Shown here piece after piece: positions 1-64,000 of a stretch of 64,000 nucleotides of DNA. Both the position numbers and the translations under genes were made by a program. Origin of the DNA: Spartinivicinus marinus (GTDB lineage: Bacteria > Pseudomonadota > Gammaproteobacteria > Pseudomonadales > Zooshikellaceae); contig NZ_JAPJZK010000001.1 of NCBI RefSeq assembly GCF_026309355.1, forward strand, positions 4,236,501 through 4,300,500, read 5' to 3'. The notes under the pieces are model-generated. The model searched no databases, was not told where the DNA came from, and saw only the letters and a list, made by a program, of their open reading frames with translations. The first letter of the stretch is position 1. Each line of letters starts with the position of its first letter.

Positions 1-215
1 TTGCAGATGAACCCACAGGTAATTTAGATCAAACAACAGGAGCTACGATCATTGAGTTGCTGTTTGAGCTGAACCAGCAACATCAAACCACGCTGATTTT
101 AGTCACTCATGACATCCAGCTAGCTGAACGCTGTCAGCGGCAATTACACCTGGATGTTGGGCAGTTGCATGAGCAAACAGCTGGTAAACAGGAAGAGGAT
201 TTTGCTCATGGCTAA
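1..215 (+). CDS. ybbA: ABC transporter ATP-binding protein, C-terminal end (YbbA/LolD-like), partial
   Basis: Only the last ~70 codons are inside the window, and the 5' end is cut. The frame opens with ADEPTGNLD, the Walker B/D-loop block of LolD/MacB-type ATPases, followed by the H-loop region LVTHD, and ends at TAA 213-215. It overlaps the start of the FtsX-type permease at 208 by 8 bases, so the two are translationally coupled. Together they match the YbbA-YbbP pair, an ABC system of unsettled substrate that is linked to lysophospholipase TesA in enterics. The ATPase would energise the permease at the inner membrane. The family call is firm; the exact name rests on the neighbour. Confidence 0.85.
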
Positions 216-2706
216 TGTAGCTCAATTAGCATTGCGACTATTAGGCCGGGAGTGGCGCTCAGGCGAGTTGCGGGTCATTATGTTGGCTTTGCTGGTGGCA
301 GTTACAGCAACCACCTCAATAGGCTTTTTTGTCGATAGGCTTGAAAAAACCATGTATCGACAGTCAGCAGAGTTGCTGGGAGGAGACTTGTTGATTGGTC
401 GGTCTGCGACAGCTCCTACTGAGTGGTTGGGACAGGCTGAGCAGTTACAGCTTAAGCAAACGGAGCTGATTGAGTTTCCTAGTGTGGTGATTTTTCAGGA
501 GCAAATGGTATTAACAGCAGTTAAGGCAGCTGAATCACCTTACCCATTAGTCGGCTGGCTAACGACCGGTAATACGTTGGAAGATACCGATGGTAGCAAG
601 GTTAAGCAAGTGCCATCACTAGGTGAGGTCTGGCTGGAGCAGCGACTTTTCCATCAGCTTAAGTTACAGCTGGGAGATACGATTGAGCTGGGGGCTACCC
701 AACTCAAAGTCACTCAAGTATTGCTATATGAATCGGATCGTGGAGGTGATTTTTATACCCTAGCGCCTCGAGCCCTAATGAATAAAGCGGATCTTGCGGC
801 AGCAGAAATTATTCAGCCTGGTAGCCGAGTGCGTTATAAGTGGCTGGTGTCAGGGGATGATATTCAGGTTAATCAATTGCTTCAATGGCTAAAGCCTCGA
901 TTAACGGCAACAGATAAACTAACCACCTTAAAAGAAGGTCGACCAGCGTTGCATAAGGCCATTAATCGTGCACAGCGTTATTTGGGGTTAGCAACATTAA
1001 TGGCTGTACTCTTAGCTGGCGTAGCGGTGGCGATTGGAGCAAAACACTTTGCTGCCAGGCATTTTGATCAAGTCGCTATTATGCGTTGCCTGGGAGGGCA
1101 AAGCTCGCTTATTGGTAAGCTCTATCTTGGCCAATTGTTGATCTTAGCATTGGTCGTGAGTGCTGTTGGTTGTGTGGCAGGGTTTATCTTGCACTGGATG
1201 TTTGTTGTTTTAATGTCTGGGCTACTGCCTGCCGACCTACCTTTGCCAGGCTTTTGGCCTGCTTATTTAGGGCTATTAACTGGTGTTGTAGCAATTCTTG
1301 GTTTTGCCTTACCACCGATTATTTCGCTCCAACAGGTTAGCGCGTTGCGAGTATTTCGCCGGGAGCTGATGCCGCCTCCCTTATCTTCTTACCTGATTTA
1401 TGGTGTCGCTTTCACTGCACTGGCAGTATTGCTATGGCAATTTACTGGCGAGTGGTGGATGACCCTGGGGCTATTGATTGCTGTAGCGGGTGTAGGGTTA
1501 GTGGTTTGGTTTGGCTTGCAGTGGGGAGTGAAAACGGTATTTTCACGAATTCAACTATTGCAATGGCCGTTAGCTATCCGATTAAGCTTGAACCATATGC
1601 AAAGACAGGCTGGACTAACAGCAACGCAGTTGCTGGCATTTGGTTTAACGCTATTAGCAATGGCCGTTATTTTGGTAGTCAGAACGGATTTGCTTACACA
1701 ATGGAAGCAAGAATTACCACCAAAAACCCCGAATTATTTTGCAATTAATATCCCCTTGGCAGAGCAGCAACAAGTCGCAGACTGGTTTGATAAACATAAG
1801 ATTGAAACTACCCAGTTATATCCCATTATTCGTGGTCGGCTGACAGAAATAAATGGTAAGCCTGTTAAACAAGCAGTTTCAAAAGAGCAGCAAGCGGATA
1901 ATGCATTAAATCGAGAGCTAAATTTAACTTGGCGAGATGAGCTGCCTCCCAGAAATGAACTGATAGCAGGACAATGGTGGGAGTCTAATACAACAAGTCA
2001 AGAGGTGTCTATCGAGCAGGAGCTGGCCGGACGTCTGAATATTAAGCTTGGGGATCAGCTTACGTTCACTATCGCAGGACAACATCTGGAAGCAACTGTC
2101 ACTAGTTACCGCACAGTTAACTGGGAGTCTTTTCAACCCAATTTTTATATGATTTTTCCCAAGCCAGTACTTGAGCCTTTTGCTGCAACATACCTCACCA
2201 GTTTTCATTTACTGGCAGATAAACAGCACTTATTGGCAGAGCTGGTAAAGCAGTTTCCAGCTATCACGTTGTTAGATGTTGCCGCGATGTTAAATCAAGT
2301 GCGACTGATTTTGACTCAAGTCACTTCTGCCATTGAATATGTTTTGTTATTTATTTTAATTGCTGGCTTAGCAGTATTGTATGCTGCAATTAAAGGCACA
2401 TTGGCAGATCGGATTCAAGAAGGGGGGGTAATGCGTGCCTTGGGTGCAAGCCGCCAGCAGATTCGTCAGTGCCAGCTAATTGAGTTTGCGGCTTTAGGTG
2501 GAGTCGCTGGGTTATTGGCAGCGTTGGGGACCGAATTGGTTTGTCGGTTATTATATAACATCACCTTTGACTTGAGTTACCAAACCAATGGCTGGCTCTG
2601 GCTTAGCTTACCTTTACTGGGCAGTAGCATTATTGCCAGCATTGGACTATGGTCAAGTCGCCGAGTGATTACTGAAAGCCCAATGGTGGTATTAAGGGAG
2701 AGTTAA
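208..2706 (+). CDS. ybbP: FtsX-family ABC transporter permease (YbbP-like)
   Basis: An 832-residue inner-membrane permease with a YbbP-type layout: one N-terminal membrane helix (about residues 20-40), a large periplasmic domain, two FtsX-like membrane blocks (roughly residues 255-450 and 480-500) and a last block near 705-825 carrying the conserved [12 protein letters not shown]-type motif. The upstream ATG at 154 would add 18 poorly conserved residues inside the ATPase gene. The ATG at 208 is chosen because AGGAAGAGGA lies just ahead of it and it gives the usual 8-base overlap with ybbA. Length fits the family (about 800-850). It is the membrane partner of the upstream ATPase. The transported molecule is unknown, although the fold resembles lipoprotein and lipid extractors. 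Confidence 0.88.
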
Positions 2707-2819
2707 CCTACTATTGATAACGAACTATTTGAGCTAAGGAAGGCTATACTAATTATTATTGTTACGGGTTAACGTCTGCTTAATGAAAAGTTGAAAAGGA
2801 TTTTGATCAGGAGACAGTT

Positions 2820-3431
2820 ATGATCTTGTTTAATCATATTTGGGGTTTATTTGCTCACCCTAAAGAAGAATATGATCTTATTAGAAAAGAGACATTAGCC
2901 AATAAAAAATATTACTTACTGCATGTCTTTATTTTAGCGGCTATCCCGTCAGTAAGTTCTTATTATGGTGCTACTACTGTAGGCTGGTCGATTGGTACTT
3001 TGGATAAAGTTATTATTGATCACCAAAGTGCTTTATTGATGTCTGTCGCCGGTTATATGGCCATTTTAGCTGGAATTGTATTTATGGGGCTATTTATCCA
3101 TTGGATGGCAAAAACCTATGGAACCAAACCAAGCTATACCAAATGTATCGTTTTTGCTGGCTATACGGCAACGCCTATATTCTTTGTTGGTCTGTTAGCG
3201 CTTTATCCTAATACAGCCTTGTATTTAATTGGCTCGATTATTGGAGTCGCTTATACCGTTTATTTGCTTTATGTGGGTTTACCCAGAATGATGACAATCC
3301 CTGAAGAGCAAGGCTTTCTATTTGCTACTTCTGTAGTGTGTGTTGGCTTGGTATTGCTAGTGACAATGAAAGTAATAACCGCACTGTTTTGGGGAATGGG
3401 ATTTGGGCCGGGGTTTGATGTGAGTATTTAG
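2820..3431 (+). CDS. Yip1-family inner-membrane protein
   Basis: A 203-residue protein with about five hydrophobic segments (near residues 30-50, 70-98, 108-125, 130-150 and 165-190). The opening FNHIWGLFAHPKEEY is typical of bacterial Yip1-domain proteins, in which a short amphipathic start with a tryptophan and HP precedes the membrane domain. A clear GGAGA ribosome site lies just before the ATG. It is a single gene, separated by 113 bases from ybbP and followed by a long non-coding stretch. No enzymatic motif is seen. Bacterial members have no settled function; eukaryotic Yip1 proteins act in vesicle traffic, which does not transfer here. Confidence 0.75.
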   Translation: MILFNHIWGLFAHPKEEYDLIRKETLANKKYYLLHVFILAAIPSVSSYYGATTVGWSIGTLDKVIIDHQSALLMSVAGYMAILAGIVFMGLFIHWMAKTYGTKPSYTKCIVFAGYTATPIFFVGLLALYPNTALYLIGSIIGVAYTVYLLYVGLPRMMTIPEEQGFLFATSVVCVGLVLLVTMKVITALFWGMGFGPGFDVSI

Positions 3432-3643
3432 TTTCTCTTGTTTTTGTACATTTTGTTTTGCTTACAAGTTTTTTCATAATGTTGTTGAGCTTGTTGAACA
3501 ACTCCAGGGCTTTTCATAGTGCTTTTTGTTAGTATTAACAGGATGTAATGAGTCAAGAATGATTATTGTCAAACACGGCAAAAAATAATTATTTGTTAGT
3601 ATATCCATCATGAATCATTTTTAGGTGTAAAAATAAAGTGGTA

Positions 3644-3821
3644 TATACTCACAGCGAAGGATTATTTAGGCGAGGCCACCGAGCGATGAAGCCCCAGGAG
3701 TTTAGATAAACTAAATGACTGGGGTGACAGTTAATTGCTCCTGCATTAACTGCATTTTCACCAATCCCTGGCGGTCAAGAGCGATGGTAACAAATCCTAA
3801 AAATCATTCGCGAAGAGTATA
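3644..3821. repeat. MITE-like element with ~27-bp imperfect terminal inverted repeats
   Basis: The left end 3644-3670 (TATACTC, then GCGAAGGATTATTTAGG) is the near reverse complement of the right end 3796-3821 (CCTAAAAATCATTCGC, then GAGTATA). The inner TIR block differs at two positions. The core has a second inverted pair, CCCCAG/CTGGGG, enclosing AGTTTA-GA-TAAACT. The 178-base element has no coding capacity. This is the anatomy of a miniature inverted-repeat transposable element or a REP/BIME-like structured repeat. Only one copy was noticed in this window, so mobility is inferred from structure alone. Confidence 0.65.
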
Positions 3822-3823
3822 GT

Positions 3824-4002
3824 TATAATGCTAGGGAAGTATTTTAAGTGTCAGGTTACAGCATTGCACTTTTATGTTAGTGGTTGTGAAAAAGAGTGAT
3901 TACAGATTTCTCCACAATCATTTGAAACACGAATTGATCGAATTTTTGATGGACGGATTATACGCTAATTCGATTTATAACCCGGTTGTAGCCGGGTTTT
4001 TT
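3824..4002 (+). ncRNA. Possible small RNA ending at an orphan intrinsic terminator
   Basis: A strong rho-independent terminator at 3979-4002 has no plus-strand gene to serve, and cysZ is on the other strand. About 150 bases upstream, at 3824-3829, lies a perfect TATAAT at the edge of the inverted-repeat element. No good -35 is visible at 16-18 bases. Transcription would start near 3836 and give an RNA of about 165 nt. It matches no RNA family I recognise. The call is inference from promoter-like and terminator signals. Confidence 0.3.
3979..4002 (+). terminator. Rho-independent terminator
   Basis: AACCCGG, a short loop, then CCGGGTT followed by a run of T. The T tract lies on the plus strand only, so it ends plus-strand transcription and is a poor terminator for the convergent cysZ. 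Confidence 0.8.
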
Positions 4003-4045
4003 CTAGGTGCTGTTTGTTTATATTTATACGTTTATTTTTTTGTAT

Positions 4046-4768
4046 TTATATTTTTTTCCGATTTAACTCCACCCACATTACTGTACCACCAGCTACTGCG
4101 GCAGGTATGACTAAAAAGTTAACAAGTGGGATAAACATCAATAAATAAACAGTGCCACCGAAGGTTAGGGCATTGGTACGACTTTGTTTAAGTTGATCAA
4201 TCATTTCTTTAAAGCCAACGCCATTATTGTCTGCTGCATAGTCAACATACTGAACTGAAAGCATCCAGGTGCTGTAGGCAAACCAGGCAAATGGGGCGAT
4301 AATATTCAGCACAGGCGTTATGGTGATCAGCAGGAGAATAACCAGCCAGGGTAAATAATACAACAATTTACGTAGCTCACGACCGATCGCTTTCGGCACA
4401 ACAACGGCCAGTTGCTGCCAGCTAAACTCTTCTTCGTTTTGATTGTTGGTAATCTTCTTTTCAACGGCTTCAGCCAGAAAACCATGAAAAGGTGATGCGA
4501 TGATATTGCCTAGTATACTAAAGGTGAAAAATACCAGCAAAAGGGCAGTAATCGCAAAAAAAGGCCATAATAAATATTCTAACCAGATTAGCCAACTTGG
4601 CAGGTCGCCAATTAACCAGCTTATCAAGGCACCAAACTGGCTAAATAATAAAATAAGGGCAATGGTAAACACACAAATATTAAGTAGCAGGGGGAAAACG
4701 ACAAATTTTCTGAGCCCTGGCTGGCTGATGAGCTTTAGTCCTTGAAAAAACTGTTGGGTTCCTAGCAT
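4046..4768 (-). CDS. cysZ: Sulfate transporter CysZ
   Basis: A 240-residue protein of the CysZ/EI24 family, which carries sulfate across the inner membrane for cysteine synthesis. Hydrophobic segments fall near residues 20-45, 65-92, 140-165 and 200-230. The start MLGTQQFFQGLKL and the block ASPFHGFLAEAVE, with its charged follow-up, are typical of the family. AAAGG precedes the ATG. It is divergent from trxB with 237 bases between them. Length matches the usual 240-260 residues. No CysB site could be assigned by eye. Confidence 0.88.
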   Translation of the reverse strand: MLGTQQFFQGLKLISQPGLRKFVVFPLLLNICVFTIALILLFSQFGALISWLIGDLPSWLIWLEYLLWPFFAITALLLVFFTFSILGNIIASPFHGFLAEAVEKKITNNQNEEEFSWQQLAVVVPKAIGRELRKLLYYLPWLVILLLITITPVLNIIAPFAWFAYSTWMLSVQYVDYAADNNGVGFKEMIDQLKQSRTNALTFGGTVYLLMFIPLVNFLVIPAAVAGGTVMWVELNRKKI

Positions 4769-5005
4769 AAAAAAGAGCCTTTAAACTGTAAGTGTAGCCA
4801 AATAGATTTTTACTATAGCAATCATTGATAATATTTAATATCAAGCCTGGATACCAGCTCATACATTGAAAGATGATATCGAGTTTAAATTGGCCCATCA
4901 TGTGTGCTGTGGCTAGTATTTCATCCTGCGAAGATAAGCGTCATAATACGGTGCCATTAAGCCTGGCAAGACAGGCTCAGATGAGGTTTTAAAGGAGAAA
5001 ATTAA

Positions 5006-5962
<957 letters not shown>

Positions 5963-5996
5963 CCAGCCAGATAGAAAGCCACTTTAAAATAAGCAC

Positions 5997-6027
5997 AAAA
6001 AAAGCAGCCAAATGGCTGCTTTTTTTG
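5997..6027. terminator. Bidirectional rho-independent terminator between trxB and zapG
   Basis: A run of A, GCAGCCA, AA, TGGCTGC, then a run of T. The hairpin is flanked by A and T tracts, so it can end both trxB and the convergent zapG. Confidence 0.9.
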
Positions 6028-6040
6028 TGCTTGTGCTGAC

Positions 6041-6502
6041 TTATGATAAAGAGGGGTTTTCTTGTCTTATGACCCCAAAGTCTTCTGAAAGTGTACCTTT
6101 TTCTTTTGGATGTTTTTTGGGTGCATAATCTTTAGGTGGCTCAATTGCATCATGGGGCTCATCTGCTTCTGGCTTTTTGCCTGAAACTAAGGCCTCAGTA
6201 GCCAGGAGAGCATCACTAGCACCTTGCTGCGTTTCTATATCACATAATGTAGCGGCAGAGTTTGCGATATGCTGGTTAAGGTCTTTATAGGTTTCAGTGA
6301 GTTTGTTAACAAGCTCGCGAGTTTGGTTAAAGTGCTCATTAACGCTTTCGTGATAGCTATTTAGCTCATTTTGTGTTTGCTGCAGCTGGTTTTCCAGCTT
6401 ATTACTTTTGCTGTTGTTGCTTGTCATGAAGTTAAACATATACAGCAGTGAGGCACCCACCATCACTCCTAAAATAAACCAAATGAGATTTGCTGTTTCC
6501 AC
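6041..6502 (-). CDS. zapG: Cell division/envelope protein ZapG (YhcB, DUF1043)
   Basis: A 153-residue single-pass inner-membrane protein. One membrane helix spans about residues 5-23, followed by a long coiled coil (about 28-95) rich in Q, N, E and L, and a low-complexity proline/lysine tail. This is the DUF1043/YhcB plan. E. coli YhcB/ZapG interacts with divisome and elongation proteins and affects cell shape. The start codon is GTG at 6502. It is divergent from zapE, as in E. coli, where yhcB and zapE are also neighbours next to rplM-rpsI. Function is from the family; synteny adds support. Confidence 0.85.
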   Translation of the reverse strand: METANLIWFILGVMVGASLLYMFNFMTSNNSKSNKLENQLQQTQNELNSYHESVNEHFNQTRELVNKLTETYKDLNQHIANSAATLCDIETQQGASDALLATEALVSGKKPEADEPHDAIEPPKDYAPKKHPKEKGTLSEDFGVIRQENPSLS

Positions 6503-6949
6503 AACTAATGCCTCTAATGTTGTCGTTCCTATCTATAGTGTTGCTGAGTTTTATTGGTTATTGCCAGCAACTTACTTGCCAAGAGTGGTCGGCATATTAC
6601 CGATATCTGCGAGCATTGTTATTGTTGTGTCGTATAACTCGCTTTGCTCTAGGCAGCCTTAAGCTAAAGCACCACTGTTTCAGCTTATGCCCCTAAATTA
6701 GCTATTTTTTGATTTGATGTATACCCTTTACACGTGATTTTTAGAAGTGTGATTAGGGAGCGAAGGTCAGCCAACCACATTTTTATAGAACTGCTAGCTG
6801 ATACCCCTAGTTTAGCTGGTTATGTCAAAAAATTTAGCACTTGGAGACAAGTTTATTGCGGCTTATAACGAATTGCACAATGTTTTCAAGGTGGTTAAAG
6901 TGGCGCTCACAAAATCAACGCAACAGTTAATGGGTTAGGTTCAGTTGTT
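6503..6949. other. 447-base divergent intergenic region, zapG/zapE
   Basis: Holds the promoters of zapG and zapE, but no box pair convincing enough to mark. Short open frames here overlap each other, lack ribosome sites and look accidental. No RNA gene was seen. Confidence 0.5.
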
Positions 6950-8056
6950 ATGACACCTTGGGAGCGCTATCAACAAGACTTGCTTCGAGATGACTTCAGT
7001 TATGATGCAGAGCAGGAAAAGGCAGTAAAACACTTACAACGGCTTTATGACGATCTAATTGCCGCGCAGCAAGAGCAGTCTATGCCGGTAACAGGCTGGT
7101 TGAAATGGTTTAGTCAAAAAAAGCCCATTGAGCCCTGCCAGGGGTTGTACTTCTGGGGTGGGGTTGGTCGAGGAAAGACGTATCTGGTGGATACTTTCTT
7201 TGATAGTCTGCCATTCGAAAATAAAATGCGTACACATTTTCACCGGTTTATGCAACGGGTGCATCAAGAATTAAAAACCTTGAAAGGTGAAAAAAACCCA
7301 TTAACCATCGTGGCTAAGCGACTTAGTGATGAAGCTTGTGTAATTTGCTTTGACGAGTTTTTTGTATCGGATATTACTGATGCAATGATTTTAGGTGGGT
7401 TGTTTGAGCAATTGTTTGCTAACGGGGTTACTTTGGTAGCAACGTCAAACATTGTACCTAATGAGTTGTATAAAGATGGTCTGCAGCGTCAGCGTTTTTT
7501 ACCTGCAATTGAGCTGGTAGAAAAATACACCGAAGTAGTGAATGTCGATAGCGGTATTGATTATCGGTTGCGAGTTTTAGAGCAGGCAGAAATTTATCAT
7601 TATCCATTGAGCGCTGAAGCAACAGCCAGTATGGAAGATAGCTTTAATCGATTGGTGCCAGATAAAGCACATATCAGTGAAAACGAAGCATTAATCATAG
7701 AAGGGCGGCCAATTACTGCATTGAAGTGCTGTGATGATGTTGCCTGGTTTAGTTTTACAGAGCTGTGTGATGGACCGCGAAGCCAGAATGATTACATTGA
7801 GTTGGCTAAGATTTTTCAGACAGTGTTACTTAGTGATATACCGCAACTGACAACTAATAGAGATGATCAGGCGCGTCGGTTTGTTAATTTAATTGATGAG
7901 TTTTACGACCGTAACGTCAAAGTAATTATGTCAGCTGAAGTGGCAATTCCGGATATTTATCAGGGAACTCAGTTAACGTTTGTTTATGAAAGAACCACTA
8001 GCAGGATGCTGGAAATGCAGTCTCATGAGTATCTTGGGCGAGCGCATAAGGCTTAA
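6950..8056 (+). CDS. zapE: Cell division ATPase ZapE (AFG1-like)
   Basis: A 368-residue AAA-type ATPase that associates with the FtsZ ring and destabilises FtsZ polymers during constriction. Walker A GGVGRGKT lies at 70-77 and Walker B VICFDEF at 131-137, with the ATSN sensor block near residue 163. These are standard for the AFG1/YhcM family. The ATG follows GGTTAGGTTCAGTT, a weak ribosome site. The gene sits between zapG and rplM as in other gammaproteobacteria. Length is close to E. coli ZapE (375). Confidence 0.93.
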   Translation: MTPWERYQQDLLRDDFSYDAEQEKAVKHLQRLYDDLIAAQQEQSMPVTGWLKWFSQKKPIEPCQGLYFWGGVGRGKTYLVDTFFDSLPFENKMRTHFHRFMQRVHQELKTLKGEKNPLTIVAKRLSDEACVICFDEFFVSDITDAMILGGLFEQLFANGVTLVATSNIVPNELYKDGLQRQRFLPAIELVEKYTEVVNVDSGIDYRLRVLEQAEIYHYPLSAEATASMEDSFNRLVPDKAHISENEALIIEGRPITALKCCDDVAWFSFTELCDGPRSQNDYIELAKIFQTVLLSDIPQLTTNRDDQARRFVNLIDEFYDRNVKVIMSAEVAIPDIYQGTQLTFVYERTTSRMLEMQSHEYLGRAHKA

Positions 8057-8059
8057 AAA

Positions 8060-8099
8060 GAGTGAGCTAAAAGGTTTTTAGCTCACTCTCTCAGAGAGT
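8060..8099 (+). terminator. Hairpins after zapE
   Basis: A 13-bp stem, GAGTGAGCTAAAA (8060-8072) with its complement ending at 8088, is followed by an overlapping small hairpin ACTCTC-TCA-GAGAGT (8085-8099). The T run lies inside the loop side of the long stem, so it may act as a terminator for either convergent gene, or as an mRNA 3'-end stem. Confidence 0.55.
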
Positions 8100-8119
8100 G
8101 CGGGGGTGAGGGGGTATCT

Positions 8120-9157
8120 TTAAGGTGCGGGGTTCGGTTGTTCAGTATGAACCGCTTCTATTTCCTCTAGCACCTCATCTGCTAGCGTTAAGTTAATGCT
8201 AGCAATATTGGCTTTTAGCTGTTCCATGCTGGTGGCACCAATAATATTACTGGTAACAAATGGACGGCTGCTGACAAACGCTAAAGCCATTTGGGCAGGA
8301 TCTAGATTATGTTGCTTGGCAATTGCGACATATTGCTCTGTCGCTTTAATTGCTTGAGGGTTGGAATAACGAGCAAACCGGCTAAATAGCGTCAAGCGAG
8401 CATTAGCGGGTTTCGCACCATGTAAATATTTGCCACTTAGCGCACCAAATGCCATAGGAGAGTAGGCGAGCAAGCTAAGTTGTTCACGATGAGCAAATTC
8501 TGCCAGGCCAATTTCAAAGGTTCGATTTAGCAGGTTGTAAGGGTTCTGGATAGATACCACTTGAGCCATTCCATGTTTTTCAGCTAGCTGTAAATACTGC
8601 ATGGCACCCCAAGGTGTTTCGTTTGATATGCCAATATGCCGAACCTTTCCACTTATGACTAGCTCATTCAGCGCTGAAAGGGTTTCTTCAATAGCAACGA
8701 TTTGTTCATCGATAGAGTAAGGGTAGTTGAGCTGGCCAAAGAAGTTAGTTTGCCGTTCGGGCCAGTGAACTTGATATAAATCGATGTAGTCGGTATTTAA
8801 GCGAGCAAGAGAGGCTTCAGCTGCTGTGATAATATTGTGTCTATCCAGCCTTGGCCCCAGGCGCATATAGCTTACCCAGTCACCAGGCCCCGTGACTTTA
8901 GTTGCCAGGATAAACTGATCCCGGTTAGCGCGCTGCTTTATCCATTCACCAATGATACTTTCTGTTTTAGTGTAGGTTTCTGCTTTAGGCGGGACGGGGT
9001 AAAGCTCGGCAGTATCAATAAAGTTAATGCCTTGGTCGATTGCATAGTCTAGTTGTTCAAATGCTTCTTGTTGATTGTTTTGTTCTCCCCAAGTCATGGT
9101 GCCTAAACAAAGTGCACTCACGTTAAGACTACTGTTACCTAATTGGTGATATTGCAT
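8120..9157 (-). CDS. tas: NADP(H)-dependent aldo/keto reductase (Tas-like)
   Basis: A 345-residue TIM-barrel oxidoreductase. The catalytic tetrad can be placed at D48, Y53, K87 and H131 within NFIDTAELYP, ATKV and VHWPER. The subfamily signature LGTMTWGEQN near the N-terminus and the overall length match E. coli Tas (346), an aldo/keto reductase first found as a suppressor of tyrosine auxotrophy in starving cells. TTAGGA lies upstream of the ATG. It is convergent with zapE and divergent from rplM. The physiological substrate is not known from sequence. Confidence 0.88.
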   Translation of the reverse strand: MQYHQLGNSSLNVSALCLGTMTWGEQNNQQEAFEQLDYAIDQGINFIDTAELYPVPPKAETYTKTESIIGEWIKQRANRDQFILATKVTGPGDWVSYMRLGPRLDRHNIITAAEASLARLNTDYIDLYQVHWPERQTNFFGQLNYPYSIDEQIVAIEETLSALNELVISGKVRHIGISNETPWGAMQYLQLAEKHGMAQVVSIQNPYNLLNRTFEIGLAEFAHREQLSLLAYSPMAFGALSGKYLHGAKPANARLTLFSRFARYSNPQAIKATEQYVAIAKQHNLDPAQMALAFVSSRPFVTSNIIGATSMEQLKANIASINLTLADEVLEEIEAVHTEQPNPAP

Positions 9158-9310
9158 TGAGGTTTTCCTAATGTTTCTAAGTTAACTGGCATACTTTATC
9201 AAATAGCTTATTTAACAATGCCTCTGAAAATATAACGATAATGATTTTGTTATAATGATGCTGGCCGAAAATTAAACTACCCTTGAGGTTTATAAAGTGT
9301 TATTAGGGGC

Positions 9311-9339
9311 TTTTTTATCCAGGCGCTTAGCGCTATAAT
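9311..9339 (+). promoter_or_regulatory. Likely sigma-70 promoter of rplM-rpsI
   Basis: TATAAT at 9334-9339 with a T-rich -35 (9311-9316) at 17-base spacing. The transcript would carry a ~125-base leader before rplM. The 315-base stretch 9158-9472 holds nothing else that I can support. Confidence 0.5.
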
Positions 9340-9472
9340 CGCCGGCTTCGTTTCCCGCGAATTGAGATGCCCGTGTGCAACACTGAAACCCTTTTGGTGG
9401 TTTTAGGATTGCCAAAAGCTCAGTTTGTAACATTTTGTCGATAGTAAATCGACTTACGAGGCATAAAGTAAT

Positions 9473-9901
9473 ATGAAAACTTATACTGCAAAACCAGAAA
9501 CTGTAAAGCGTGACTGGTACGTAGTAGACGCTTCAGGGAAAACTCTGGGTCGTCTAGCAACTGAAATTGCGCTGCGGCTACGTGGTAAACACAAGCCTGA
9601 GTACACACCACATGTGGACACAGGTGATTACATTGTGGTCGTTAACGCTGAAAAAGTGCATGTCACTGGTAATAAAGCGAAGGCTAAACTGTATCATCGT
9701 CATACAGGTTATCCTGGCGGTTTGCGTACCATGAACTTTGAAAAGCTGATTGATCATGCGCCAGAGCGTATCATCGAAAAAGCTGTTAAAGGTATGTTGC
9801 CAAAAGGTCCGTTGGGCCGGGTTATGTACAGCAAGCTGAAAGTTTATGCTGGTGCCGAGCACAAGCATGCAGCTCAACAACCTCTAGTTTTGGAAATTTA
9901 A
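9473..9901 (+). CDS. rplM: 50S ribosomal protein L13
   Basis: A 142-residue protein, the exact length typical of bacterial L13, an early-assembly protein of the large subunit that binds 23S rRNA. It opens [20 protein letters not shown] and contains the signature block centred on the [10 protein letters not shown] motif near residue 102. ACGAGG precedes the start. rpsI follows after 15 bases in the conserved rplM-rpsI operon. Confidence 0.98.
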
Positions 9902-9916
9902 CGGGAAGGTCTGAAT

Positions 9917-10309
9917 ATGTCTACGGCTCAATACTACGGAACTGGTCGTCGCAAATCTTCGACTGCTCGTGTTTTCCTGAAAACTGGAGGCGGTGCTATC
10001 GAAGTTAATGGTCGCCCATTAGATGAATACTTCGGTCGTAAAACTGCTCGGATGGTTGTTCGTCAGCCTCTTGAAGTTGTTGAGATGTTGGAAAACTTCG
10101 ACATCAAAGTAACAGTAAAAGGTGGGGGTGGTTCTGGCCAGGCTGGAGCGATTCGTCACGGGATTACTCGTGCTTTGATTGAGTATAACGAAGAATTTCG
10201 TTCATCTTTACGTAAGGCGGGTTATGTGACTCGTGATGCACGTGAAGTTGAGCGTAAGAAAGTGGGTCTACGCAAAGCGCGTAAGCGTCCACAGTACTCA
10301 AAGCGTTAA
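9917..10309 (+). CDS. rpsI: 30S ribosomal protein S9
   Basis: A 130-residue protein of the small-subunit head whose basic C-terminal tail (KRPQYSKR) reaches the P-site tRNA. The motif [15 protein letters not shown] near residues 67-81 is diagnostic. GGAAGG lies ahead of the ATG. It is cotranscribed with rplM and followed by a strong terminator. Confidence 0.98.
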
Positions 10310-10336
10310 TTATTGTTTATCGCTTTTGTGGTCGAA

Positions 10337-10367
10337 AAGCCTGGGAAATATCCCGGGCTTTTTTTTA
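10337..10367 (+). terminator. Rho-independent terminator after rpsI
   Basis: AGCCTGGGA, AATA, TCCCGGGCT (one G-T pair), then eight T residues. Confidence 0.92.
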
Positions 10368-10426
10368 AGGCCTTTTGATACTTGCCTGAAAGTGTATTAT
10401 TTGAGCAAACCTCAGCAGGCCTATAT

Positions 10427-10442
10427 ACCCAATATGTTGGGT
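10427..10442. promoter_or_regulatory. Perfect inverted repeat upstream of petA, operator-like
   Basis: ACCCAA-TATG-TTGGGT, 6-bp arms. It lies just upstream of the probable pet promoter and could bind a regulator dimer. No T run follows, so it is not a terminator. Confidence 0.35.
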
Positions 10443-10455
10443 GTAAATAAATTGA

Positions 10456-10484
10456 TTATCCTACATAACTAAATTGGATATAAT
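10456..10484 (+). promoter_or_regulatory. Candidate promoter of petABC
   Basis: TTATCC (10456-10461), 17 bases, TATAAT (10479-10484). It would give a leader of about 180 bases before petA. The rest of 10310-10672 shows no gene. Confidence 0.4.
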
Positions 10485-10672
10485 ATTGCAGTATTTTTGA
10501 GGATAATCAGGTCGCTAAGCCTTGTTGTCAGTTGTTGCCTAACTTGCTAGCGGCTGATAATTTTTTTACCATTCGCACATTTTGAGTCTGTTGCAAAACC
10601 TGACTAGTTGTCCGCGTGTTACCTGTTTGTTCAGACGGTCATCGAATTCGCTCTGATGGGGAGATAAGTTTA

Positions 10673-11269
10673 ATGACAAATGACGGCGTAAATAAAGGCC
10701 GGCGACGCTTTTTGGTAGCAGCAACCTCGGTGGTTGGTGCTGCTGGTGCAGTAGGCGCTGCAGTTCCATTTATTGCTTCCTGGAACCCTAGTGCAAAAGC
10801 TAAGGCAGCTGGCGCTCCGGTAAAAGTAAACCTGGCTAAAATTGAGTCGGGCCAACAAATTATCGCTGAGTGGCGAGGCAAGCCTGTGTTTGTGGTGCGA
10901 CGCACCCCTGAGATTTTGGAAAATATAAAACAATTAAATAGCCGAGTGGCAGATCCAGAATCTACAGAAGAGTCTCAGCAGCCAAGCTATGCAAAAAATG
11001 AGTTCCGTTCTATTAAACCAGAAATTTTAGTTTTGGTTGGCCTTTGTACCCACCTAGGTTGTTCACCAAAGTTTTTTCCAGAAGTAAAACCAATGGAGTT
11101 TGATCAGGAGTGGAAAGGTGGTTACCACTGTCCTTGTCATGGCTCTAAGTTTGACCTGGCGGGAAGGGTGTTCAAAAGTGTACCGGCACCTATTAACCTA
11201 CAAGTGCCGCCTTATTCATTTATCGATGATAATACCTTAATTATCGGTGTTGATGAGGAGAGCGCATAA
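10673..11269 (+). CDS. petA: Ubiquinol-cytochrome c reductase iron-sulfur (Rieske) subunit
   Basis: A 198-residue Rieske protein of the cytochrome bc1 complex that passes electrons from ubiquinol to cytochrome c1 on the periplasmic side. A twin-arginine signal (R10-R11-R12-F-L) is followed by one membrane anchor (about 15-36). The [2Fe-2S] boxes are C125-T-H127-L-G-C130 and C153-P-C155-H156, where C125, H127, C153 and H156 bind the cluster and C130/C155 form the disulfide. The in-frame TTG at 10616 would add 19 residues before the Tat motif. The ATG at 10673, preceded by GGGGAG, is preferred. It overlaps petB by one base (TAATG). Confidence 0.95.
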   Translation: MTNDGVNKGRRRFLVAATSVVGAAGAVGAAVPFIASWNPSAKAKAAGAPVKVNLAKIESGQQIIAEWRGKPVFVVRRTPEILENIKQLNSRVADPESTEESQQPSYAKNEFRSIKPEILVLVGLCTHLGCSPKFFPEVKPMEFDQEWKGGYHCPCHGSKFDLAGRVFKSVPAPINLQVPPYSFIDDNTLIIGVDEESA

Positions 11270-12480
11270 TGAAAGGCTTCATGGAATGGGTGGATGCACG
11301 CTTCCCCGCCACTAAAATGTGGGAAGAGCATCTAAGCAAATATTATGCACCGAAAAATTTTAACTTTTGGTATTTTTTCGGTTCACTGGCTTTATTAGTG
11401 TTGGTCAACCAGATCCTGACGGGTATCTGGCTGACTATGAGTTATGTGCCTTCATCAGAGCAGGCGTTTGCCTCTGTTGAATATATTATGCGTGATGTGG
11501 AGTATGGTTGGCTGCTTCGCTATTTACACTCTACTGGTGCATCTGCGTTTTTTGTGGTGGTTTACCTGCATATGTTCAGGGGGTTGTTATACGGCTCTTA
11601 TAAAGCACCGCGGGAACTAGTGTGGATATTTGGGATGACCATTTATCTGTGCCTAATGGCTGAAGCTTTTATGGGTTATCTGCTGCCTTGGGGACAAATG
11701 TCTTATTGGGGCGCTCAGGTAATCATCTCGCTGTTTGGTGCTATTCCTGTAATTGGTGCAGACTTGCAGCAGTGGATTCGTGGTGACTTCTTAATTTCGG
11801 GTATTACGCTTAACCGTTTCTTTGCCCTGCACGTTATTGCCTTACCTATTGTTATTTTAGGTTTAGTAGTACTGCATATTATTGCACTGCATGAAGTGGG
11901 ATCTAATAACCCCGATGGTATTGAAATTAAGAAAAAGAAAGACGCTAATGGTATTCCATTAGATGGTATTCCTTTCCACCCATACTACACCGTTAAAGAT
12001 ATTGCCGGTGTGGTCGTATTTTTGTTTGTTTTCTGTATAGTTGTATTCTTTTTCCCTGAAATGGGTGGTTTCTTTCTTGAAGGGCCTAACTTTGAGCCTG
12101 CCAATAGTTTGAAAACGCCTGAGCATATTGCACCTGTCTGGTACTTTACTCCTTTCTATGCAATCCTGAGGGCTATCCCTGATAAACTGTGGGGTGTTAT
12201 AGCCATGGGGGCAGCCATTGCGGTGTTGTTTGTATTGCCTTGGTTAGATCGTAGCCCTGTAAAATCAATTCGCTACAAAGGTATTTTCAGTAAAATTGCC
12301 ATTGGCCTATTTGCTGTTAGCTTTATTTGCTTAGGGTATTTGGGAGCCAAACCTGCCACTGATATTCGAACCCTTTGGTCGCAGATTTGGACAGGAGTAT
12401 ACTTTTTATTCTTTATCCTAATGCCTTTTTATACCCGGGCGGAGAAAACTAAACCAGTTCCAGAAAGGGTGACAGGGTAA
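11269..12480 (+). CDS. petB: Ubiquinol-cytochrome c reductase cytochrome b subunit
   Basis: A 403-residue polytopic membrane subunit that carries both b hemes and the two quinone sites of the bc1 complex. Candidate heme ligands are H87/H101 and H188/H203. Near residue 267 a PExxG segment sits where the Qo-site PEWY-type motif is expected; the block HEVGSNNPDG (208-217) is characteristic of bc1-type cytochrome b. Eight or so membrane helices are visible. It is embedded in petABC with single-base overlaps at both ends, which implies tight translational coupling. Confidence 0.96.
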   Translation: MKGFMEWVDARFPATKMWEEHLSKYYAPKNFNFWYFFGSLALLVLVNQILTGIWLTMSYVPSSEQAFASVEYIMRDVEYGWLLRYLHSTGASAFFVVVYLHMFRGLLYGSYKAPRELVWIFGMTIYLCLMAEAFMGYLLPWGQMSYWGAQVIISLFGAIPVIGADLQQWIRGDFLISGITLNRFFALHVIALPIVILGLVVLHIIALHEVGSNNPDGIEIKKKKDANGIPLDGIPFHPYYTVKDIAGVVVFLFVFCIVVFFFPEMGGFFLEGPNFEPANSLKTPEHIAPVWYFTPFYAILRAIPDKLWGVIAMGAAIAVLFVLPWLDRSPVKSIRYKGIFSKIAIGLFAVSFICLGYLGAKPATDIRTLWSQIWTGVYFLFFILMPFYTRAEKTKPVPERVTG

Positions 12481-13250
12481 TGAAAAAACTATTAGTCGCT
12501 TTTTTAATGTTATTACCAGTTGCCAGCTGGGCGGCTGGAGGCTCAGGCTTCGATGTGGATGGCTATGCACAGAAGAATGGGTTTGAGGTCGATTTAACGG
12601 ACAAAGTCGCTTTGCAGCAGGGCTTAAGTATCTACATGAACTATTGCATGGGGTGTCATGCTACAAAGTATCAGCGTTATGAACGAGTTGCTGATGATTT
12701 GGGTATTCCCCATGCGTTGATGATGGAAAACGTGGTATTTAATGACGTTAAAATCGGAAATCTAATGGAAAATGCCATGCGACCTGAAGAGGCTAAAAAG
12801 TGGTTTGGTGCAGCACCACCAGATCTTACTTTGGTTGCCCGGGTTAGAGGAGCTAACTGGTTGTATGCCTACTTAAGAACCTTCTATGAGGATAAGTCTC
12901 GTCCATGGGGAGTGAACAACAAGGTATTTCCTGATGTGGCAATGCCTCACGTGTTACTTGAACTGCAAGGCTTACAGCATGACAGCTGTTATGGCCAGCA
13001 GTCTCATGAAGTAGATACTCAAACAGGTAAGCCTTTATGTGAATTAACCCTTAAATCTGACATAAAGCATGAGCAAACACCTGAAGAGTATGACCAAACA
13101 GTGAGAAACTTAGTCAGTTTCTTAGCCTATGCTGGTGAGCCTGCCCGCCTTGATAGAGAGCGGATTGGTGTTTATGTGCTGCTATTTCTTGCTGTATTTT
13201 TTGTCTTTGCTTATCTATTGAAACGTGAATTTTGGAAAGACGTTCATTAG
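12480..13250 (+). CDS. petC: Ubiquinol-cytochrome c reductase cytochrome c1 subunit
   Basis: A 256-residue periplasmic c-type cytochrome. A Sec signal (residues 1-18, ending ASWA) is followed by the heme site C56-M-G-C59-H60 and a C-terminal membrane anchor (about 231-248) that ends in basic residues. The methionine in VAMPHVLL is the likely sixth heme ligand. It accepts electrons from the Rieske protein and hands them to soluble or membrane cytochrome c. This is the last gene of petABC, with no obvious hairpin terminator directly after it. Confidence 0.95.
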   Translation: MKKLLVAFLMLLPVASWAAGGSGFDVDGYAQKNGFEVDLTDKVALQQGLSIYMNYCMGCHATKYQRYERVADDLGIPHALMMENVVFNDVKIGNLMENAMRPEEAKKWFGAAPPDLTLVARVRGANWLYAYLRTFYEDKSRPWGVNNKVFPDVAMPHVLLELQGLQHDSCYGQQSHEVDTQTGKPLCELTLKSDIKHEQTPEEYDQTVRNLVSFLAYAGEPARLDRERIGVYVLLFLAVFFVFAYLLKREFWKDVH

Positions 13251-13349
13251 ACTGTAAAACAATAAGTATTTTTTTGTGGGGTGCGCGTTACTAAATTAAA
13301 TATTTAGGGCGTGCATTTCGTTTGAATTGATCTCTATGCGGGGGTGAAA

Positions 13350-13982
13350 ATGGGCGTGGTTGCCAAACGTTCCTCAATGACTTTTTTTTCTGACCCTTTA
13401 GATCACTATTGCCATCGAGTAAGAATCGTCCTGGCAGAAAAGGGAGTGGCTGTTGATATTCAGGATGTCGATCCAGACAATAAGCCGGCAGAGCTGGCTG
13501 ACCTAAATCCTTATAACAACTTGCCAACGTTGCTTGATCGTGATTTGGTGCTTTATGAACCTAACGTCATGATGGAATATTTAGATGAACGCTTTCCGCA
13601 CCCGCCATTATTGCCAGTATATCCAGTGGCACGTGCGCAAAGTCGACTCTATGTTTATCGGATTCAGAAAGACTGGTGTGCTTTAGTAGACCTGATCCAA
13701 AATCCAAAAACCAAAGAAACGGCAGCAAATCGTGCGCGTAAAGAACTAAAGGAAAGCTTAACCAGTACAGCTGCTATTTTTACTGAAAAGCCTTTCTTTA
13801 TGAGTGAAGAGTTTACTTTGGTGGACTGTAGTGTAGCGCCTATTCTTTGGCGGTTACAGGTGTTGGGTATTGAACTACCAAAACAGGCAGAGCCATTATT
13901 AAAGTATGCTGAGCGGATATTTGCCAGAGAGGCATTCAAGGAAAGTCTGTCTGAAGCAGAAAAAGAAATGCGAAGCCTCTAA
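13350..13982 (+). CDS. sspA: Stringent starvation protein A
   Basis: A 210-residue glutathione-S-transferase-fold protein that binds RNA polymerase and modulates transcription under starvation and acid stress. The thioredoxin-like N-terminal half starts [19 protein letters not shown] from about residue 10, with an all-helical C-terminal half from about residue 90. An in-frame GTG at 13344 is possible. The ATG at 13350, with GGGGG just before it, matches the family start better. It is followed by its own terminator, then sspB, an order conserved after petABC in pseudomonads. Confidence 0.93.
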
Positions 13983-14008
13983 GGTATTTGGCACTTAGTA
14001 TTGAGTTG

Positions 14009-14031
14009 GAGGCACTTTGGTGCCTCTTTTT
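14009..14031 (+). terminator. Rho-independent terminator after sspA
   Basis: GAGGCAC, TTTG, GTGCCTC followed by five T residues. It lies between sspA and sspB, so sspB depends on read-through or its own promoter. Confidence 0.8.
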
Positions 14032-14095
14032 ATATCTAAATTTTACTTTTTAGGTATTATTTGTTTTAGCTGGCCATTGTTTGGAGAACTATCCT

Positions 14096-14506
14096 ATGTC
14101 GATGAGTAGTAGTCGACCTTATATTATTAGAGCACTGTATGAATGGATTGTTGATAACAACTGTACACCTTATGTCTTAGTGAATGCAGAGGTGGAGACA
14201 GTTGAAGTGCCCCAGGAATATGTTAAAGATGGCCAGATTGTTCTTAATATTTCTCCAACAGCAGTGCGTGACTTGCTAATTGGTAATGATGCCATTGATT
14301 TTAATGGTCGGTTCGGCGGAATTGCCAGACATTTGCATGTGCCCACTTATGCGGTAATGGCTATTTATGCCAGAGAGAATGGTCAAGGGATGGTATTTGA
14401 TTCTGAGGAAGCACCAGAGCCAACACCTGATCCTGCTCCAACGTCTCCTGAACCAGTTAAATCAGGCAAGCCATCAGGACGTCCTAGTTTGAAGGTTGTT
14501 AAATAA
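14096..14506 (+). CDS. sspB: ClpXP adaptor SspB
   Basis: A 136-residue adaptor that tethers ssrA-tagged proteins to ClpXP. The folded substrate-binding domain (about 1-105) contains NISPTAVRDLLIG and the conserved FGG. A proline-rich flexible linker follows, ending in GRPSLKVVK, the ClpX-binding tail. A TTG at 14081 is in frame, but the ATG at 14096, preceded by GGAGA, is favoured. Linker and tail are of normal length. Confidence 0.92.
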   Translation: MSMSSSRPYIIRALYEWIVDNNCTPYVLVNAEVETVEVPQEYVKDGQIVLNISPTAVRDLLIGNDAIDFNGRFGGIARHLHVPTYAVMAIYARENGQGMVFDSEEAPEPTPDPAPTSPEPVKSGKPSGRPSLKVVK

Positions 14507-14516
14507 ATGCTGTTAT

Positions 14517-14548
14517 AATTCCTTCTCTCTTGTAGGGGAGAAGGAATT
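14517..14548. terminator. Hairpin between convergent sspB and dolP
   Basis: AATTCCTTCTC with its perfect complement GAGAAGGAATT and a 10-base loop. T tracts on both strands are weak, so termination strength is uncertain. Confidence 0.5.
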
Positions 14549-14592
14549 TGATTTGAGATTTTTGCGATAGCCTCCTGTGGGAGAGAGCGCCA

Positions 14593-15788
<1,196 letters not shown>

Positions 15789-15942
15789 TCAGCTTTTCTT
15801 TGATACGGTTATTGGCTTAATTACGGGTGCTGCAGAAGGTATAGACAACGGAACTTGTTATAATATCAATTCTCTTAACTGAATTCACTAGTGGTGCATG
15901 CGTAAAGTTAGCTTGCAGATGTCAAAGCAGTTGTGCTTTGGG

Positions 15943-16320
15943 TTAGTTATCAGCTAAAAAAGCATTAGGAATCCAATCGATATGTGGTTGTTGCTGGCTA
16001 TCTTTAGTGATGGAAACCACGTCAAACCGGCAAGGTAGGTCTAGTTTTTTCACCATCAAATAATACTGGGCTGCTTTAATTATTTTATGCTGCTTATGTG
16101 GGGTAACTGTGCTGGCAGGAGTGCCGTATGCCTGACTTTTGCGAAATCGGACCTCGACAAATACTAGGTTGACGCCGTCTTTCATGATTAAGTCAAGCTC
16201 TCCCACCTTACAGCGGAAGTTACACTGAATGGTTTTAAACCCTTGTGATTCAAGAAAGCGCTGCGCTATGTGTTGATAACGCAGGCCTGTTTCAGTTGGT
16301 TTATTCTTGCCCCAATCCAT
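15943..16320 (-). CDS. yraN: YraN/UPF0102 family nuclease-fold protein
   Basis: A 125-residue protein of the UPF0102 family, which has a restriction-endonuclease-like fold. The core GELDLIMKDG, then LVFVEVRFRKS, carries the D and E-x-R residues that replace the D-ExK centre of active nucleases. It overlaps the end of lpoA by 20 bases. The function is unestablished. In some bacteria the homologue (YraN/ComM context) is linked to DNA processing. Confidence 0.88.
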   Translation of the reverse strand: MDWGKNKPTETGLRYQHIAQRFLESQGFKTIQCNFRCKVGELDLIMKDGVNLVFVEVRFRKSQAYGTPASTVTPHKQHKIIKAAQYYLMVKKLDLPCRFDVVSITKDSQQQPHIDWIPNAFLADN

Positions 16321-18190
16321 AATGTACCGCAGGCGCGTTGTTTTCTTGTTGGTAAGCGTTTACAGGCATTGGTTGTGGCTTGCCGCCTTTAAAGAAAAAC
16401 CATGGCTGGGTTCGCTCAACTTGTTGATAAGAATTTAATGTTAGGGAGCCAGATGCACCAAATAAACGAGTGCCTTCAGCGGTTTTTAGCTGAGGAAGCC
16501 TGGGGTAGAGACGATAGGCGTCAATGCCCAGTGCAAATAAAGGCCCATAAAGGGTATTTGAGCGATCCCAAGTATCAATAATTTTTGACTTTAATGGGTC
16601 ATCAAAATGATCGCTTAACCAGGGCATAGAGGGAAACATAATCCCATCTAAATCACTGTCTTTTGTTGGGTTGGGGTTTCCAGTAAAAATAGTGCCTGTG
16701 GCGTAAACGGGTAGATCTCCTCCATAATGATAAGCAAGGGTAGGCTTTACTTGTCGGCCTTGTTTAGCGTTTGCAGCTAAAAATACCATATCAACATCGC
16801 CACGGCGGTTAGGATTATGGCGAATTTGCTTGCCGATCACTTGTTCCACTTCATGGGCTCTTAAAGTGCTGGCACGCGGGCTAAGTAAAGCTCCAATAAC
16901 CCCGTTGTAGTCGCTACTGCCACCAAATCGAGCTTCACCACGAATAGAGCCTCCTAAAGACTGCCACTCATTAACAAACGCTGTCACTACACGGTTCCCC
17001 CAATTTGACTTGGGAGCAATAATGACAGGGGCGCGAAACCCGTCATGCCAGGCTTGTTGTGCGGCTTGCTTGGCTTCATCTTCTGCAGCTAAGCCAAATT
17101 GGTAGAAGTTAGCTGGGGAGTTAGCCTCTCGATCACCATAGTTTAAAGTTAAAGTAGGAATTGTTGGTGACAGCTGTTGTAGTTGCTTAACTCGTGATTT
17201 TTTTAGTGGGCCGACAATCATCTCGGCTCCCTGAGCGGTTGCTTCGGTAATAGCCTGGTCAATTGATGAATGCTTGCTGGTATTAATCACCTTAATTTCT
17301 GGTACTACATGACCATTTTGTAAGGCGTGATAATAAGCGGCTAAAAATCCATCACGAATCGCTTTGCCTGCGTAGCCTAATGAGCCCGTCATGGGTAACA
17401 ACAGAGCAATTTTATTTGGCCGGTGCGCCGCAATTTGTTCTAGAGTGCGCATGGCTTCAGGAATTTGCTGGTTTGCTGGGTGATTAGGCCACTGTTGTTG
17501 CCATTGTTGAAATGCTTGAATCTGTTGGTCAATATCCTCTGGCTTTTTAACGATAGCTGCCAGACTGACCCAACCCTGGGTTTCTTGGTCGCCTGTTTGG
17601 CTGGCGAGGTGACTTAGGGTGTTAGAGTCCAGGTTAAGCAGGTTTCGCCATATTGCTTTATGGGCGATGCGTTTTTCATCTGAATTTAATAGTGGAAGTG
17701 CTAATAGCCATTCATCTAATGCGGCTCGATACTCTTTATTACGCTCGTATGCTTGTGCACGAACCTGGTAAGACTGTTTGGTGAGCTTGGGGTTGGTAGC
17801 ATTAATTACATTGGGGCTATCCACCCACTCAAAGGCTTTTCCGGTATTGTTGTTGGACAGCGCTAGTTGTGCTTTAACTAGCGCATACTCTGCTTGGGAG
17901 TTAAGTGGTAATCCTTGAGGGCTTAAACCGTTAACAATGTTTGCTGCTTCCCGAGAACTATCTGTCGTATTGGTCTGCAGCAGTAAATTAGCAGCAGAAA
18001 TTTTTAATGCTTCTTTTTGTGGAGAAGGTGCTGCTTCAGCTTCGGCGAGTAACCGTTGGACTTCAGCCAGGTTTTGTGCCGGTAATGGGGCAACCCCACT
18101 ATGAGTACGAACTTGTTTGATGCCACCACAACCTACAATAAGGGTGGAGGCAAGAGCGAAACTGATAAAATTACGGGCTGTTTGCTTCAT
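16301..18190 (-). CDS. lpoA: Penicillin-binding protein activator LpoA
   Basis: A 629-residue outer-membrane lipoprotein that spans the periplasm to stimulate PBP1A. The lipobox IVGC gives acylated C21. The N-terminal half (about 30-250) is a helical TPR-like domain, and the C-terminal half (about 262-600) is a type I periplasmic-binding fold starting at NKIALLLPMTG. A TTG at 18211 would add 7 residues ahead of a good signal peptide, so the ATG at 18190 is used. It heads the minus-strand group lpoA-yraN-gmhA-dolP and is divergent from rsmI. Confidence 0.93.
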   Translation of the reverse strand: MKQTARNFISFALASTLIVGCGGIKQVRTHSGVAPLPAQNLAEVQRLLAEAEAAPSPQKEALKISAANLLLQTNTTDSSREAANIVNGLSPQGLPLNSQAEYALVKAQLALSNNNTGKAFEWVDSPNVINATNPKLTKQSYQVRAQAYERNKEYRAALDEWLLALPLLNSDEKRIAHKAIWRNLLNLDSNTLSHLASQTGDQETQGWVSLAAIVKKPEDIDQQIQAFQQWQQQWPNHPANQQIPEAMRTLEQIAAHRPNKIALLLPMTGSLGYAGKAIRDGFLAAYYHALQNGHVVPEIKVINTSKHSSIDQAITEATAQGAEMIVGPLKKSRVKQLQQLSPTIPTLTLNYGDREANSPANFYQFGLAAEDEAKQAAQQAWHDGFRAPVIIAPKSNWGNRVVTAFVNEWQSLGGSIRGEARFGGSSDYNGVIGALLSPRASTLRAHEVEQVIGKQIRHNPNRRGDVDMVFLAANAKQGRQVKPTLAYHYGGDLPVYATGTIFTGNPNPTKDSDLDGIMFPSMPWLSDHFDDPLKSKIIDTWDRSNTLYGPLFALGIDAYRLYPRLPQLKTAEGTRLFGASGSLTLNSYQQVERTQPWFFFKGGKPQPMPVNAYQQENNAPAVHYGLGQE

Positions 18191-18395
18191 ACCTGAGTTT
18201 ACTTCCAACAAGCGTTGATAAAGTCGAGGGCCTAAAACTTATAAATAAAAAATAGCTGAAATACCTTGGCCAGATATAACAGCTTATCAAAAATTCCTTC
18301 ATAATAGTTAACCTTAGCCTAGTGTAGTGTCTTATATTTAGTAAAACTTTAACGCTTACTCACGTTTGTAAGCAGGAGCGGAGTTTTTATTTCTA

Positions 18396-19268
18396 ATGAG
18401 CAGTGAATCTGTTGAACAACGCGCTGAACGTCAGGGAGTCTTATACATTGTTGCGACGCCTATTGGTAACATGGAGGATATGACGCCTAGAGCTGTTAAA
18501 GTATTACAGTCAGTTGACTTGATTGCTGCTGAGGATACTCGCCACAGTGGGCAACTACTGAAGCACTTTGTTATTCGTACACCACTGGTTTCTTATCATG
18601 ATCATAATGAGCGTGCACGAACCCAGCAACTGATTGAAAAGTTGCTACAGGGGCAGCAGGTGGCGTTGATTTCTGATGCAGGAACACCATTGGTGTCAGA
18701 TCCTGGTTATCAGTTAGTGAAAGCCGCGCAAGATCAGTCAATCAAAGTTGTACCGGTGCCTGGCGCCAGTGCAATGATTGCAGCGTTGAGTGCAGCGGGC
18801 TTGCCATCTGATCGATTTTGGTTTGAAGGATTTTTACCCCATAAACAACAAGCTAGACAGCAGCGACTGGAAGCGTTATTAACGTATTCGGCAACCGTGG
18901 TTTGTTATGAGTCTTGCCATCGCATAGTCGCTTGTATTGAAGACCTGGTAGCACTGATTGATCACGGTCGACAAATAACGATTGCCCGAGAGATCACCAA
19001 GACCTTTGAAACTATCAAAAAAGGCAGCTGCACAGACCTTTTGGCGTGGTTAAAGGCTGACCCAAACCAACAAAAAGGTGAGTTTGTTGTATTGATTGAA
19101 GGTGCGGCCAAAGCCAAATCTGAAGATTTGCCTGAAGATGTCATAAACGTATTGGATATTTTGCTAGCGGAGTTATCTGTTAAGCAAGCTAGCCAATTGG
19201 CGGCGAAAATTACTGGCTATAAAAAGAAACAGCTTTACGAGCTTGCACTAGCCCGGAAACAGGGGTAG
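18396..19268 (+). CDS. rsmI: 16S rRNA (cytidine(1402)-2'-O)-methyltransferase
   Basis: A 290-residue SAM-dependent enzyme with a tetrapyrrole-methylase fold that methylates the ribose of C1402 in the ribosomal decoding site. Signature blocks are LYIVATPIGNMEDMTPRA (about 16-33), AAEDTRHSG, LISDAGTPLVSDPG (about 92-105) and VPGASA. AGGAG lies upstream. It pairs functionally with RsmH, encoded in the dcw cluster just downstream, which methylates the base of the same nucleotide. Confidence 0.96.
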   Translation: MSSESVEQRAERQGVLYIVATPIGNMEDMTPRAVKVLQSVDLIAAEDTRHSGQLLKHFVIRTPLVSYHDHNERARTQQLIEKLLQGQQVALISDAGTPLVSDPGYQLVKAAQDQSIKVVPVPGASAMIAALSAAGLPSDRFWFEGFLPHKQQARQQRLEALLTYSATVVCYESCHRIVACIEDLVALIDHGRQITIAREITKTFETIKKGSCTDLLAWLKADPNQQKGEFVVLIEGAAKAKSEDLPEDVINVLDILLAELSVKQASQLAAKITGYKKKQLYELALARKQG

Positions 19269-19277
19269 ATTTAGCGC

Positions 19278-19672
<395 letters not shown>

Positions 19673-19905
19673 AATTCTTTGAATACCCTCGTGTATCCCC
19701 TCTTTTTCTTATATGCATTTATTCACAAAGCCAACATGTTGTTAGAGCTAAATAATCTCACTGTTCAGATGCTCTCTCTATTTCACTCGCTAAGCCTTTG
19801 TTACTTATGGCGATTTATTCACTTATAGTCTCGCGTAGGGTTTACTTGTTTAGCTATTTATTTGATTTTTATGGTTTTTTTGGTTAAGGGAACGCGAGTG
19901 ACTGC

Positions 19906-19934
19906 TTGACGAAGAACAAGAGCGTTCCTATAGT
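19906..19934 (+). promoter_or_regulatory. Pmra, main promoter of the dcw cluster
   Basis: TTGACG (19906-19911), exactly 17 bases, TATAGT (19929-19934). This is the best sigma-70 promoter in the window, with transcription expected near 19941. It drives mraZ and the genes behind it. Confidence 0.82.
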
Positions 19935-19942
19935 GTCTCAAA

Positions 19943-19987
19943 GTGGAAGAAAGTGGGTTTTTGTGGAGAATATTGGGTTATTGGTGG
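19943..19987 (+). promoter_or_regulatory. MraZ operator: GTGG(A/G) boxes at 10-bp period
   Basis: GTGGA at 19943, GTGGG at 19953, GTGGA at 19963 and TTGGG at 19973 are spaced exactly 10 bases apart, with a looser GGTGG at 19983. In E. coli MraZ represses its own operon by binding tandem TGGGN-type repeats just downstream of the start site, spaced one helical turn apart. The position and spacing here fit autoregulation by the mraZ product. Confidence 0.75.
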
Positions 19988-20024
19988 AGTCTGGTGTCAG
20001 GCTCCGATTTGAGGGTTTCTCAAT

Positions 20025-20480
20025 TTGTTTCGTGGTGTCAGCTCTATCAATATGGACGCCAAAGGGCGTCTAGCTATACCAACTAAGCATCGAGACAAGC
20101 TATTAAGTCGGTGTGATGGTCAGTTGGTGGCCACTATTGATACTGAGGAACCCTGTTTATTGATTTACCCCATAGATGAATGGGAAGGCATTCAAGCCAA
20201 AATTGAAGCACTTCCTAGCTTTAACCCGGTGGCCAGGCGAATTCAACGCTTGCTTATCGGACATGCAACCGACCTGGAAATAGATGGTAGTGGCCGAGTG
20301 TTGATTCCCCCTTTGTTGAGGGATTATGCCGGTTTGGAAAAGAAAACCATTTTATTGGGCCAGGGTAAGAAGTTTGAACTTTGGAGTGAGCAGCAGTGGA
20401 CTGACCGGCGTGACCAGTACCTGGCAGAAGCCAGTGGTGGTGACAGTCTGCCAGTGGAGCTGGAGTCACTCTCCTTATAG
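20025..20480 (+). CDS. mraZ: Transcriptional regulator MraZ
   Basis: A 151-residue DNA-binding protein with two SpoVT/AbrB-type domains (about 5-52 and 81-124). Each has the DAKGRLAIP / DGSGRVLIP motif typical of MraZ. It assembles as a ring and represses the dcw operon. The start is a TTG giving [14 protein letters not shown], the family N-terminus, with GAGGG eight bases ahead. The rare start may keep its level low. It is the first gene after Pmra and the MraZ boxes, and only 2 bases precede rsmH. Confidence 0.94.
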
Positions 20481-20482
20481 CG

Positions 20483-21418
20483 ATGACAGCGATGTATCAG
20501 CATCAGACCGTATTGCTGGATGAGGCAGTTGAAGCCTTAGTGGTAGATCCAGCGGGAAATTATATTGATGGTACCTTTGGCCGGGGTGGGCATAGCCGGC
20601 AAATTCTTAGCCGACTATCTAGTGAAGGGCATTTACTAGGCATTGATAAAGATCCGGATGCCATTGCAGTAGCAGAGCAAATAGCCAGTGAAGATAAGCG
20701 CTTTCAGGTTGGACATGGTTCTTTCGCTGAGCTTGCTAAGTTTGCTAATGCATGGCATAGCCCATCTGCTGTCTCGGGGGTGTTACTTGACTTAGGTGTT
20801 TCATCGCCTCAGTTAGATAATCCAGAGCGGGGCTTTAGTTTTTTGCAGGAGGGACCGCTAGACATGCGGATGAACCCAGCAGCGGGAATGTCAGCAGCAG
20901 ACTGGATTGCAACTGCGGAAGAGAAAGCTATCGCGGATGTGCTCTGGACTTATGGAGAGGAGCGGTTTTCTCGTAGGATGGCGAAGGCCATTATTGCAGC
21001 TCGTCAGCAGGAGCGGATCACAACCACCACACAGCTGGCCAAAATTATTGCGGAGGCTAACCCAGCCTGGGAAAAGCATAAGCACCCGGCTACACGGGCA
21101 TTTCAGGCAATTCGGATTCACATCAATAATGAGTTGGGTGATCTTGAGGCGGTTTTGGATGCTGCGTTGGAGGTGTTAAAGCCTGGTGGTCGATTGGTGG
21201 TGATAAGCTTTCATTCGCTGGAGGACCGTATTGTCAAGCGCTTCATTAAGAAGCATGTAAAAGGTGATGAATTACCACCAGGGTTACCAGTGACGGCTGA
21301 TCAACTGAATCAGCGACTTAAGGCAGTGGGGAAAGCAGTCAAACCTTCAGGTCGGGAGGTTGATGGTAATGTGCGTTCCCGTAGTTCCATTATGCGGGTA
21401 GCAGAGAAGCTTAAGTAA
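20483..21418 (+). CDS. rsmH: 16S rRNA (cytosine(1402)-N4)-methyltransferase
   Basis: A 311-residue SAM-dependent methyltransferase (MraW). The SAM motif [10 protein letters not shown] lies at 29-38 and [12 protein letters not shown] near 106; the C-terminal block [15 protein letters not shown] is diagnostic. It methylates N4 of C1402 in 16S rRNA. It is the second dcw gene, and the RsmI partner is encoded upstream in this window. Confidence 0.97.
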
Positions 21419-21451
21419 CGTTGAGCGGGTAAACATTGGGGTGAGGCTTCC

Positions 21452-21733
21452 ATGCAATTAACGGTTTCAAAGCCAGTGGTCGGATTAAGCCTGTTATTTA
21501 TGTTGGTAGTGATGTCCGCGCTAGCAGTGGTGTATGTCTCTCACTTAAATCGACAGCAGTTTAACTTGCTGCAGGCGGAGCTGACATTGCAGTCTGAAGC
21601 ACAAGTGAAGTGGGGGCAGCTGTTATTGCAGCATAGTACGCTCACTACCCCTAGTCGGCTGGACAAAATTGCTACAGGCAAGCTTGCCATGCATATTCCA
21701 TCAAGCGAGGAAATGGTGATCGTTAAACCATGA
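21452..21733 (+). CDS. ftsL: Cell division protein FtsL
   Basis: A 93-residue bitopic protein with a short cytoplasmic start, one membrane helix (about 10-30) and a periplasmic leucine-zipper-like coiled coil (about 31-60). FtsL forms the FtsQLB complex and activates FtsWI. Sequence conservation in this family is low, so the call rests on size, topology and position between rsmH and ftsI. It overlaps ftsI by 4 bases (ATGA). Confidence 0.92.
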   Translation: MQLTVSKPVVGLSLLFMLVVMSALAVVYVSHLNRQQFNLLQAELTLQSEAQVKWGQLLLQHSTLTTPSRLDKIATGKLAMHIPSSEEMVIVKP

Positions 21734-23439
21734 GCCAGTTAAACACTCAGGTGCCAGTTTGGCGCTTTCGACTTATTGTAACTGTGCTGGTAGTGGCCTC
21801 TGCGCTAGTGGGGTGGCGCATTATTGACTTGCAGGTTATTGACCGTCATTTCCTGCAAAATGAAGGGGCGAAACGAGTAGTTCGTCACTCTGAAGTGGCT
21901 GCAACCCGAGGGATTATCTTTGATCGTAATGGTGAGCCGCTGGCTGTTAGCACGCCTGTTGTTACCATTTGGGGAAACCCAAAAGAGCTGAGCCAAACAA
22001 AGGCTCAATGGCCTGTCATTGCCAAGCACTTAGGAGTTAGCTCAAGCTACTTTGCCAAGAAAGTGAATGATAACCGTTCAAAGGAGTTTATTTACCTTAA
22101 ACGACACATGCGTCCTAAGTTGGCTCAGCAACTGTTAGCTGAAAAAGTGAGGGGGATTTATGGTATTGATGAATTTAAACGCTACTACCCGGCAGGTAGA
22201 GTGGCAGCCCATATTGTGGGGTTTACCAATATTGATGGTAAAGGCCAGGAAGGAATTGAGTTAGCTTTTGATCATTGGCTAACAGGTAAGCCAGGCCAGG
22301 TTCGTTTGTATAAAGATAGAAAAGGACGACTAGTTAGAAGTGCTGAACTGATTAAAAGTGCTCAGCCTGGTAAAGAGCTGTATTTAAGCATTGACCTTCG
22401 TGTACAAAACCTAGCGTATCGGGAGTTGGCAAAAGCGGTTAAACGGAATAATGCCTCAGGCGGTACTCTGGTGATATTGGATGTGCAAACAGGGGAAATC
22501 TTGGCGATGGTCAATCAGCCCGTATACAACCCCAACAACCGTCGCCGGGTTCGGGCGGGGGCTATTCGTAATCGAGCCATGACCGATATTTTTGAGCCAG
22601 GCTCAACACTTAAACCTTTTACCATTGCTGCTGCGCTGGAAACCGGTGAGTTCACATCATCTTCTCTGATTGATACCAGTCCTGGCTATATGATGGTTGG
22701 GCGTAAAACAATAAAAGATCACCGCAATTATGGGGTGATTGACATCACCACGGTATTAAAAAAATCCAGCAATATCGGCATGACCAAAATTATTCAGCAA
22801 GTGACGGCGCCAACAGTCGCTTCACTGTTACATCGAATGGGGTTTGGGATTGACACTGGTACGGGTTTTCCGGGTGAGAGCACAGGCCTGTTACCTTTGC
22901 GCAGTCAATGGCGGGCAACTGAGGAGGCTACCTTATCCTATGGCTATGGTATGGCAGTGACTGCTGTGCAGTTAACCCAAGCCTATGGTGTGTTAGCGAA
23001 TAGAGGAAAAAAAGTACCGACCACTTTATTGAGACTGGATGAGCAGCCGGAAGCCTCGCAGGTTATTCCCGGTAAAGTAGCACATGATGTTGTAAAAATG
23101 CTGACCAGTGTTGTGGAAAAAGGTGGTACGGGTACCCAGGGGGCAATTGATGCCTATCAGGTGGCAGGTAAAACTGGGACAGCGCGCATTGCTGAAGCAG
23201 GAGGATATTCAGAGAAAAAACACCACTCGGTGTTTAGTGGTTTGGCACCAGCTGGCAATCCAAGGCTGGCTGCTGTGGTGATGATAGATAACCCCAAAAA
23301 TAAAAAATATTACGGCGGTGAGGTGGCAGCCCCTGTTTTTTCAAAAGTGGTGGCTGGTTCCTTACAGCTATTAGGGGTATCACCGGATAATTCGGCACGT
23401 TTGGCCAAGCGTGGTCGTGACAGGAGTAACAACACATGA
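21730..23439 (+). CDS. ftsI: Septal peptidoglycan transpeptidase FtsI (PBP3)
   Basis: A 569-residue class B penicillin-binding protein that crosslinks septal peptidoglycan. One membrane helix (about 13-33) is followed by the PBP dimerisation domain and the transpeptidase domain. Active-site motifs are S292-T-L-K295, S346-S-N348 and K481-T-G483, all intact. It acts with FtsW, encoded downstream. It overlaps ftsL and murE by 4 bases each. Confidence 0.97.
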   Translation: MSQLNTQVPVWRFRLIVTVLVVASALVGWRIIDLQVIDRHFLQNEGAKRVVRHSEVAATRGIIFDRNGEPLAVSTPVVTIWGNPKELSQTKAQWPVIAKHLGVSSSYFAKKVNDNRSKEFIYLKRHMRPKLAQQLLAEKVRGIYGIDEFKRYYPAGRVAAHIVGFTNIDGKGQEGIELAFDHWLTGKPGQVRLYKDRKGRLVRSAELIKSAQPGKELYLSIDLRVQNLAYRELAKAVKRNNASGGTLVILDVQTGEILAMVNQPVYNPNNRRRVRAGAIRNRAMTDIFEPGSTLKPFTIAAALETGEFTSSSLIDTSPGYMMVGRKTIKDHRNYGVIDITTVLKKSSNIGMTKIIQQVTAPTVASLLHRMGFGIDTGTGFPGESTGLLPLRSQWRATEEATLSYGYGMAVTAVQLTQAYGVLANRGKKVPTTLLRLDEQPEASQVIPGKVAHDVVKMLTSVVEKGGTGTQGAIDAYQVAGKTGTARIAEAGGYSEKKHHSVFSGLAPAGNPRLAAVVMIDNPKNKKYYGGEVAAPVFSKVVAGSLQLLGVSPDNSARLAKRGRDRSNNT

Positions 23440-24998
23440 CAACAAAGCGGGATGACCAATCAATGCTGAAGTTGCCAATAATGCCACTTTCTCGGTTGCT
23501 GGCTGCTATCGGTCAAGCCCAAACTGGGTTTGACCCTATTATTTCAGGTGTTGCCATCGACAGCCGGCAAGTGAAACCTGGTGATTTATTTATTGCCATG
23601 CAAGGTTATCAAGTAGATGGACGCCGTTTTATTGCGGATGCCTTTGGCCAAGGAGCCGCTGCTGTTTTAGCCGAACAGTCTGGTCAATCAATGTCAGGTC
23701 AACAGGTATTAGGCCAACAAGCTGTAATCGAAGTGCCGCAATTGAATAAGCAGCTGGGAAAACTACTTAATGAATATTTTGGTTATGTGACTAACCAGAT
23801 CAATATCCTGGGTATTACCGGCACCAATGGTAAAACATCTTGTAGCCAGTTTGCTCGTCAACTGCTGAATAAATTAAACATCAATTGTGGTGTGGTGGGA
23901 ACACTTGGGTATGGCACTACTGACTCTTTAATTCCATTAGTAAACACTACACCTGATGCATTGCAACTACATCAATTTATTTATCAGCTAGTTAACCAGC
24001 AAGTACCGTATTTAGCGATGGAAGTTTCATCCCATGGTCTAGCTCAAGGCCGGGTTGAGAGTATTGCTTTTGATGTGGCGATTTTTACTAATTTAACCCG
24101 AGACCATTTGGACTATCACCAGACAATGGAAGATTATGCAGCAGCAAAAGCTCAATTATTTTCCAATATTGCTTTGCAACATGCAGTGATTAATCAGGAT
24201 GATCCTTATGCAGAACAAATGTTGGCGGCTTGTCATCCTGCCTGCCAGCGCTGGCAATATAGCTTGCAAAATACCCGTGCAGATGTGGTTGCCAGTCAAA
24301 TTCGCTATTTAAATGATGGTATTGTGGCAGTAATTGAAAGCCCTTGGGGCAAAGGGGAAATACACATTTCCTTACTGGGGCATTTTAATTTATCTAATGT
24401 GTTGGCAGTCATTACTGGCTTAGCTGCTAATGGTATTGAGTTTAATCGTTTGCTTGATGCGGCTGAAACACTTAAACCTGTGACAGGTAGACTACAAACT
24501 GTAAAAAGTGCTGAAGACACCAATGAAAAAAAACAGGGAACAGATAAGCCAGCAGTGGTAGTGGATTATGCTCATACGCCAGATGCATTGGTCCAATTAC
24601 TGAAAGCGGTTCGCTTACATAGTAATCAGAAAATCATTTGTGTATTTGGTTGTGGTGGGGACCGAGATAAAGGAAAACGCCCCGAAATGGCGCAGGCTGC
24701 TTATGAGTATGCTGATCATCTGGTTATTACATCGGATAACCCCCGTACGGAAAACCCTAAAGCTATTTTAGATGATATTTGTCAGGGCCTACCTACTGCC
24801 CCAGAGTTACCCATTGACATTATCGAAGATAGAAGAGAAGCCATTCAGGGTGCCATTGAATTAGCTAAAGCCAATGATATTGTGGTTATTGCCGGAAAGG
24901 GTCATGAAAATTACCAGGAAATAATGGGCAAACGACTACCTTTTAGCGATTTTGAGCAGGCTACACAAGCATTATTACATTGGAGTAGCCATGATTAA
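23436..24998 (+). CDS. murE: UDP-MurNAc-tripeptide synthetase (meso-DAP adding)
   Basis: A 520-residue Mur ligase that adds the third stem-peptide residue in the cytoplasm. The P-loop GITGTNGKT lies at 126-134. The D434-N-P-R437 motif is the known signature for meso-diaminopimelate rather than lysine. It starts by a 4-base overlap with ftsI and overlaps murF by 8 bases. A stretch around residues 350-365 (TNEKKQGTDKP) is slightly longer than usual. Confidence 0.97.
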   Translation: MTTKRDDQSMLKLPIMPLSRLLAAIGQAQTGFDPIISGVAIDSRQVKPGDLFIAMQGYQVDGRRFIADAFGQGAAAVLAEQSGQSMSGQQVLGQQAVIEVPQLNKQLGKLLNEYFGYVTNQINILGITGTNGKTSCSQFARQLLNKLNINCGVVGTLGYGTTDSLIPLVNTTPDALQLHQFIYQLVNQQVPYLAMEVSSHGLAQGRVESIAFDVAIFTNLTRDHLDYHQTMEDYAAAKAQLFSNIALQHAVINQDDPYAEQMLAACHPACQRWQYSLQNTRADVVASQIRYLNDGIVAVIESPWGKGEIHISLLGHFNLSNVLAVITGLAANGIEFNRLLDAAETLKPVTGRLQTVKSAEDTNEKKQGTDKPAVVVDYAHTPDALVQLLKAVRLHSNQKIICVFGCGGDRDKGKRPEMAQAAYEYADHLVITSDNPRTENPKAILDDICQGLPTAPELPIDIIEDRREAIQGAIELAKANDIVVIAGKGHENYQEIMGKRLPFSDFEQATQALLHWSSHD

Positions 24999-26376
24999 GC
25001 GTAATCAACTCAGTACTATTCATCGTCTAATACCTGGTAGCCAGTTACTAGGTGATGACCAAGCTTTTTCTAGTTTAAGTATTGATACTCGTACTATTCA
25101 GCCAGATGAATTATTTATTGCTTTAAAAGGCCCACACTTTGATGGCCATGATTATATTGCAATAGCTAAACAACAAGGGGCTGTTGCTGCCGTTGTTGAA
25201 AAACCCATGGGTGCTGAAAAAACAGGGGGAAAACTTATTTCTCAGCTCGTTGTTGAGGATAGCCGAATAGCCTTAGGACTGATTGGTCAAATTAACCGTG
25301 AAGATTTCTCGGGGCCTTTAGTGGCATTAACAGGGAGTAGTGGTAAAACCACGGTTAAAGAAATGCTAGCGGCTATTTTTAAACAACAAGGCCCTACGTT
25401 ATCTACTGCTGGTAATTTAAATAATGATTTAGGCGCTCCGCTAACGTTAAGTCGTTTAACGGCGGAACACCGGTATGCGGTTATTGAGCTTGGCGCTAAT
25501 ACTATAGGAGAAATTGCTTACACGAGTCGATTAAGTCAGCCTACGATATGCCTGATTAATAATGTTATGGCCGCTCATTTAGAAGGGTTTGGCTCGTTAG
25601 AAAATACCGCGCAAGCTAAGGGTGAAATTACCCAAGGGTTAGTGAATAACGGTACTGCAATATTTAATGCAGACGATCAGTTTTTTGATTATTGGAAAAC
25701 ACTGTTATCAGGCAATCAAAAATTATTAAGTTTCAGTGTTACAAATACTGAAGCAAATGTATATGCAACTCATGTTGAGCTTATTGATCAGGGATTTCAG
25801 TTCAAAATACATCTACTGGATCACTGTTTTAGCGTAACGCTTCCCTTACCAGGACGGCATAATATCGCAAATGCTCTGGCAGCAGCGACTGCTGCCTTTG
25901 CGGCAGGCTGCAGCCCACAGGCAATTGCTTTAGGTTTGCAGGAAATGCAGCCTGTTGCTGGGCGGGGTGTCCAGCTATCAGGCAAAAAGGGGAGTCGGCT
26001 GATTGATGATACCTATAATGCAAACCCTGGTTCAGTAAAAGCTGCCATTCAGCTATTAGCTCAATATCCCGGCAAAAGGATATTGGTGTTAGGTGAGATG
26101 GGAGAATTAGGTGAAAAAGCGGGCGAGCTGCACTTTGAGGTGGGCCAGTTTGCCAAGCAACAAGGTTTGGATGGCTTATATGCAGTAGGGCTGCTTACTG
26201 AGCAAAGTGTCATTGGGTTTGGTGAAGGTGCACAACACTTTACAAATAAAGCCGAGTTGGTTGAGTTTTTAGATAAGCAATTAAGTGAGTCGTTAGTGGT
26301 TTTAATTAAAGGTTCTCGTAGTGCCAAAATGGAAACAGTGGTTGCTGCTTGTCGAATGACAGGGGGTAATGGCTAA
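24991..26376 (+). CDS. murF: UDP-MurNAc-tripeptide--D-Ala-D-Ala ligase
   Basis: A 461-residue Mur ligase that adds D-alanyl-D-alanine to complete the pentapeptide precursor. P-loop GSSGKTT at 115-121. The NDLGAPLTL block (about 147-155) and the DDTYNANP block are conserved. An in-frame start at 24952 would place 13 extra residues within murE. The ATG at 24991 gives the usual [10 protein letters not shown] start and an 8-base overlap. Its stop shares a base with the mraY start (TAATG). Confidence 0.97.
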
Positions 26377-27455
26377 TGTTGTTGTGGCTAGCTGAGCTGT
26401 TAGCAAGTTATGAAAGCAGTTTTAGGGTTTTTCAATATTTAACCTTACGCGCTATTTTTGGTGTGTTAACTGCATTAGGAATGTCGTTATGGCTTGGACC
26501 AAAGATTATTAGGCATTTAACCAGCCGCCAAATTGGGCAGGCGGTTCGTGATGATGGCCCCCAATCCCACTTAAGTAAAGCGGGTACGCCTACTATGGGA
26601 GGGGCACTGATTATCGTAGCGATTGGAATTAGCACTTTATTATGGGCTGATTTATCCAATCATTATGTATGGGTAGTGTTAGCTGTCACTTTTATTTTTG
26701 GAGCTGTTGGTTGGGTTGATGACTATAGAAAAGTCATCGAGAAAAACTCCCGTGGTCTCCCTGCCCGTTGGAAATATTTCTGGCAATCGGTTGCAGGGTT
26801 AGGGGCAGCAGTTTTTTTATACCAAACCTCCACTCCCGATCAGTTGCAATTAATTGTGCCGGTATTTAAAGAAGTAACCATTAATTTAGGCATATTTTTT
26901 ATTGTGCTGACTTACTTCGTCATAGTCGGTAGCAGTAATGCAGTTAACTTAACTGATGGTTTGGATGGTTTAGCCATTATGCCAACCGTAATGGTTGCAG
27001 GTGCACTAGGTATATTTGCTTATTTAACAGGACACGTGGGGTTTGCTGAATATTTGCATATTCCCTATATCAAAGGCAGTGGTGAATTAGTTGTCATTTG
27101 TGCGGCCATGGTGGGCGCAGGGCTTGGGTTTTTATGGTTTAACACTTATCCAGCACAGGTTTTCATGGGAGATGTAGGTGCACTCTCCTTGGGGGCGGCG
27201 CTGGGGGTCATTGCGGTAATTGTACGACAGGAAATTGTTCTGTTTATCATGGGGGGAGTATTTGTAATGGAAACCGTCTCTGTGATTTTACAGGTAGGTT
27301 CCTACAAATTAACAGGACGTCGTATTTTCCGCATGGCCCCTTTGCACCATCACTTTGAATTGAAGGGCTGGCCAGAACCACGGGTTATTGTCCGGTTTTG
27401 GATAATTACCTTAATGCTGGTTTTAGTGGGCTTGGCCACCTTAAAAGTACGTTAA
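26376..27455 (+). CDS. mraY: Phospho-N-acetylmuramoyl-pentapeptide-transferase
   Basis: A 359-residue polytopic membrane enzyme (ten helices expected) that moves phospho-MurNAc-pentapeptide to undecaprenyl phosphate, forming lipid I. Signature blocks are GWVDDYRKV near residue 115, [10 protein letters not shown] with D194 and D197, [15 protein letters not shown] and the cytoplasmic APLHHHFE loop. Length is near the E. coli enzyme (360). It overlaps murF by one base. Confidence 0.97.
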
Positions 27456-27491
27456 TGTAAATAAATAGTTTGAAAACGGGTGAGGCAGTAA

Positions 27492-28856
27492 TTGGACACT
27501 AAAATGATTACATCAGACCAGCTAAGAATAGTTATTGGTTTGGGTAAAACCGGCTATTCCTGTGCCCGTTTTTTAGCTGAACAAGGCCATCGGGTAATGG
27601 TAGTCGACTCACGACAGTCGCCGCCTTACTTGCCACAATTGCAACAGGATTTTCCAGAATTGCCCATCAAATTGGGTGTATTTGATAGTAATCTGTTAAA
27701 GCAAGCCTCAGAGTTAATTGTTAGCCCAGGTATTGCACTTGCTGAACCAGCTATTGCTGAAGCGGTTGCTTCAGGTGTGCCCGCAATAGGTGATATTGAG
27801 CTATTTGCTCGTGCTGTAGGTAATACGCCAGTCATAGCAATCACTGGCTCCAATGGTAAAAGTACAGTCACCACTTTGGTTGGCGAAATAGCACAGGCGG
27901 CGGGTATTAAAGTAGCGGTTGGTGGCAATATTGGGCGGCCTGTACTGGAGTTATTAACTGAAAAAGCAGATTTATACGTGCTCGAACTGTCGAGCTTTCA
28001 GTTAGAAACTACTTATTCGCTACAACCTGCGGTGGCTTGTATTTTAAATATCAGCCCAGACCATATGGATCGTTATGCTGACTTAGCTGCTTATCATCAA
28101 GCGAAGCAGCGAATTTATAGAGGTGCACAAAGTGTGGTGTTTAATCGCCAAGATGCTTTAACTCAACCCCTCGTTCCAAGTAGTGTACCTCAAGTGTCGT
28201 TTGGACTGAATGAGCCTGACTTGAAACATTTTGGCTGTCGGCAATCAAATAATGGTGTGCAACTGTCGTATGGTTTGAATGATTGGCTGGAAAGCTCGCA
28301 GCTATTGATTAAAGGTCGTCATAATCAAGCGAATGTACTGGCGGCACTGGCAATTGGTCAGCAATTACAATGGTCAAAAACTACCATGTTGGCAGCTATA
28401 CAACAGTTTAAAGGTTTGCCTCACCGTTGCGAGTGGGTTGCTGAATATAATCAGATCACTTTTATTAATGATACTAAAGCCACTAATGTGGGGGCTGCTA
28501 AAGCATCTATAGAGGGTTTAGGTGAGCAGCTAACTGGAAAAATTATTTTATTGGCAGGTGGTGATGGCAAAGGAGCTGACTTTAGTGAGCTGAAACCTGC
28601 CATTGCAAAGTATGTGAAATGCTTATTGACCTATGGTGATGATGGTGAACGTTTAGCGGCTGAAGTAACGGGTGCTGCTTTTCAGCAGCCAGTTGCTGAC
28701 TTAGTTGAAGCGGTTAAAAAAGCGTTTCATTATGCTGAGCCAGGCGATCTAGTGTTATTAGCACCAGCCTGTGCCAGCTTTGATATGTTTTCAAACTTTG
28801 AGCAGCGTGGAGAGGTATTTAAAAAAGAAGTCATGAGGTTGGTTGATGCTCAGTAA
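27492..28856 (+). CDS. murD: UDP-MurNAc-L-alanine--D-glutamate ligase
   Basis: A 454-residue Mur ligase. The N-terminal Rossmann-like UDP-binding domain (IVIGLGKTG near 13-21) is followed by the P-loop GSNGKST (119-125) and the C-terminal domain. Start choice: the TTG at 27492 has GTGAGG about 8 bases upstream, while the ATG at 27504 has no clear ribosome site. TTG is kept with moderate confidence. The gene follows mraY after 36 bases and overlaps ftsW by 11 bases. Confidence 0.95.
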   Translation: MDTKMITSDQLRIVIGLGKTGYSCARFLAEQGHRVMVVDSRQSPPYLPQLQQDFPELPIKLGVFDSNLLKQASELIVSPGIALAEPAIAEAVASGVPAIGDIELFARAVGNTPVIAITGSNGKSTVTTLVGEIAQAAGIKVAVGGNIGRPVLELLTEKADLYVLELSSFQLETTYSLQPAVACILNISPDHMDRYADLAAYHQAKQRIYRGAQSVVFNRQDALTQPLVPSSVPQVSFGLNEPDLKHFGCRQSNNGVQLSYGLNDWLESSQLLIKGRHNQANVLAALAIGQQLQWSKTTMLAAIQQFKGLPHRCEWVAEYNQITFINDTKATNVGAAKASIEGLGEQLTGKIILLAGGDGKGADFSELKPAIAKYVKCLLTYGDDGERLAAEVTGAAFQQPVADLVEAVKKAFHYAEPGDLVLLAPACASFDMFSNFEQRGEVFKKEVMRLVDAQ

Positions 28857-30009
28857 ATCACTGAATAACTCAGCTGTTGATCTGCCATTGTTGCTGATTG
28901 CAATCATGCTGTTAGCGCTGGGTTTGGTTATGGTGACATCAGCATCAATTGAAGTAGCGGCTTCTCAATATAAAGACCCGCTGTTTCATTTTTACCGACA
29001 ATTGACTTATTTATTAATCAGTTTATTGTTGGCCGGCTGCGTTTTCATGGTACCGATGAATAGTTGGCTGCGGTTTGGCCCTGCATTACTTTTTGCTGCA
29101 ATGGGGCTGTTAATTGCTGTGCTGCTGATTGGCCGTGAAATTAACGGCAGTGTGCGCTGGATTAGTTTAGGGCTTTTTAACTTACAAGCTTCTGAACTAG
29201 CGAAGTTATTTTTTATTGTTTATTTGGCAGGATATTCTGTCAGGCAACAAGAAGCAGTGCAAAATACCTGGCTGGGGCTTATTAAACCCATGGGGTTGCT
29301 ATCTATCGCTACTTTTTTGTTGCTGCTTGAGCCTGATTTTGGAGCAGTGGTTGTATTGATGAGTACGGCCATTGGTATGTTATTTATGGCTGGGGTTAAG
29401 CTGTGGCGGTTTTCTATTTTAATTTTGGTTTGTGCGGGTGCGGCAGCAGCGATTGCGGTATCACAGCCTTATCGGATGGCTAGGCTAACTACTTATATTG
29501 ACCCGTGGAGTCATCAGTTTGATAGTGGTTATCAACTTACGCAGGCGTTAATTGCATTTGGTCGTGGAGAGTGGTTTGGCGTTGGATTAGGTAATAGTAT
29601 TCAGAAGTCGTTTTATTTACCAGAGGCCCATACAGATTTTGTGTTTGCTGTATTGGCTGAAGAAACTGGGTTGGTCGGTGCGCTACTTGTTATTAGTTTG
29701 TTGATTGGGCTAACTCTACGGTCACTGTTTATTGGCTTGCAAGCACAACAACGAGGCTTAACTTTTTCTGGGTATTTAGCTTATGGCATTGGCTTATTAT
29801 TTGGTATGCAGTCATTGATTAATATTGGTGTGAATACAGGATTATTACCTACTAAAGGGTTAACACTACCTTTTTTAAGTTATGGTGGTAGTAGCTTAAT
29901 TGTTAACTGTCTTGCGTTAGCAGTTTTATTTCGTATTGACTATGAATCTAGGCTTGTTATGAATAAGCCTTCCCCAAAAAGGCGTAAAAAAGGGAGGGCA
30001 GGAAAATGA
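28846..30009 (+). CDS. ftsW: Septal peptidoglycan glycosyltransferase FtsW
   Basis: A 387-residue SEDS-family protein with about ten membrane helices that polymerises lipid II at the septum together with FtsI. Conserved blocks include LAEETGLVGALLV and the C-terminal LPTKGLTLPFLSYGGSS. The ATG at 28846, with GAGG just upstream inside murD, is used; a TTG one codon earlier is possible. It ends in a basic tail and overlaps murG by 4 bases. Confidence 0.96.
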   Translation: MLSKSLNNSAVDLPLLLIAIMLLALGLVMVTSASIEVAASQYKDPLFHFYRQLTYLLISLLLAGCVFMVPMNSWLRFGPALLFAAMGLLIAVLLIGREINGSVRWISLGLFNLQASELAKLFFIVYLAGYSVRQQEAVQNTWLGLIKPMGLLSIATFLLLLEPDFGAVVVLMSTAIGMLFMAGVKLWRFSILILVCAGAAAAIAVSQPYRMARLTTYIDPWSHQFDSGYQLTQALIAFGRGEWFGVGLGNSIQKSFYLPEAHTDFVFAVLAEETGLVGALLVISLLIGLTLRSLFIGLQAQQRGLTFSGYLAYGIGLLFGMQSLINIGVNTGLLPTKGLTLPFLSYGGSSLIVNCLALAVLFRIDYESRLVMNKPSPKRRKKGRAGK

Positions 30010-31094
30010 GTCAATCGCCAAATAAAGGCACAGTCGTTGTGATGGCTGGAGGTACAGGCGGACATATTTTCCCTGCGTTAGCAACAGCCAACTTATTTAA
30101 AGATAAAGGCTATCAAGTCCATTGGCTAGGCACAGAAAATAGTATGGAAGCGGAGTTGATCCCTAAATACAATTTACCAATCAGCTTGATTCCTATAAAA
30201 GGTATTCGTGGTAAAGGCGTAATGGGATTAATTAAGGCTCCAGTACGTTTAATACGTTCTATTTGGCAGGCAAGAAAATTATTTAAACAGTTAAAGCCTG
30301 TTTGTGTTTTAGGTATGGGTGGTTTTGTAACTGGGCCTGGTGGTGTTGCTGCAAAACTGTTGGGCATACCGTTGGTGATTCATGAACAAAATGCAATTCC
30401 TGGCTTAACTAATCAGTTGCTGGCTAAGGTGGCAAACCGGGTGTTGGAAGCATTTCCTGGTACATTCCAAAGCCAGCAAAAAGTATTTTGTACTGGGAAC
30501 CCTGTTCGCTCTGAAATTGTTAATGTTGATAATTCTAAGCAATCCCAGCAGCTACTTAAATTATTAGTGGTTGGAGGAAGTCTGGGAGCTAAAGCGATCA
30601 ATGATATTATGCCGGCTGTGGTAAAAAGCTGTGTTAAACAAGGGGTTTCTCTTGAACTGTGGCATCAAACAGGTAAACAGCACTTTACTGAAGTTAAAAC
30701 AGCTTATCAGGCTGAAAATTTTCCTAATATTAAGGTTGAGCCTTTCATTGCAGATATGGCAGCTGCTTATCAATGGGCGGATCTGGTTTTATGTAGAGCC
30801 GGGGCACTCACAATTTCTGAATTAGCCAGTGCAGGAGTAGCGGCATTATTAGTGCCTTACCCGTTTGCTGTTGATGACCACCAGACCAAAAATGCTGAGT
30901 TTTTAGTGCGTAATGAAGCTGCGGTATTAATGCCACAGTCAACATTAACGGTTGATAAACTGGTAGATATGTTAATTGATTTTTCAAAATCCCCTGAAAA
31001 ACTTGTTGCAATGGCAACTAATGCCCACCAGCTTGCTGAGCCTGCAGCTACTGACAAAGTTGTTCAGCACTGCTTGGAGATAAGTTATGGCTAA
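30006..31094 (+). CDS. murG: Lipid II synthase MurG (GT28)
   Basis: A 362-residue GT-B glycosyltransferase that adds GlcNAc to lipid I on the inner face of the membrane. The N-terminal glycine loop GGTGGH lies at 15-20. The second domain carries GGSLGA near 190 and the UDP-GlcNAc-binding [12 protein letters not shown] near 262-273. It overlaps ftsW by 4 bases and murC by 8. Confidence 0.97.
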
Positions 31095-32562
31095 CCATAC
31101 ACAACAGTTATCGACTATTTTTGAAGTGCCTGAAATGCGTCGAGTGCGCCGAATTCACTTTGTTGGGATTGGTGGCGCAGGGATGTGCGGCATTGCTGAA
31201 GTATTATTAAATCAGGGGTACGAGATCAGTGGCTCTGATATAAAAGCATCAACAGTCACTGATCGGTTAGCCTCTTTGGGCGTAATAATTTGTATTGGTC
31301 ACCGGCCTGAGCATGTAGAAAATGTCAGTGTAGTGGTGGTATCTACAGCGGTAGCAGCGAATAACCCAGAAGTATTAGCGGCTCAAAAACAGCGTATTCC
31401 TGTTGTTCCCAGGGCTGAAATGCTGGCAGAGCTAATGCGATATCGACATGGCATTGCTATAGCAGGTACCCATGGTAAAACCACAACGACTAGCTTAATG
31501 GCCTCTGTGTTGGCCCAGGGCGGTTTTGACCCTACGTTTATTATTGGTGGAAAATTAAATTCTGCAGGCACGAATGCTAAATTAGGTGGCAGCCGTTATT
31601 TGGTGGCTGAAGCAGATGAAAGCGATGCCTCTTTTTTACACTTGCAGCCTATGATTACAGTGGTTACCAATATTGATGCTGATCATATGGCAACCTATGA
31701 AGGAGATTTTGAAAAACTCAAACAAACCTTTATTGATTTCTTACACCACTTGCCGTTTTATGGGCTGGCTGTGTTATGTGTTGATGATCCAGTGGTAAGA
31801 GAAATTTTACCCCAGGTTAAACGACCTATTGTTACCTATGGCCTGACTGAAGATGCTGATTATTGGGCTGATAATATTCAGCAGCAAGCAACACAGACCA
31901 CTTTCTCTGTTCATTGTGCAGGTGAAGAAACGCCATTTGAAATTACCCTTAATATGCCAGGTAAACATAATGTTTTAAATGCTTTGGCGACGATTGCTAT
32001 AGCTAAAGATGAAGGTATAGCAAATCAAGACATTATTACGGCATTGGTGAATTTTCAGGGAGTGGGGCGTCGCTTCCAGGTTTATGGAGAGTTTGAAACA
32101 GGTGTCGGTAAGGCGATGCTGGTGGATGATTACGGTCATCACCCGCGAGAGGTTGAAGCAACTGTTAAGGCAATTCGACAGGGTTGGCCTGAAAAAAGGT
32201 TGGTGATGATTTATCAACCACACCGCTATAGCCGCACCCGTGATCTTTATGAAGACTTTGTTGATGTGCTATCAGAGGTCGATGTTTTACTGTTAATGGA
32301 AGTCTATCCAGCAGGTGAAAAACCTATAAAAGGAGCGGATGGGCCAAGTTTATGTCGCAGTATTCGTCAACGGGGCAAGCTGGAACCTATTTATGTAAAA
32401 CGAGACTCAGATATTACCAGTGTGCTGAGGGATGTTATTCAAGATGGAGATTTATTAATCACCCAAGGAGCTGGTGATATCGGTGGGCTTGCAAGCCACT
32501 TGGCAGAAATTAAGTGCTGCTTTGTCAAAGATGAAAACTTAGCTGAAAAAGGTGATGCATGA
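31087..32562 (+). CDS. murC: UDP-N-acetylmuramate--L-alanine ligase
   Basis: A 491-residue Mur ligase that attaches the first stem-peptide residue. The UDP-binding [14 protein letters not shown] (28-41) is followed by the P-loop GTHGKTT (127-133), the [10 protein letters not shown] block and the C-terminal [13 protein letters not shown] block, all diagnostic of MurC. It overlaps its neighbours murG and ddlB by 8 and 4 bases. Confidence 0.97.
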
Positions 32563-33476
32563 GTAATCAGTTTGGACATGTAGCAGTACTTTACGGTGGT
32601 TTGTCTGCAGAGCGTGAAGTTTCACTAAAAAGTGGTCAGGAAATTTATCAAGCATTAATCAAAGAAGGAGTTGATGTTTCATTGATTGATGTGGGAAAAA
32701 ATATTGTTCAACAGTTGCAGGATGCAAAGCCTATAGATATTGCTTTTATTGCTTTACATGGCCGGGGTGGTGAGGATGGCACTTTACAAGCACTGCTGGA
32801 ATTTATGGAAATTCCCTATACAGGTAGTGGTGTAATGGCTTCAGCATTTGCGATGGATAAATATCGGTCGAAATTACTTTGGCAGGGATTAGGCTTACCA
32901 ACACCTGTGTTTCAACTGTTTCAAAAAAGCCAGCAAACAACTGAGTTATCACCTAAGGTTGCTTTTCCTTGTGTCCTAAAGCCTGCTAAAGAAGGCTCCA
33001 GTATTGGAATTACTAAAGTGAATACTGCTGAAGACTTTCCAGCTGCTTTAGCCACTGCGCTGCAGTTTGATGATGATGTTTTAGCGGAGCCCTGGATAAC
33101 CGGTGCTGAATTTACGGTTGCCATTTTAAATGAGCGGGCACTGCCACCTATTGAGTTAAAAACTGATCGAACATTTTATGACTATGAAGCCAAATATATT
33201 GCCAACGATACGCAATATATTTGTCCCTGTAATTTATCATCTAGAAAGCAACATGAACTGAAAAAACTGGCATTAGAGGCTTTTGAAAGTTTAGGGTGTA
33301 AAGGGTGGGGGCGTGTAGATGTTATGCAAGATCAGGCAGGTGATTTTTGGGTTTTAGAAGTAAACACTGTACCAGGTATGACTGATCATAGTTTGGTGCC
33401 AATGGCTGCTAAAGAGGATGGCTATAGTTTTTCGAAATTAGTGTTAGAAATCCTGGCTACAGCGCAAGCGCAATAG
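32559..33476 (+). CDS. ddlB: D-alanine--D-alanine ligase
   Basis: A 305-residue ATP-grasp enzyme that makes the D-Ala-D-Ala dipeptide used by MurF. Family blocks visible are [13 protein letters not shown] (about 10-22), [10 protein letters not shown] (about 67-76), [11 protein letters not shown] and the C-terminal [16 protein letters not shown] metal-binding motif. Length matches DdlB (306). No murB lies before it, unlike the order in some other phyla. Confidence 0.96.
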
Positions 33477-33490
33477 ATTCATAGGCAATA

Positions 33491-34303
33491 ATGATGTACC
33501 CTGTGCGGTTACGCGACAATAACGGTATAAATCGTAAACAAGCAAAACGTCGAGGAGCAAGTAAAAAAAAGCAAACGCAAAAAAAGTCAATAAAATGGAG
33601 CAGGTTGCTTGGGAGCTTTCTAAAATTATCTTTAGTGGCGTGTTTTATTGGTTTAGGTGTCTGGTGTTGGCCAAAACTGACTGATTATTTTAACCAGCCA
33701 GTAAAACGGGTACAGGTTGAAGGTCAGTTTGCTGCATTACAAAAGGCAAGTGTACAACAACTAGTAGAGCCCTACCTAAGTAGTCGTTTTTTTAATATTG
33801 ACTTAATTGGTTTGCAAACAGATTTAGAGAAAATACCTTGGATTGAGACTGTGGCTTTACGACGAGTGTGGCCAGATCAAATTCAGGTAAAAATAGTTGA
33901 ACATATAGCAGTTGCACGCTGGAATGATGATGAGCTGTTAAGTAACAAAGGAAACCGGTTTAAGCCTGAAAAGTTGACAGGGTTAAAAAGCTTACCAAAG
34001 TTAACAGGGCCTGTCGGAACAGAACAGCAGGTTATGGCTCAATATCATAAAATAGCGCAACTTATTCGGCCATTAGGGATGTCAATTAAACAGCTAAATG
34101 TCAGCTCAAGAGGGGCCCTGGTATTTGTAACGGATCATTTTCGTGTGTTGGTTGGCAGGGATGATGTGGTTAAGAAAATACAGCGATTTGTTAAAGTTTA
34201 CAAAGCGCAGCTAGTAGGAAAAAAGGAGCTGATTAAATCAGTTGATGTACGTTATAGCAGCGGCGTAGCAGTGATGTGGAAAACTAGTGAGTTAAAAAGC
34301 TAA
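33491..34303 (+). CDS. ftsQ: Cell division protein FtsQ
   Basis: A 270-residue bitopic protein. A very basic cytoplasmic start (residues 1-38, many K and R) is followed by one membrane helix (about 42-60), a POTRA domain beginning KRVQVEGQF (near 73) and the beta domain. It forms FtsQLB with FtsL and FtsB. Two tandem ATGs (33491, 33494) are both possible. It is followed by a 177-base gap before ftsA. Confidence 0.94.
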   Translation: MMYPVRLRDNNGINRKQAKRRGASKKKQTQKKSIKWSRLLGSFLKLSLVACFIGLGVWCWPKLTDYFNQPVKRVQVEGQFAALQKASVQQLVEPYLSSRFFNIDLIGLQTDLEKIPWIETVALRRVWPDQIQVKIVEHIAVARWNDDELLSNKGNRFKPEKLTGLKSLPKLTGPVGTEQQVMAQYHKIAQLIRPLGMSIKQLNVSSRGALVFVTDHFRVLVGRDDVVKKIQRFVKVYKAQLVGKKELIKSVDVRYSSGVAVMWKTSELKS

Positions 34304-34480
34304 TGCTATTACAGGCAACCAGTGATTTGAAAAGCAGTAATCTGGAATGCTGCTGCAAGGAAAAGAGTTGCAAGGGTATAAACAAGTATGGGGTGTAAAT
34401 TTTATATACCAATCGCGTATAGATAAGACGGCGCAAAGGTATTACTTCACTTGAAGTGTAATGGGTAGGAAGGTTTTCGA

Positions 34481-35719
34481 ATGGCAACGTCTCAAGACGG
34501 AAAAATGATAGTCGGTCTAGACATTGGTACATCTAAAGTGGTCGCTATAGTAGGTGAAGTGGCTGATGATGGTACGTTGAAAGTGGTCGGCATTGGTGCT
34601 CATCCATCTCGTGGGCTGAAAAAAGGCGTTGTTGTAAATATCGAGTCTACTGTTCAGTCCATTCAGCGAGCGATAGAAGAAGCTGAATTAATGGCTGGCT
34701 GTCAGATTCACTCGGTATATGCAGGTATCGCTGGTAGTCACATTAGTAGTTTGAATTCCCATGGTATTGTGGCCATTCGAGATCGAGAAGTATCCCCAGC
34801 TGATGTCGATCGGGTTATTGATGCGGCTCAGGCGGTTGCTATTCCTGCGGATCAGAAAATTCTACATATCTTGCCTCAAGAATATGTAGTGGATACCCAG
34901 GAAGGTGTTAAAGAACCTCTGGGAATGTCAGGCGTTCGGCTGGAAGCAAAAGTTCATCTGGTTACCTGCGCAGTGAATGCAGCACAAAATATTGAAAAAT
35001 GTGTCAAGCGCTGCAATTTAGAGGTAGAAGATATTATTTTGGAACAGCTGGCTTCTAGTTACTCAGTGCTAACTGAAGATGAAAAAGAGCTAGGGGTTTG
35101 TCTGGTAGATATTGGTGGAGGAACCACAGATATTGCCGTATTTACTAGTGGCTCGATTCGGCATACTGAAGTAATCCCTATTGCTGGTGACCAAGTAACG
35201 AATGACATCGCGATGGCGCTTCGCACGCCTACTCAGCATGCGGAAGAAATTAAAATTAAATACGCTTGTGCACTTACTCAGTTAGCAAGGGCAGAAGAGT
35301 TAATAAAAGTACCTAGTGTGGGTGACCGCCCACCACGGGATTTATCAAGACAAGCACTGGCAGAAGTGGTTGAGCCCCGTTACGAAGAATTATTTACCCT
35401 AGTGCAAGGGGCGCTTAGACGTAGTGGTTTTGAAGAGCTGATTCCTGCTGGCATCGTTTTGACTGGCGGTACTGCCAAAATGGAGGGTGTTGTGGAGTTG
35501 GCTGAAGAAATTTTTCATATGCCCGTTAGGTTAGGCATGCCTACGGATATTAAAGGACTTTCTGATGTGGTAAAAAATCCTATCTTCTCGACAGGTGTCG
35601 GGTTGTTACATTATGGGTTACAGCATCAAAAAGAAGGTAGTGTTGCCATGCCTGTAAGATCTGCCGCTAAAGTAAATATCTTTAGCCGGATGAAACATTG
35701 GTTTCAAGGAAACTTTTAA
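34481..35719 (+). CDS. ftsA: Cell division protein FtsA
   Basis: A 412-residue actin-like ATPase that anchors FtsZ filaments to the membrane. The phosphate-binding VGLDIGTSKVVAIVGE (about 11-26), the second phosphate loop VDIGGGTTDIAVF (about 209-221) and the adenosine motif VLTGGTAKMEG are clear. The last ~15 residues (FSRMKHWFQGNF) form the amphipathic membrane-targeting helix. AGGAAGG precedes the start. It is the expected partner of ftsZ, 68 bases downstream. Confidence 0.97.
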   Translation: MATSQDGKMIVGLDIGTSKVVAIVGEVADDGTLKVVGIGAHPSRGLKKGVVVNIESTVQSIQRAIEEAELMAGCQIHSVYAGIAGSHISSLNSHGIVAIRDREVSPADVDRVIDAAQAVAIPADQKILHILPQEYVVDTQEGVKEPLGMSGVRLEAKVHLVTCAVNAAQNIEKCVKRCNLEVEDIILEQLASSYSVLTEDEKELGVCLVDIGGGTTDIAVFTSGSIRHTEVIPIAGDQVTNDIAMALRTPTQHAEEIKIKYACALTQLARAEELIKVPSVGDRPPRDLSRQALAEVVEPRYEELFTLVQGALRRSGFEELIPAGIVLTGGTAKMEGVVELAEEIFHMPVRLGMPTDIKGLSDVVKNPIFSTGVGLLHYGLQHQKEGSVAMPVRSAAKVNIFSRMKHWFQGNF

Positions 35720-35787
35720 CAGGAGTAACGATAAATAATACAAATTAAATTGAATAGTAGTAGATAGTTGAGAGAAAGGAGAGGGTT

Positions 35788-36951
35788 ATGTTTGAGTTGG
35801 TTGATAATGTGCCGCAAAACGCGGTCATTAAAGTTGTCGGTGTGGGCGGCGGAGGTGGCAATGCTGTCAACCACATGTTAAATAAGCACGTCGATGGTGT
35901 TGATTTTATCTGTGCGAATACAGATGCACAAGCGTTAAAAAACTTGGCGGCAAAAACGGTTCTGCAATTAGGAACTGGTGTGACTAAAGGATTGGGTGCA
36001 GGCGCTAATCCTGACGTTGGCCGTGAAGCGGCACTTGAAGATCGCGAGCGCATTGAAGAAGTGCTAAATGGCGCTGATATGGTATTTATCACAGCCGGTA
36101 TGGGTGGTGGTACAGGTACAGGTGCAGCTCCAGTTGTTGCGCAAGTTGCTAAAGAAATGGGTATTTTAACCGTGGCAGTCGTCACTAGGCCATTCCCTTT
36201 TGAAGGACGTAAGCGGATGATTGTGGCTGATGAAGGGATCAAAGAATTAGCAGAAAATGTTGATTCTTTAATCACAATCCCTAATGAAAAATTGCTACCT
36301 GTGTTAGGAAAAGATGCCAGTTTATTATCAGCATTTAGTGCGGCAAATGATGTATTACTTGGTGCAGTGCAAGGTATTGCTGATCTAATTATTCGTCCGG
36401 GAATGATTAACGTTGATTTTGCAGATGTACGCACAGTAATGTCTGAAATGGGCATGGCAATGATGGGAACAGGTTCTGCGACAGGTTCTAATCGAGCAGT
36501 AGAAGCAGCTGAAGTGGCAATTCGCAGCCCACTTTTAGAGGATGTAAATTTACACGGCGCTCGTGGAATACTGGTTAATATTACAGCAGGATTAGATCTT
36601 TCTTTGGGCGAGTTCTCAGAAGTGGGTAATACTGTAGAGCAGTTTGCTTCAGAAAATGCTACCGTAGTGGTTGGCACCGTAATTGACCCTGATATGTCTG
36701 ATGAGTTACGAGTCACCGTGGTAGCAACAGGGTTAGGGGCGAATGATGCAGCAGATGCACCTGTTAAAGTAGTCGATAATACCAAAAGCGATGGTACTTT
36801 AGACTACAATAAATTAGATCGCCCTACAGTCATGAGAAAACAAGCTGCCGCCGGAACAGGCAACCAAGTTGTCCAGCCGGAACGGACTCGTAGTACAGAC
36901 AATATGGATTACTTGGATATACCTGCATTTTTAAGAAGGCAAGCTGACTAG
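35788..36951 (+). CDS. ftsZ: Cell division protein FtsZ
   Basis: A 387-residue tubulin-like GTPase that forms the division ring. The nucleotide loop [10 protein letters not shown] (18-27) and the tubulin signature GMGGGTGTG (104-112) are intact. A variable linker from about residue 318 leads to the conserved C-terminal peptide [11 protein letters not shown], which binds FtsA, ZipA and MinC. AAAGGAGAGGG gives a very strong ribosome site, in line with the high level of FtsZ needed. Confidence 0.98.
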
Positions 36952-36976
36952 GGTATTAAAAAAGTTCACTTACCAT

Positions 36977-37004
36977 TTGTGTAATGTGCAGCTTTTGATA
37001 CAAT
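36977..37004 (+). promoter_or_regulatory. Candidate promoter of lpxC
   Basis: TTGTGT (36977-36982), 16 bases, TACAAT (36999-37004) in the 106 bases between ftsZ and lpxC. The spacing is acceptable and the -35 is weak. Separate transcription of lpxC would fit its tight control in other species. Confidence 0.4.
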
Positions 37005-37057
37005 CGCCGGTCAATTGTTTGCCTTCTGGCAGGATTTGATCAAGACGGCGTACATAT

Positions 37058-37972
37058 ATGATTAGACAAAGAACTTTAAAAAACATTATCCGTGCTACGG
37101 GAGTAGGTCTACATTCGGGAGAAAAAGTCTACTTGACATTGAAGCCAGCTCCTGTAGATACGGGAATCGTTTTTTGTCGGACAGACTTAGATCCGGTTGT
37201 AGAAATACCCGCAAAAGCAAGCTTTGTTGGTGACACTACTTTATGTACATCATTAATGAATAATGATGGCATTAGAGTAGACACTGTTGAGCATTTGCTT
37301 TCAGCAATGGCAGGCCTCGGCATTGACAATGCCTATGTAGAAGTAAGCTCCCATGAAGTACCTATCATGGATGGCAGTGCAGGGCCTTTTGTTTTCTTAA
37401 TTCAATCTGCAGGGATTGAAGAGCAAAACACAGCAAAGAAGTTTATTCGAATTAAAAAAGAGGTTACCTATAAAGAGGGTGACAAGGTAGCAACCTTCTT
37501 ACCTTTTGATGGCTTTAAAGTGACCTTTACGATTGATTTTGACCACCCTGTCTTTAAAGGCAATATCCAAACAGCTTCTGTTGATTTTTCCAGCACCTCC
37601 TTCGTGAAAGAAGTCAGTCGCGCAAGAACTTTTGGTTTTATGCGAGATATTGAATATCTCCGGTCTAAAAACTTAGCGCTTGGTGGTAGTGTTGACAATG
37701 CCATAGTTGTTGATGACTATCGGATACTGAATGAAGATGGTTTGCGTTATGATGACGAGTTTGTCAGACATAAAATGCTTGATGCCATTGGTGATTTGTA
37801 CTTACTAGGTAATAGCTTAATTGGTGAGTACCGTGCGGTTAAATCTGGGCATGCTTTAAATAATAAAGTATTACGTGCCTTAATTGCACAAGAAGATGCG
37901 TGGGAAGTAGTTACATTTGAAGATCCTGCTGAAGCTCCTATCTCATACATGCGGCCAGTAGCTGCAGTATAA
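37058..37972 (+). CDS. lpxC: UDP-3-O-acyl-N-acetylglucosamine deacetylase
   Basis: A 304-residue zinc enzyme that commits UDP-GlcNAc to lipid A synthesis. Zinc ligands H79, H238 and D242 and the catalytic H265 fall at the same numbers as in E. coli LpxC, and the active-site E78 precedes H79. The block [12 protein letters not shown] is conserved. The C-terminal tail is of normal length. It is the last gene of the dcw cluster, as in most gammaproteobacteria. Confidence 0.97.
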
Positions 37973-38712
37973 ATCTTATTAGGTAAATAATGGGCTTGTT
38001 GCTTTCACACATTAAAAATGTGTACTTGAAGGCTATAGAGCAGGAAATCGCCCGTTGATATGCAGTAGACAACACAGGTAGATATGTACTGTACTGATAT
38101 AAATTTATATATTGGAAGTACTAATCTATTTGTATGTTGTTGACTAAGATAGGCAAGATTATTGTATTATAAAAGCTATGTAAGGGTAAATACTTATTGT
38201 ATTATAAGCATGTGAATATTTTGCTACATAGGATTACAAAATAGGGTTACGAAAGTCTGAGTTAAATAAATCATGCTTTTGGCATAGTATTAAGTATATA
38301 AGTGGTATTTAGAGCAGCTTAATTCTTGCCCAAGACTTAATAATGCTAAAAAGATAAAATAGCTGATGGTTAAAACTAGAATAACCATGAGTGAGTAAAG
38401 CGGCAAATATTTGCCAGTTCGTGTGCAAGACTACGCTCTATTGAAGGCTGATAAAGCCTAAAACTGTTAGTCTTGTCATACGGCTAACATACATATAGAT
38501 GTAACTTTGGGGGTTAAAGACTGCAAGTAATAGACAGTTGATGCTGCTTTAAATAAATAGCTATGATTGCTTGTAGCGAATTCAACTTATTGATGTACTT
38601 GTCTTGTAGTCAGGCGGTAAGAGCTTGAGTAGTTCTGTCTCTTAAGTGAATTATTGTCTAAGGTGGCTTTTGCTAGAGGTACGCAATCCCCGTGAAATAA
38701 AAGTGCAAGTGA
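37973..38712. other. 740-base gap without a recognisable gene, at the dciA position
   Basis: All six frames are broken into short pieces and none resembles a known protein. In pseudomonads the gene between lpxC and the M23 peptidase, on the opposite strand, is the DUF721 gene dciA. I read the minus strand here and found no DUF721-like block. Visible elements are a small hairpin ACACATT-AAA-AATGTGT (38007-38023) without a T run, and an imperfect direct repeat starting ATTGTATTATAA at 38161 and 38196. The promoter of the M23 gene must lie near the right end. Confidence 0.6.
38161..38207. repeat. Short direct repeat, 35-base period
   Basis: ATTGTATTATAA occurs at 38161-38172 and 38196-38207, and similarity continues weakly into AGC(T)ATGT. 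Two copies only. They may be chance in A+T-rich sequence or twin regulator or promoter -10 sites. Confidence 0.35.
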
Positions 38713-39645
38713 ATGAATATTATTATTGTCCGACGAAAGCTAGATAGATCGCGAACATTTCATATTGGCCCCTTTGGCCTTACATTTCTTGTGCTTGCTC
38801 TACTCATCGCTCTTATTAGTCTCTCTATCTGGGGTACCTATACCTACCTGACCCCTCTTTCAGCCAAATCCCTTAGTAATCAAACTACCCAACATTGGCA
38901 AGGAGAAATAACCAGCCAACGACGTGAACTTAGTGCGCTTAAGGATCAAGCTACTGCAGAGCTGGATGCATTAGCATTACGAGTATCTGAGTTACAAAGT
39001 CGACTCGTCAGGTTAGATGCATTGGGTGAGCGTCTTACTCAAATTGCTGACCTTGATAATGGTGAATTTGATTTTAGTGAGCCTCCTGGATTAGGTGGCC
39101 CTGAGTCCAATGATATCGATGAAACATTTAAGCCCCCTCAATTTATTGATCTGATAGATCAGCTGATCAAACAAATCGACAACCGAGAAGCACAATTAGA
39201 GCTATTAGGTGATTTAATTACTTCGCGAAAAATAAAGAGCGATGTGTTAATAGCAGGTAGCCCGATTAGGAAAGGCTGGCTATCTTCTCGATTTGGTCGG
39301 CGAACAGATCCCATCAATGGGCGTTATGCCTGGCACAAAGGTATTGATTTTGCTGGTAAATATGGGTCCGGCATTTTTTCTGTAGGGTCTGGAGTAATCA
39401 CTTGGGCTGGCTCGCGGGGTGGCTATGGTAATATGGTTGAAGTGAACCATGGCAATGGTTTTGTTACCCGTTATGCTCATAACAGTAAAGTCTTAGTTAA
39501 AGTAGGTGACTTAGTTAAAAAAGGGCAAAGAATTGCTTTAATGGGCAGCAGTGGGCGAGCAACAGGTCCACATGTTCATTTTGAAGTGTATAAAGACGGA
39601 AAAGCTGTTAACCCCGCCAGATACATTTCCCGTGCAAATGGATAA
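38713..39645 (+). CDS. M23-family metallopeptidase with membrane anchor and coiled coil
   Basis: A 310-residue membrane-anchored LytM/M23 protein. A short basic start (RRKLDRSRTFHIGP) precedes a membrane helix (about 22-45), a coiled coil (about 58-105) and the M23 domain (about 188-305). Zinc and catalytic residues are H208 and D212 (HKGID) and H287-V-H289 (HVHFE). All are present, so it is probably an active peptidoglycan endopeptidase rather than an EnvC-type activator. The gene between lpxC and secA is conserved in pseudomonads. The substrate bond is expected to be a stem-peptide crosslink, from the family. Confidence 0.9.
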   Translation: MNIIIVRRKLDRSRTFHIGPFGLTFLVLALLIALISLSIWGTYTYLTPLSAKSLSNQTTQHWQGEITSQRRELSALKDQATAELDALALRVSELQSRLVRLDALGERLTQIADLDNGEFDFSEPPGLGGPESNDIDETFKPPQFIDLIDQLIKQIDNREAQLELLGDLITSRKIKSDVLIAGSPIRKGWLSSRFGRRTDPINGRYAWHKGIDFAGKYGSGIFSVGSGVITWAGSRGGYGNMVEVNHGNGFVTRYAHNSKVLVKVGDLVKKGQRIALMGSSGRATGPHVHFEVYKDGKAVNPARYISRANG

Positions 39646-39814
39646 ACCAATAAGCACTTTGAGTAGTTTCTCTTAAAAGCTGTGGTAATGCTTTCTTGTC
39701 TAAAGTAAATAGCGTTACAATCCAGCTACTTTTTCTAAGTTTATTTTATAAAATCAGCCGAGCATTTGAGATGCTGCCTGGTATTAATCTTGTGGATACA
39801 ATAAGTAAACGATT

Positions 39815-42526
39815 ATGTTAGCGCCTTTAGTTCGAAAAGTCTTTGGTAGTAAAAATGACCGCCAGTTACGCCGGATGCGTAAAGTAGTGAAAGCAGTGAA
39901 TGCTCTAGAGGAGTCATTGAGTAAACTGTCAGATGAGCAATTAAAGGCTAAAACTGATGAGTTTCGTGGTCGAGTCAAAAAAGGTGAGAGTTTAGACAGC
40001 TTATTACCCGAAGCTTTTGCTGTCGTGCGTGAAGCTGGTAAGCGCGTGATGGGAATGCGCCATTTCGATGTTCAATTAATCGGTGGTATGACACTTCACG
40101 AAGGTCGTATAGCTGAAATGCGCACGGGTGAGGGTAAAACATTAGTAGCAACCTTGCCAGCCTATCTTAATGGCTTGTCTGGCAAGGGTGTCCATGTTGT
40201 AACGGTTAACGATTACTTAGCTAGTCGTGATGCAAACTGGATGCGTCCATTATATGAATTTCTTGGTTTAACGGTTGGTGTGGTGACATCAGGCCAAGAT
40301 CCAGAATCAAAAAAAGCAGCTTATCAGTCGGATATTACTTACGGAACGAATAACGAATTTGGCTTTGACTATTTGCGGGATAATATGGCATTTAGCCTGG
40401 AAGATAAATCCCAGCGCCCACTTAACTATGCCATCGTGGATGAAGTAGACTCAATTCTGATTGATGAAGCCAGAACCCCTTTGATTATTTCTGGTGCTGC
40501 TGAAGACAGCTCTGAGCTTTATACTGTTATAAATAAACTTATTCCTAAACTACAAAAGCAGGAAGAGGCTGTTGAAGGTCACTTTACTTTAGATGAGAAA
40601 ACTCGACAGGTTGAGCTAAATGAGGATGGTCATCAGTTTATAGAAGAGCTGCTGGCTGAAAAGGGAATGTTGGGTGAAGGTGAAAGCCTCTATGCACCGA
40701 ACAATCTAAATCTGCTCCACCATGTTTATGCTGCCTTAAAAGCCCACCAAATCTTTCATAAAAATATTGACTACATTATTCAAAATGGTCAGGTGCTGTT
40801 AGTTGACGAGCATACTGGCCGGACCATGCCTGGTAGGAGGCTTTCTGAAGGCCTACACCAAGCTTTAGAGGCAAAAGAAGGTCTGCAAATTCAAAGCGAA
40901 AGCCAGACCCTGGCATCAACCACTTTCCAAAACTACTTCCGCTTGTATGAAAAATTGTCAGGCATGACAGGGACTGCAGATACCGAGGCAGTTGAGCTAA
41001 GACAAATTTATGGTTTAGACGTTATTGTCATTCCTACCCATAAGCCAATGGTAAGAAAAGACTATAATGACCTAGTTTATCTCAGTATCGAAGAAAAATA
41101 TGACGCGGTAATTGAAGACATTAAAGAAAATGTGGCCAAGCATCGCCCTATCTTGGTAGGTACGGCTTCTATTGAATCTTCTGAGCGCGTTTCTAGTGCA
41201 TTAAAGAAAGCGGGAATTGAACACCAAGTATTAAATGCAAAATTCCATGAAAAAGAAGCAGAAATTATTGCTCAAGCAGGTAAGCCAGGAGCTGTAACCA
41301 TTGCTACCAATATGGCAGGCCGTGGTACAGATATTATGTTGGGAGGTAACTGGGAAGCTGAAGTTGCTAAGCTAGAGAACCCAACAGAAGAGCAAATTAA
41401 TAGTATTAAAGCAGATTGGCAAGAACGGCATCAACAGGTATTAGATGCTGGAGGCCTACATATTATTGGTACTGAGCGTCATGAATCACGCCGCATTGAT
41501 AACCAGCTAAGGGGGCGTTCAGGTCGCCAGGGTGACCCAGGTTCTAGTCGTTTCTATTTGTCTCTTGAAGATAGCTTAATGCGTATTTTTGCCTCCGATG
41601 GTATCCGCAATTTGATGCAGCGGCTTGGCATGGAAAAAGGTGAGGCCATTGAGCATCGGATGGTGACCAATGCTATTGAAAAAGCGCAGCGTAAAGTAGA
41701 AGGCCGCAACTACGATATTCGTAAAGCCTTATTAGAATATGATGATGTTGCTAATGAGCAGCGTAAGTACATCTATAGTTTCCGTAATAAGGTAATGAGT
41801 GAGGATGACCTATCTGAAATGGTGACAGAGTTCCGAGAAGACGTCTTGGAGCAAGCGATTAACCAGTTTATTCCTCCTCAAAGTCTGCAGGAAATGTGGG
41901 ATGTAAATGGTTTAGAGGAGCATTTATCCTCAGAGTTTGCTATTAACTTGTCTATTCAACAGTGGCTGGATGAAGATGACAAGCTCTATGAAGAGCCCCT
42001 AAGAGAAAAAATTAAACAGCACTTGTTGGATGATTATCAGTCTAAGGAAGAATTAGCTGGTGCTGCTGTTCTTCGTATGTTCGAAAAACAAATGCTGCTA
42101 AGAGTGTTAGATGATAAGTGGAAAGAGCATCTGGCAACTATGGACTACCTGCGCCAGGGTATTCACTTACGTGGTTATGCTCAGAAAAACCCTAAACAAG
42201 AGTATAAGCGCGAGTCGTTTGAGCTATTTCAACAGCTGCTGGAAGACATCAAACATGAAACCATTAAAATTCTTTCTCATGTGCAAGTCAAGCAAGATGA
42301 TAATACAGAAGAAGTAGAGCGTCAGCGTAGAGCAGCTTTAGCTCAGCAAATGGAATTTCAGCATGCTGAGGCAGCAAGTATGGCTGGTGAGCCAACTTCG
42401 GAAGAAGGTGATGAGCACGCTGCTAATACACCATTTATTCGTCAGGAACGAAAAGTAGGGCGTAATGAGCCTTGCCCTTGCGGTTCAGGAAAAAAATATA
42501 AGCAGTGTCATGGTAAGATTGTATAA
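39815..42526 (+). CDS. secA: Preprotein translocase ATPase SecA
   Basis: A 903-residue motor that drives proteins through SecYEG. Walker A is R-T-G105-E-G-K108-T, at the E. coli numbering. The [13 protein letters not shown] block (Walker B, about 209-221) and the C-terminal zinc-binding C887-P-C889...C898-H899 with basic residues for SecB contact are intact. No secM-like arrest gene lies upstream. The 169-base gap before it holds no gene. A strong terminator follows. Confidence 0.98.
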
Positions 42527-42569
42527 AATATACCTAACACAATAAGATAGCTGTTTAATAGAAGTAATT

Positions 42570-42597
42570 AAAAAAGGCGACGCTAGTCGCCTTTTTT
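42570..42597. terminator. Rho-independent terminator after secA
   Basis: A run of A, GGCGAC, GCTA, GTCGCC and a run of six T. A near-perfect 12-bp stem if the A/T tracts pair. Confidence 0.93.
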
Positions 42598-42614
42598 ATG
42601 AGGTAATAAGAAAT

Positions 42615-43832
42615 ATGGCGGTCGGCTTAGAGTCTATAAAGCAACTGTTGCCTGTTCCAGGCGTTAATTTATCAGCGGTTTCTGCTGGTATCAAAAAAAA
42701 TCAACGAACAGATTTAGCATTATTGCAGTTTAAGACTGGCAGTACTGTAGCAGGCGTTTTTACCCAAAACCGTTTTTGTGCTGCCCCTGTTCAAGTGGCT
42801 AAGCAACATTTGTCGCAGCAGCCTTTAGCATTATTAATAAATGCGGGTAATGCTAATGCAGGGACAGGTCAGCAGGGTTTGGAAGATGCTTACTATAGTT
42901 GTGGTATGACCGCGGAACAGTTAGGTCTGACTCAGCAACAAGTGTTACCTTTTTCAACAGGAGTTATTGGAGAGCTATTTCCTATCCAAAAAATAGTCGA
43001 TTCACTACCTCAACTGGTAAGCAAATTAAGTGATCAGACCTGGAATCAGGTGGCAGAAGCTATTATGACTACTGATACCCAGGCAAAAGGTGTTTCTAAG
43101 CAATTTAGCTGGAAGGGTAATACCTATACTATTACTGGTATTGCAAAAGGGGCTGGGATGATAAAGCCCAATATGGCAACAATGCTGGCTTTTATAGCAA
43201 CAGATCTAGCAATTGATCAGGCTTTACTTCAAAAACTCACTGGAGATGTAGCGAATCTGTCGTTTAATCGTATTACCATTGATGGTGATACGTCCACGAA
43301 TGATGCTTTTATAGTAGCAGCTACAGGTGCAGCTAATAATGAGCTCATAGTAGATACCAATGATCAGTTATTTCAATTATTTAAAAGCACGCTAATTGAG
43401 GTGGCTAAGCAGCTGGCTCAAATGATTGTGCGTGATGGTGAAGGTGCCACTAAATTTGTCTCTATTAATGTCGGTGGTGCCAAAACTGCTCAAGATGCTC
43501 TGGAAGTTGCCTATACAGTGGCACATTCACCTTTAGTTAAAACCGCTTTATTTGCCAGTGACCCCAATTGGGGCAGAATATTAGCAGCAGTTGGCCGAGC
43601 ACAGATTGCTGAATTAGATGTCAGTAAAGTGCAGATTAAATTGAATGATGTAGTGATTGTTGAAAATGGTGGTCGGGCAGCCAGTTATACAGAAGAGCAA
43701 GGTCAGCAGGCAATGGTAGAGCCTACTATTGCTATTGATATTGAGCTGGGTTGCGGAGATTTAGCTGAAACTATTTGGACAACTGATCTTTCCCACGAGT
43801 ATGTCAAAATTAATGCCGAGTATCGGACCTGA
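42615..43832 (+). CDS. argJ: Bifunctional glutamate N-acetyltransferase/ornithine acetyltransferase
   Basis: A 405-residue enzyme of the arginine pathway that moves acetyl from N-acetylornithine to glutamate. The precursor cleaves itself within the A188-T189-M-L motif, and T189 becomes the N-terminal nucleophile of the beta chain. The block KPNMATMLAF and the C-terminal DPNWGRI are diagnostic. It starts only 17 bases after the secA terminator. The position secA-argJ-mutT is the pseudomonad arrangement. Whether it has both activities or only the cyclic one cannot be read from sequence. Confidence 0.95.
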   Translation: MAVGLESIKQLLPVPGVNLSAVSAGIKKNQRTDLALLQFKTGSTVAGVFTQNRFCAAPVQVAKQHLSQQPLALLINAGNANAGTGQQGLEDAYYSCGMTAEQLGLTQQQVLPFSTGVIGELFPIQKIVDSLPQLVSKLSDQTWNQVAEAIMTTDTQAKGVSKQFSWKGNTYTITGIAKGAGMIKPNMATMLAFIATDLAIDQALLQKLTGDVANLSFNRITIDGDTSTNDAFIVAATGAANNELIVDTNDQLFQLFKSTLIEVAKQLAQMIVRDGEGATKFVSINVGGAKTAQDALEVAYTVAHSPLVKTALFASDPNWGRILAAVGRAQIAELDVSKVQIKLNDVVIVENGGRAASYTEEQGQQAMVEPTIAIDIELGCGDLAETIWTTDLSHEYVKINAEYRT

Positions 43833-43849
43833 TATCTGAGAATTAAACT

Positions 43850-44809
43850 ATGTACAAAAAATCAATTCAGGTTGCAGCTGCAGCAATTATAAATACTTCA
43901 GGCGAGGTGTTAATTGCTAAGCGTCCGGATGACAAACACCAAGGTGGCAAGTGGGAATTTCCTGGTGGAAAAATAGAGCAGGGAGAAACTGTTCTGGATG
44001 CATTAACAAGAGAGTTGCATGAAGAACTTGCTATTCAGGTTGTTACTGCAAATCCATTAATTCAAATAACCTATGAATACCCTGAAAAAATTGTACAGCT
44101 TGATGTATGGCAAGTAACAGAGTTTAGTGGTGATCCTATTGGTAATGAAGGGCAATCTATCCAGTGGGTAGCAAAAACACAGTTATTTAACTTTCAGTTT
44201 CCACCCGCTAATCGTCCAATTCTTCAAGCTTTGTTATTGCCAGATTATTATTTAATTTCAGGTGATTTTGAAGATCAGGCAGACTGCTTAAGGCGCGTAC
44301 AAGCAGCTATAGCATCAGGGATTAAACTAATACAGCTAAGAACTACAGAAAAACCTATTCCACTAGATTTGGTAAAAGCGCTGGCAGACTACTGTTATCA
44401 AACAAATGTACAGCTACTTATTAAGCAATCAAACTGTAGTAGAGAAATATATAATCTTAAAGGAATTAGCGGTGTTCACCTAACCGTAGCTGAATTGATG
44501 GACTGCAATGGAGCTGTTATTACTCAGTATCAAAAGCAAGGGTGTCTAGTTGCAGCATCCTGCCATAATGCTGAGGAAATAGTTAAGGCTAATGCTCTCG
44601 CGCTGGACTTTATTACGCTTTCGCCCATTCAGCCAACGGCAAGTCACCCAGGACAACTTGGCTTAGGCTGGAAAACAGCTCAGCAACTCATAAAACTAGC
44701 TCAGTGCCCAGTGTACTGCTTAGGTGGGCTAAGTTCTTCTGATGTAGGGCAAGCTAGGCAGGTTGGTAGCCAAGGAGTTGCTGGCATCAGCCAATTCTGG
44801 CCTAGTTAG
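43850..44809 (+). CDS. mutT: Nudix hydrolase MutT fused to a ThiE-like domain
   Basis: A 319-residue two-domain protein. Residues 1-130 form a MutT-type Nudix domain. Its box runs from G40 through E46 and R54-E-L-H-E-E59 and is intact except that the usual glycine after EE is replaced by alanine. It should remove 8-oxo-dGTP from the nucleotide pool. Residues 140-319 resemble thiamine phosphate synthase, with the barrel strands GVHLT, DFITLSPI and CLGGLSS. This fusion is known in pseudomonads, where the second domain has no proven activity. It follows argJ after 17 bases. Confidence 0.92.
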   Translation: MYKKSIQVAAAAIINTSGEVLIAKRPDDKHQGGKWEFPGGKIEQGETVLDALTRELHEELAIQVVTANPLIQITYEYPEKIVQLDVWQVTEFSGDPIGNEGQSIQWVAKTQLFNFQFPPANRPILQALLLPDYYLISGDFEDQADCLRRVQAAIASGIKLIQLRTTEKPIPLDLVKALADYCYQTNVQLLIKQSNCSREIYNLKGISGVHLTVAELMDCNGAVITQYQKQGCLVAASCHNAEEIVKANALALDFITLSPIQPTASHPGQLGLGWKTAQQLIKLAQCPVYCLGGLSSSDVGQARQVGSQGVAGISQFWPS

Positions 44810-44814
44810 CTCAA

Positions 44815-45021
44815 TTATACTAACTGGTCAGTTGGGTGTTCTGTTGAAAGTTCATTATCAGACAGATAAGCAGGATCACCTGGAATACAATGCTGCTCAT
44901 CTGCCCAGGCACCTAAATCAATCAACTGGCAGCGCTTTGAGCAGAAGGGTCGAAATTCATTTTTTGGTGTCCAAGGGCCTGCTTTTTGGCAGGTAGGGCA
45001 CTTAACGATAGCACTAGTCAT
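44815..45021 (-). CDS. yacG: DNA gyrase inhibitor YacG (zinc-binding)
   Basis: A 68-residue protein with a four-cysteine zinc site, C8-P-T-C11 and C27-S-K-R-C31, followed by LIDLGAWA and an acidic tail. YacG of E. coli binds GyrB and inhibits gyrase. A TTG at 45030 is in frame. The ATG at 45021 gives MTSAIVKCP and an 8-base overlap with coaE, and is preferred. The order coaE-yacG downstream of pilD is widely conserved. Confidence 0.92.
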
Positions 45022-45619
45022 GACAAGCAAATCCTAAATATTGCTGGTGAAGCTGATCCAGTTGAGCATAAAGTTGCTGAAGTGAACCTTGATTGTTAAT
45101 TATATCATTTGCTTTCTGTCGTTTCTTCTCTCGGGGCATTTGTGTTGCCAATATGCGTTGAGCTTGCTCTTTTGACATCTTGTCTCGCTGACAGGCTCTG
45201 GTGATTTGGATTGTTTCAGGCACATCAATAAGTAAAGTACGATCAACAAGCAGATGCTGATTAGTCTCAAATAATAAAGGGGATACCAGCACTGCATAAG
45301 CAGATATAGCCAGCTCTAGTTCTACAATAATTTGCTGACGAATCAGAGGATGCAGTAAGCTCTCTAGCCACTTTTTTTCTACGGATGAATTAAAAATCAG
45401 TTGCCGTAGATATTGGCGATTAAGTGAGCCGTCTTCAAGTAAAACCTGAATACCAAAATGTTCTGTAATGACAGATAAAGCAGAAGAACCTGGTTCTACC
45501 ACTTGTCTGGCAATAATATCGGCATCAACAATGGTAATTTGTTTTGAGTTGGCTAAGTAGTCTGTTGCGGCTGTTTTACCACTACCTATGCCGCCTGTAA
45601 TACCAATCTTATACACCAT
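45014..45619 (-). CDS. coaE: Dephospho-CoA kinase
   Basis: A 201-residue P-loop kinase for the last step of coenzyme A synthesis. The P-loop GGIGSGKT lies at 9-16, the DAD block near 37-39 and the lid residues near 140-160, with the SPLLFE motif near residue 113. It overlaps pilD by 11 bases and yacG by 8, so pilD-coaE-yacG form one transcription unit. Confidence 0.96.
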
Positions 45620-46490
45620 GGAATTTTGCTATTTGTAGATAATTATTCAGTAGAGCCTCACCCCATAAACAAGCGATAATACCCGCAATGGCTAAGTAAG
45701 GGCCAAAGGGGATTTTGCTGTTGCGTTCTTTAAGGCCTAAACCAATCATAGTAATACCTACCAAGGCCCCCACAAAAGAAGACAATAGGATAATAACAGG
45801 CAACATTTGCCAACCAAGCCAGGCGCCAAAGCAGGCTAATAATTTAAAATCGCCATGGCCCATTCCTTCTTTACCAGTCAATAACTTGAAAGCCCAATAC
45901 ACGCTCCACAATGACAAATATCCAGCAATAGCTCCCCAAACTGCGCTGTCAAGGTCAGTAAAAAAGTCGAAATAGTTTAAGGCCAGGCCAAGCCATAAAA
46001 AAGGCAAGGTGATACTATCGGGTAATAATTGTTCATCCAGGTCAATCATGGTGAGTACAATCATGGCAAAAAATAAACTGCTTGCTGCGAGCATTTGCCA
46101 GCTAAAACCGTAGTAATAGGCCGCTGCAACTGCTAGTAATCCAGAGGCAAACTCAATAAGAGGGTAACGAATTGAGATAGGAGCCTGACAATTGGCGCAT
46201 TTTCCTTTTAACAAAATGTAACTCACTATCGGTATGTTTTGCCAGGCTTTAACAGGCGCTTGACACTTTGGGCAGTGAGAGTGAGGAAATATTAAATTAA
46301 ACCTAGCGGGCTCCATAGTAGGAGCCGGTAGCTCAAGAAATTCAGAACATTGGGTTTGCCAGTCCCGTTTCATCATAGTGGGGAGCCGTAAAATAACTAC
46401 GTTTAAAAAGCTACCAATAATCAACCCTAAAAAAAGCGAAACTAAAATAAAAGCCGCAGGACTACTGGCTAAGTAATCGATAATATTCAT
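45609..46490 (-). CDS. pilD: Prepilin peptidase/N-methyltransferase PilD
   Basis: A 293-residue inner-membrane aspartic protease that cleaves and N-methylates type IV pilins and related pseudopilins. The cytoplasmic loop has the paired cysteines C73/C76 and C98/C101. Catalytic aspartates are D150 (TMIDLDEQLLPD) and D214 (GHGDFKLL). About eight membrane helices are visible. Its substrate PilA is encoded at 50057. It is separated from pilC by an intrinsic terminator, so it may have its own promoter. Confidence 0.96.
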   Translation of the reverse strand: MNIIDYLASSPAAFILVSLFLGLIIGSFLNVVILRLPTMMKRDWQTQCSEFLELPAPTMEPARFNLIFPHSHCPKCQAPVKAWQNIPIVSYILLKGKCANCQAPISIRYPLIEFASGLLAVAAAYYYGFSWQMLAASSLFFAMIVLTMIDLDEQLLPDSITLPFLWLGLALNYFDFFTDLDSAVWGAIAGYLSLWSVYWAFKLLTGKEGMGHGDFKLLACFGAWLGWQMLPVIILLSSFVGALVGITMIGLGLKERNSKIPFGPYLAIAGIIACLWGEALLNNYLQIAKFHGV

Positions 46491-46505
46491 TGAAGGAAAA
46501 TACCA

Positions 46506-46533
46506 AATAAAAAGGGCAGTGATGACCGCCCTT
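46506..46533 (-). terminator. Rho-independent terminator after pilC
   Basis: On the minus strand: AAGGGC, GGT-CATC-ACT, GCCCTT, then TTTTATT. One mismatch in the stem. It would partly uncouple pilC from pilD. Confidence 0.75.
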
Positions 46534-46565
46534 ATAATAACAAAACTTGAAGTATAAAAAGCAAG

Positions 46566-47783
46566 CTATACGACAGAACCCAGTTGGAAAATGGGTAAGT
46601 ACATTGCCACAATCAGGCCACCGACTAAGACCCCTAATACGGACATGATAATTGGTTCCATCAAGCTAGTGAGGTTATCAACCATGTTGTCTACTTCTTC
46701 TTCATAGTGGTTGGCTACTTTATCCAGCATTTCATCTAGAGCGCCAGACTCTTCACCAATTCCCACCATTTGCACTGCCATGCTTGGGAAGACAGCAGTA
46801 TTCTTCATAGCAAACTGTAGCTGCTGGCCAGAAGAAATATCCTCTTTAATTTGTCTGGCGGCCTGATAATAAACCACGTTACCAGCTGCTCCTGCCACTG
46901 AATCAAGTGCATCGACTAAAGGAACCCCGGCAGCAAAAGTGGTAGAAAGGGTTCTGGCATAACGAGCAACAGCTGATTTATCAATGATATCGCCAATAAT
47001 CGGTATTTTTAGGACGAAGCGGTCACGACCATCACGAAGCCCTTTTGATTTCTCTAACGCCTTACTAGAAGCAAAGATAAGCACGCCAATACCCGCTAAA
47101 AAGTACAGCCAATAGGCTTGTAAAAATTCTGATATTTGAATAACAAACATAGTAAAAGCAGGTAAGTCAGCACCAAAGCCTGCGAAAACTTCTTGGAACT
47201 GAGGTACCACTTTAATTAATAGGATGGCTGTCACAATGATTGCCACCACCACAACCGCAATAGGGTAAGTCATGGCTTTTTTGATTTTTGCTTTTAATGA
47301 CTCGGTTTTTTCTTTGTAGGTGGCAATTCTGTCCAGCAAGCTTTCCAGTGCACCTGATTGTTCTCCAGAAGCGACTAGACTGCAATATAAGTCATCAAAG
47401 TATTTGGGGCGTTTACTTAACGCTTCCGCTAAGCTACTACCCCCTGCTACATCATTTTTAACGTCATTAACCAAATCACGCATAGTGGGATTTTCACAGC
47501 CATCAGCGGTAATTTCAAAAGACTGGATCAACGGCACGCCCGCTTTCATCATGGTGGCCAGCTGACGGGTAAAGACTGCAATATCCATCGGCTTGACCTT
47601 TCTGCCTTTACCAGCAAAACTGATCGCTTTTTTCTTAACCTTAGTTGGGTTGATCCCCTGCTTACGCAGTTCTGCTTTCACCATGGCAATGCTGGCGCCT
47701 TGGATCTCCCCTTTGGTTTTTCGACCTTTTTTATCTTTGCCTTCCCAGACGAAAGCGCTGGGTTTAACTGCTTTTGTAGCCAT
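46566..47783 (-). CDS. pilC: Type IV pilus inner-membrane platform protein PilC
   Basis: A 405-residue GspF/PilC protein with two T2SSF domains (about 70-195 and 275-398) and three membrane helices (near 172-192, 220-240 and 378-400). The phrase RQLATMMKAGVPL marks the first domain. It converts PilB motor movement into pilin extraction from the membrane. It lies downstream of pilB, but an unusual 262-base gap separates the two. Confidence 0.95.
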   Translation of the reverse strand: MATKAVKPSAFVWEGKDKKGRKTKGEIQGASIAMVKAELRKQGINPTKVKKKAISFAGKGRKVKPMDIAVFTRQLATMMKAGVPLIQSFEITADGCENPTMRDLVNDVKNDVAGGSSLAEALSKRPKYFDDLYCSLVASGEQSGALESLLDRIATYKEKTESLKAKIKKAMTYPIAVVVVAIIVTAILLIKVVPQFQEVFAGFGADLPAFTMFVIQISEFLQAYWLYFLAGIGVLIFASSKALEKSKGLRDGRDRFVLKIPIIGDIIDKSAVARYARTLSTTFAAGVPLVDALDSVAGAAGNVVYYQAARQIKEDISSGQQLQFAMKNTAVFPSMAVQMVGIGEESGALDEMLDKVANHYEEEVDNMVDNLTSLMEPIIMSVLGVLVGGLIVAMYLPIFQLGSVV

Positions 47784-48045
47784 TGGAGTACCTGACTATC
47801 AGATTCCTTGGGTAAGGCCCGCTACCGAGCATTATGTGTTTATAATAAAGGCATTTGTTGATTCCTGTCGCTTATAATGCTACCAGCCTGGTAGCACAGC
47901 AATCACAAAGTACCTTCTAGTTACGTCACAGAATAAGTGTAACGCATGCACGTTAAATCTGTTAGAAACAACCAGTTATAATGCTAACTTGTTCAAATAA
48001 TTAAGGTTTTACCCAGCAGACTTGTTTTACTGCTGAAAGTTATGA

Positions 48046-49737
48046 CTAATCTTTTGTCACTCGGTTTACCTCTTCAAGGCTGGTAATCCCTTGTAATGCT
48101 TTGAGCAAGCCAGAAGTACGTAAGCTATTAAAGCCTTCTTTTTGTGCTTGTTCAGCAATTTGAATCGAGTTGCCTTCTTCCATAATGATTTTTGAAAGCC
48201 CAGGCGTAATTTTAACGACTTCATAGATGCCTAGTCGTCCTTTGTAACCATTGTTACATTTGTCACAGCCCTTAGGTCCATAAAGTTCAGCAGTCTGTGC
48301 TTGTTCTTCAGTAAAACCCTCATGGAGTAGAGCCGTTTTAGGAATATCGGCTTTCACTTTACAGTTACTGCATAACCGTCGAGCCAACCGTTGGGCAATA
48401 ATCAAGTTGACTGTAGTGGCTAAGTTAAAAGCCGGAACCCCCATATTTAATAACCGAGTTAAGGTTTCAGCTGCGCTGTTGGTATGTAATGTAGACATCA
48501 CCATATGGCCGGTTTGAGCAGCTTTTATGGCAATACCGGCAGTCTCTAGATCTCGAATCTCACCTACCATGATAATGTCTGGATCTTGCCGTAAAAAGGC
48601 ACGCAATGCTTGGGCAAAGTCCATTCCTTGCTTAGGATTAACATTAACCTGGTTAATACCTTCCAAGTTTATTTCGACAGGGTCTTCTGCGGTGGAAATA
48701 TTGCGTTCAACAGTATTTAGAATGTTGAGTCCTGTATAAAGTGAGACGGTTTTTCCGCTCCCTGTGGGGCCAGTCACCAGAATCATGCCCTGAGGCTGGT
48801 GTAGAGCATCCATATACATATCTTTTTGGATTTCTTCATAACCTAAACTGTCGATACCCATTTGAGCACTGGTAGGGTCAAGAATCCGTAGAACGATTTT
48901 TTCTCCCCACAAGGTAGGGCAGGTATTAACCCGAAAGTCGATGGCTTTAGTCTTGGATAATTTCATCTTAATCCGTCCATCCTGAGGCTTGCGCCGTTCA
49001 GAAATATCCATAGCAGACATAATTTTTAGTCGTGAAGAAATGCGAGGGGCTAGAGTAATTGGTGGTCTAGCCGCTTCATGTAGTACACCATCTGTTCTGA
49101 ATCTAACCCGATAGCTCTTTTCATAGGGTTCAAAGTGAAGGTCTGAAGAGCCACCTTTAATCGCGCTGAGTAACATCTTATTAACAAATCGAACGACAGG
49201 TGCATCATCGGCTTCATCACCACCCGCAGCGGCTTCTTTCTCTTCTTCACCAGCAGATATTTCGAGAGCATCCAAATCTTCGTCTGCTAAATCACTTAAG
49301 GCATCATCAGCACTTTCGAGAAACTTTTCTATGGCTGCTGATAGTTTATTTTCTTCAACTAAAACTGCATCGATATTTAAACCAGTATTAAAGCGAATTT
49401 CATCTAATGCATTTAGGTTGGTAGGGTCAGAAACGGCAATAAATAAACGATTGCCACGCTTAAGCAAAGGCAGAGTATGGTGCTTTCTAATCAGCTTTTC
49501 ATTGACCAGTTCTTTAGGTGCCTGAGTAAAATCATAACAATCCATATCCATTAAAGGAGAGCCAAACTCTTCTGCTGAAAGTCGAGCTATATCTTTAGAC
49601 TTGACCAAATCTGCTTGGACAAGGTGGGTAACAAAAGGAATTTTTTGTTTAGAGGCTTCTTGATAGGCCTGGCTCGCCTGGTCATGGCTGAGCAGGTTAT
49701 CATCAACTAAACGTTTAGCAAGTCCCGTTAGAATCAT
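48046..49737 (-). CDS. pilB: Type IV pilus extension ATPase PilB
   Basis: A 563-residue hexameric motor. An N-terminal MshEN-type domain (about 1-150) precedes the catalytic domain with Walker A GPTGSGKT (about 322-329), the Asp box, the Walker B/Asp region GEIRDLET and a zinc tetracysteine (CSNC and CDKC). An acidic insertion around residues 150-180 (EEKEAAAGGDEADD) looks slightly longer than in pseudomonads. It is divergent from pilA. Confidence 0.96.
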   Translation of the reverse strand: MILTGLAKRLVDDNLLSHDQASQAYQEASKQKIPFVTHLVQADLVKSKDIARLSAEEFGSPLMDMDCYDFTQAPKELVNEKLIRKHHTLPLLKRGNRLFIAVSDPTNLNALDEIRFNTGLNIDAVLVEENKLSAAIEKFLESADDALSDLADEDLDALEISAGEEEKEAAAGGDEADDAPVVRFVNKMLLSAIKGGSSDLHFEPYEKSYRVRFRTDGVLHEAARPPITLAPRISSRLKIMSAMDISERRKPQDGRIKMKLSKTKAIDFRVNTCPTLWGEKIVLRILDPTSAQMGIDSLGYEEIQKDMYMDALHQPQGMILVTGPTGSGKTVSLYTGLNILNTVERNISTAEDPVEINLEGINQVNVNPKQGMDFAQALRAFLRQDPDIIMVGEIRDLETAGIAIKAAQTGHMVMSTLHTNSAAETLTRLLNMGVPAFNLATTVNLIIAQRLARRLCSNCKVKADIPKTALLHEGFTEEQAQTAELYGPKGCDKCNNGYKGRLGIYEVVKITPGLSKIIMEEGNSIQIAEQAQKEGFNSLRTSGLLKALQGITSLEEVNRVTKD

Positions 49738-50056
49738 CTTTTATTATCGCTTACTTAGGCTACAACTATCGAAAATATATCTGTTAGATCGAATCAAGTA
49801 TAGAGCGAAACAGTCAGCTTTTCATACTGGAAGAAAATGGTAATAAAAAAGTTATGTATTAGTGACTGACCAAAATGGTCAGTTAGTGACCTATAGTTTA
49901 ATAAGTAAACTGCATCAAAAATTGCAGCTTCACAAAGAAGTGCTATAACTAACTTATAAATAGCGTCTACATTGACTTAAAGGATGGCTAAAACAGTTTG
50001 GCATAAATAATGACAGGGAGTATCCACTTTCTTAAAAAATAGACGGAGTAATACGC
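49738..50056. other. 319-base divergent region pilB/pilA
   Basis: Contains a perfect inverted repeat at 49865-49883 and a weak sigma-54-like TGGCAT element near 49999. No sigma-70 box pair stands out, and no gene or RNA is seen. Confidence 0.5.
49865..49883. promoter_or_regulatory. Perfect inverted repeat, operator-like
   Basis: ACTGACCA, AAA, TGGTCAGT with TTAGTG nearby on both sides. It lies midway between the divergent pilB and pilA starts, about 175 bases before pilA, a suitable place for a regulator such as PilR. No regulator can be assigned. Confidence 0.4.
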
Positions 50057-50500
50057 ATGAAAACCATAAGGCAGCAACAGGGCTTCACCCTGATAGAATT
50101 AATGATTGTGGTTGCAATCATAGGCATATTAGCAGCGGTAGCTATACCTGCTTACCAAGATTATACGGTTAGGACGAAAGTGTCAGAGGGGATGACATTG
50201 GCCTCTGGTGCTAAATCGGCTGTTGCTGAAACACGTTTATCTCTGGGGCGTTATCCAACCTCAACAAATGCTAGCTATGGTTTAGCCGGTAGTACAAAGA
50301 TAACAGGTAATAACGTAGCAAGTGTAGCAGTTGGCGATAGTGGCAAAATTACTGTTACATATAATAATGACACTGCTATTGATACTAAAAAACTAGTATT
50401 AATTCCAACATTAGCAGCTGGTGGAGGCTCTGTTACATGGACTTGTGGTCAGGGGACTTCTGATGTTGATGATAAATATCTTCCAGCAAACTGCAGATAG
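50057..50500 (+). CDS. pilA: Type IV major pilin PilA
   Basis: A 147-residue type IVa pilin. A short basic leader ends at G9, PilD cleaves before F10, and the mature protein starts [17 protein letters not shown] with the essential E5 (E14 of the precursor). The hydrophobic N-terminal helix is followed by a globular head with a disulfide loop C130-C146 next to the C-terminus. It ends in CR, not in the serine that PilO-type glycosylases use. ACGGAG precedes the ATG. A hairpin follows at 50520. Confidence 0.96.
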
Positions 50501-50864
50501 GTTATTAAATTTTTAATTTAATAAAGTACCTTTATTTACTAAATAAAGGTACTTTATTGTTATGTTTATTGTTATTGCTTAAGTTTTAAAAACTTAAATT
50601 GAAAACTTAAAGTACGCACTTAATCAAAAAAGAAAACTTCTTCTATCATTGTTCTTAACAACAAACTTTTAAATATATCTATACAGGTTCTGCTATCTAC
50701 TTCTTATACAATGTGTATTACATTTAAGTTGTTATTGTTTCACTGTTCGCAAAAAATAATTGTTACAAGATGAGAGATTTATTTATTCTATATTTTATTT
50801 TATATGAAGTTGTTGTGGGCTTATTAAATGGTTTGTCAATTATGATAAATAGTATTTATAAAGT
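50501..50864. other. 364-base A+T-rich region after pilA
   Basis: Holds the pilA terminator, a perfect palindrome TTAAGTTTT-A-AAAACTTAA (50579-50597), and otherwise featureless A+T-rich sequence. The promoter for the next gene was not assigned. No tRNA or attachment site was found. Confidence 0.5.
50520..50558. terminator. Hairpin terminator after pilA
   Basis: AATAAAGTACCTTTATTT and its full complement around ACT, an 18-bp stem. The T tract after it is short (TTATTGTTA), so it may act mainly as a 3' stabiliser of pilA mRNA. Confidence 0.7.
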
Positions 50865-52754
50865 ATGAAGTTTGACTGCTCAGTAATAATTACTTGGAGG
50901 GAAATATTATATTGTCTTGCATTTTTAGCTGCTTTGGTTTTAACGTATGTGATTTATTACCCTTCTTTATATGGGCCTTTTATTTTTGATGACGCTCCTA
51001 ACTTAAAATTTATAGGTGAATATGGTGGAATAACCACACTGGACAACTTGTTAATCTATTTATTAGATGGTAAAGCAGGACCACTAGGGCGCCCTATATC
51101 ACTTATTTCATTTTTAATTAATGATAATAATTGGCCGACTGATCCATTTTGGTTTAAATATACAAACGTTTTAATTCATTGTTTGGTAGGAATCTTTGTT
51201 TATGTAATCTCAAGGCAGATTTTCGGAAAAAGTGATGTATGTTCAGAAACACAAGGAGAAATATTTTCTATTCTAGTTATGTGTTTTTGGTTGCTTCATC
51301 CTATGAATATTAGTGGCGTTTTACTTGTTGTGCAAAGAATGAATCAACTTTCAACACTGTTTGTTTTGTTGTTTATTTTTGTTTTTTTAATTAAAAGAGA
51401 AAAAATAACCTCTTTTATTGATCATTTTATATTGTCAGTAATATATGGAGCTGTAGCGGTTTTGGCTATTTTATCAAAAGAGAATGGTGTTTTGCTACCG
51501 TTGTATTTGTTATTGCTGGATCGCATTCTTTTAAAGAATAGGTTTAGAATAAATGATTGGTTTGGAGTTTTTTGTATTTATATTCCAACAGCTTTATATT
51601 TAATTATTATTATATATTTTTCATATTCAAGTGATCTTGCGTGGTCTATGAGAAACTATAATTTACCTGAAAGGCTGATGACAGAGACTAGAGTTTTATG
51701 GGAGTATGTATATAAAATATTGATGTTGAGTTCCACAGGTACTGGGGTAGTTCATGATGATGTGGTTATTTCTAGAAGCATACTTAACCCAGTAACTACC
51801 TGCTTATCAATAATAGCATGGTGTTTGTCTTTGTATGTGGTTTTTTATTATGGGAATGTATTAATGAAATTAGGTTTTTTGTGGTATTTATTAGGGCACT
51901 CTTTAGAATCTACAATTATACCGCTTGAAATTTATTTTGAACATAGAAACTATCTGCCAATCTTAGGGGTTTTATTTTTTGTTTTTGGAATTATAAGTTT
52001 TATAAATAATATGAAAATAACATTATTATTTTTTTTGCCATATTTGGTTGTTGAAGTTATGCTAAGTTATCAGTCAGCTTTAATATGGGGTGATCGAAAG
52101 AAAATGATAACTATTTATTATCATGAACATCCTGATTCACCAAGAGCACACCATATGATGATAAATGAATATATATATACTGGTGATTTTAAAGAAGCAA
52201 AAAAAACTGCTTTTAACTCTATGCTAAAATTTAAAGAAGATAGTTATATACTAATGCAGAATATTATTCTTGATTGTTTTTTTGGTGTTAAAAGTTTAGA
52301 TGGTAAAAATAAATTTAACTTTGAGAAAGCAAAAATATATAGTGGTACAATGGGGCTTCTAGATGACTTAATAAAACTGTTAATACAGAATAAGTGCGAG
52401 TTATACACCTTCAGTGAACTGGAGGAAATAATAAAGCAATTAATTTATAGTAGGGATTATAAAGAAAATATAACTAAAAGCGTATTATATGACAAAATAT
52501 ATATGATAAAATTTTATACTGGAAAATATCATGAAGCATTAGAAAAATTAGATATGGCCATAAAGTATAATTATAGTGACTTAAGGTTGCACTATAATAG
52601 ATTTATTATATATTTATTTCTTAATAAGTTTGATGATTTTGATGTAGAGTTTGATAAAATTGATCTTATAGATAATACTAATTTCGTTAGAAAAAAAATA
52701 TTTATTAAAGAAGTTAAGAAACTAAAAAAAATAAGAGATAATCTAGATGTATGA
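50865..52754 (+). CDS. GT-C-like membrane glycosyltransferase with C-terminal TPR region
   Basis: A 629-residue protein with about ten to twelve membrane helices up to residue ~405, then a soluble helical part with TPR-like pairs (about 410-629). An acidic pair D42-D43 in the first periplasmic loop (IFDDAPNL), LGRPISLISFL near residue 77, and LLHPMNISGVLLVVQRMNQ near 142 are the hallmarks of PMT/TMTC-like lipid-linked sugar transferases. Lying directly after pilA, it is a candidate pilin glycosylase, a role other membrane transferases (TfpO, TfpW) have in Pseudomonas. No ribosome site is obvious at the ATG. Family confident; target inferred. Confidence 0.65.
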   Translation: MKFDCSVIITWREILYCLAFLAALVLTYVIYYPSLYGPFIFDDAPNLKFIGEYGGITTLDNLLIYLLDGKAGPLGRPISLISFLINDNNWPTDPFWFKYTNVLIHCLVGIFVYVISRQIFGKSDVCSETQGEIFSILVMCFWLLHPMNISGVLLVVQRMNQLSTLFVLLFIFVFLIKREKITSFIDHFILSVIYGAVAVLAILSKENGVLLPLYLLLLDRILLKNRFRINDWFGVFCIYIPTALYLIIIIYFSYSSDLAWSMRNYNLPERLMTETRVLWEYVYKILMLSSTGTGVVHDDVVISRSILNPVTTCLSIIAWCLSLYVVFYYGNVLMKLGFLWYLLGHSLESTIIPLEIYFEHRNYLPILGVLFFVFGIISFINNMKITLLFFLPYLVVEVMLSYQSALIWGDRKKMITIYYHEHPDSPRAHHMMINEYIYTGDFKEAKKTAFNSMLKFKEDSYILMQNIILDCFFGVKSLDGKNKFNFEKAKIYSGTMGLLDDLIKLLIQNKCELYTFSELEEIIKQLIYSRDYKENITKSVLYDKIYMIKFYTGKYHEALEKLDMAIKYNYSDLRLHYNRFIIYLFLNKFDDFDVEFDKIDLIDNTNFVRKKIFIKEVKKLKKIRDNLDV

Positions 52755-53604
52755 CTATTCAATTATAATGCCAGCTAAAAATGAGGCTAAGTCACTTGAT
52801 GAATTAATTCCAAAAATTATAAATATAGCAAGTGATATTAACGCTGAAATTATAGTGGTTGATGATGGGAGTACAGATCATACAGCGGAAATATGCCATA
52901 AATATGGTATTAATTACATTAAAAATCCATACACAAAGGGTAATGGTGCATCTATCAAAGTTGGAGCTAATGAAGCAAATGGAAAATACTTGATATTTAT
53001 GGATGCTGATGGTCAACATGATCCAGATAATATAAAGTTGATGCTTGAAGTGATGAAGCAAGGCATTGATATGGTCGTTGGATCAAGATATAAAAATTCC
53101 CATGCAAATATATCAAGGGGATTTGCAAATAAATTATATAATATACTTGCTAGCTGGATGGTTGGACATAAAATATCAGATTTGACATCAGGATTTAGAG
53201 TGGTTAATGAATATAAGTTTAAACAATTTATTAACTTGTTACCAAATGGATTTTCTTACCCAACAACTATTACAATGGCCTTTTATAGAGCTGGCTATTC
53301 AGTTAATTATGTTCCAATGAGCTTTCACAAAAGAAAAGGAAATAGTCATATTAATCCATTTCAAGATGGAATTAGGTTTCTTCTTATAATATTCAAAATT
53401 GGTACGCTTTACTCTCCATTGAAAATATTTTTTCCACTAAGCATTATACATATACTACTTGGATTTTTTTATTATATTTATACGTATTTCTCTTTTGGAA
53501 CTTTTACCAATATGAGTGCTCTTTTAGTAAGTAATGGATTGTTGATTTTTTTAATAGGACTAGTTTCGGAACAAATAACTGCATTGATTTACTCTAATAA
53601 ATGA
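52747..53604 (+). CDS. Family 2 glycosyltransferase (polyprenyl-phosphate sugar synthase-like)
   Basis: A 285-residue GT2 enzyme. The GT-A domain (1-215) begins YSIIMPAKNEAKSLDELIPK, with nucleotide-binding VVDDGSTD (about 37-44) and the metal site MDADGQHDPDN (about 83-93). Two membrane helices close the protein (about 228-250 and 258-278). This is the layout of enzymes that load a sugar onto polyprenyl phosphate, which is the donor type needed by the GT-C protein just upstream. It overlaps that gene by 8 bases and the next by 4. Confidence 0.82.
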   Translation: MYDYSIIMPAKNEAKSLDELIPKIINIASDINAEIIVVDDGSTDHTAEICHKYGINYIKNPYTKGNGASIKVGANEANGKYLIFMDADGQHDPDNIKLMLEVMKQGIDMVVGSRYKNSHANISRGFANKLYNILASWMVGHKISDLTSGFRVVNEYKFKQFINLLPNGFSYPTTITMAFYRAGYSVNYVPMSFHKRKGNSHINPFQDGIRFLLIIFKIGTLYSPLKIFFPLSIIHILLGFFYYIYTYFSFGTFTNMSALLVSNGLLIFLIGLVSEQITALIYSNK

Positions 53605-54350
53605 ATAAATATAGATATCAGGAAAAGCTATCTAAAGTAACACCAATTCTATTAGATAGTAACTATAAACAGCCGAAAGTTGATAAAATGATATCTATTC
53701 TTACTGATTGTGGAGCACTATCGAGTAATAGAGGACTTGCAATAGATATAGGCTGTTCAGCTGGATTTTTTACTAGAGCCTTGTCACCATATTTTGACAA
53801 TGTTGTTGGTTTGGATATCGATGATAGTGCTTTAACAATAGCTTGCCAGAAGCAAACTTATGAAAATATTACTTATATGATTGGCGACTCAATGAAGTTA
53901 CCTTTTTCTGATAACAGTGTAAATCTAGTTATTTGTAATCATGTGTATGAACATGTCCCTGATGCTGAAAGGCTATTCGAAGAAATTGAAAGAGTGTTGT
54001 CAAATGAAGGAGTATGTTATCTTGGGGCTGCATCAAGACTAACAATAATTGAACCGCATTATAAATTACCATTTCTTTCTTGGCTACCAAAGCTATTAGC
54101 TAATAAATATATTAAAATATTTAATAAAGGTAACGAATATTATGAAAATCTTAAAACTCCTTGGGGGATTAAACGATTAATATCTAAATTTTATGTTAAG
54201 GACTATACGCTTGAAATAGTATACTATCCAGATAAATATTGCGCTAGAGACTTAATAACTAAAGGAGGTTTTATTGAAAAAGTACCAAAATTTTTATGGG
54301 TTTACTTGTATAATTTTTTGCCCTCTTTTATACTTATATTAAAAAAATAG
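53601..54350 (+). CDS. Class I SAM-dependent methyltransferase
   Basis: A 249-residue methyltransferase. Motif I AIDIGCSAGFF (about 49-59) is followed by the acidic end of strand 2 in GLDIDD (about 73-78) and the post-motif CNHVYEHVPDA (about 112-122). It is the last gene of the plus-strand trio, so it probably methylates the sugar or glycan built by the two transferases before it. It ends 8 bases from the convergent flippase-like gene, with no terminator between. The substrate cannot be read from sequence. Confidence 0.78.
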   Translation: MNKYRYQEKLSKVTPILLDSNYKQPKVDKMISILTDCGALSSNRGLAIDIGCSAGFFTRALSPYFDNVVGLDIDDSALTIACQKQTYENITYMIGDSMKLPFSDNSVNLVICNHVYEHVPDAERLFEEIERVLSNEGVCYLGAASRLTIIEPHYKLPFLSWLPKLLANKYIKIFNKGNEYYENLKTPWGIKRLISKFYVKDYTLEIVYYPDKYCARDLITKGGFIEKVPKFLWVYLYNFLPSFILILKK

Positions 54351-54358
54351 TTTGATTT

Positions 54359-55258
54359 TTATTTAAGTCGACTTATTTTTTCTTTAAGATATGCTTTAAT
54401 TAAAAGAGTTAATAAAAAAGTGATAATTTCCCCACCAATTAACCAAAGTCTACTTATAATAGCTAATATTGTGGCTTCAGGTATTGGAATATGTAATATC
54501 AAAATACTGTAAAGTGCTGCTTCTCGGATACCTATCCCTGAAGGAGATAATGAAGAAATAAACCCTATTAAAAAGCTCACTGAAAAAGAAGTTGCAATAT
54601 ATATAGACTTAATAGAGTAAATATTACTATTTCCAAACAGTGCTATATACAATATAAAAAAATTAGAAGAAAATAGTATCCAGTAAAAAAAATAAAATAA
54701 AAATAATTTTAATATTTTTGTTGGAGTTAAGTTAAAAAATTTAGTTGCACTTTTTATAAGATGGGCTGCATGTTTTTTTATTGTAAGCAGTGAGATAAAT
54801 AATATCGATAAAAACAACAATAAACTCATAAAAACAGAATTTGATTTTAAAATATAGTAAATAGTAGGTAATCCAACGGATATTGAAGAAATAGAAATTA
54901 GTACATTTTCAATTAAAATAGATTTTATACAAGATGCTTTTGATATGTTTTCTTTATTAGTAAGATGTATTCGGCTTATATATGGCCATATAATACCTGG
55001 GATGTATCTATAAAATGCCGAAAATATCCATATTTGTAATGATTTTAAATATAAAATATTTTGATTGTCTGATTTTAATATTAGATGCCACCCCATAGCT
55101 GCTAAATAATATATTATAGATAGAAACAATAAAGAAATAATAAATAAATTTATGTTTATTGACCAGGTTAGCTTATTTATCTCACTCCATTGAGTTGAAA
55201 TGATAAAGGCAATAAATAAACCTGATAAAAATAATGTTAGGTAGTTAATAATTTTCAT
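54359..55258 (-). CDS. Flippase-like membrane protein (AglD/LPG-synthase TM family)
   Basis: A 299-residue polytopic protein with about eight helices. The motif SLSPSGIGIREAAL (about 244-257) is the recurring mark of the LPG_synthase_TM/UPF0104 family, found in glycan loci and in the membrane half of MprF. Its role in polysaccharide loci is thought to be moving or using a lipid-linked sugar across the membrane. This is inference from the family. It is the last gene of the minus-strand set, 9 bases after asnB. Confidence 0.72.
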   Translation of the reverse strand: MKIINYLTLFLSGLFIAFIISTQWSEINKLTWSININLFIISLLFLSIIYYLAAMGWHLILKSDNQNILYLKSLQIWIFSAFYRYIPGIIWPYISRIHLTNKENISKASCIKSILIENVLISISSISVGLPTIYYILKSNSVFMSLLLFLSILFISLLTIKKHAAHLIKSATKFFNLTPTKILKLFLFYFFYWILFSSNFFILYIALFGNSNIYSIKSIYIATSFSVSFLIGFISSLSPSGIGIREAALYSILILHIPIPEATILAIISRLWLIGGEIITFLLTLLIKAYLKEKISRLK

Positions 55259-55267
55259 GGTCTTTGA

Positions 55268-57115
55268 TTAGTTAGCCTCTCTCCAAATTAAATAAATATA
55301 AATTGCCCATAACTGAATACTGTAGTCTTTATGAAGCTTACAATGTTCATCTAATAACGCTAAGACAGTATTTTTGCATAATGGAGAGTTAGTTTCTAGG
55401 ATAATTTCTCTTAAATTTCTTCCTAGCTCATTCTGGAACCATTTTTGAATAGGTACAGAAAAGCCTTGTTTTCTACGTCTCCATATCTTTTTAGGTAATG
55501 AAGGTTGGAATGTTTTTCTTAAAATTTTTTTACCTTGTAACCAGCTACGATGGTAATTAGGGGGAAAGGTAAATGCAAAGTTAACTAGTTGTGTATCTAA
55601 AAATGGAGACCTAACTTCTAATGAATTTGCCATTGAAGCTCGGTCTATTTTAAGCAGAATATCTTGTGGTAGGTAAATAAGCATATCTCTTCTCATCATT
55701 TGCTCTACCCCATCAAGCTCTGTTTCTTCAGGTAGTGTGTTAATAATATGTCCATATCCTGTTAACTCTGGACAAAGCCTTTTTTGTAGAGAGCTATTGA
55801 ATACTAATGGTGCAGTATAATTTGGTTCCTTCTGATATTCTTCAGCAAGTTCAATAAATAATTTTGCTTTTTTTATAAGGCTAGCACTGTGATGAACCAT
55901 TGGTTCAGGTATATAATCCAGAATTATTTTTATATTTTTTCTCAATGTTTTAGGTAAACGAAAGAACCAGTTATATAGCACTCGGGCTTGATATCGCTGG
56001 TAACCAGAGAAAACTTCATCAGCACCGTCTCCTGATAAAGCTACCTTAACGTAGGAAGATGTAACTTTAGATAATAAGTAAGTAGGAAGTATTGATGCAT
56101 CTGAGAATGGTTGGCCTATGCTATTAGTAATAAGGGGGATAATAGTTTTATGGGAAGATGATAAGTCAAAATTACTTATTATATGTTGTGTGTTAAATTT
56201 TTTAGATATTTCTTTTGCAAACTTGCTTTCATCATAGCTTTTGTTACAAAATGAAACTGTGAACGTTTTTAAGTTGTTTTTAATTTTATTAGAAATTAGG
56301 CTAACAATAAGTGATGAGTCGATGCCACCAGATAGGAAAGCTCCTATTTCAACATCAGCAACTAACCTCTTTTTTATCGATTTTAATAAAAGGTCTTCTA
56401 GTTTTTCATAACTGTGGTTATTAATATCTTGTATTCTTTTTGTTTCAAGCTGCCAATAAGGCTCTGTTGAATAAGTATTGCCAGGACTCCAGGTTAAATT
56501 ATGGCCTGGTAATACTTCCTTAACATCCTTATAAAATGTATGCCCTGGCAAACAGATACCATATGAGAAATAGTCAGATGTGCTATTAAGGTCTTCACTC
56601 CATGGCGTCTGGTCTAGTGCTTTCAGGGCAGGAAGTTCTGATGAGCACATAAATTCCTCTTTTGCCATTTTAAAGTACAGTGGTTTTTTACCAAAAGGGT
56701 CTCTTGATAAAGTCAGTTTTTTTTCTTTTGTATCCCAAAATGCGATAGCCCACATTCCCTCCATTAATTTAATAAAGCTATCCCCATATAGTGCTAATCC
56801 AGCCAAAATTACTTCGGTATCCCCGGCTGAATTAAAAAACCATTTATCTGCTAGAGAACTTTTTAACTCTTTATAGTTATAAATTTCTCCATTAAAAACT
56901 AACCAATAACGTTTGTCAGGAGTGTGCATAGGTTGCATGCTTGAAGAAATATCAATGATAGATAGCCGAGTATGCCCAAGCACAGCATTTTCAATTGATA
57001 TAATATTTTGTTGATCTGGGCCTCTATGGTATAGCCGGTTAACAGCTAGTTGAGTTCTTTTAAATAAGCTATAAGAGTCATTGTTTTTTGAATAAATAAA
57101 TGTTATGCCACACAT
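55268..57115 (-). CDS. asnB: Asparagine synthase (glutamine-hydrolysing) of glycan-locus type
   Basis: A 615-residue two-domain amidotransferase. The N-terminal class II glutaminase begins MCGIT, with C2 as the nucleophile after methionine removal; RGPD lies near 32-35 and FNGEIYNY near 72-79. The synthase domain has the pyrophosphate loop SGGIDSS (about 258-266). Members in polysaccharide clusters often amidate uronic acid or other glycan carboxylates instead of making free asparagine. The neighbours here favour that, but sequence does not decide. Confidence 0.85.
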   Translation of the reverse strand: MCGITFIYSKNNDSYSLFKRTQLAVNRLYHRGPDQQNIISIENAVLGHTRLSIIDISSSMQPMHTPDKRYWLVFNGEIYNYKELKSSLADKWFFNSAGDTEVILAGLALYGDSFIKLMEGMWAIAFWDTKEKKLTLSRDPFGKKPLYFKMAKEEFMCSSELPALKALDQTPWSEDLNSTSDYFSYGICLPGHTFYKDVKEVLPGHNLTWSPGNTYSTEPYWQLETKRIQDINNHSYEKLEDLLLKSIKKRLVADVEIGAFLSGGIDSSLIVSLISNKIKNNLKTFTVSFCNKSYDESKFAKEISKKFNTQHIISNFDLSSSHKTIIPLITNSIGQPFSDASILPTYLLSKVTSSYVKVALSGDGADEVFSGYQRYQARVLYNWFFRLPKTLRKNIKIILDYIPEPMVHHSASLIKKAKLFIELAEEYQKEPNYTAPLVFNSSLQKRLCPELTGYGHIINTLPEETELDGVEQMMRRDMLIYLPQDILLKIDRASMANSLEVRSPFLDTQLVNFAFTFPPNYHRSWLQGKKILRKTFQPSLPKKIWRRRKQGFSVPIQKWFQNELGRNLREIILETNSPLCKNTVLALLDEHCKLHKDYSIQLWAIYIYLIWREAN

Positions 57116-57121
57116 AACTAC

Positions 57122-58336
57122 TTACTCATTAATAGTTGCATAGTAAAGTTTTGCATATTTACTTCCAGTATTGTTCCAGGTTAGGTGTTGATTGATGATA
57201 AACTGTTTTCCTTTATTTGCTAATATATCGCGATATTTTTTATCGTTTAGTAATATACTAATTTTATTTGATAGTTCTTTATGATTTTTTGGTTCAAAAA
57301 GTAGGCCATTACCTTTAATTAATTCTATCACACCATCTATATTCGATGCTATTACTGGTAATTCTGATGCCATTGCTTCTAAAAGTACGTTAGGCCTTCC
57401 TTCACTTAAACTTGATAAAATAAAAATATCGCTTGATTTGTAGAATTCTATAATTTCATTTGGAGAAATGCTACCAGCAAATGATACTGATTCTCTAATG
57501 TCAAGACTGATGCATAGTTTTTCAAGGTTTTCTCTCTCAATACCATCCCCAATAATATTTAAGAAAGGACGATTAAATTTTGGGAAGGTAGCTAATGCTT
57601 CTATAATTGTATTTATAGATTTCCTTGGTATTAGACTACCGACAGTTAAAAGCTTAAGCCTTAGCTTTTGAGATGATATGGTTTTATTATTTCTTTGTAT
57701 ATTTAGAAAAGTACTAGATACACCGTTTGGTATATGAACTACTTTATCTCTAAGCGTAGGATATTGTCCGATAAGAATTTCTTTCATTTTAGTACTGACA
57801 CATATAACTTTATTATTAGATATAATACATAGTTTTAGTGCTAAGCTATATAATACTGATGTGCTTGCCCTGGAAATGTCTTCACCTCTTAAAGTAGTTA
57901 TAACTGGGGTGTTGAAGAGTTTACCTATAATACCTGCAATAGCTCCAATTGCAGACCAGTTTGCATGAATAAGTTTAGATTTAAAGGCTGCTAATATACA
58001 TTGATAACAAAGGCTTACAATAAAAAGTGGTAGTATCAAATAGGGCCATTTTTTTTGGTGAAGTGCAACAGGTATTCCTCCTGGTTGATGTGCAAGGGAT
58101 TGATATTTTTTTGGAGCATATCTAAAAATTTTAAAATTCTCATAAGGTTGAGCTTCAAACTGAATACTATTTGTTGAGCCAGGTATGATAACTGTACGGT
58201 GAATATCTGGTGGAAGATTATCTATAAGATTTTTTACAAATATACCACTTGAAGAGTTGGTTGAAATAGGGTAAGAGGTTGTAATTACAGATATTTTTGT
58301 TTGCTCTTTTTTATGCTCATGATTAATTAGTTTCAT
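57122..58336 (-). CDS. Family 4 glycosyltransferase
   Basis: A 404-residue GT-B enzyme. The N-terminal half opens ISVITTSYPISTNSSSGIFVKNL, the usual acceptor-domain start of GT4. The C-terminal half contains LLTVGSLIPRKSI (about 235-247) and the E-x7-E motif in SLSEGRPNVLLEAM (about 325-338). It transfers a sugar from a nucleotide donor in the cytoplasm. It lies 6 bases before asnB in the minus-strand operon. The sugar is unknown. Confidence 0.82.
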   Translation of the reverse strand: MKLINHEHKKEQTKISVITTSYPISTNSSSGIFVKNLIDNLPPDIHRTVIIPGSTNSIQFEAQPYENFKIFRYAPKKYQSLAHQPGGIPVALHQKKWPYLILPLFIVSLCYQCILAAFKSKLIHANWSAIGAIAGIIGKLFNTPVITTLRGEDISRASTSVLYSLALKLCIISNNKVICVSTKMKEILIGQYPTLRDKVVHIPNGVSSTFLNIQRNNKTISSQKLRLKLLTVGSLIPRKSINTIIEALATFPKFNRPFLNIIGDGIERENLEKLCISLDIRESVSFAGSISPNEIIEFYKSSDIFILSSLSEGRPNVLLEAMASELPVIASNIDGVIELIKGNGLLFEPKNHKELSNKISILLNDKKYRDILANKGKQFIINQHLTWNNTGSKYAKLYYATINE

Positions 58337-58357
58337 TTTAATTAAAGGAATTATAAT

Positions 58358-59089
58358 TTATTTTTTTAATATAAATATATAGCTGTAAGGCATAAAATTA
58401 TCTGAAATTGTCAACTTGGATAAAATGAAACTAGTTAAATTTTGAAATAAAAAATAAAAGGGTAATATTGGGGTAGCAATACATAAAGGGTTTTTCCGTT
58501 TTAAGCAATTAATGAATGTTTTGCTTATAGCAATATTTTTTAATAAAGCTGCTGTTTCCAGTGGGTGACCCATACTAATAGATTTTACTATTTTAAATCC
58601 TATTTTTTTAGATTTATCAGCCATACCATGTTGAGTAATCCTTATAAAATCTCGAGGAGCATCATGAATTGGATATAGAAATGGTATTTGAATAATTGCT
58701 TCGCCATTTTTTTTTAAAACTCGAAAAGATTCTTTGAGCACAGTATCTAGACATGAAACGTGTTCTAAAACATTTAATAATAGTACTTTATCAAAAATGT
58801 TTGTTGAAAAGGGTAATGTGTGTGCATCACCAAAAATATCAGGTTTTGAAAAGTACCAATTCGAAGCCGTTTCAAGATAATCCAAACCAATATAACTACA
58901 TTGAGAATCTAAATAATATTGAACCCATTTGTCATAACATCCAATATCAAGAATCTTATTAGTTGAGTTTATGTCTTTTAATTGTTTCTTTAAAATTCTA
59001 CTATGAGCTGTATACCATTGAGGGTGAAAAGGGTAGTGAATAAGAGATTCAAGAGCTTTTTTTACTATTCTTAAGTTAATAAGCTTCAT
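58358..59089 (-). CDS. Class I SAM-dependent methyltransferase, divergent
   Basis: A 243-residue protein of the Methyltransf_11 type. Motif I is degenerate (ILDIGCYDKWVQYY, about 45-58, lacking the second glycine). The acidic YIGLDYLE (about 65-72) and LLLNVLEHV (about 108-116) are kept. The C-terminal third has a hydrophobic stretch (about 205-235) that may touch the membrane. It lies 21 bases upstream of the GT4 gene and probably modifies the glycan or its lipid carrier. Confidence 0.7.
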   Translation of the reverse strand: MKLINLRIVKKALESLIHYPFHPQWYTAHSRILKKQLKDINSTNKILDIGCYDKWVQYYLDSQCSYIGLDYLETASNWYFSKPDIFGDAHTLPFSTNIFDKVLLLNVLEHVSCLDTVLKESFRVLKKNGEAIIQIPFLYPIHDAPRDFIRITQHGMADKSKKIGFKIVKSISMGHPLETAALLKNIAISKTFINCLKRKNPLCIATPILPFYFLFQNLTSFILSKLTISDNFMPYSYIFILKK

Positions 59090-59126
59090 CTAAGTTACTT
59101 TTAAATTTGCACATAATATTTATATA

Positions 59127-60320
59127 TTAAACTTTTTTCTTTCTATTTCTAGTAGCACGAATTACCCAGCTGGCACTAGCATTCTTTCTAGCAGCAATTT
59201 CGATATTAGAATAGCCCGTTTTATCTAAGAGACTATGTATATATTCTTGATTAAAGTAGTAAGTTACTGGTGCTGACAAACGATCAAACCAGCCTACAAC
59301 ATTTTCCCTAAATGGAAATCTGGCATATATCCTTCCTGGCACTTTTTTAGATATTTTATCTAAGGCTGATATTTTAGACATAACTCGATAGGGGATTAGC
59401 AAAAAAAGTTCGGATAAAATTGCTAATAAAATCGATATTGCATGTAATAGTTTATGTGGTAGCTTTACAGAAATTTTTCTAAAAAGCTCTATTGGTTTAT
59501 ACCAAAGCTCTCTTTCTCCATAGACCCAAAGGATAAGTGGTGATACTTCTGATAATGTTGTACGTATTCCTTCAAGCGCTTTTTGAGGACTTGGAATATG
59601 TTGTAGTACACCAACAGAATATACAACATCAAACTTTTGTTTGAAAGGTGGTGCATAAGCATCAGCTTGAACTATATGGAGCATAGCAATTTTTTCTGAC
59701 TGAATATATGCACTATCTACTGCTCGGCTAATATCCATTCCTATAACTTCAGCACCCATTTTACAAGCAGTAACCGCAGGTCTACCAGAGCCACATCCAA
59801 CTTCAAGCATTATTTTATTTTTAAAATCCTCTTCTTTTAAAAAAGGTTTTGTGAAGCTAAGAAAAATATCTTTAAAGTGGTCATAATTATTTATAAAGGT
59901 AGTCCATTGATAGCTAAATGAGTTAATGATGTTTTTGTTTTTGTTTTCTGATTTAATTTTTAAGTTGAATTTAAAGCTGAATTTTTCTTCAAATTTTTCT
60001 AAAAAATCTGAATAATTTTTTTCTAAAGTATCTTTTAATATATCTAGTGGTAATATTCTTGGAACACCTTTAATGATTGGGTATTCTACTTTTGTCTGTT
60101 TGCTTGTTAGCTTTCCTGAAATGATTTCTAGGGTATAACAGCTATTACATTCATGCTTGTTAATTAATAATGGACTTGTATTATTTTTATGACACCATTG
60201 ATTGCAACGTACATGTTTTATTTCTATATTACGGGAAAGCTGGCATGACTCAAATACCTCAACTTCAAATTCTTCTTCTGTAGAAGGTTCCTTTAAAAAT
60301 TCTAGCAATCTGTATTTCAT
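59127..60320 (-). CDS. Methyltransferase with N-terminal Trm112-like zinc ribbon
   Basis: A 397-residue protein. Residues 39-61 form a four-cysteine ribbon (C39-x3-C43 and C58-x2-C61), followed by YPIIKGVPRILP, as in Trm112-like domains fused to sugar-locus methyltransferases. The catalytic domain has MLEVGCGSGRPAV (about 172-184), GMDIS, and YSVGVLQHIPSP (about 230-241). The C-terminal part includes a hydrophobic hairpin. It starts 4 bases after the fusion protein gene. The substrate is unknown. Confidence 0.75.
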   Translation of the reverse strand: MKYRLLEFLKEPSTEEEFEVEVFESCQLSRNIEIKHVRCNQWCHKNNTSPLLINKHECNSCYTLEIISGKLTSKQTKVEYPIIKGVPRILPLDILKDTLEKNYSDFLEKFEEKFSFKFNLKIKSENKNKNIINSFSYQWTTFINNYDHFKDIFLSFTKPFLKEEDFKNKIMLEVGCGSGRPAVTACKMGAEVIGMDISRAVDSAYIQSEKIAMLHIVQADAYAPPFKQKFDVVYSVGVLQHIPSPQKALEGIRTTLSEVSPLILWVYGERELWYKPIELFRKISVKLPHKLLHAISILLAILSELFLLIPYRVMSKISALDKISKKVPGRIYARFPFRENVVGWFDRLSAPVTYYFNQEYIHSLLDKTGYSNIEIAARKNASASWVIRATRNRKKKV

Positions 60321-60324
60321 AAAA

Positions 60325-63273
60325 TTAAAATTTTATGGTTATGTTGAGGGGAGAATATATGTTACTTTTTTTTGTTTTTAGTAAAGAGTCGAGATAAATT
60401 ACTATTAAATTATTGTGGGTTTTTAATTTTATTTGTTCTAGTTCTAATTCAGCTTCATTTAGCTTGTTAAGTTTTATAAGGGAGAAAAGATAGTTTAGTC
60501 TCATTTGTAGATCAATAGATTTATTTTGTTTTATGTATTCTTTTACGCTGGATAGTATATTGTAGTGATTTTGTTTGGCAATACTTTTGTAATAATCGTA
60601 CATAGCTACTATCTTTTTGTTATTGCATGTTACATGGGAGTGGTTGTTTACAAATTTTATGATGGTTTCTTTCTTTATCCATAATATATTGTTTGCAGAT
60701 TGGGAGAATTCTCTTATCCACTTGTTTATCGATTTATTATTTTTGCAGATTTGTTTAACTTCTTCTATAGAAGTTGGAATATTGTCCTTTGATAAAATTG
60801 AGAGGCTATTTAATGCTGCTTTTGCAACTTCAAAACTATTATTTTTGCTAATTCTCTCTGGGTTTATACTGTCTTGTTGAGTCCCATTTAAAATACTGAC
60901 TAATCTTAAGTCAATTAGTGAGGCAGCCGTACTGTTCATGAATCTTGTTTTGTCTGCATTCTCTTGTACAATTGGAAAAAAATCAGAATTTGATTGTATA
61001 TTGCCTGCTAATAATATATTTTTTATTACAGGCTTGTATGTTATATGATGGGTTTTTAGGTCAGTGATAGATTCATGATTTATTCTTTTTAATTCACTGG
61101 CTAGTTTTTTGTTTGAAAAGATATCATATAGCTCGGTATGTAACACCTTGTTGGGTGAAGCTATGATAATGTAATCAGAAGGATTTGATGCGTAGAGATG
61201 GTAATCATAAAAAACTTTATCTAGTGATGAAAATATACTAAGAGCTAACTCTGGACTGATCTCATAAGCTTGTAACCATTGAACAAAAAGTCCATCTTCT
61301 TTAACTGATTTCTTAATTAAAGAGTAATACTCGTGTGTAAAAAGGCTCGCAACCCCACTTACCCAGGGGTTTGAAGGCTCTGACATGATAATGTCATACT
61401 TTTTTTGATTTGAAGAGAAAAATGTTTTCGCATCTGCAATGTGAATATTACTTTTTGCTTCCTCATAAGCTAAGTGGTTTCTTTCGTAAAAGTTTTTAGC
61501 GCCTTCAACCATGGCGGGTTCAATTTCTATGGTGTCAACCTGATTTACACGATCACTAGATAAGAAGACATGTGAGGTAAGGCCTGACCCCATACCTATA
61601 ACAGCTACTTGTTTTGGGTTGTTATGTAGTGCGAGTGGTATTGCTGCTGATAATATCATGGTATCTTCATCAGGGCTTGCAGGTCTACTCAGGTGAGTTA
61701 TTCCCGCATCTGGCTTACCATTTGTGGTTATGACTTGCATTGAGTTTTCTTTATCACCATATTCAATAACTGAGATTGTGGCTGTTTTACCATCTTTATG
61801 GTAGATAATTTTTGCTGATTCAGGAGAGACTAAGGTTCCTTTGCGATAGACCCCTGATGCCATTTTTAGTTGATCAAACTTTAAAAATGAAATCAAGAAA
61901 GGGATGATAAGAATGGCTGCTATCTTTAGTTTTGATATCTGAGCTAATGAGGTCAGTAAGAAAAAGCCCATCAATATATCAAGTATACTACCAGAAATAA
62001 TCAGATTTTTTAGCCCCAGTAAAGGCATAATCAATTGTACTGCTATTGCTACCCCTAGTATAGAACCGACTGTATTAGATGAGTATACCCAGCCAATTGC
62101 TCGTTCATTATAACCTTTATTCAATAAAATATAAGTGATTAATGGTAGTGTCATTCCTGCACAAATAGTGGCAGGCAACATCATTACTAAGCAAATAAAG
62201 TGACTAATTAAGTTAAAATAAATGTAACCAGGTTCGGTACGCTGTAAGGCCTGCATGGTAAAGGCCATAAAATCGAAAGTGTAGTTGTAGAAAGTGATGG
62301 TTAAGGCGGCTAAGATTCCCATGATTATTTGGATAAAGCCTAACCATTGAATTGGGTTGGCTATGTTGCTGATTTTATTTCTAATCCAAAAGCCTCCAAT
62401 AGCTAAACCTAGAATAAAAGCACTTAACATGAGTTCAAATGAATGAACGGAACTGCCTAACACCATGCTTAACATGCGGATCCAGGCGACTTCATACATA
62501 AATGATGCAGCACCTGTCATAGCAGCGACAATCAGTAGTATTTTTAAGGTTCTATGATCTGCCGTTTCTTGTTTTTCTAAATGTGGAGGTTGTATTATGC
62601 CAGAGGCAAACTGTTTGCTAATGAACCAAGTAACCAGCGCTACCGCAAAGTTGATAAGTCCAGCGGTTAGCAGTGTACCGGGTAAGCCGACAGTACGAAC
62701 CAAATAAAAACCAGCAACTAGTACACCAATTGCCGCGCCAAAGCTATTAGAAAAATATAAAATAGAGAGTGAGTGGCCTTTCTTTTCAGGAAAATAATGG
62801 ATAAAGCCGGCACTCATTAAAGGGAATGTACTGCCTAATAAGATGGTTTGTGGCAGGATCAACAGAGTCGCTAAACTCCATTTAAAAATTTCGATTGGCC
62901 CACTGCTGCCCAAAAAAGGCATAACGGTATTATAAGCGAAATCGGTACTTGCTACATAGATATTATGAAAGACTAATGCAAGTAAACCAATAATAGCTTC
63001 AACGATTGCATAAGCTAGAAATAAATTACTGAACTTATGTAAGTATTTACTGGTTAGCCATGCTCCGAGGGCCATTCCTCCCATAAAGATAATAAGCACC
63101 AGGGTTTGAGCATAGGCGGCATGGCCTAAAAATAGTTTTAAGTACTGGGTCCAGATGGATTCATAAATGAGTCCTGAAAAGCCAGATAAAAAGAAAACTA
63201 AAATGAGAATATTTCTATTTGCTGCATTTGTTAGGAGTAAGGTGATTCGATCATTAATAGCTAAGGTACTCAT
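60325..63273 (-). CDS. Fused membrane (MFS-like)/spermidine-synthase-like protein
   Basis: A 982-residue three-part protein. Residues 15-465 hold about twelve to fourteen membrane helices. Residues 480-720 resemble spermidine synthase, with GMGSGLTS (about 560), DTIEIEP and MSEPSNPWVSG (about 629-639). Residues 720-982 are a helical tail with repeat-like pairs. Aminopropyltransferases use an aspartate in a DSTDP-type motif. Here it is SEPSNP, so polyamine synthesis is unlikely, though the SAM-type pocket may remain. The family is annotated as fused MFS/spermidine synthase in many marine bacteria, without a known reaction. It is probably the first gene of the glycan operon. Confidence 0.75.
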   Translation of the reverse strand: MSTLAINDRITLLLTNAANRNILILVFFLSGFSGLIYESIWTQYLKLFLGHAAYAQTLVLIIFMGGMALGAWLTSKYLHKFSNLFLAYAIVEAIIGLLALVFHNIYVASTDFAYNTVMPFLGSSGPIEIFKWSLATLLILPQTILLGSTFPLMSAGFIHYFPEKKGHSLSILYFSNSFGAAIGVLVAGFYLVRTVGLPGTLLTAGLINFAVALVTWFISKQFASGIIQPPHLEKQETADHRTLKILLIVAAMTGAASFMYEVAWIRMLSMVLGSSVHSFELMLSAFILGLAIGGFWIRNKISNIANPIQWLGFIQIIMGILAALTITFYNYTFDFMAFTMQALQRTEPGYIYFNLISHFICLVMMLPATICAGMTLPLITYILLNKGYNERAIGWVYSSNTVGSILGVAIAVQLIMPLLGLKNLIISGSILDILMGFFLLTSLAQISKLKIAAILIIPFLISFLKFDQLKMASGVYRKGTLVSPESAKIIYHKDGKTATISVIEYGDKENSMQVITTNGKPDAGITHLSRPASPDEDTMILSAAIPLALHNNPKQVAVIGMGSGLTSHVFLSSDRVNQVDTIEIEPAMVEGAKNFYERNHLAYEEAKSNIHIADAKTFFSSNQKKYDIIMSEPSNPWVSGVASLFTHEYYSLIKKSVKEDGLFVQWLQAYEISPELALSIFSSLDKVFYDYHLYASNPSDYIIIASPNKVLHTELYDIFSNKKLASELKRINHESITDLKTHHITYKPVIKNILLAGNIQSNSDFFPIVQENADKTRFMNSTAASLIDLRLVSILNGTQQDSINPERISKNNSFEVAKAALNSLSILSKDNIPTSIEEVKQICKNNKSINKWIREFSQSANNILWIKKETIIKFVNNHSHVTCNNKKIVAMYDYYKSIAKQNHYNILSSVKEYIKQNKSIDLQMRLNYLFSLIKLNKLNEAELELEQIKLKTHNNLIVIYLDSLLKTKKSNIYSPLNITIKF

Positions 63274-63445
63274 CCCGGTCTCAGCTTTTTATTAGACGAC
63301 ACCTTTAAGCATAGAAGAGATATAAGAGAAGTGTTAGATTTCTTTTGGTTACTTGAGGCTTCTCTTATACCTTAATGAAACGTTAATTGTAATAATTTGG
63401 TGAAATTATCTTTTAAGTGTTTATAACACTGCTTTAGCCGTAGGG

Positions 63446-64000
63446 CTATTTTGACGTATACCCCTCAGGATTCTGCTGCTGCCAACGCCAGGTGTCATAA
63501 ATCATATCTTCTAAGGTTTTGGTGGTTTCCCAGTTAAGTGTCTGTTTCGCTAATGTCGGGTTGGCGTAGCAAGCATCTATATCGCCGGAGCGGCGGTCGG
63601 TGATTTGATAGGGTACTGGTTTGCCGCTAATTCTGGCAAAGGCTTCTACCATGTCTAATACACTGTATCCGTTGCCTACTCCTAGGTTATAGGCTTGGCA
63701 GCCTGGTTTATCTGCCATTTTTTCAATAGCTTTTACATGCCCTTTTGCTAAGTCGACTACATGAATATAGTCTCTCACGCCAGTTCCGTCATGTGTATTA
63801 TAGTCATTACCAAATACGTTCAGTTGCTTACGTTTACCAATGGCTACTTGGGAAATATACGGCATTAGGTTATTGGGAATGCCATTAGGGTCTTCGCCTA
63901 TTAATCCAGACTCATGGGCACCGACTGGGTTAAAGTAGCGGAGTAAGGCAATATTCCAACGGTTATCAGCCTGGTAATGGTCTCTTAATATATCTTCAAC
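63446..64000 (-). CDS. galE: UDP-glucose 4-epimerase, C-terminal part
   Basis: At least 185 codons, continuing past the window end. The reading frame runs unbroken from 64000 with [14 protein letters not shown] and the substrate-binding [11 protein letters not shown], then [15 protein letters not shown] and [12 protein letters not shown], all standard GalE. It interconverts UDP-glucose and UDP-galactose (or the GlcNAc forms), supplying donors for the glycan genes beside it. A methionine at 63865 is internal, not a start. The 172 bases between it and the fusion gene show no gene. Confidence 0.93.

Follow-up and report, generated by a model that had tools for sequence, protein, structure and literature searches.

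Proteins in which an MFS part is joined to a spermidine-synthase-like part are collected in the curated family NF037959 (MFS_SpdSyn). No functional study of this family was found in the literature among the matches listed, and the accessible portions of PMC11107197, PMC7801869, PMC10597711 and PMC12954529 do not treat it. A membrane-bound member of the spermidine-synthase family has been described in fungi, namely NHMT (AN4663), the N-terminal histidine methyltransferase of LPMOs, which has seven membrane helices and methylates secreted proteins (PMC10349129). According to the accessible part of the same report NHMT resides in the ER and has no acid in the GxG(D/E)G motif, and its 7TM domain is reported from filamentous Ascomycota and from a single unclassified fungus (PMC10349129).

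A 64,000-nucleotide stretch of the Spartinivicinus marinus genome, referred to here as the window, includes a gene of the NF037959 type. We consider it possible, and propose tentatively, that its product faces the envelope and uses SAM to modify exported filament proteins.

Architecture of the fusion protein

Nucleotides 60325-63273 form a single open frame on the minus strand; the plus strand of this segment is riddled with stops. The gene and the features identified within it are as follows.

60325-63273, minus strand: MFS/spermidine-synthase-like fusion (P0001), 982 amino acids; 77.2 bits against NF037959 'fused MFS/spermidine synthase', above the curated cut-off of 40, and 78.6 bits against PF01564 (cut-off 22.9)
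61939-63234, minus strand: MFS fold with 12 membrane helices, residues 14-445; VIA-align Z 30.0, 3.7 Å over 370 residues against 9w1r (SLC37A4)
61876-61929, minus strand: putative 13th membrane segment, residues 449-466; hydropathy of the best 17-mer
60904-61875, minus strand: spermidine-synthase-fold domain, residues 467-790; Z 28.3, 2.9 Å over 281 residues against 1uir_A; nearly Cys-free in 84 homologues
61582-61596, minus strand: GMGSG, residues 560-564, replacing SpeE GGGDG; alignment and conservation
61363-61383, minus strand: SEPSNPW, residues 631-637, replacing SpeE SDSTDP and the next residue; alignment and conservation
60328-60831, minus strand: helical tail, residues 815-982, which includes the cysteine pair C843/C883; Cys conservation and helix pairs in the predicted model

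Two AlphaFold2 models together with the structure comparison bore out the three-part build proposed in the preliminary description, in which a membrane part is followed by a synthase-like part and a helical tail. The MFS half is well matched as a fold; against Pfam MFS_1 it scores 21.1, under the cut-off of 33.4. Its helices were taken from the AlphaFold2 model and their division into 12 was set by hand. For the synthase-like part, the first row of the structure comparison that is neither a spermidine nor a spermine synthase is the METTL13-type protein 5wcj (Z 16.0, 2.6 Å, 184 residues). In a viral fold library the top row is a Tupanvirus spermidine synthase, below which methyltransferases are intermixed with unrelated proteins. 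No separate match to the helical tail emerged from the structure comparison that gave 1uir_A and 5wcj, the rows of which span mainly model residues 1-327, with one (9q41) reaching residue 493. C843 is kept in 74 of the 84 homologues and C883 in 70; 69 have both cysteines, 6 have one and 9 have none.

Active-site motifs and the question of polyamine synthesis

Alignment with 12 canonical SpeE proteins of related genomes, and with human spermidine synthase as a further reference, confirmed that the catalytic aspartate is missing: SpeE DSTDP is aligned with EPSNP, one aspartate being replaced by glutamate and the other by asparagine. There is also a second loss, absent from the preliminary description, since the aspartate of SpeE GGGDGG is gone from the aligned GMGSGL. 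The residues that had been described as kept are indeed present in 84/84 close homologues, both the SAM-type glycines (G560, G562 and G564) and the acidic EIE of DTIEIEP (E583 and E585), and the same is true of a D614-A615 pair. The replacing residues are as constant: E632, P633, S634, P636, W637, S639 and G640 are identical in all 84 and N635 is present in 83, while in the fusion branch the place of SpeE GxG(D/E)G is taken throughout by GxG(S/T/A)G (S in 64, T in 19 and A in 1 of the 84). As judged from these alignments, the motif replacement is no chance event, and the loss of the aspartates is not an oddity of a single gene; it is common to the 84 close homologues within NF037959.

It is scarcely credible that the fusion is a true membrane-bound aminopropyltransferase, i.e. 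a spermidine synthase. Its Z score of about 28 to spermidine synthases and a PF01564 score above the cut-off would agree with such an enzyme, and among the properties of SpeE the fold is found in the predicted model. On the other hand, DxxD(P) and GxG(D/E)G are lost, the speE model yields 88.3 bits where 249.55 are required, and no source of decarboxylated SAM was found, SpeD being missing from all three genomes of the genus that were searched, against 46 of 115 genomes of the whole set. This search covered SpeD of the PF02675 type, as distinct from the eukaryote-type SAM decarboxylase. An nspC match exceeds its cut-off. SpeD is present in four other genomes that bear a homologue (G031, G036, G041 and G094), which counts against the function proposed here. 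In two of them, G031 and G094, a separate spermidine-synthase-type ORF exists in addition to the fusion homologue, and this argues against an aminopropyltransferase. Polyamine synthesis by the fusion was rejected on the basis of the motifs, the model cut-offs and the failure to find SpeD in the genus. Aminopropyl transfer is very unlikely, and, with SpeD not found in the genus, decarboxylated SAM is unlikely to serve as the donor there. The membrane-bound, SAM-type transferase put forward in the preliminary description is supported; the proposed role beyond polyamines stands to the extent that the protein is probably no polyamine synthase.

The loss of both SpeE DxxD aspartates could also mean that the MFS part is a transporter whose attached domain has lost catalysis and senses SAM or polyamines, the protein acting as a pseudoenzyme regulator of filament assembly. 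A point in its favor is that two distant relatives (L008 and L010) carry SQPSHPW where the close homologues have SEPSNPW, so that E632 is replaced by Q and any role proposed for E632 cannot be extended to the whole family. We regard such a regulator as distinctly unlikely, since in the close homologues few parts of the protein are conserved as well as the replaced active site, with W637, Q665, W666 and Y670 invariant in 84/84; conservation of this degree fits new chemistry better than decay. The new chemistry might be the transfer of another SAM-derived group, such as 3-amino-3-carboxypropyl, with an exported protein or glycan as acceptor. Aminopropyltransferases have this fold, SAM could itself act as donor of the group, and the transfer would be compatible with loss of the acid that recognizes decarboxylated SAM, but NHMT, the single membrane-bound protein of the spermidine-synthase family with a characterized function in the literature consulted, is a methyltransferase (PMC10349129), and we hold this transfer to be improbable.

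Membrane orientation

The preliminary description left open on which side of the membrane the synthase-like domain lies. The 13th segment has a best 17-mer hydropathy of at least 1.48 in 84/84 homologues (median 2.16). Mean numbers of K/R per loop, counted with helix borders set by hand from the AlphaFold2 model, follow the positive-inside pattern, with 2.06-3.54 inside versus 0.01-1.44 outside, and residues 436-450 carry a mean of 2.6 K/R, none of the 84 homologues being devoid of them. The synthase domains of the 84 homologues contain 9 Cys in 27,464 residues, as compared with 44 in 3,311 residues of SpeE. Low Cys is no rule for exported proteins, as pilins from the same loci contain 1.71% Cys; the cytosolic Cys control excludes one mixed cluster (M48-labelled, 0.75% Cys). 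The 13th segment, the positive-inside charge and the scarcity of Cys apart from the tail pair suggest that the synthase domain lies on the periplasmic side. SAM is not known to occur in the periplasm, and this counts against a periplasmic SAM enzyme.

Genetic neighborhood

The genes of the window located between the pilus genes and the fusion are listed below together with the pilus genes.

55268-60320, minus strand: glycan-type genes behind the fusion (two methyltransferases, a GT4 and an asparagine-synthase-type amidotransferase), not conserved in the genus
54359-55258, minus strand: flippase-like gene following the glycan-type genes
50865-53604, plus strand: TMTC-like multi-membrane glycosyltransferase candidate, probably of GT-C type and itself without a Pfam match, and a polyprenyl-phosphate-sugar-synthase-like GT2, adjoining pilA
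50057-50500, plus strand: type IV pilin gene pilA; PF00114 94.4 bits, PF07963 40.3 bits
45612-49737, minus strand: pilD, pilC and pilB; pilD keeps PF06750 and PF01478

The placement of the fusion at the head of a glycan operon holds for the window, where 4 bases separate it from the next gene and five genes follow on the same strand. It does not hold for the second genome of the genus, and in the third the flippase-like gene is the only one behind it on that strand. The genes between pilA and the fusion differ across the three genomes. In the window pilA and the fusion are 9.8 kb apart, a distance that counts against the pilin as acceptor. The glycan operon downstream of the fusion is variable cargo in the genus, and it was dropped as the sole explanation. 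A substitute for the PilD methylation step was also considered and dropped; the PilD of this genome retains both PF06750 and PF01478, so that no methylation step appears to stand vacant.

Of the loci surveyed for the family, 80 are the top-scoring ones among 352; they are therefore closely related, and many lie on short contigs. Genes were called by a simple ORF script. L034, L035 and L036 were left out as duplicates of L082, L074 and L101; prepilin ORFs occur in 17/87 loci when these duplicates are included. In 18/83 loci the fusion has a pilin or PilB-like gene no more than 3 kb away, and the density of prepilin ORFs per 100 kb is 7.17 in the nearest 1 kb (11 ORFs) versus 0.24 at 5-10 kb (1 ORF). 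A PilB/GspE-like ATPase is present in 17/84 loci, on the same strand in 17/17 and within 3 kb in 10. These are bait counts; an earlier PilB/GspE cluster had 6/23 ORFs without a PilB match, and the 18/83 union is unaffected. On a quick tree the pilus linkage requires 10 changes with the window and L033 excluded, and 8 when two long rows are also excluded. One Geomonas locus includes an OmcS gene (E 1.5e-120 to 6ef8), and the fusion gene was found in 1 of 19 Geobacteraceae OmcS regions hand-picked from at least 67 places. In a minority of loci the recurrent partners are genes for type IV pilins or PilB-like ATPases, and OmcS genes in the case of Geomonas. In the accessible table of PMC10599522, GSU2502 of Geobacter sulfurreducens, annotated 'spermidine synthase', lies beside omcT and omcS; it is an unconfirmed candidate for membership of the fusion family.

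Neighbors in several lineages include matches to PMT_2 (PMT-like), GT41 (L067) and sulfotransferases (L049 and L115), and in 7 loci a GT-C type glycosyltransferase lies within 2.5 kb of the fusion. The cluster labeled 'TMTC-TPR' was mixed, and its GT-C type proteins were separated from those with TPR only. No PDB profile matched the membrane part of TMTC-like neighbors, and PF13231 was found in 3/14. The glycosyltransferases and sulfotransferases support a role in modifying exported material, as had been suggested. The neighborhood that the survey uncovered is not unrelated to glycans, but in 59/83 loci the 3 kb around the fusion contain neither a pilin or PilB-like gene nor one of the TMTC/TPR cluster (some contigs being short), and these partners are missing from a clade of 19 rows, most of them betaproteobacterial, with leu, asd or aroC neighbors in 13/19.

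The glycan genes behind the fusion in the window could indicate that its synthase-like domain faces the cytoplasm, where SAM is available, and methylates a lipid-linked sugar that is then flipped by the MFS part. This is a concrete form of the idea in the preliminary description. The GT-C neighbors of the 7 loci would require lipid-linked sugars, while GT41 and the sulfotransferases can do without them; moreover, the glycan cargo differs inside the genus, and the 13th segment and the cysteine and charge patterns favor a periplasmic domain. We consider this arrangement unlikely.

Proposed function

For the envelope-facing modification enzyme, the MFS part and the 13th helix would anchor the spermidine-synthase-fold domain at the periplasmic face of the inner membrane. 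The donor would be S-adenosylmethionine, to the exclusion of its decarboxylated form, and a small group, most likely methyl, would be moved to an exported filament subunit, here the pilin, or to its sugar. E632 of EPSNPW, at the position of a SpeE aspartate, may bind the acceptor or act as a base. The MFS part may export SAM from the cytoplasm and return the spent nucleoside. The full scheme, in which the MFS half carries SAM outward and the synthase-fold half modifies type IV pilins, OmcS filaments or their sugars in the periplasm, is more doubtful, and we put it forward as somewhat unlikely; it would be a bacterial equivalent of methylation in the ER lumen.

If the proposal is correct, at least this branch of a family whose annotation is that of a polyamine enzyme would be reassigned to the modification of exported proteins. 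A periplasmic location of the domain would admit SAM chemistry outside the bacterial cytoplasm, with the transporter built into the enzyme. The family would also be a source of candidates for the genes that decorate type IV pili and OmcS-type cytochrome filaments, which are reported to be surface-glycosylated in the accessible part of PMC9473688.

Comparison with known systems

The fusion shares with SpeE (PF01564, TIGR00417) the fold and the nucleoside-binding motifs. It differs in the replacement of both DxxD aspartates and of the GGGDGG aspartate, in the added MFS part and tail, and in belonging to a genus in which SpeD was not found. The METTL13-type methyltransferase 5wcj has a similar fold, but the domain with a solved structure is soluble and lacks an MFS part. 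NHMT, the precedent for the proposed enzyme according to its description in the accessible part of PMC10349129, has membrane helices followed by a spermidine-synthase-family domain, an uneven number of helices, and the same loss of the acid of GxG(D/E)G; it differs in being eukaryotic and in having 7 membrane helices rather than 12 plus 1. The same two-part build is found in NF037959, a model whose name implies polyamine synthesis and from which the branch described here is set apart by its long tail with a cysteine pair.

Family and predicted fold

The gene treated here, referred to as the MFS/synthase gene, is the following feature:

60325-63273, minus strand, MFS/synthase gene, open frame of 982 residues

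Judged by score, its product is a member of the NCBIfam family NF037959, 'fused MFS/spermidine synthase' (77.2 bits, cut-off 40). The family is named, and no functional study of it was found in the literature searched. In Pfam the protein matched PF01564 (78.6 bits, cut-off 22.9) and, below threshold, MFS_1, and the NCBIfam speE model gave 88.3 bits, far below its cut-off of 249.55. A whole-protein AlphaFold2 model (7 sequences, mean pLDDT 77) showed resemblance of residues 14-443 to MFS transporters (9w1r, Z 30.0, 3.7 A, 370 residues) and of residues 468-788 to spermidine synthases (4yv0, Z 27.4, 2.5 A, 263 residues). The model of the soluble part only was far better (56 sequences, mean pLDDT 91.4, pTM 0.92); it matched 1uir with Z 28.3 (2.9 A, 281 residues), and next after the synthases came the methyltransferase METTL13 (Z 16.0). 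In this second model the tail is predicted as a row of helices from about residue 815.

Active site and polyamine supply

Alignment with 12 canonical SpeE proteins revealed that GGGDGG of SpeE is replaced by GMGSGL and SDSTDP by SEPSNP, and that the YHE stretch is also gone. The conservation of the site was determined in 84 homologues, i.e., 80 loci (the best 80 of 352, so close relatives), L032, L033, L037 and the window. All 84 keep E583, I584, E585, D614, A615, E632, P633, S634, P636, W637, S639, G640, Q665, W666 and Y670, while N635 is kept in 83; the aspartate of the SpeE GxGDG is replaced by S (64), T (19) or A (1). Because of these counts, the active site is, at the level of sequence, strongly kept in close relatives and yet not of the aminopropyltransferase type. 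The distant relatives L008 and L010 have SQPSHPW in place of SEPSNPW, and further distant relatives had no match to the motif pattern used.

The only PF01564 match in the S. marinus genome is the MFS/synthase gene itself. AdoMet decarboxylase (PF02675), found in 46 of the 115 genomes searched, was not found in S. marinus or in the other two searched genomes of its genus. Since PF02675 is present in four further genomes that carry a homologue (G031, G036, G041 and G094), the argument from lack of the donor is strong for the genus only. The carboxynorspermidine decarboxylase of S. marinus scored above its cut-off (489 versus 409 bits), and therefore spermidine is probably made through the carboxyspermidine route. 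By the motif, model cut-off and SpeD tests, the MFS/synthase protein is not a spermidine synthase.

Membrane orientation

Using helix borders set by hand from the AlphaFold2 model, the loop charges of the MFS part (mean K/R per loop, 2.06-3.54 inside and 0.01-1.44 outside) indicated that it has 12 helices and begins on the inside. An extra hydrophobic segment follows helix 12 at about residues 449-466; its best 17-mer mean hydropathy is at least 1.48 in 84/84 homologues and at least 1.6 in 81, with a median of 2.16, as compared to medians of 1.75-2.27 for helices 1-12 and 1.34 for the soluble domain. On average, 2.6 K/R lie in residues 436-450, with at least one in each of the 84 homologues, and 0.17 in residues 462-468, a stretch of different length.

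The domain 475-800 includes 9 cysteines in 27,464 residues, with zero in 75/84 proteins, as opposed to 44 in 3,311 residues in 12 SpeE proteins and 0.44-1.60% in control clusters from the same loci (AroC, LeuB, LeuD, Asd, LeuC, ABC and GT2). Distant family members have 0 to 2 in the matching stretch (12 rows). Low cysteine content is not required of exported proteins: the content is 1.71% for pilins of the same loci and 0.61% for the C-terminal part of the TMTC/TPR cluster. The tail carries C843 in 74 homologues, C883 in 70 and both in 69, spaced by 39 to 52 residues. Taken together, the helix count, the thirteenth segment, the charges and the cysteines are indirect evidence, of the kind that a periplasmic domain with one disulfide would give. 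In the MFS half, E92, K131, E261, R266 and E280, located within predicted helices, are kept in at least 95% of homologues, which would be easier to explain by a functional carrier than by an inert anchor.

Linkage to pilus genes

In the window galE lies directly upstream of the MFS/synthase gene, behind which the same strand carries genes for two methyltransferases, a GT4 glycosyltransferase, an asparagine-synthase-type amidotransferase and a flippase-like protein; the distance is 9.8 kb to pilA and at most about 15 kb to pilB, pilC and pilD. Another genome of the genus has pilA, the MFS/synthase gene, galE and nadC together, with short ORFs only between the first two, and the cargo of a third genome differs in part. 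A more distant relative has the order nadC, pilA, MFS/synthase gene, pilB, pilC, pilD, and L099 the order MFS/synthase gene, pilA, pilB, pilC, pilD.

Across 83 loci (window left out), prepilin-motif ORFs per 100 kb numbered 7.17 within 1 kb (11 ORFs), 2.86 and 3.04 in the next two bins (4 ORFs each), 0.43 at 3-5 kb and 0.24 at 5-10 kb (1 ORF each). PilB/GspE-like ATPases were detected in 17/84 loci (phmmer, E under 1e-10), all 17 on the strand of the MFS/synthase gene and 10 within 3 kb. A pilin or PilB-like gene lies within 3 kb in 18/83 loci, a number that rises to 22 by adding GT-C type genes and to 24 with the whole TMTC/TPR cluster. Among 81 immediate same-strand neighbours (at least 100 amino acids, within 350 bases), there are 9 with matches to pilin or prepilin families and up to 13 with matches to TPR families. 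The linkage is recurrent rather than one inherited island, because a quick tree requires 10 changes when the window and L033 are excluded, and 8 when the long rows L037 and L074 are excluded as well.

Against this linkage, 59/83 loci, partly owing to contig ends, have no pilin, PilB-like or TMTC/TPR partner within 3 kb. In a clade of 19 rows, mainly betaproteobacterial, no pilin or PilB-like gene lies within that distance; leu, asd or aroC neighbours occur in 13 of the 19, and a FimV-type gene, which we take in this context as ordinary flank, further off in 6.

Two copies of the MFS/synthase gene occur in each of the loci L041, L112, L118, L077 and L117, with pilin genes between them in the first three. 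A family of about 250-310 amino acids is found near pilins beside the gene in five loci (L112:8583-9335, L118, L113, L083 and L049); the one member scanned had no Pfam match.

Glycan, sulfotransferase and OmcS neighbours

TPR-bearing neighbours are of several kinds (GT-C type, GT41 and sulfotransferase). Those of GT-C type, within 2.5 kb in 7 loci, have at least 6 membrane helices and mostly an FxxDD-type motif; PF13231 (dolichyl-phosphate-mannose mannosyltransferase) matched 3 of the 14 N-terminal parts tested (best 1.1e-07). L067 has a GT41 glycosyltransferase 8 bases behind the MFS/synthase gene, followed by two pilins, and L049 and L115 have sulfotransferases (PF13469) behind it, TPR-like by eye at the N-terminus. 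In these three loci the sulfotransferase or GT41 gene, the next gene behind the MFS/synthase gene, takes the GT-C place near pilins, a hint that the groups used to decorate pilins vary between lineages. In the window, pilA is followed on the plus strand (50865-54350) by a TMTC-like gene, whose product had no Pfam match, a polyprenyl-phosphate-sugar-synthase-like GT2 and a methyltransferase, which together may serve to glycosylate the pilin.

In the Geomonas loci L052, L066 and L093 the MFS/synthase gene lies among TMTC-like genes, an NHL-type gene and a pair of hexahaem cytochromes; the one tested of this pair is OmcS (6ef8, E 1.5e-120). Of 19 OmcS regions from Geobacteraceae, TMTC-like genes are present in four (L123, L124, L125 and L134) and the MFS/synthase gene in one (L134, from the genome of L093), so that it is an optional addition to this module. 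In those four regions, L052 and L066, a pair of OmcS-like hexahaem cytochromes is immediately preceded by TMTC-like and NHL-type genes; L123-L125 have the set without the MFS/synthase gene. OmcS and OmcE filaments are reported to be surface-glycosylated, and OmcZ not to be (PMC9473688), and these upstream genes are candidates for that glycosylation of OmcS.

Proposed function

The MFS/synthase protein most likely acts as a membrane-bound enzyme that uses SAM to modify exported filament proteins or the sugars on them, and its MFS half would supply SAM to the spermidine-synthase-fold domain. Free SAM is not known to have been demonstrated in the periplasm, and a literature search on periplasmic SAM transport and methyltransferases returned work on yeast only. 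The orientation and the filament link, neither of which was found in the literature searched, are new points on NF037959. A known system that can be compared is fungal NHMT, which is reported to methylate secreted proteins and to have isoleucine instead of the acid of GxG(D/E)G (PMC10349129); S, T or A stands at that place in the MFS/synthase protein and its close homologues.
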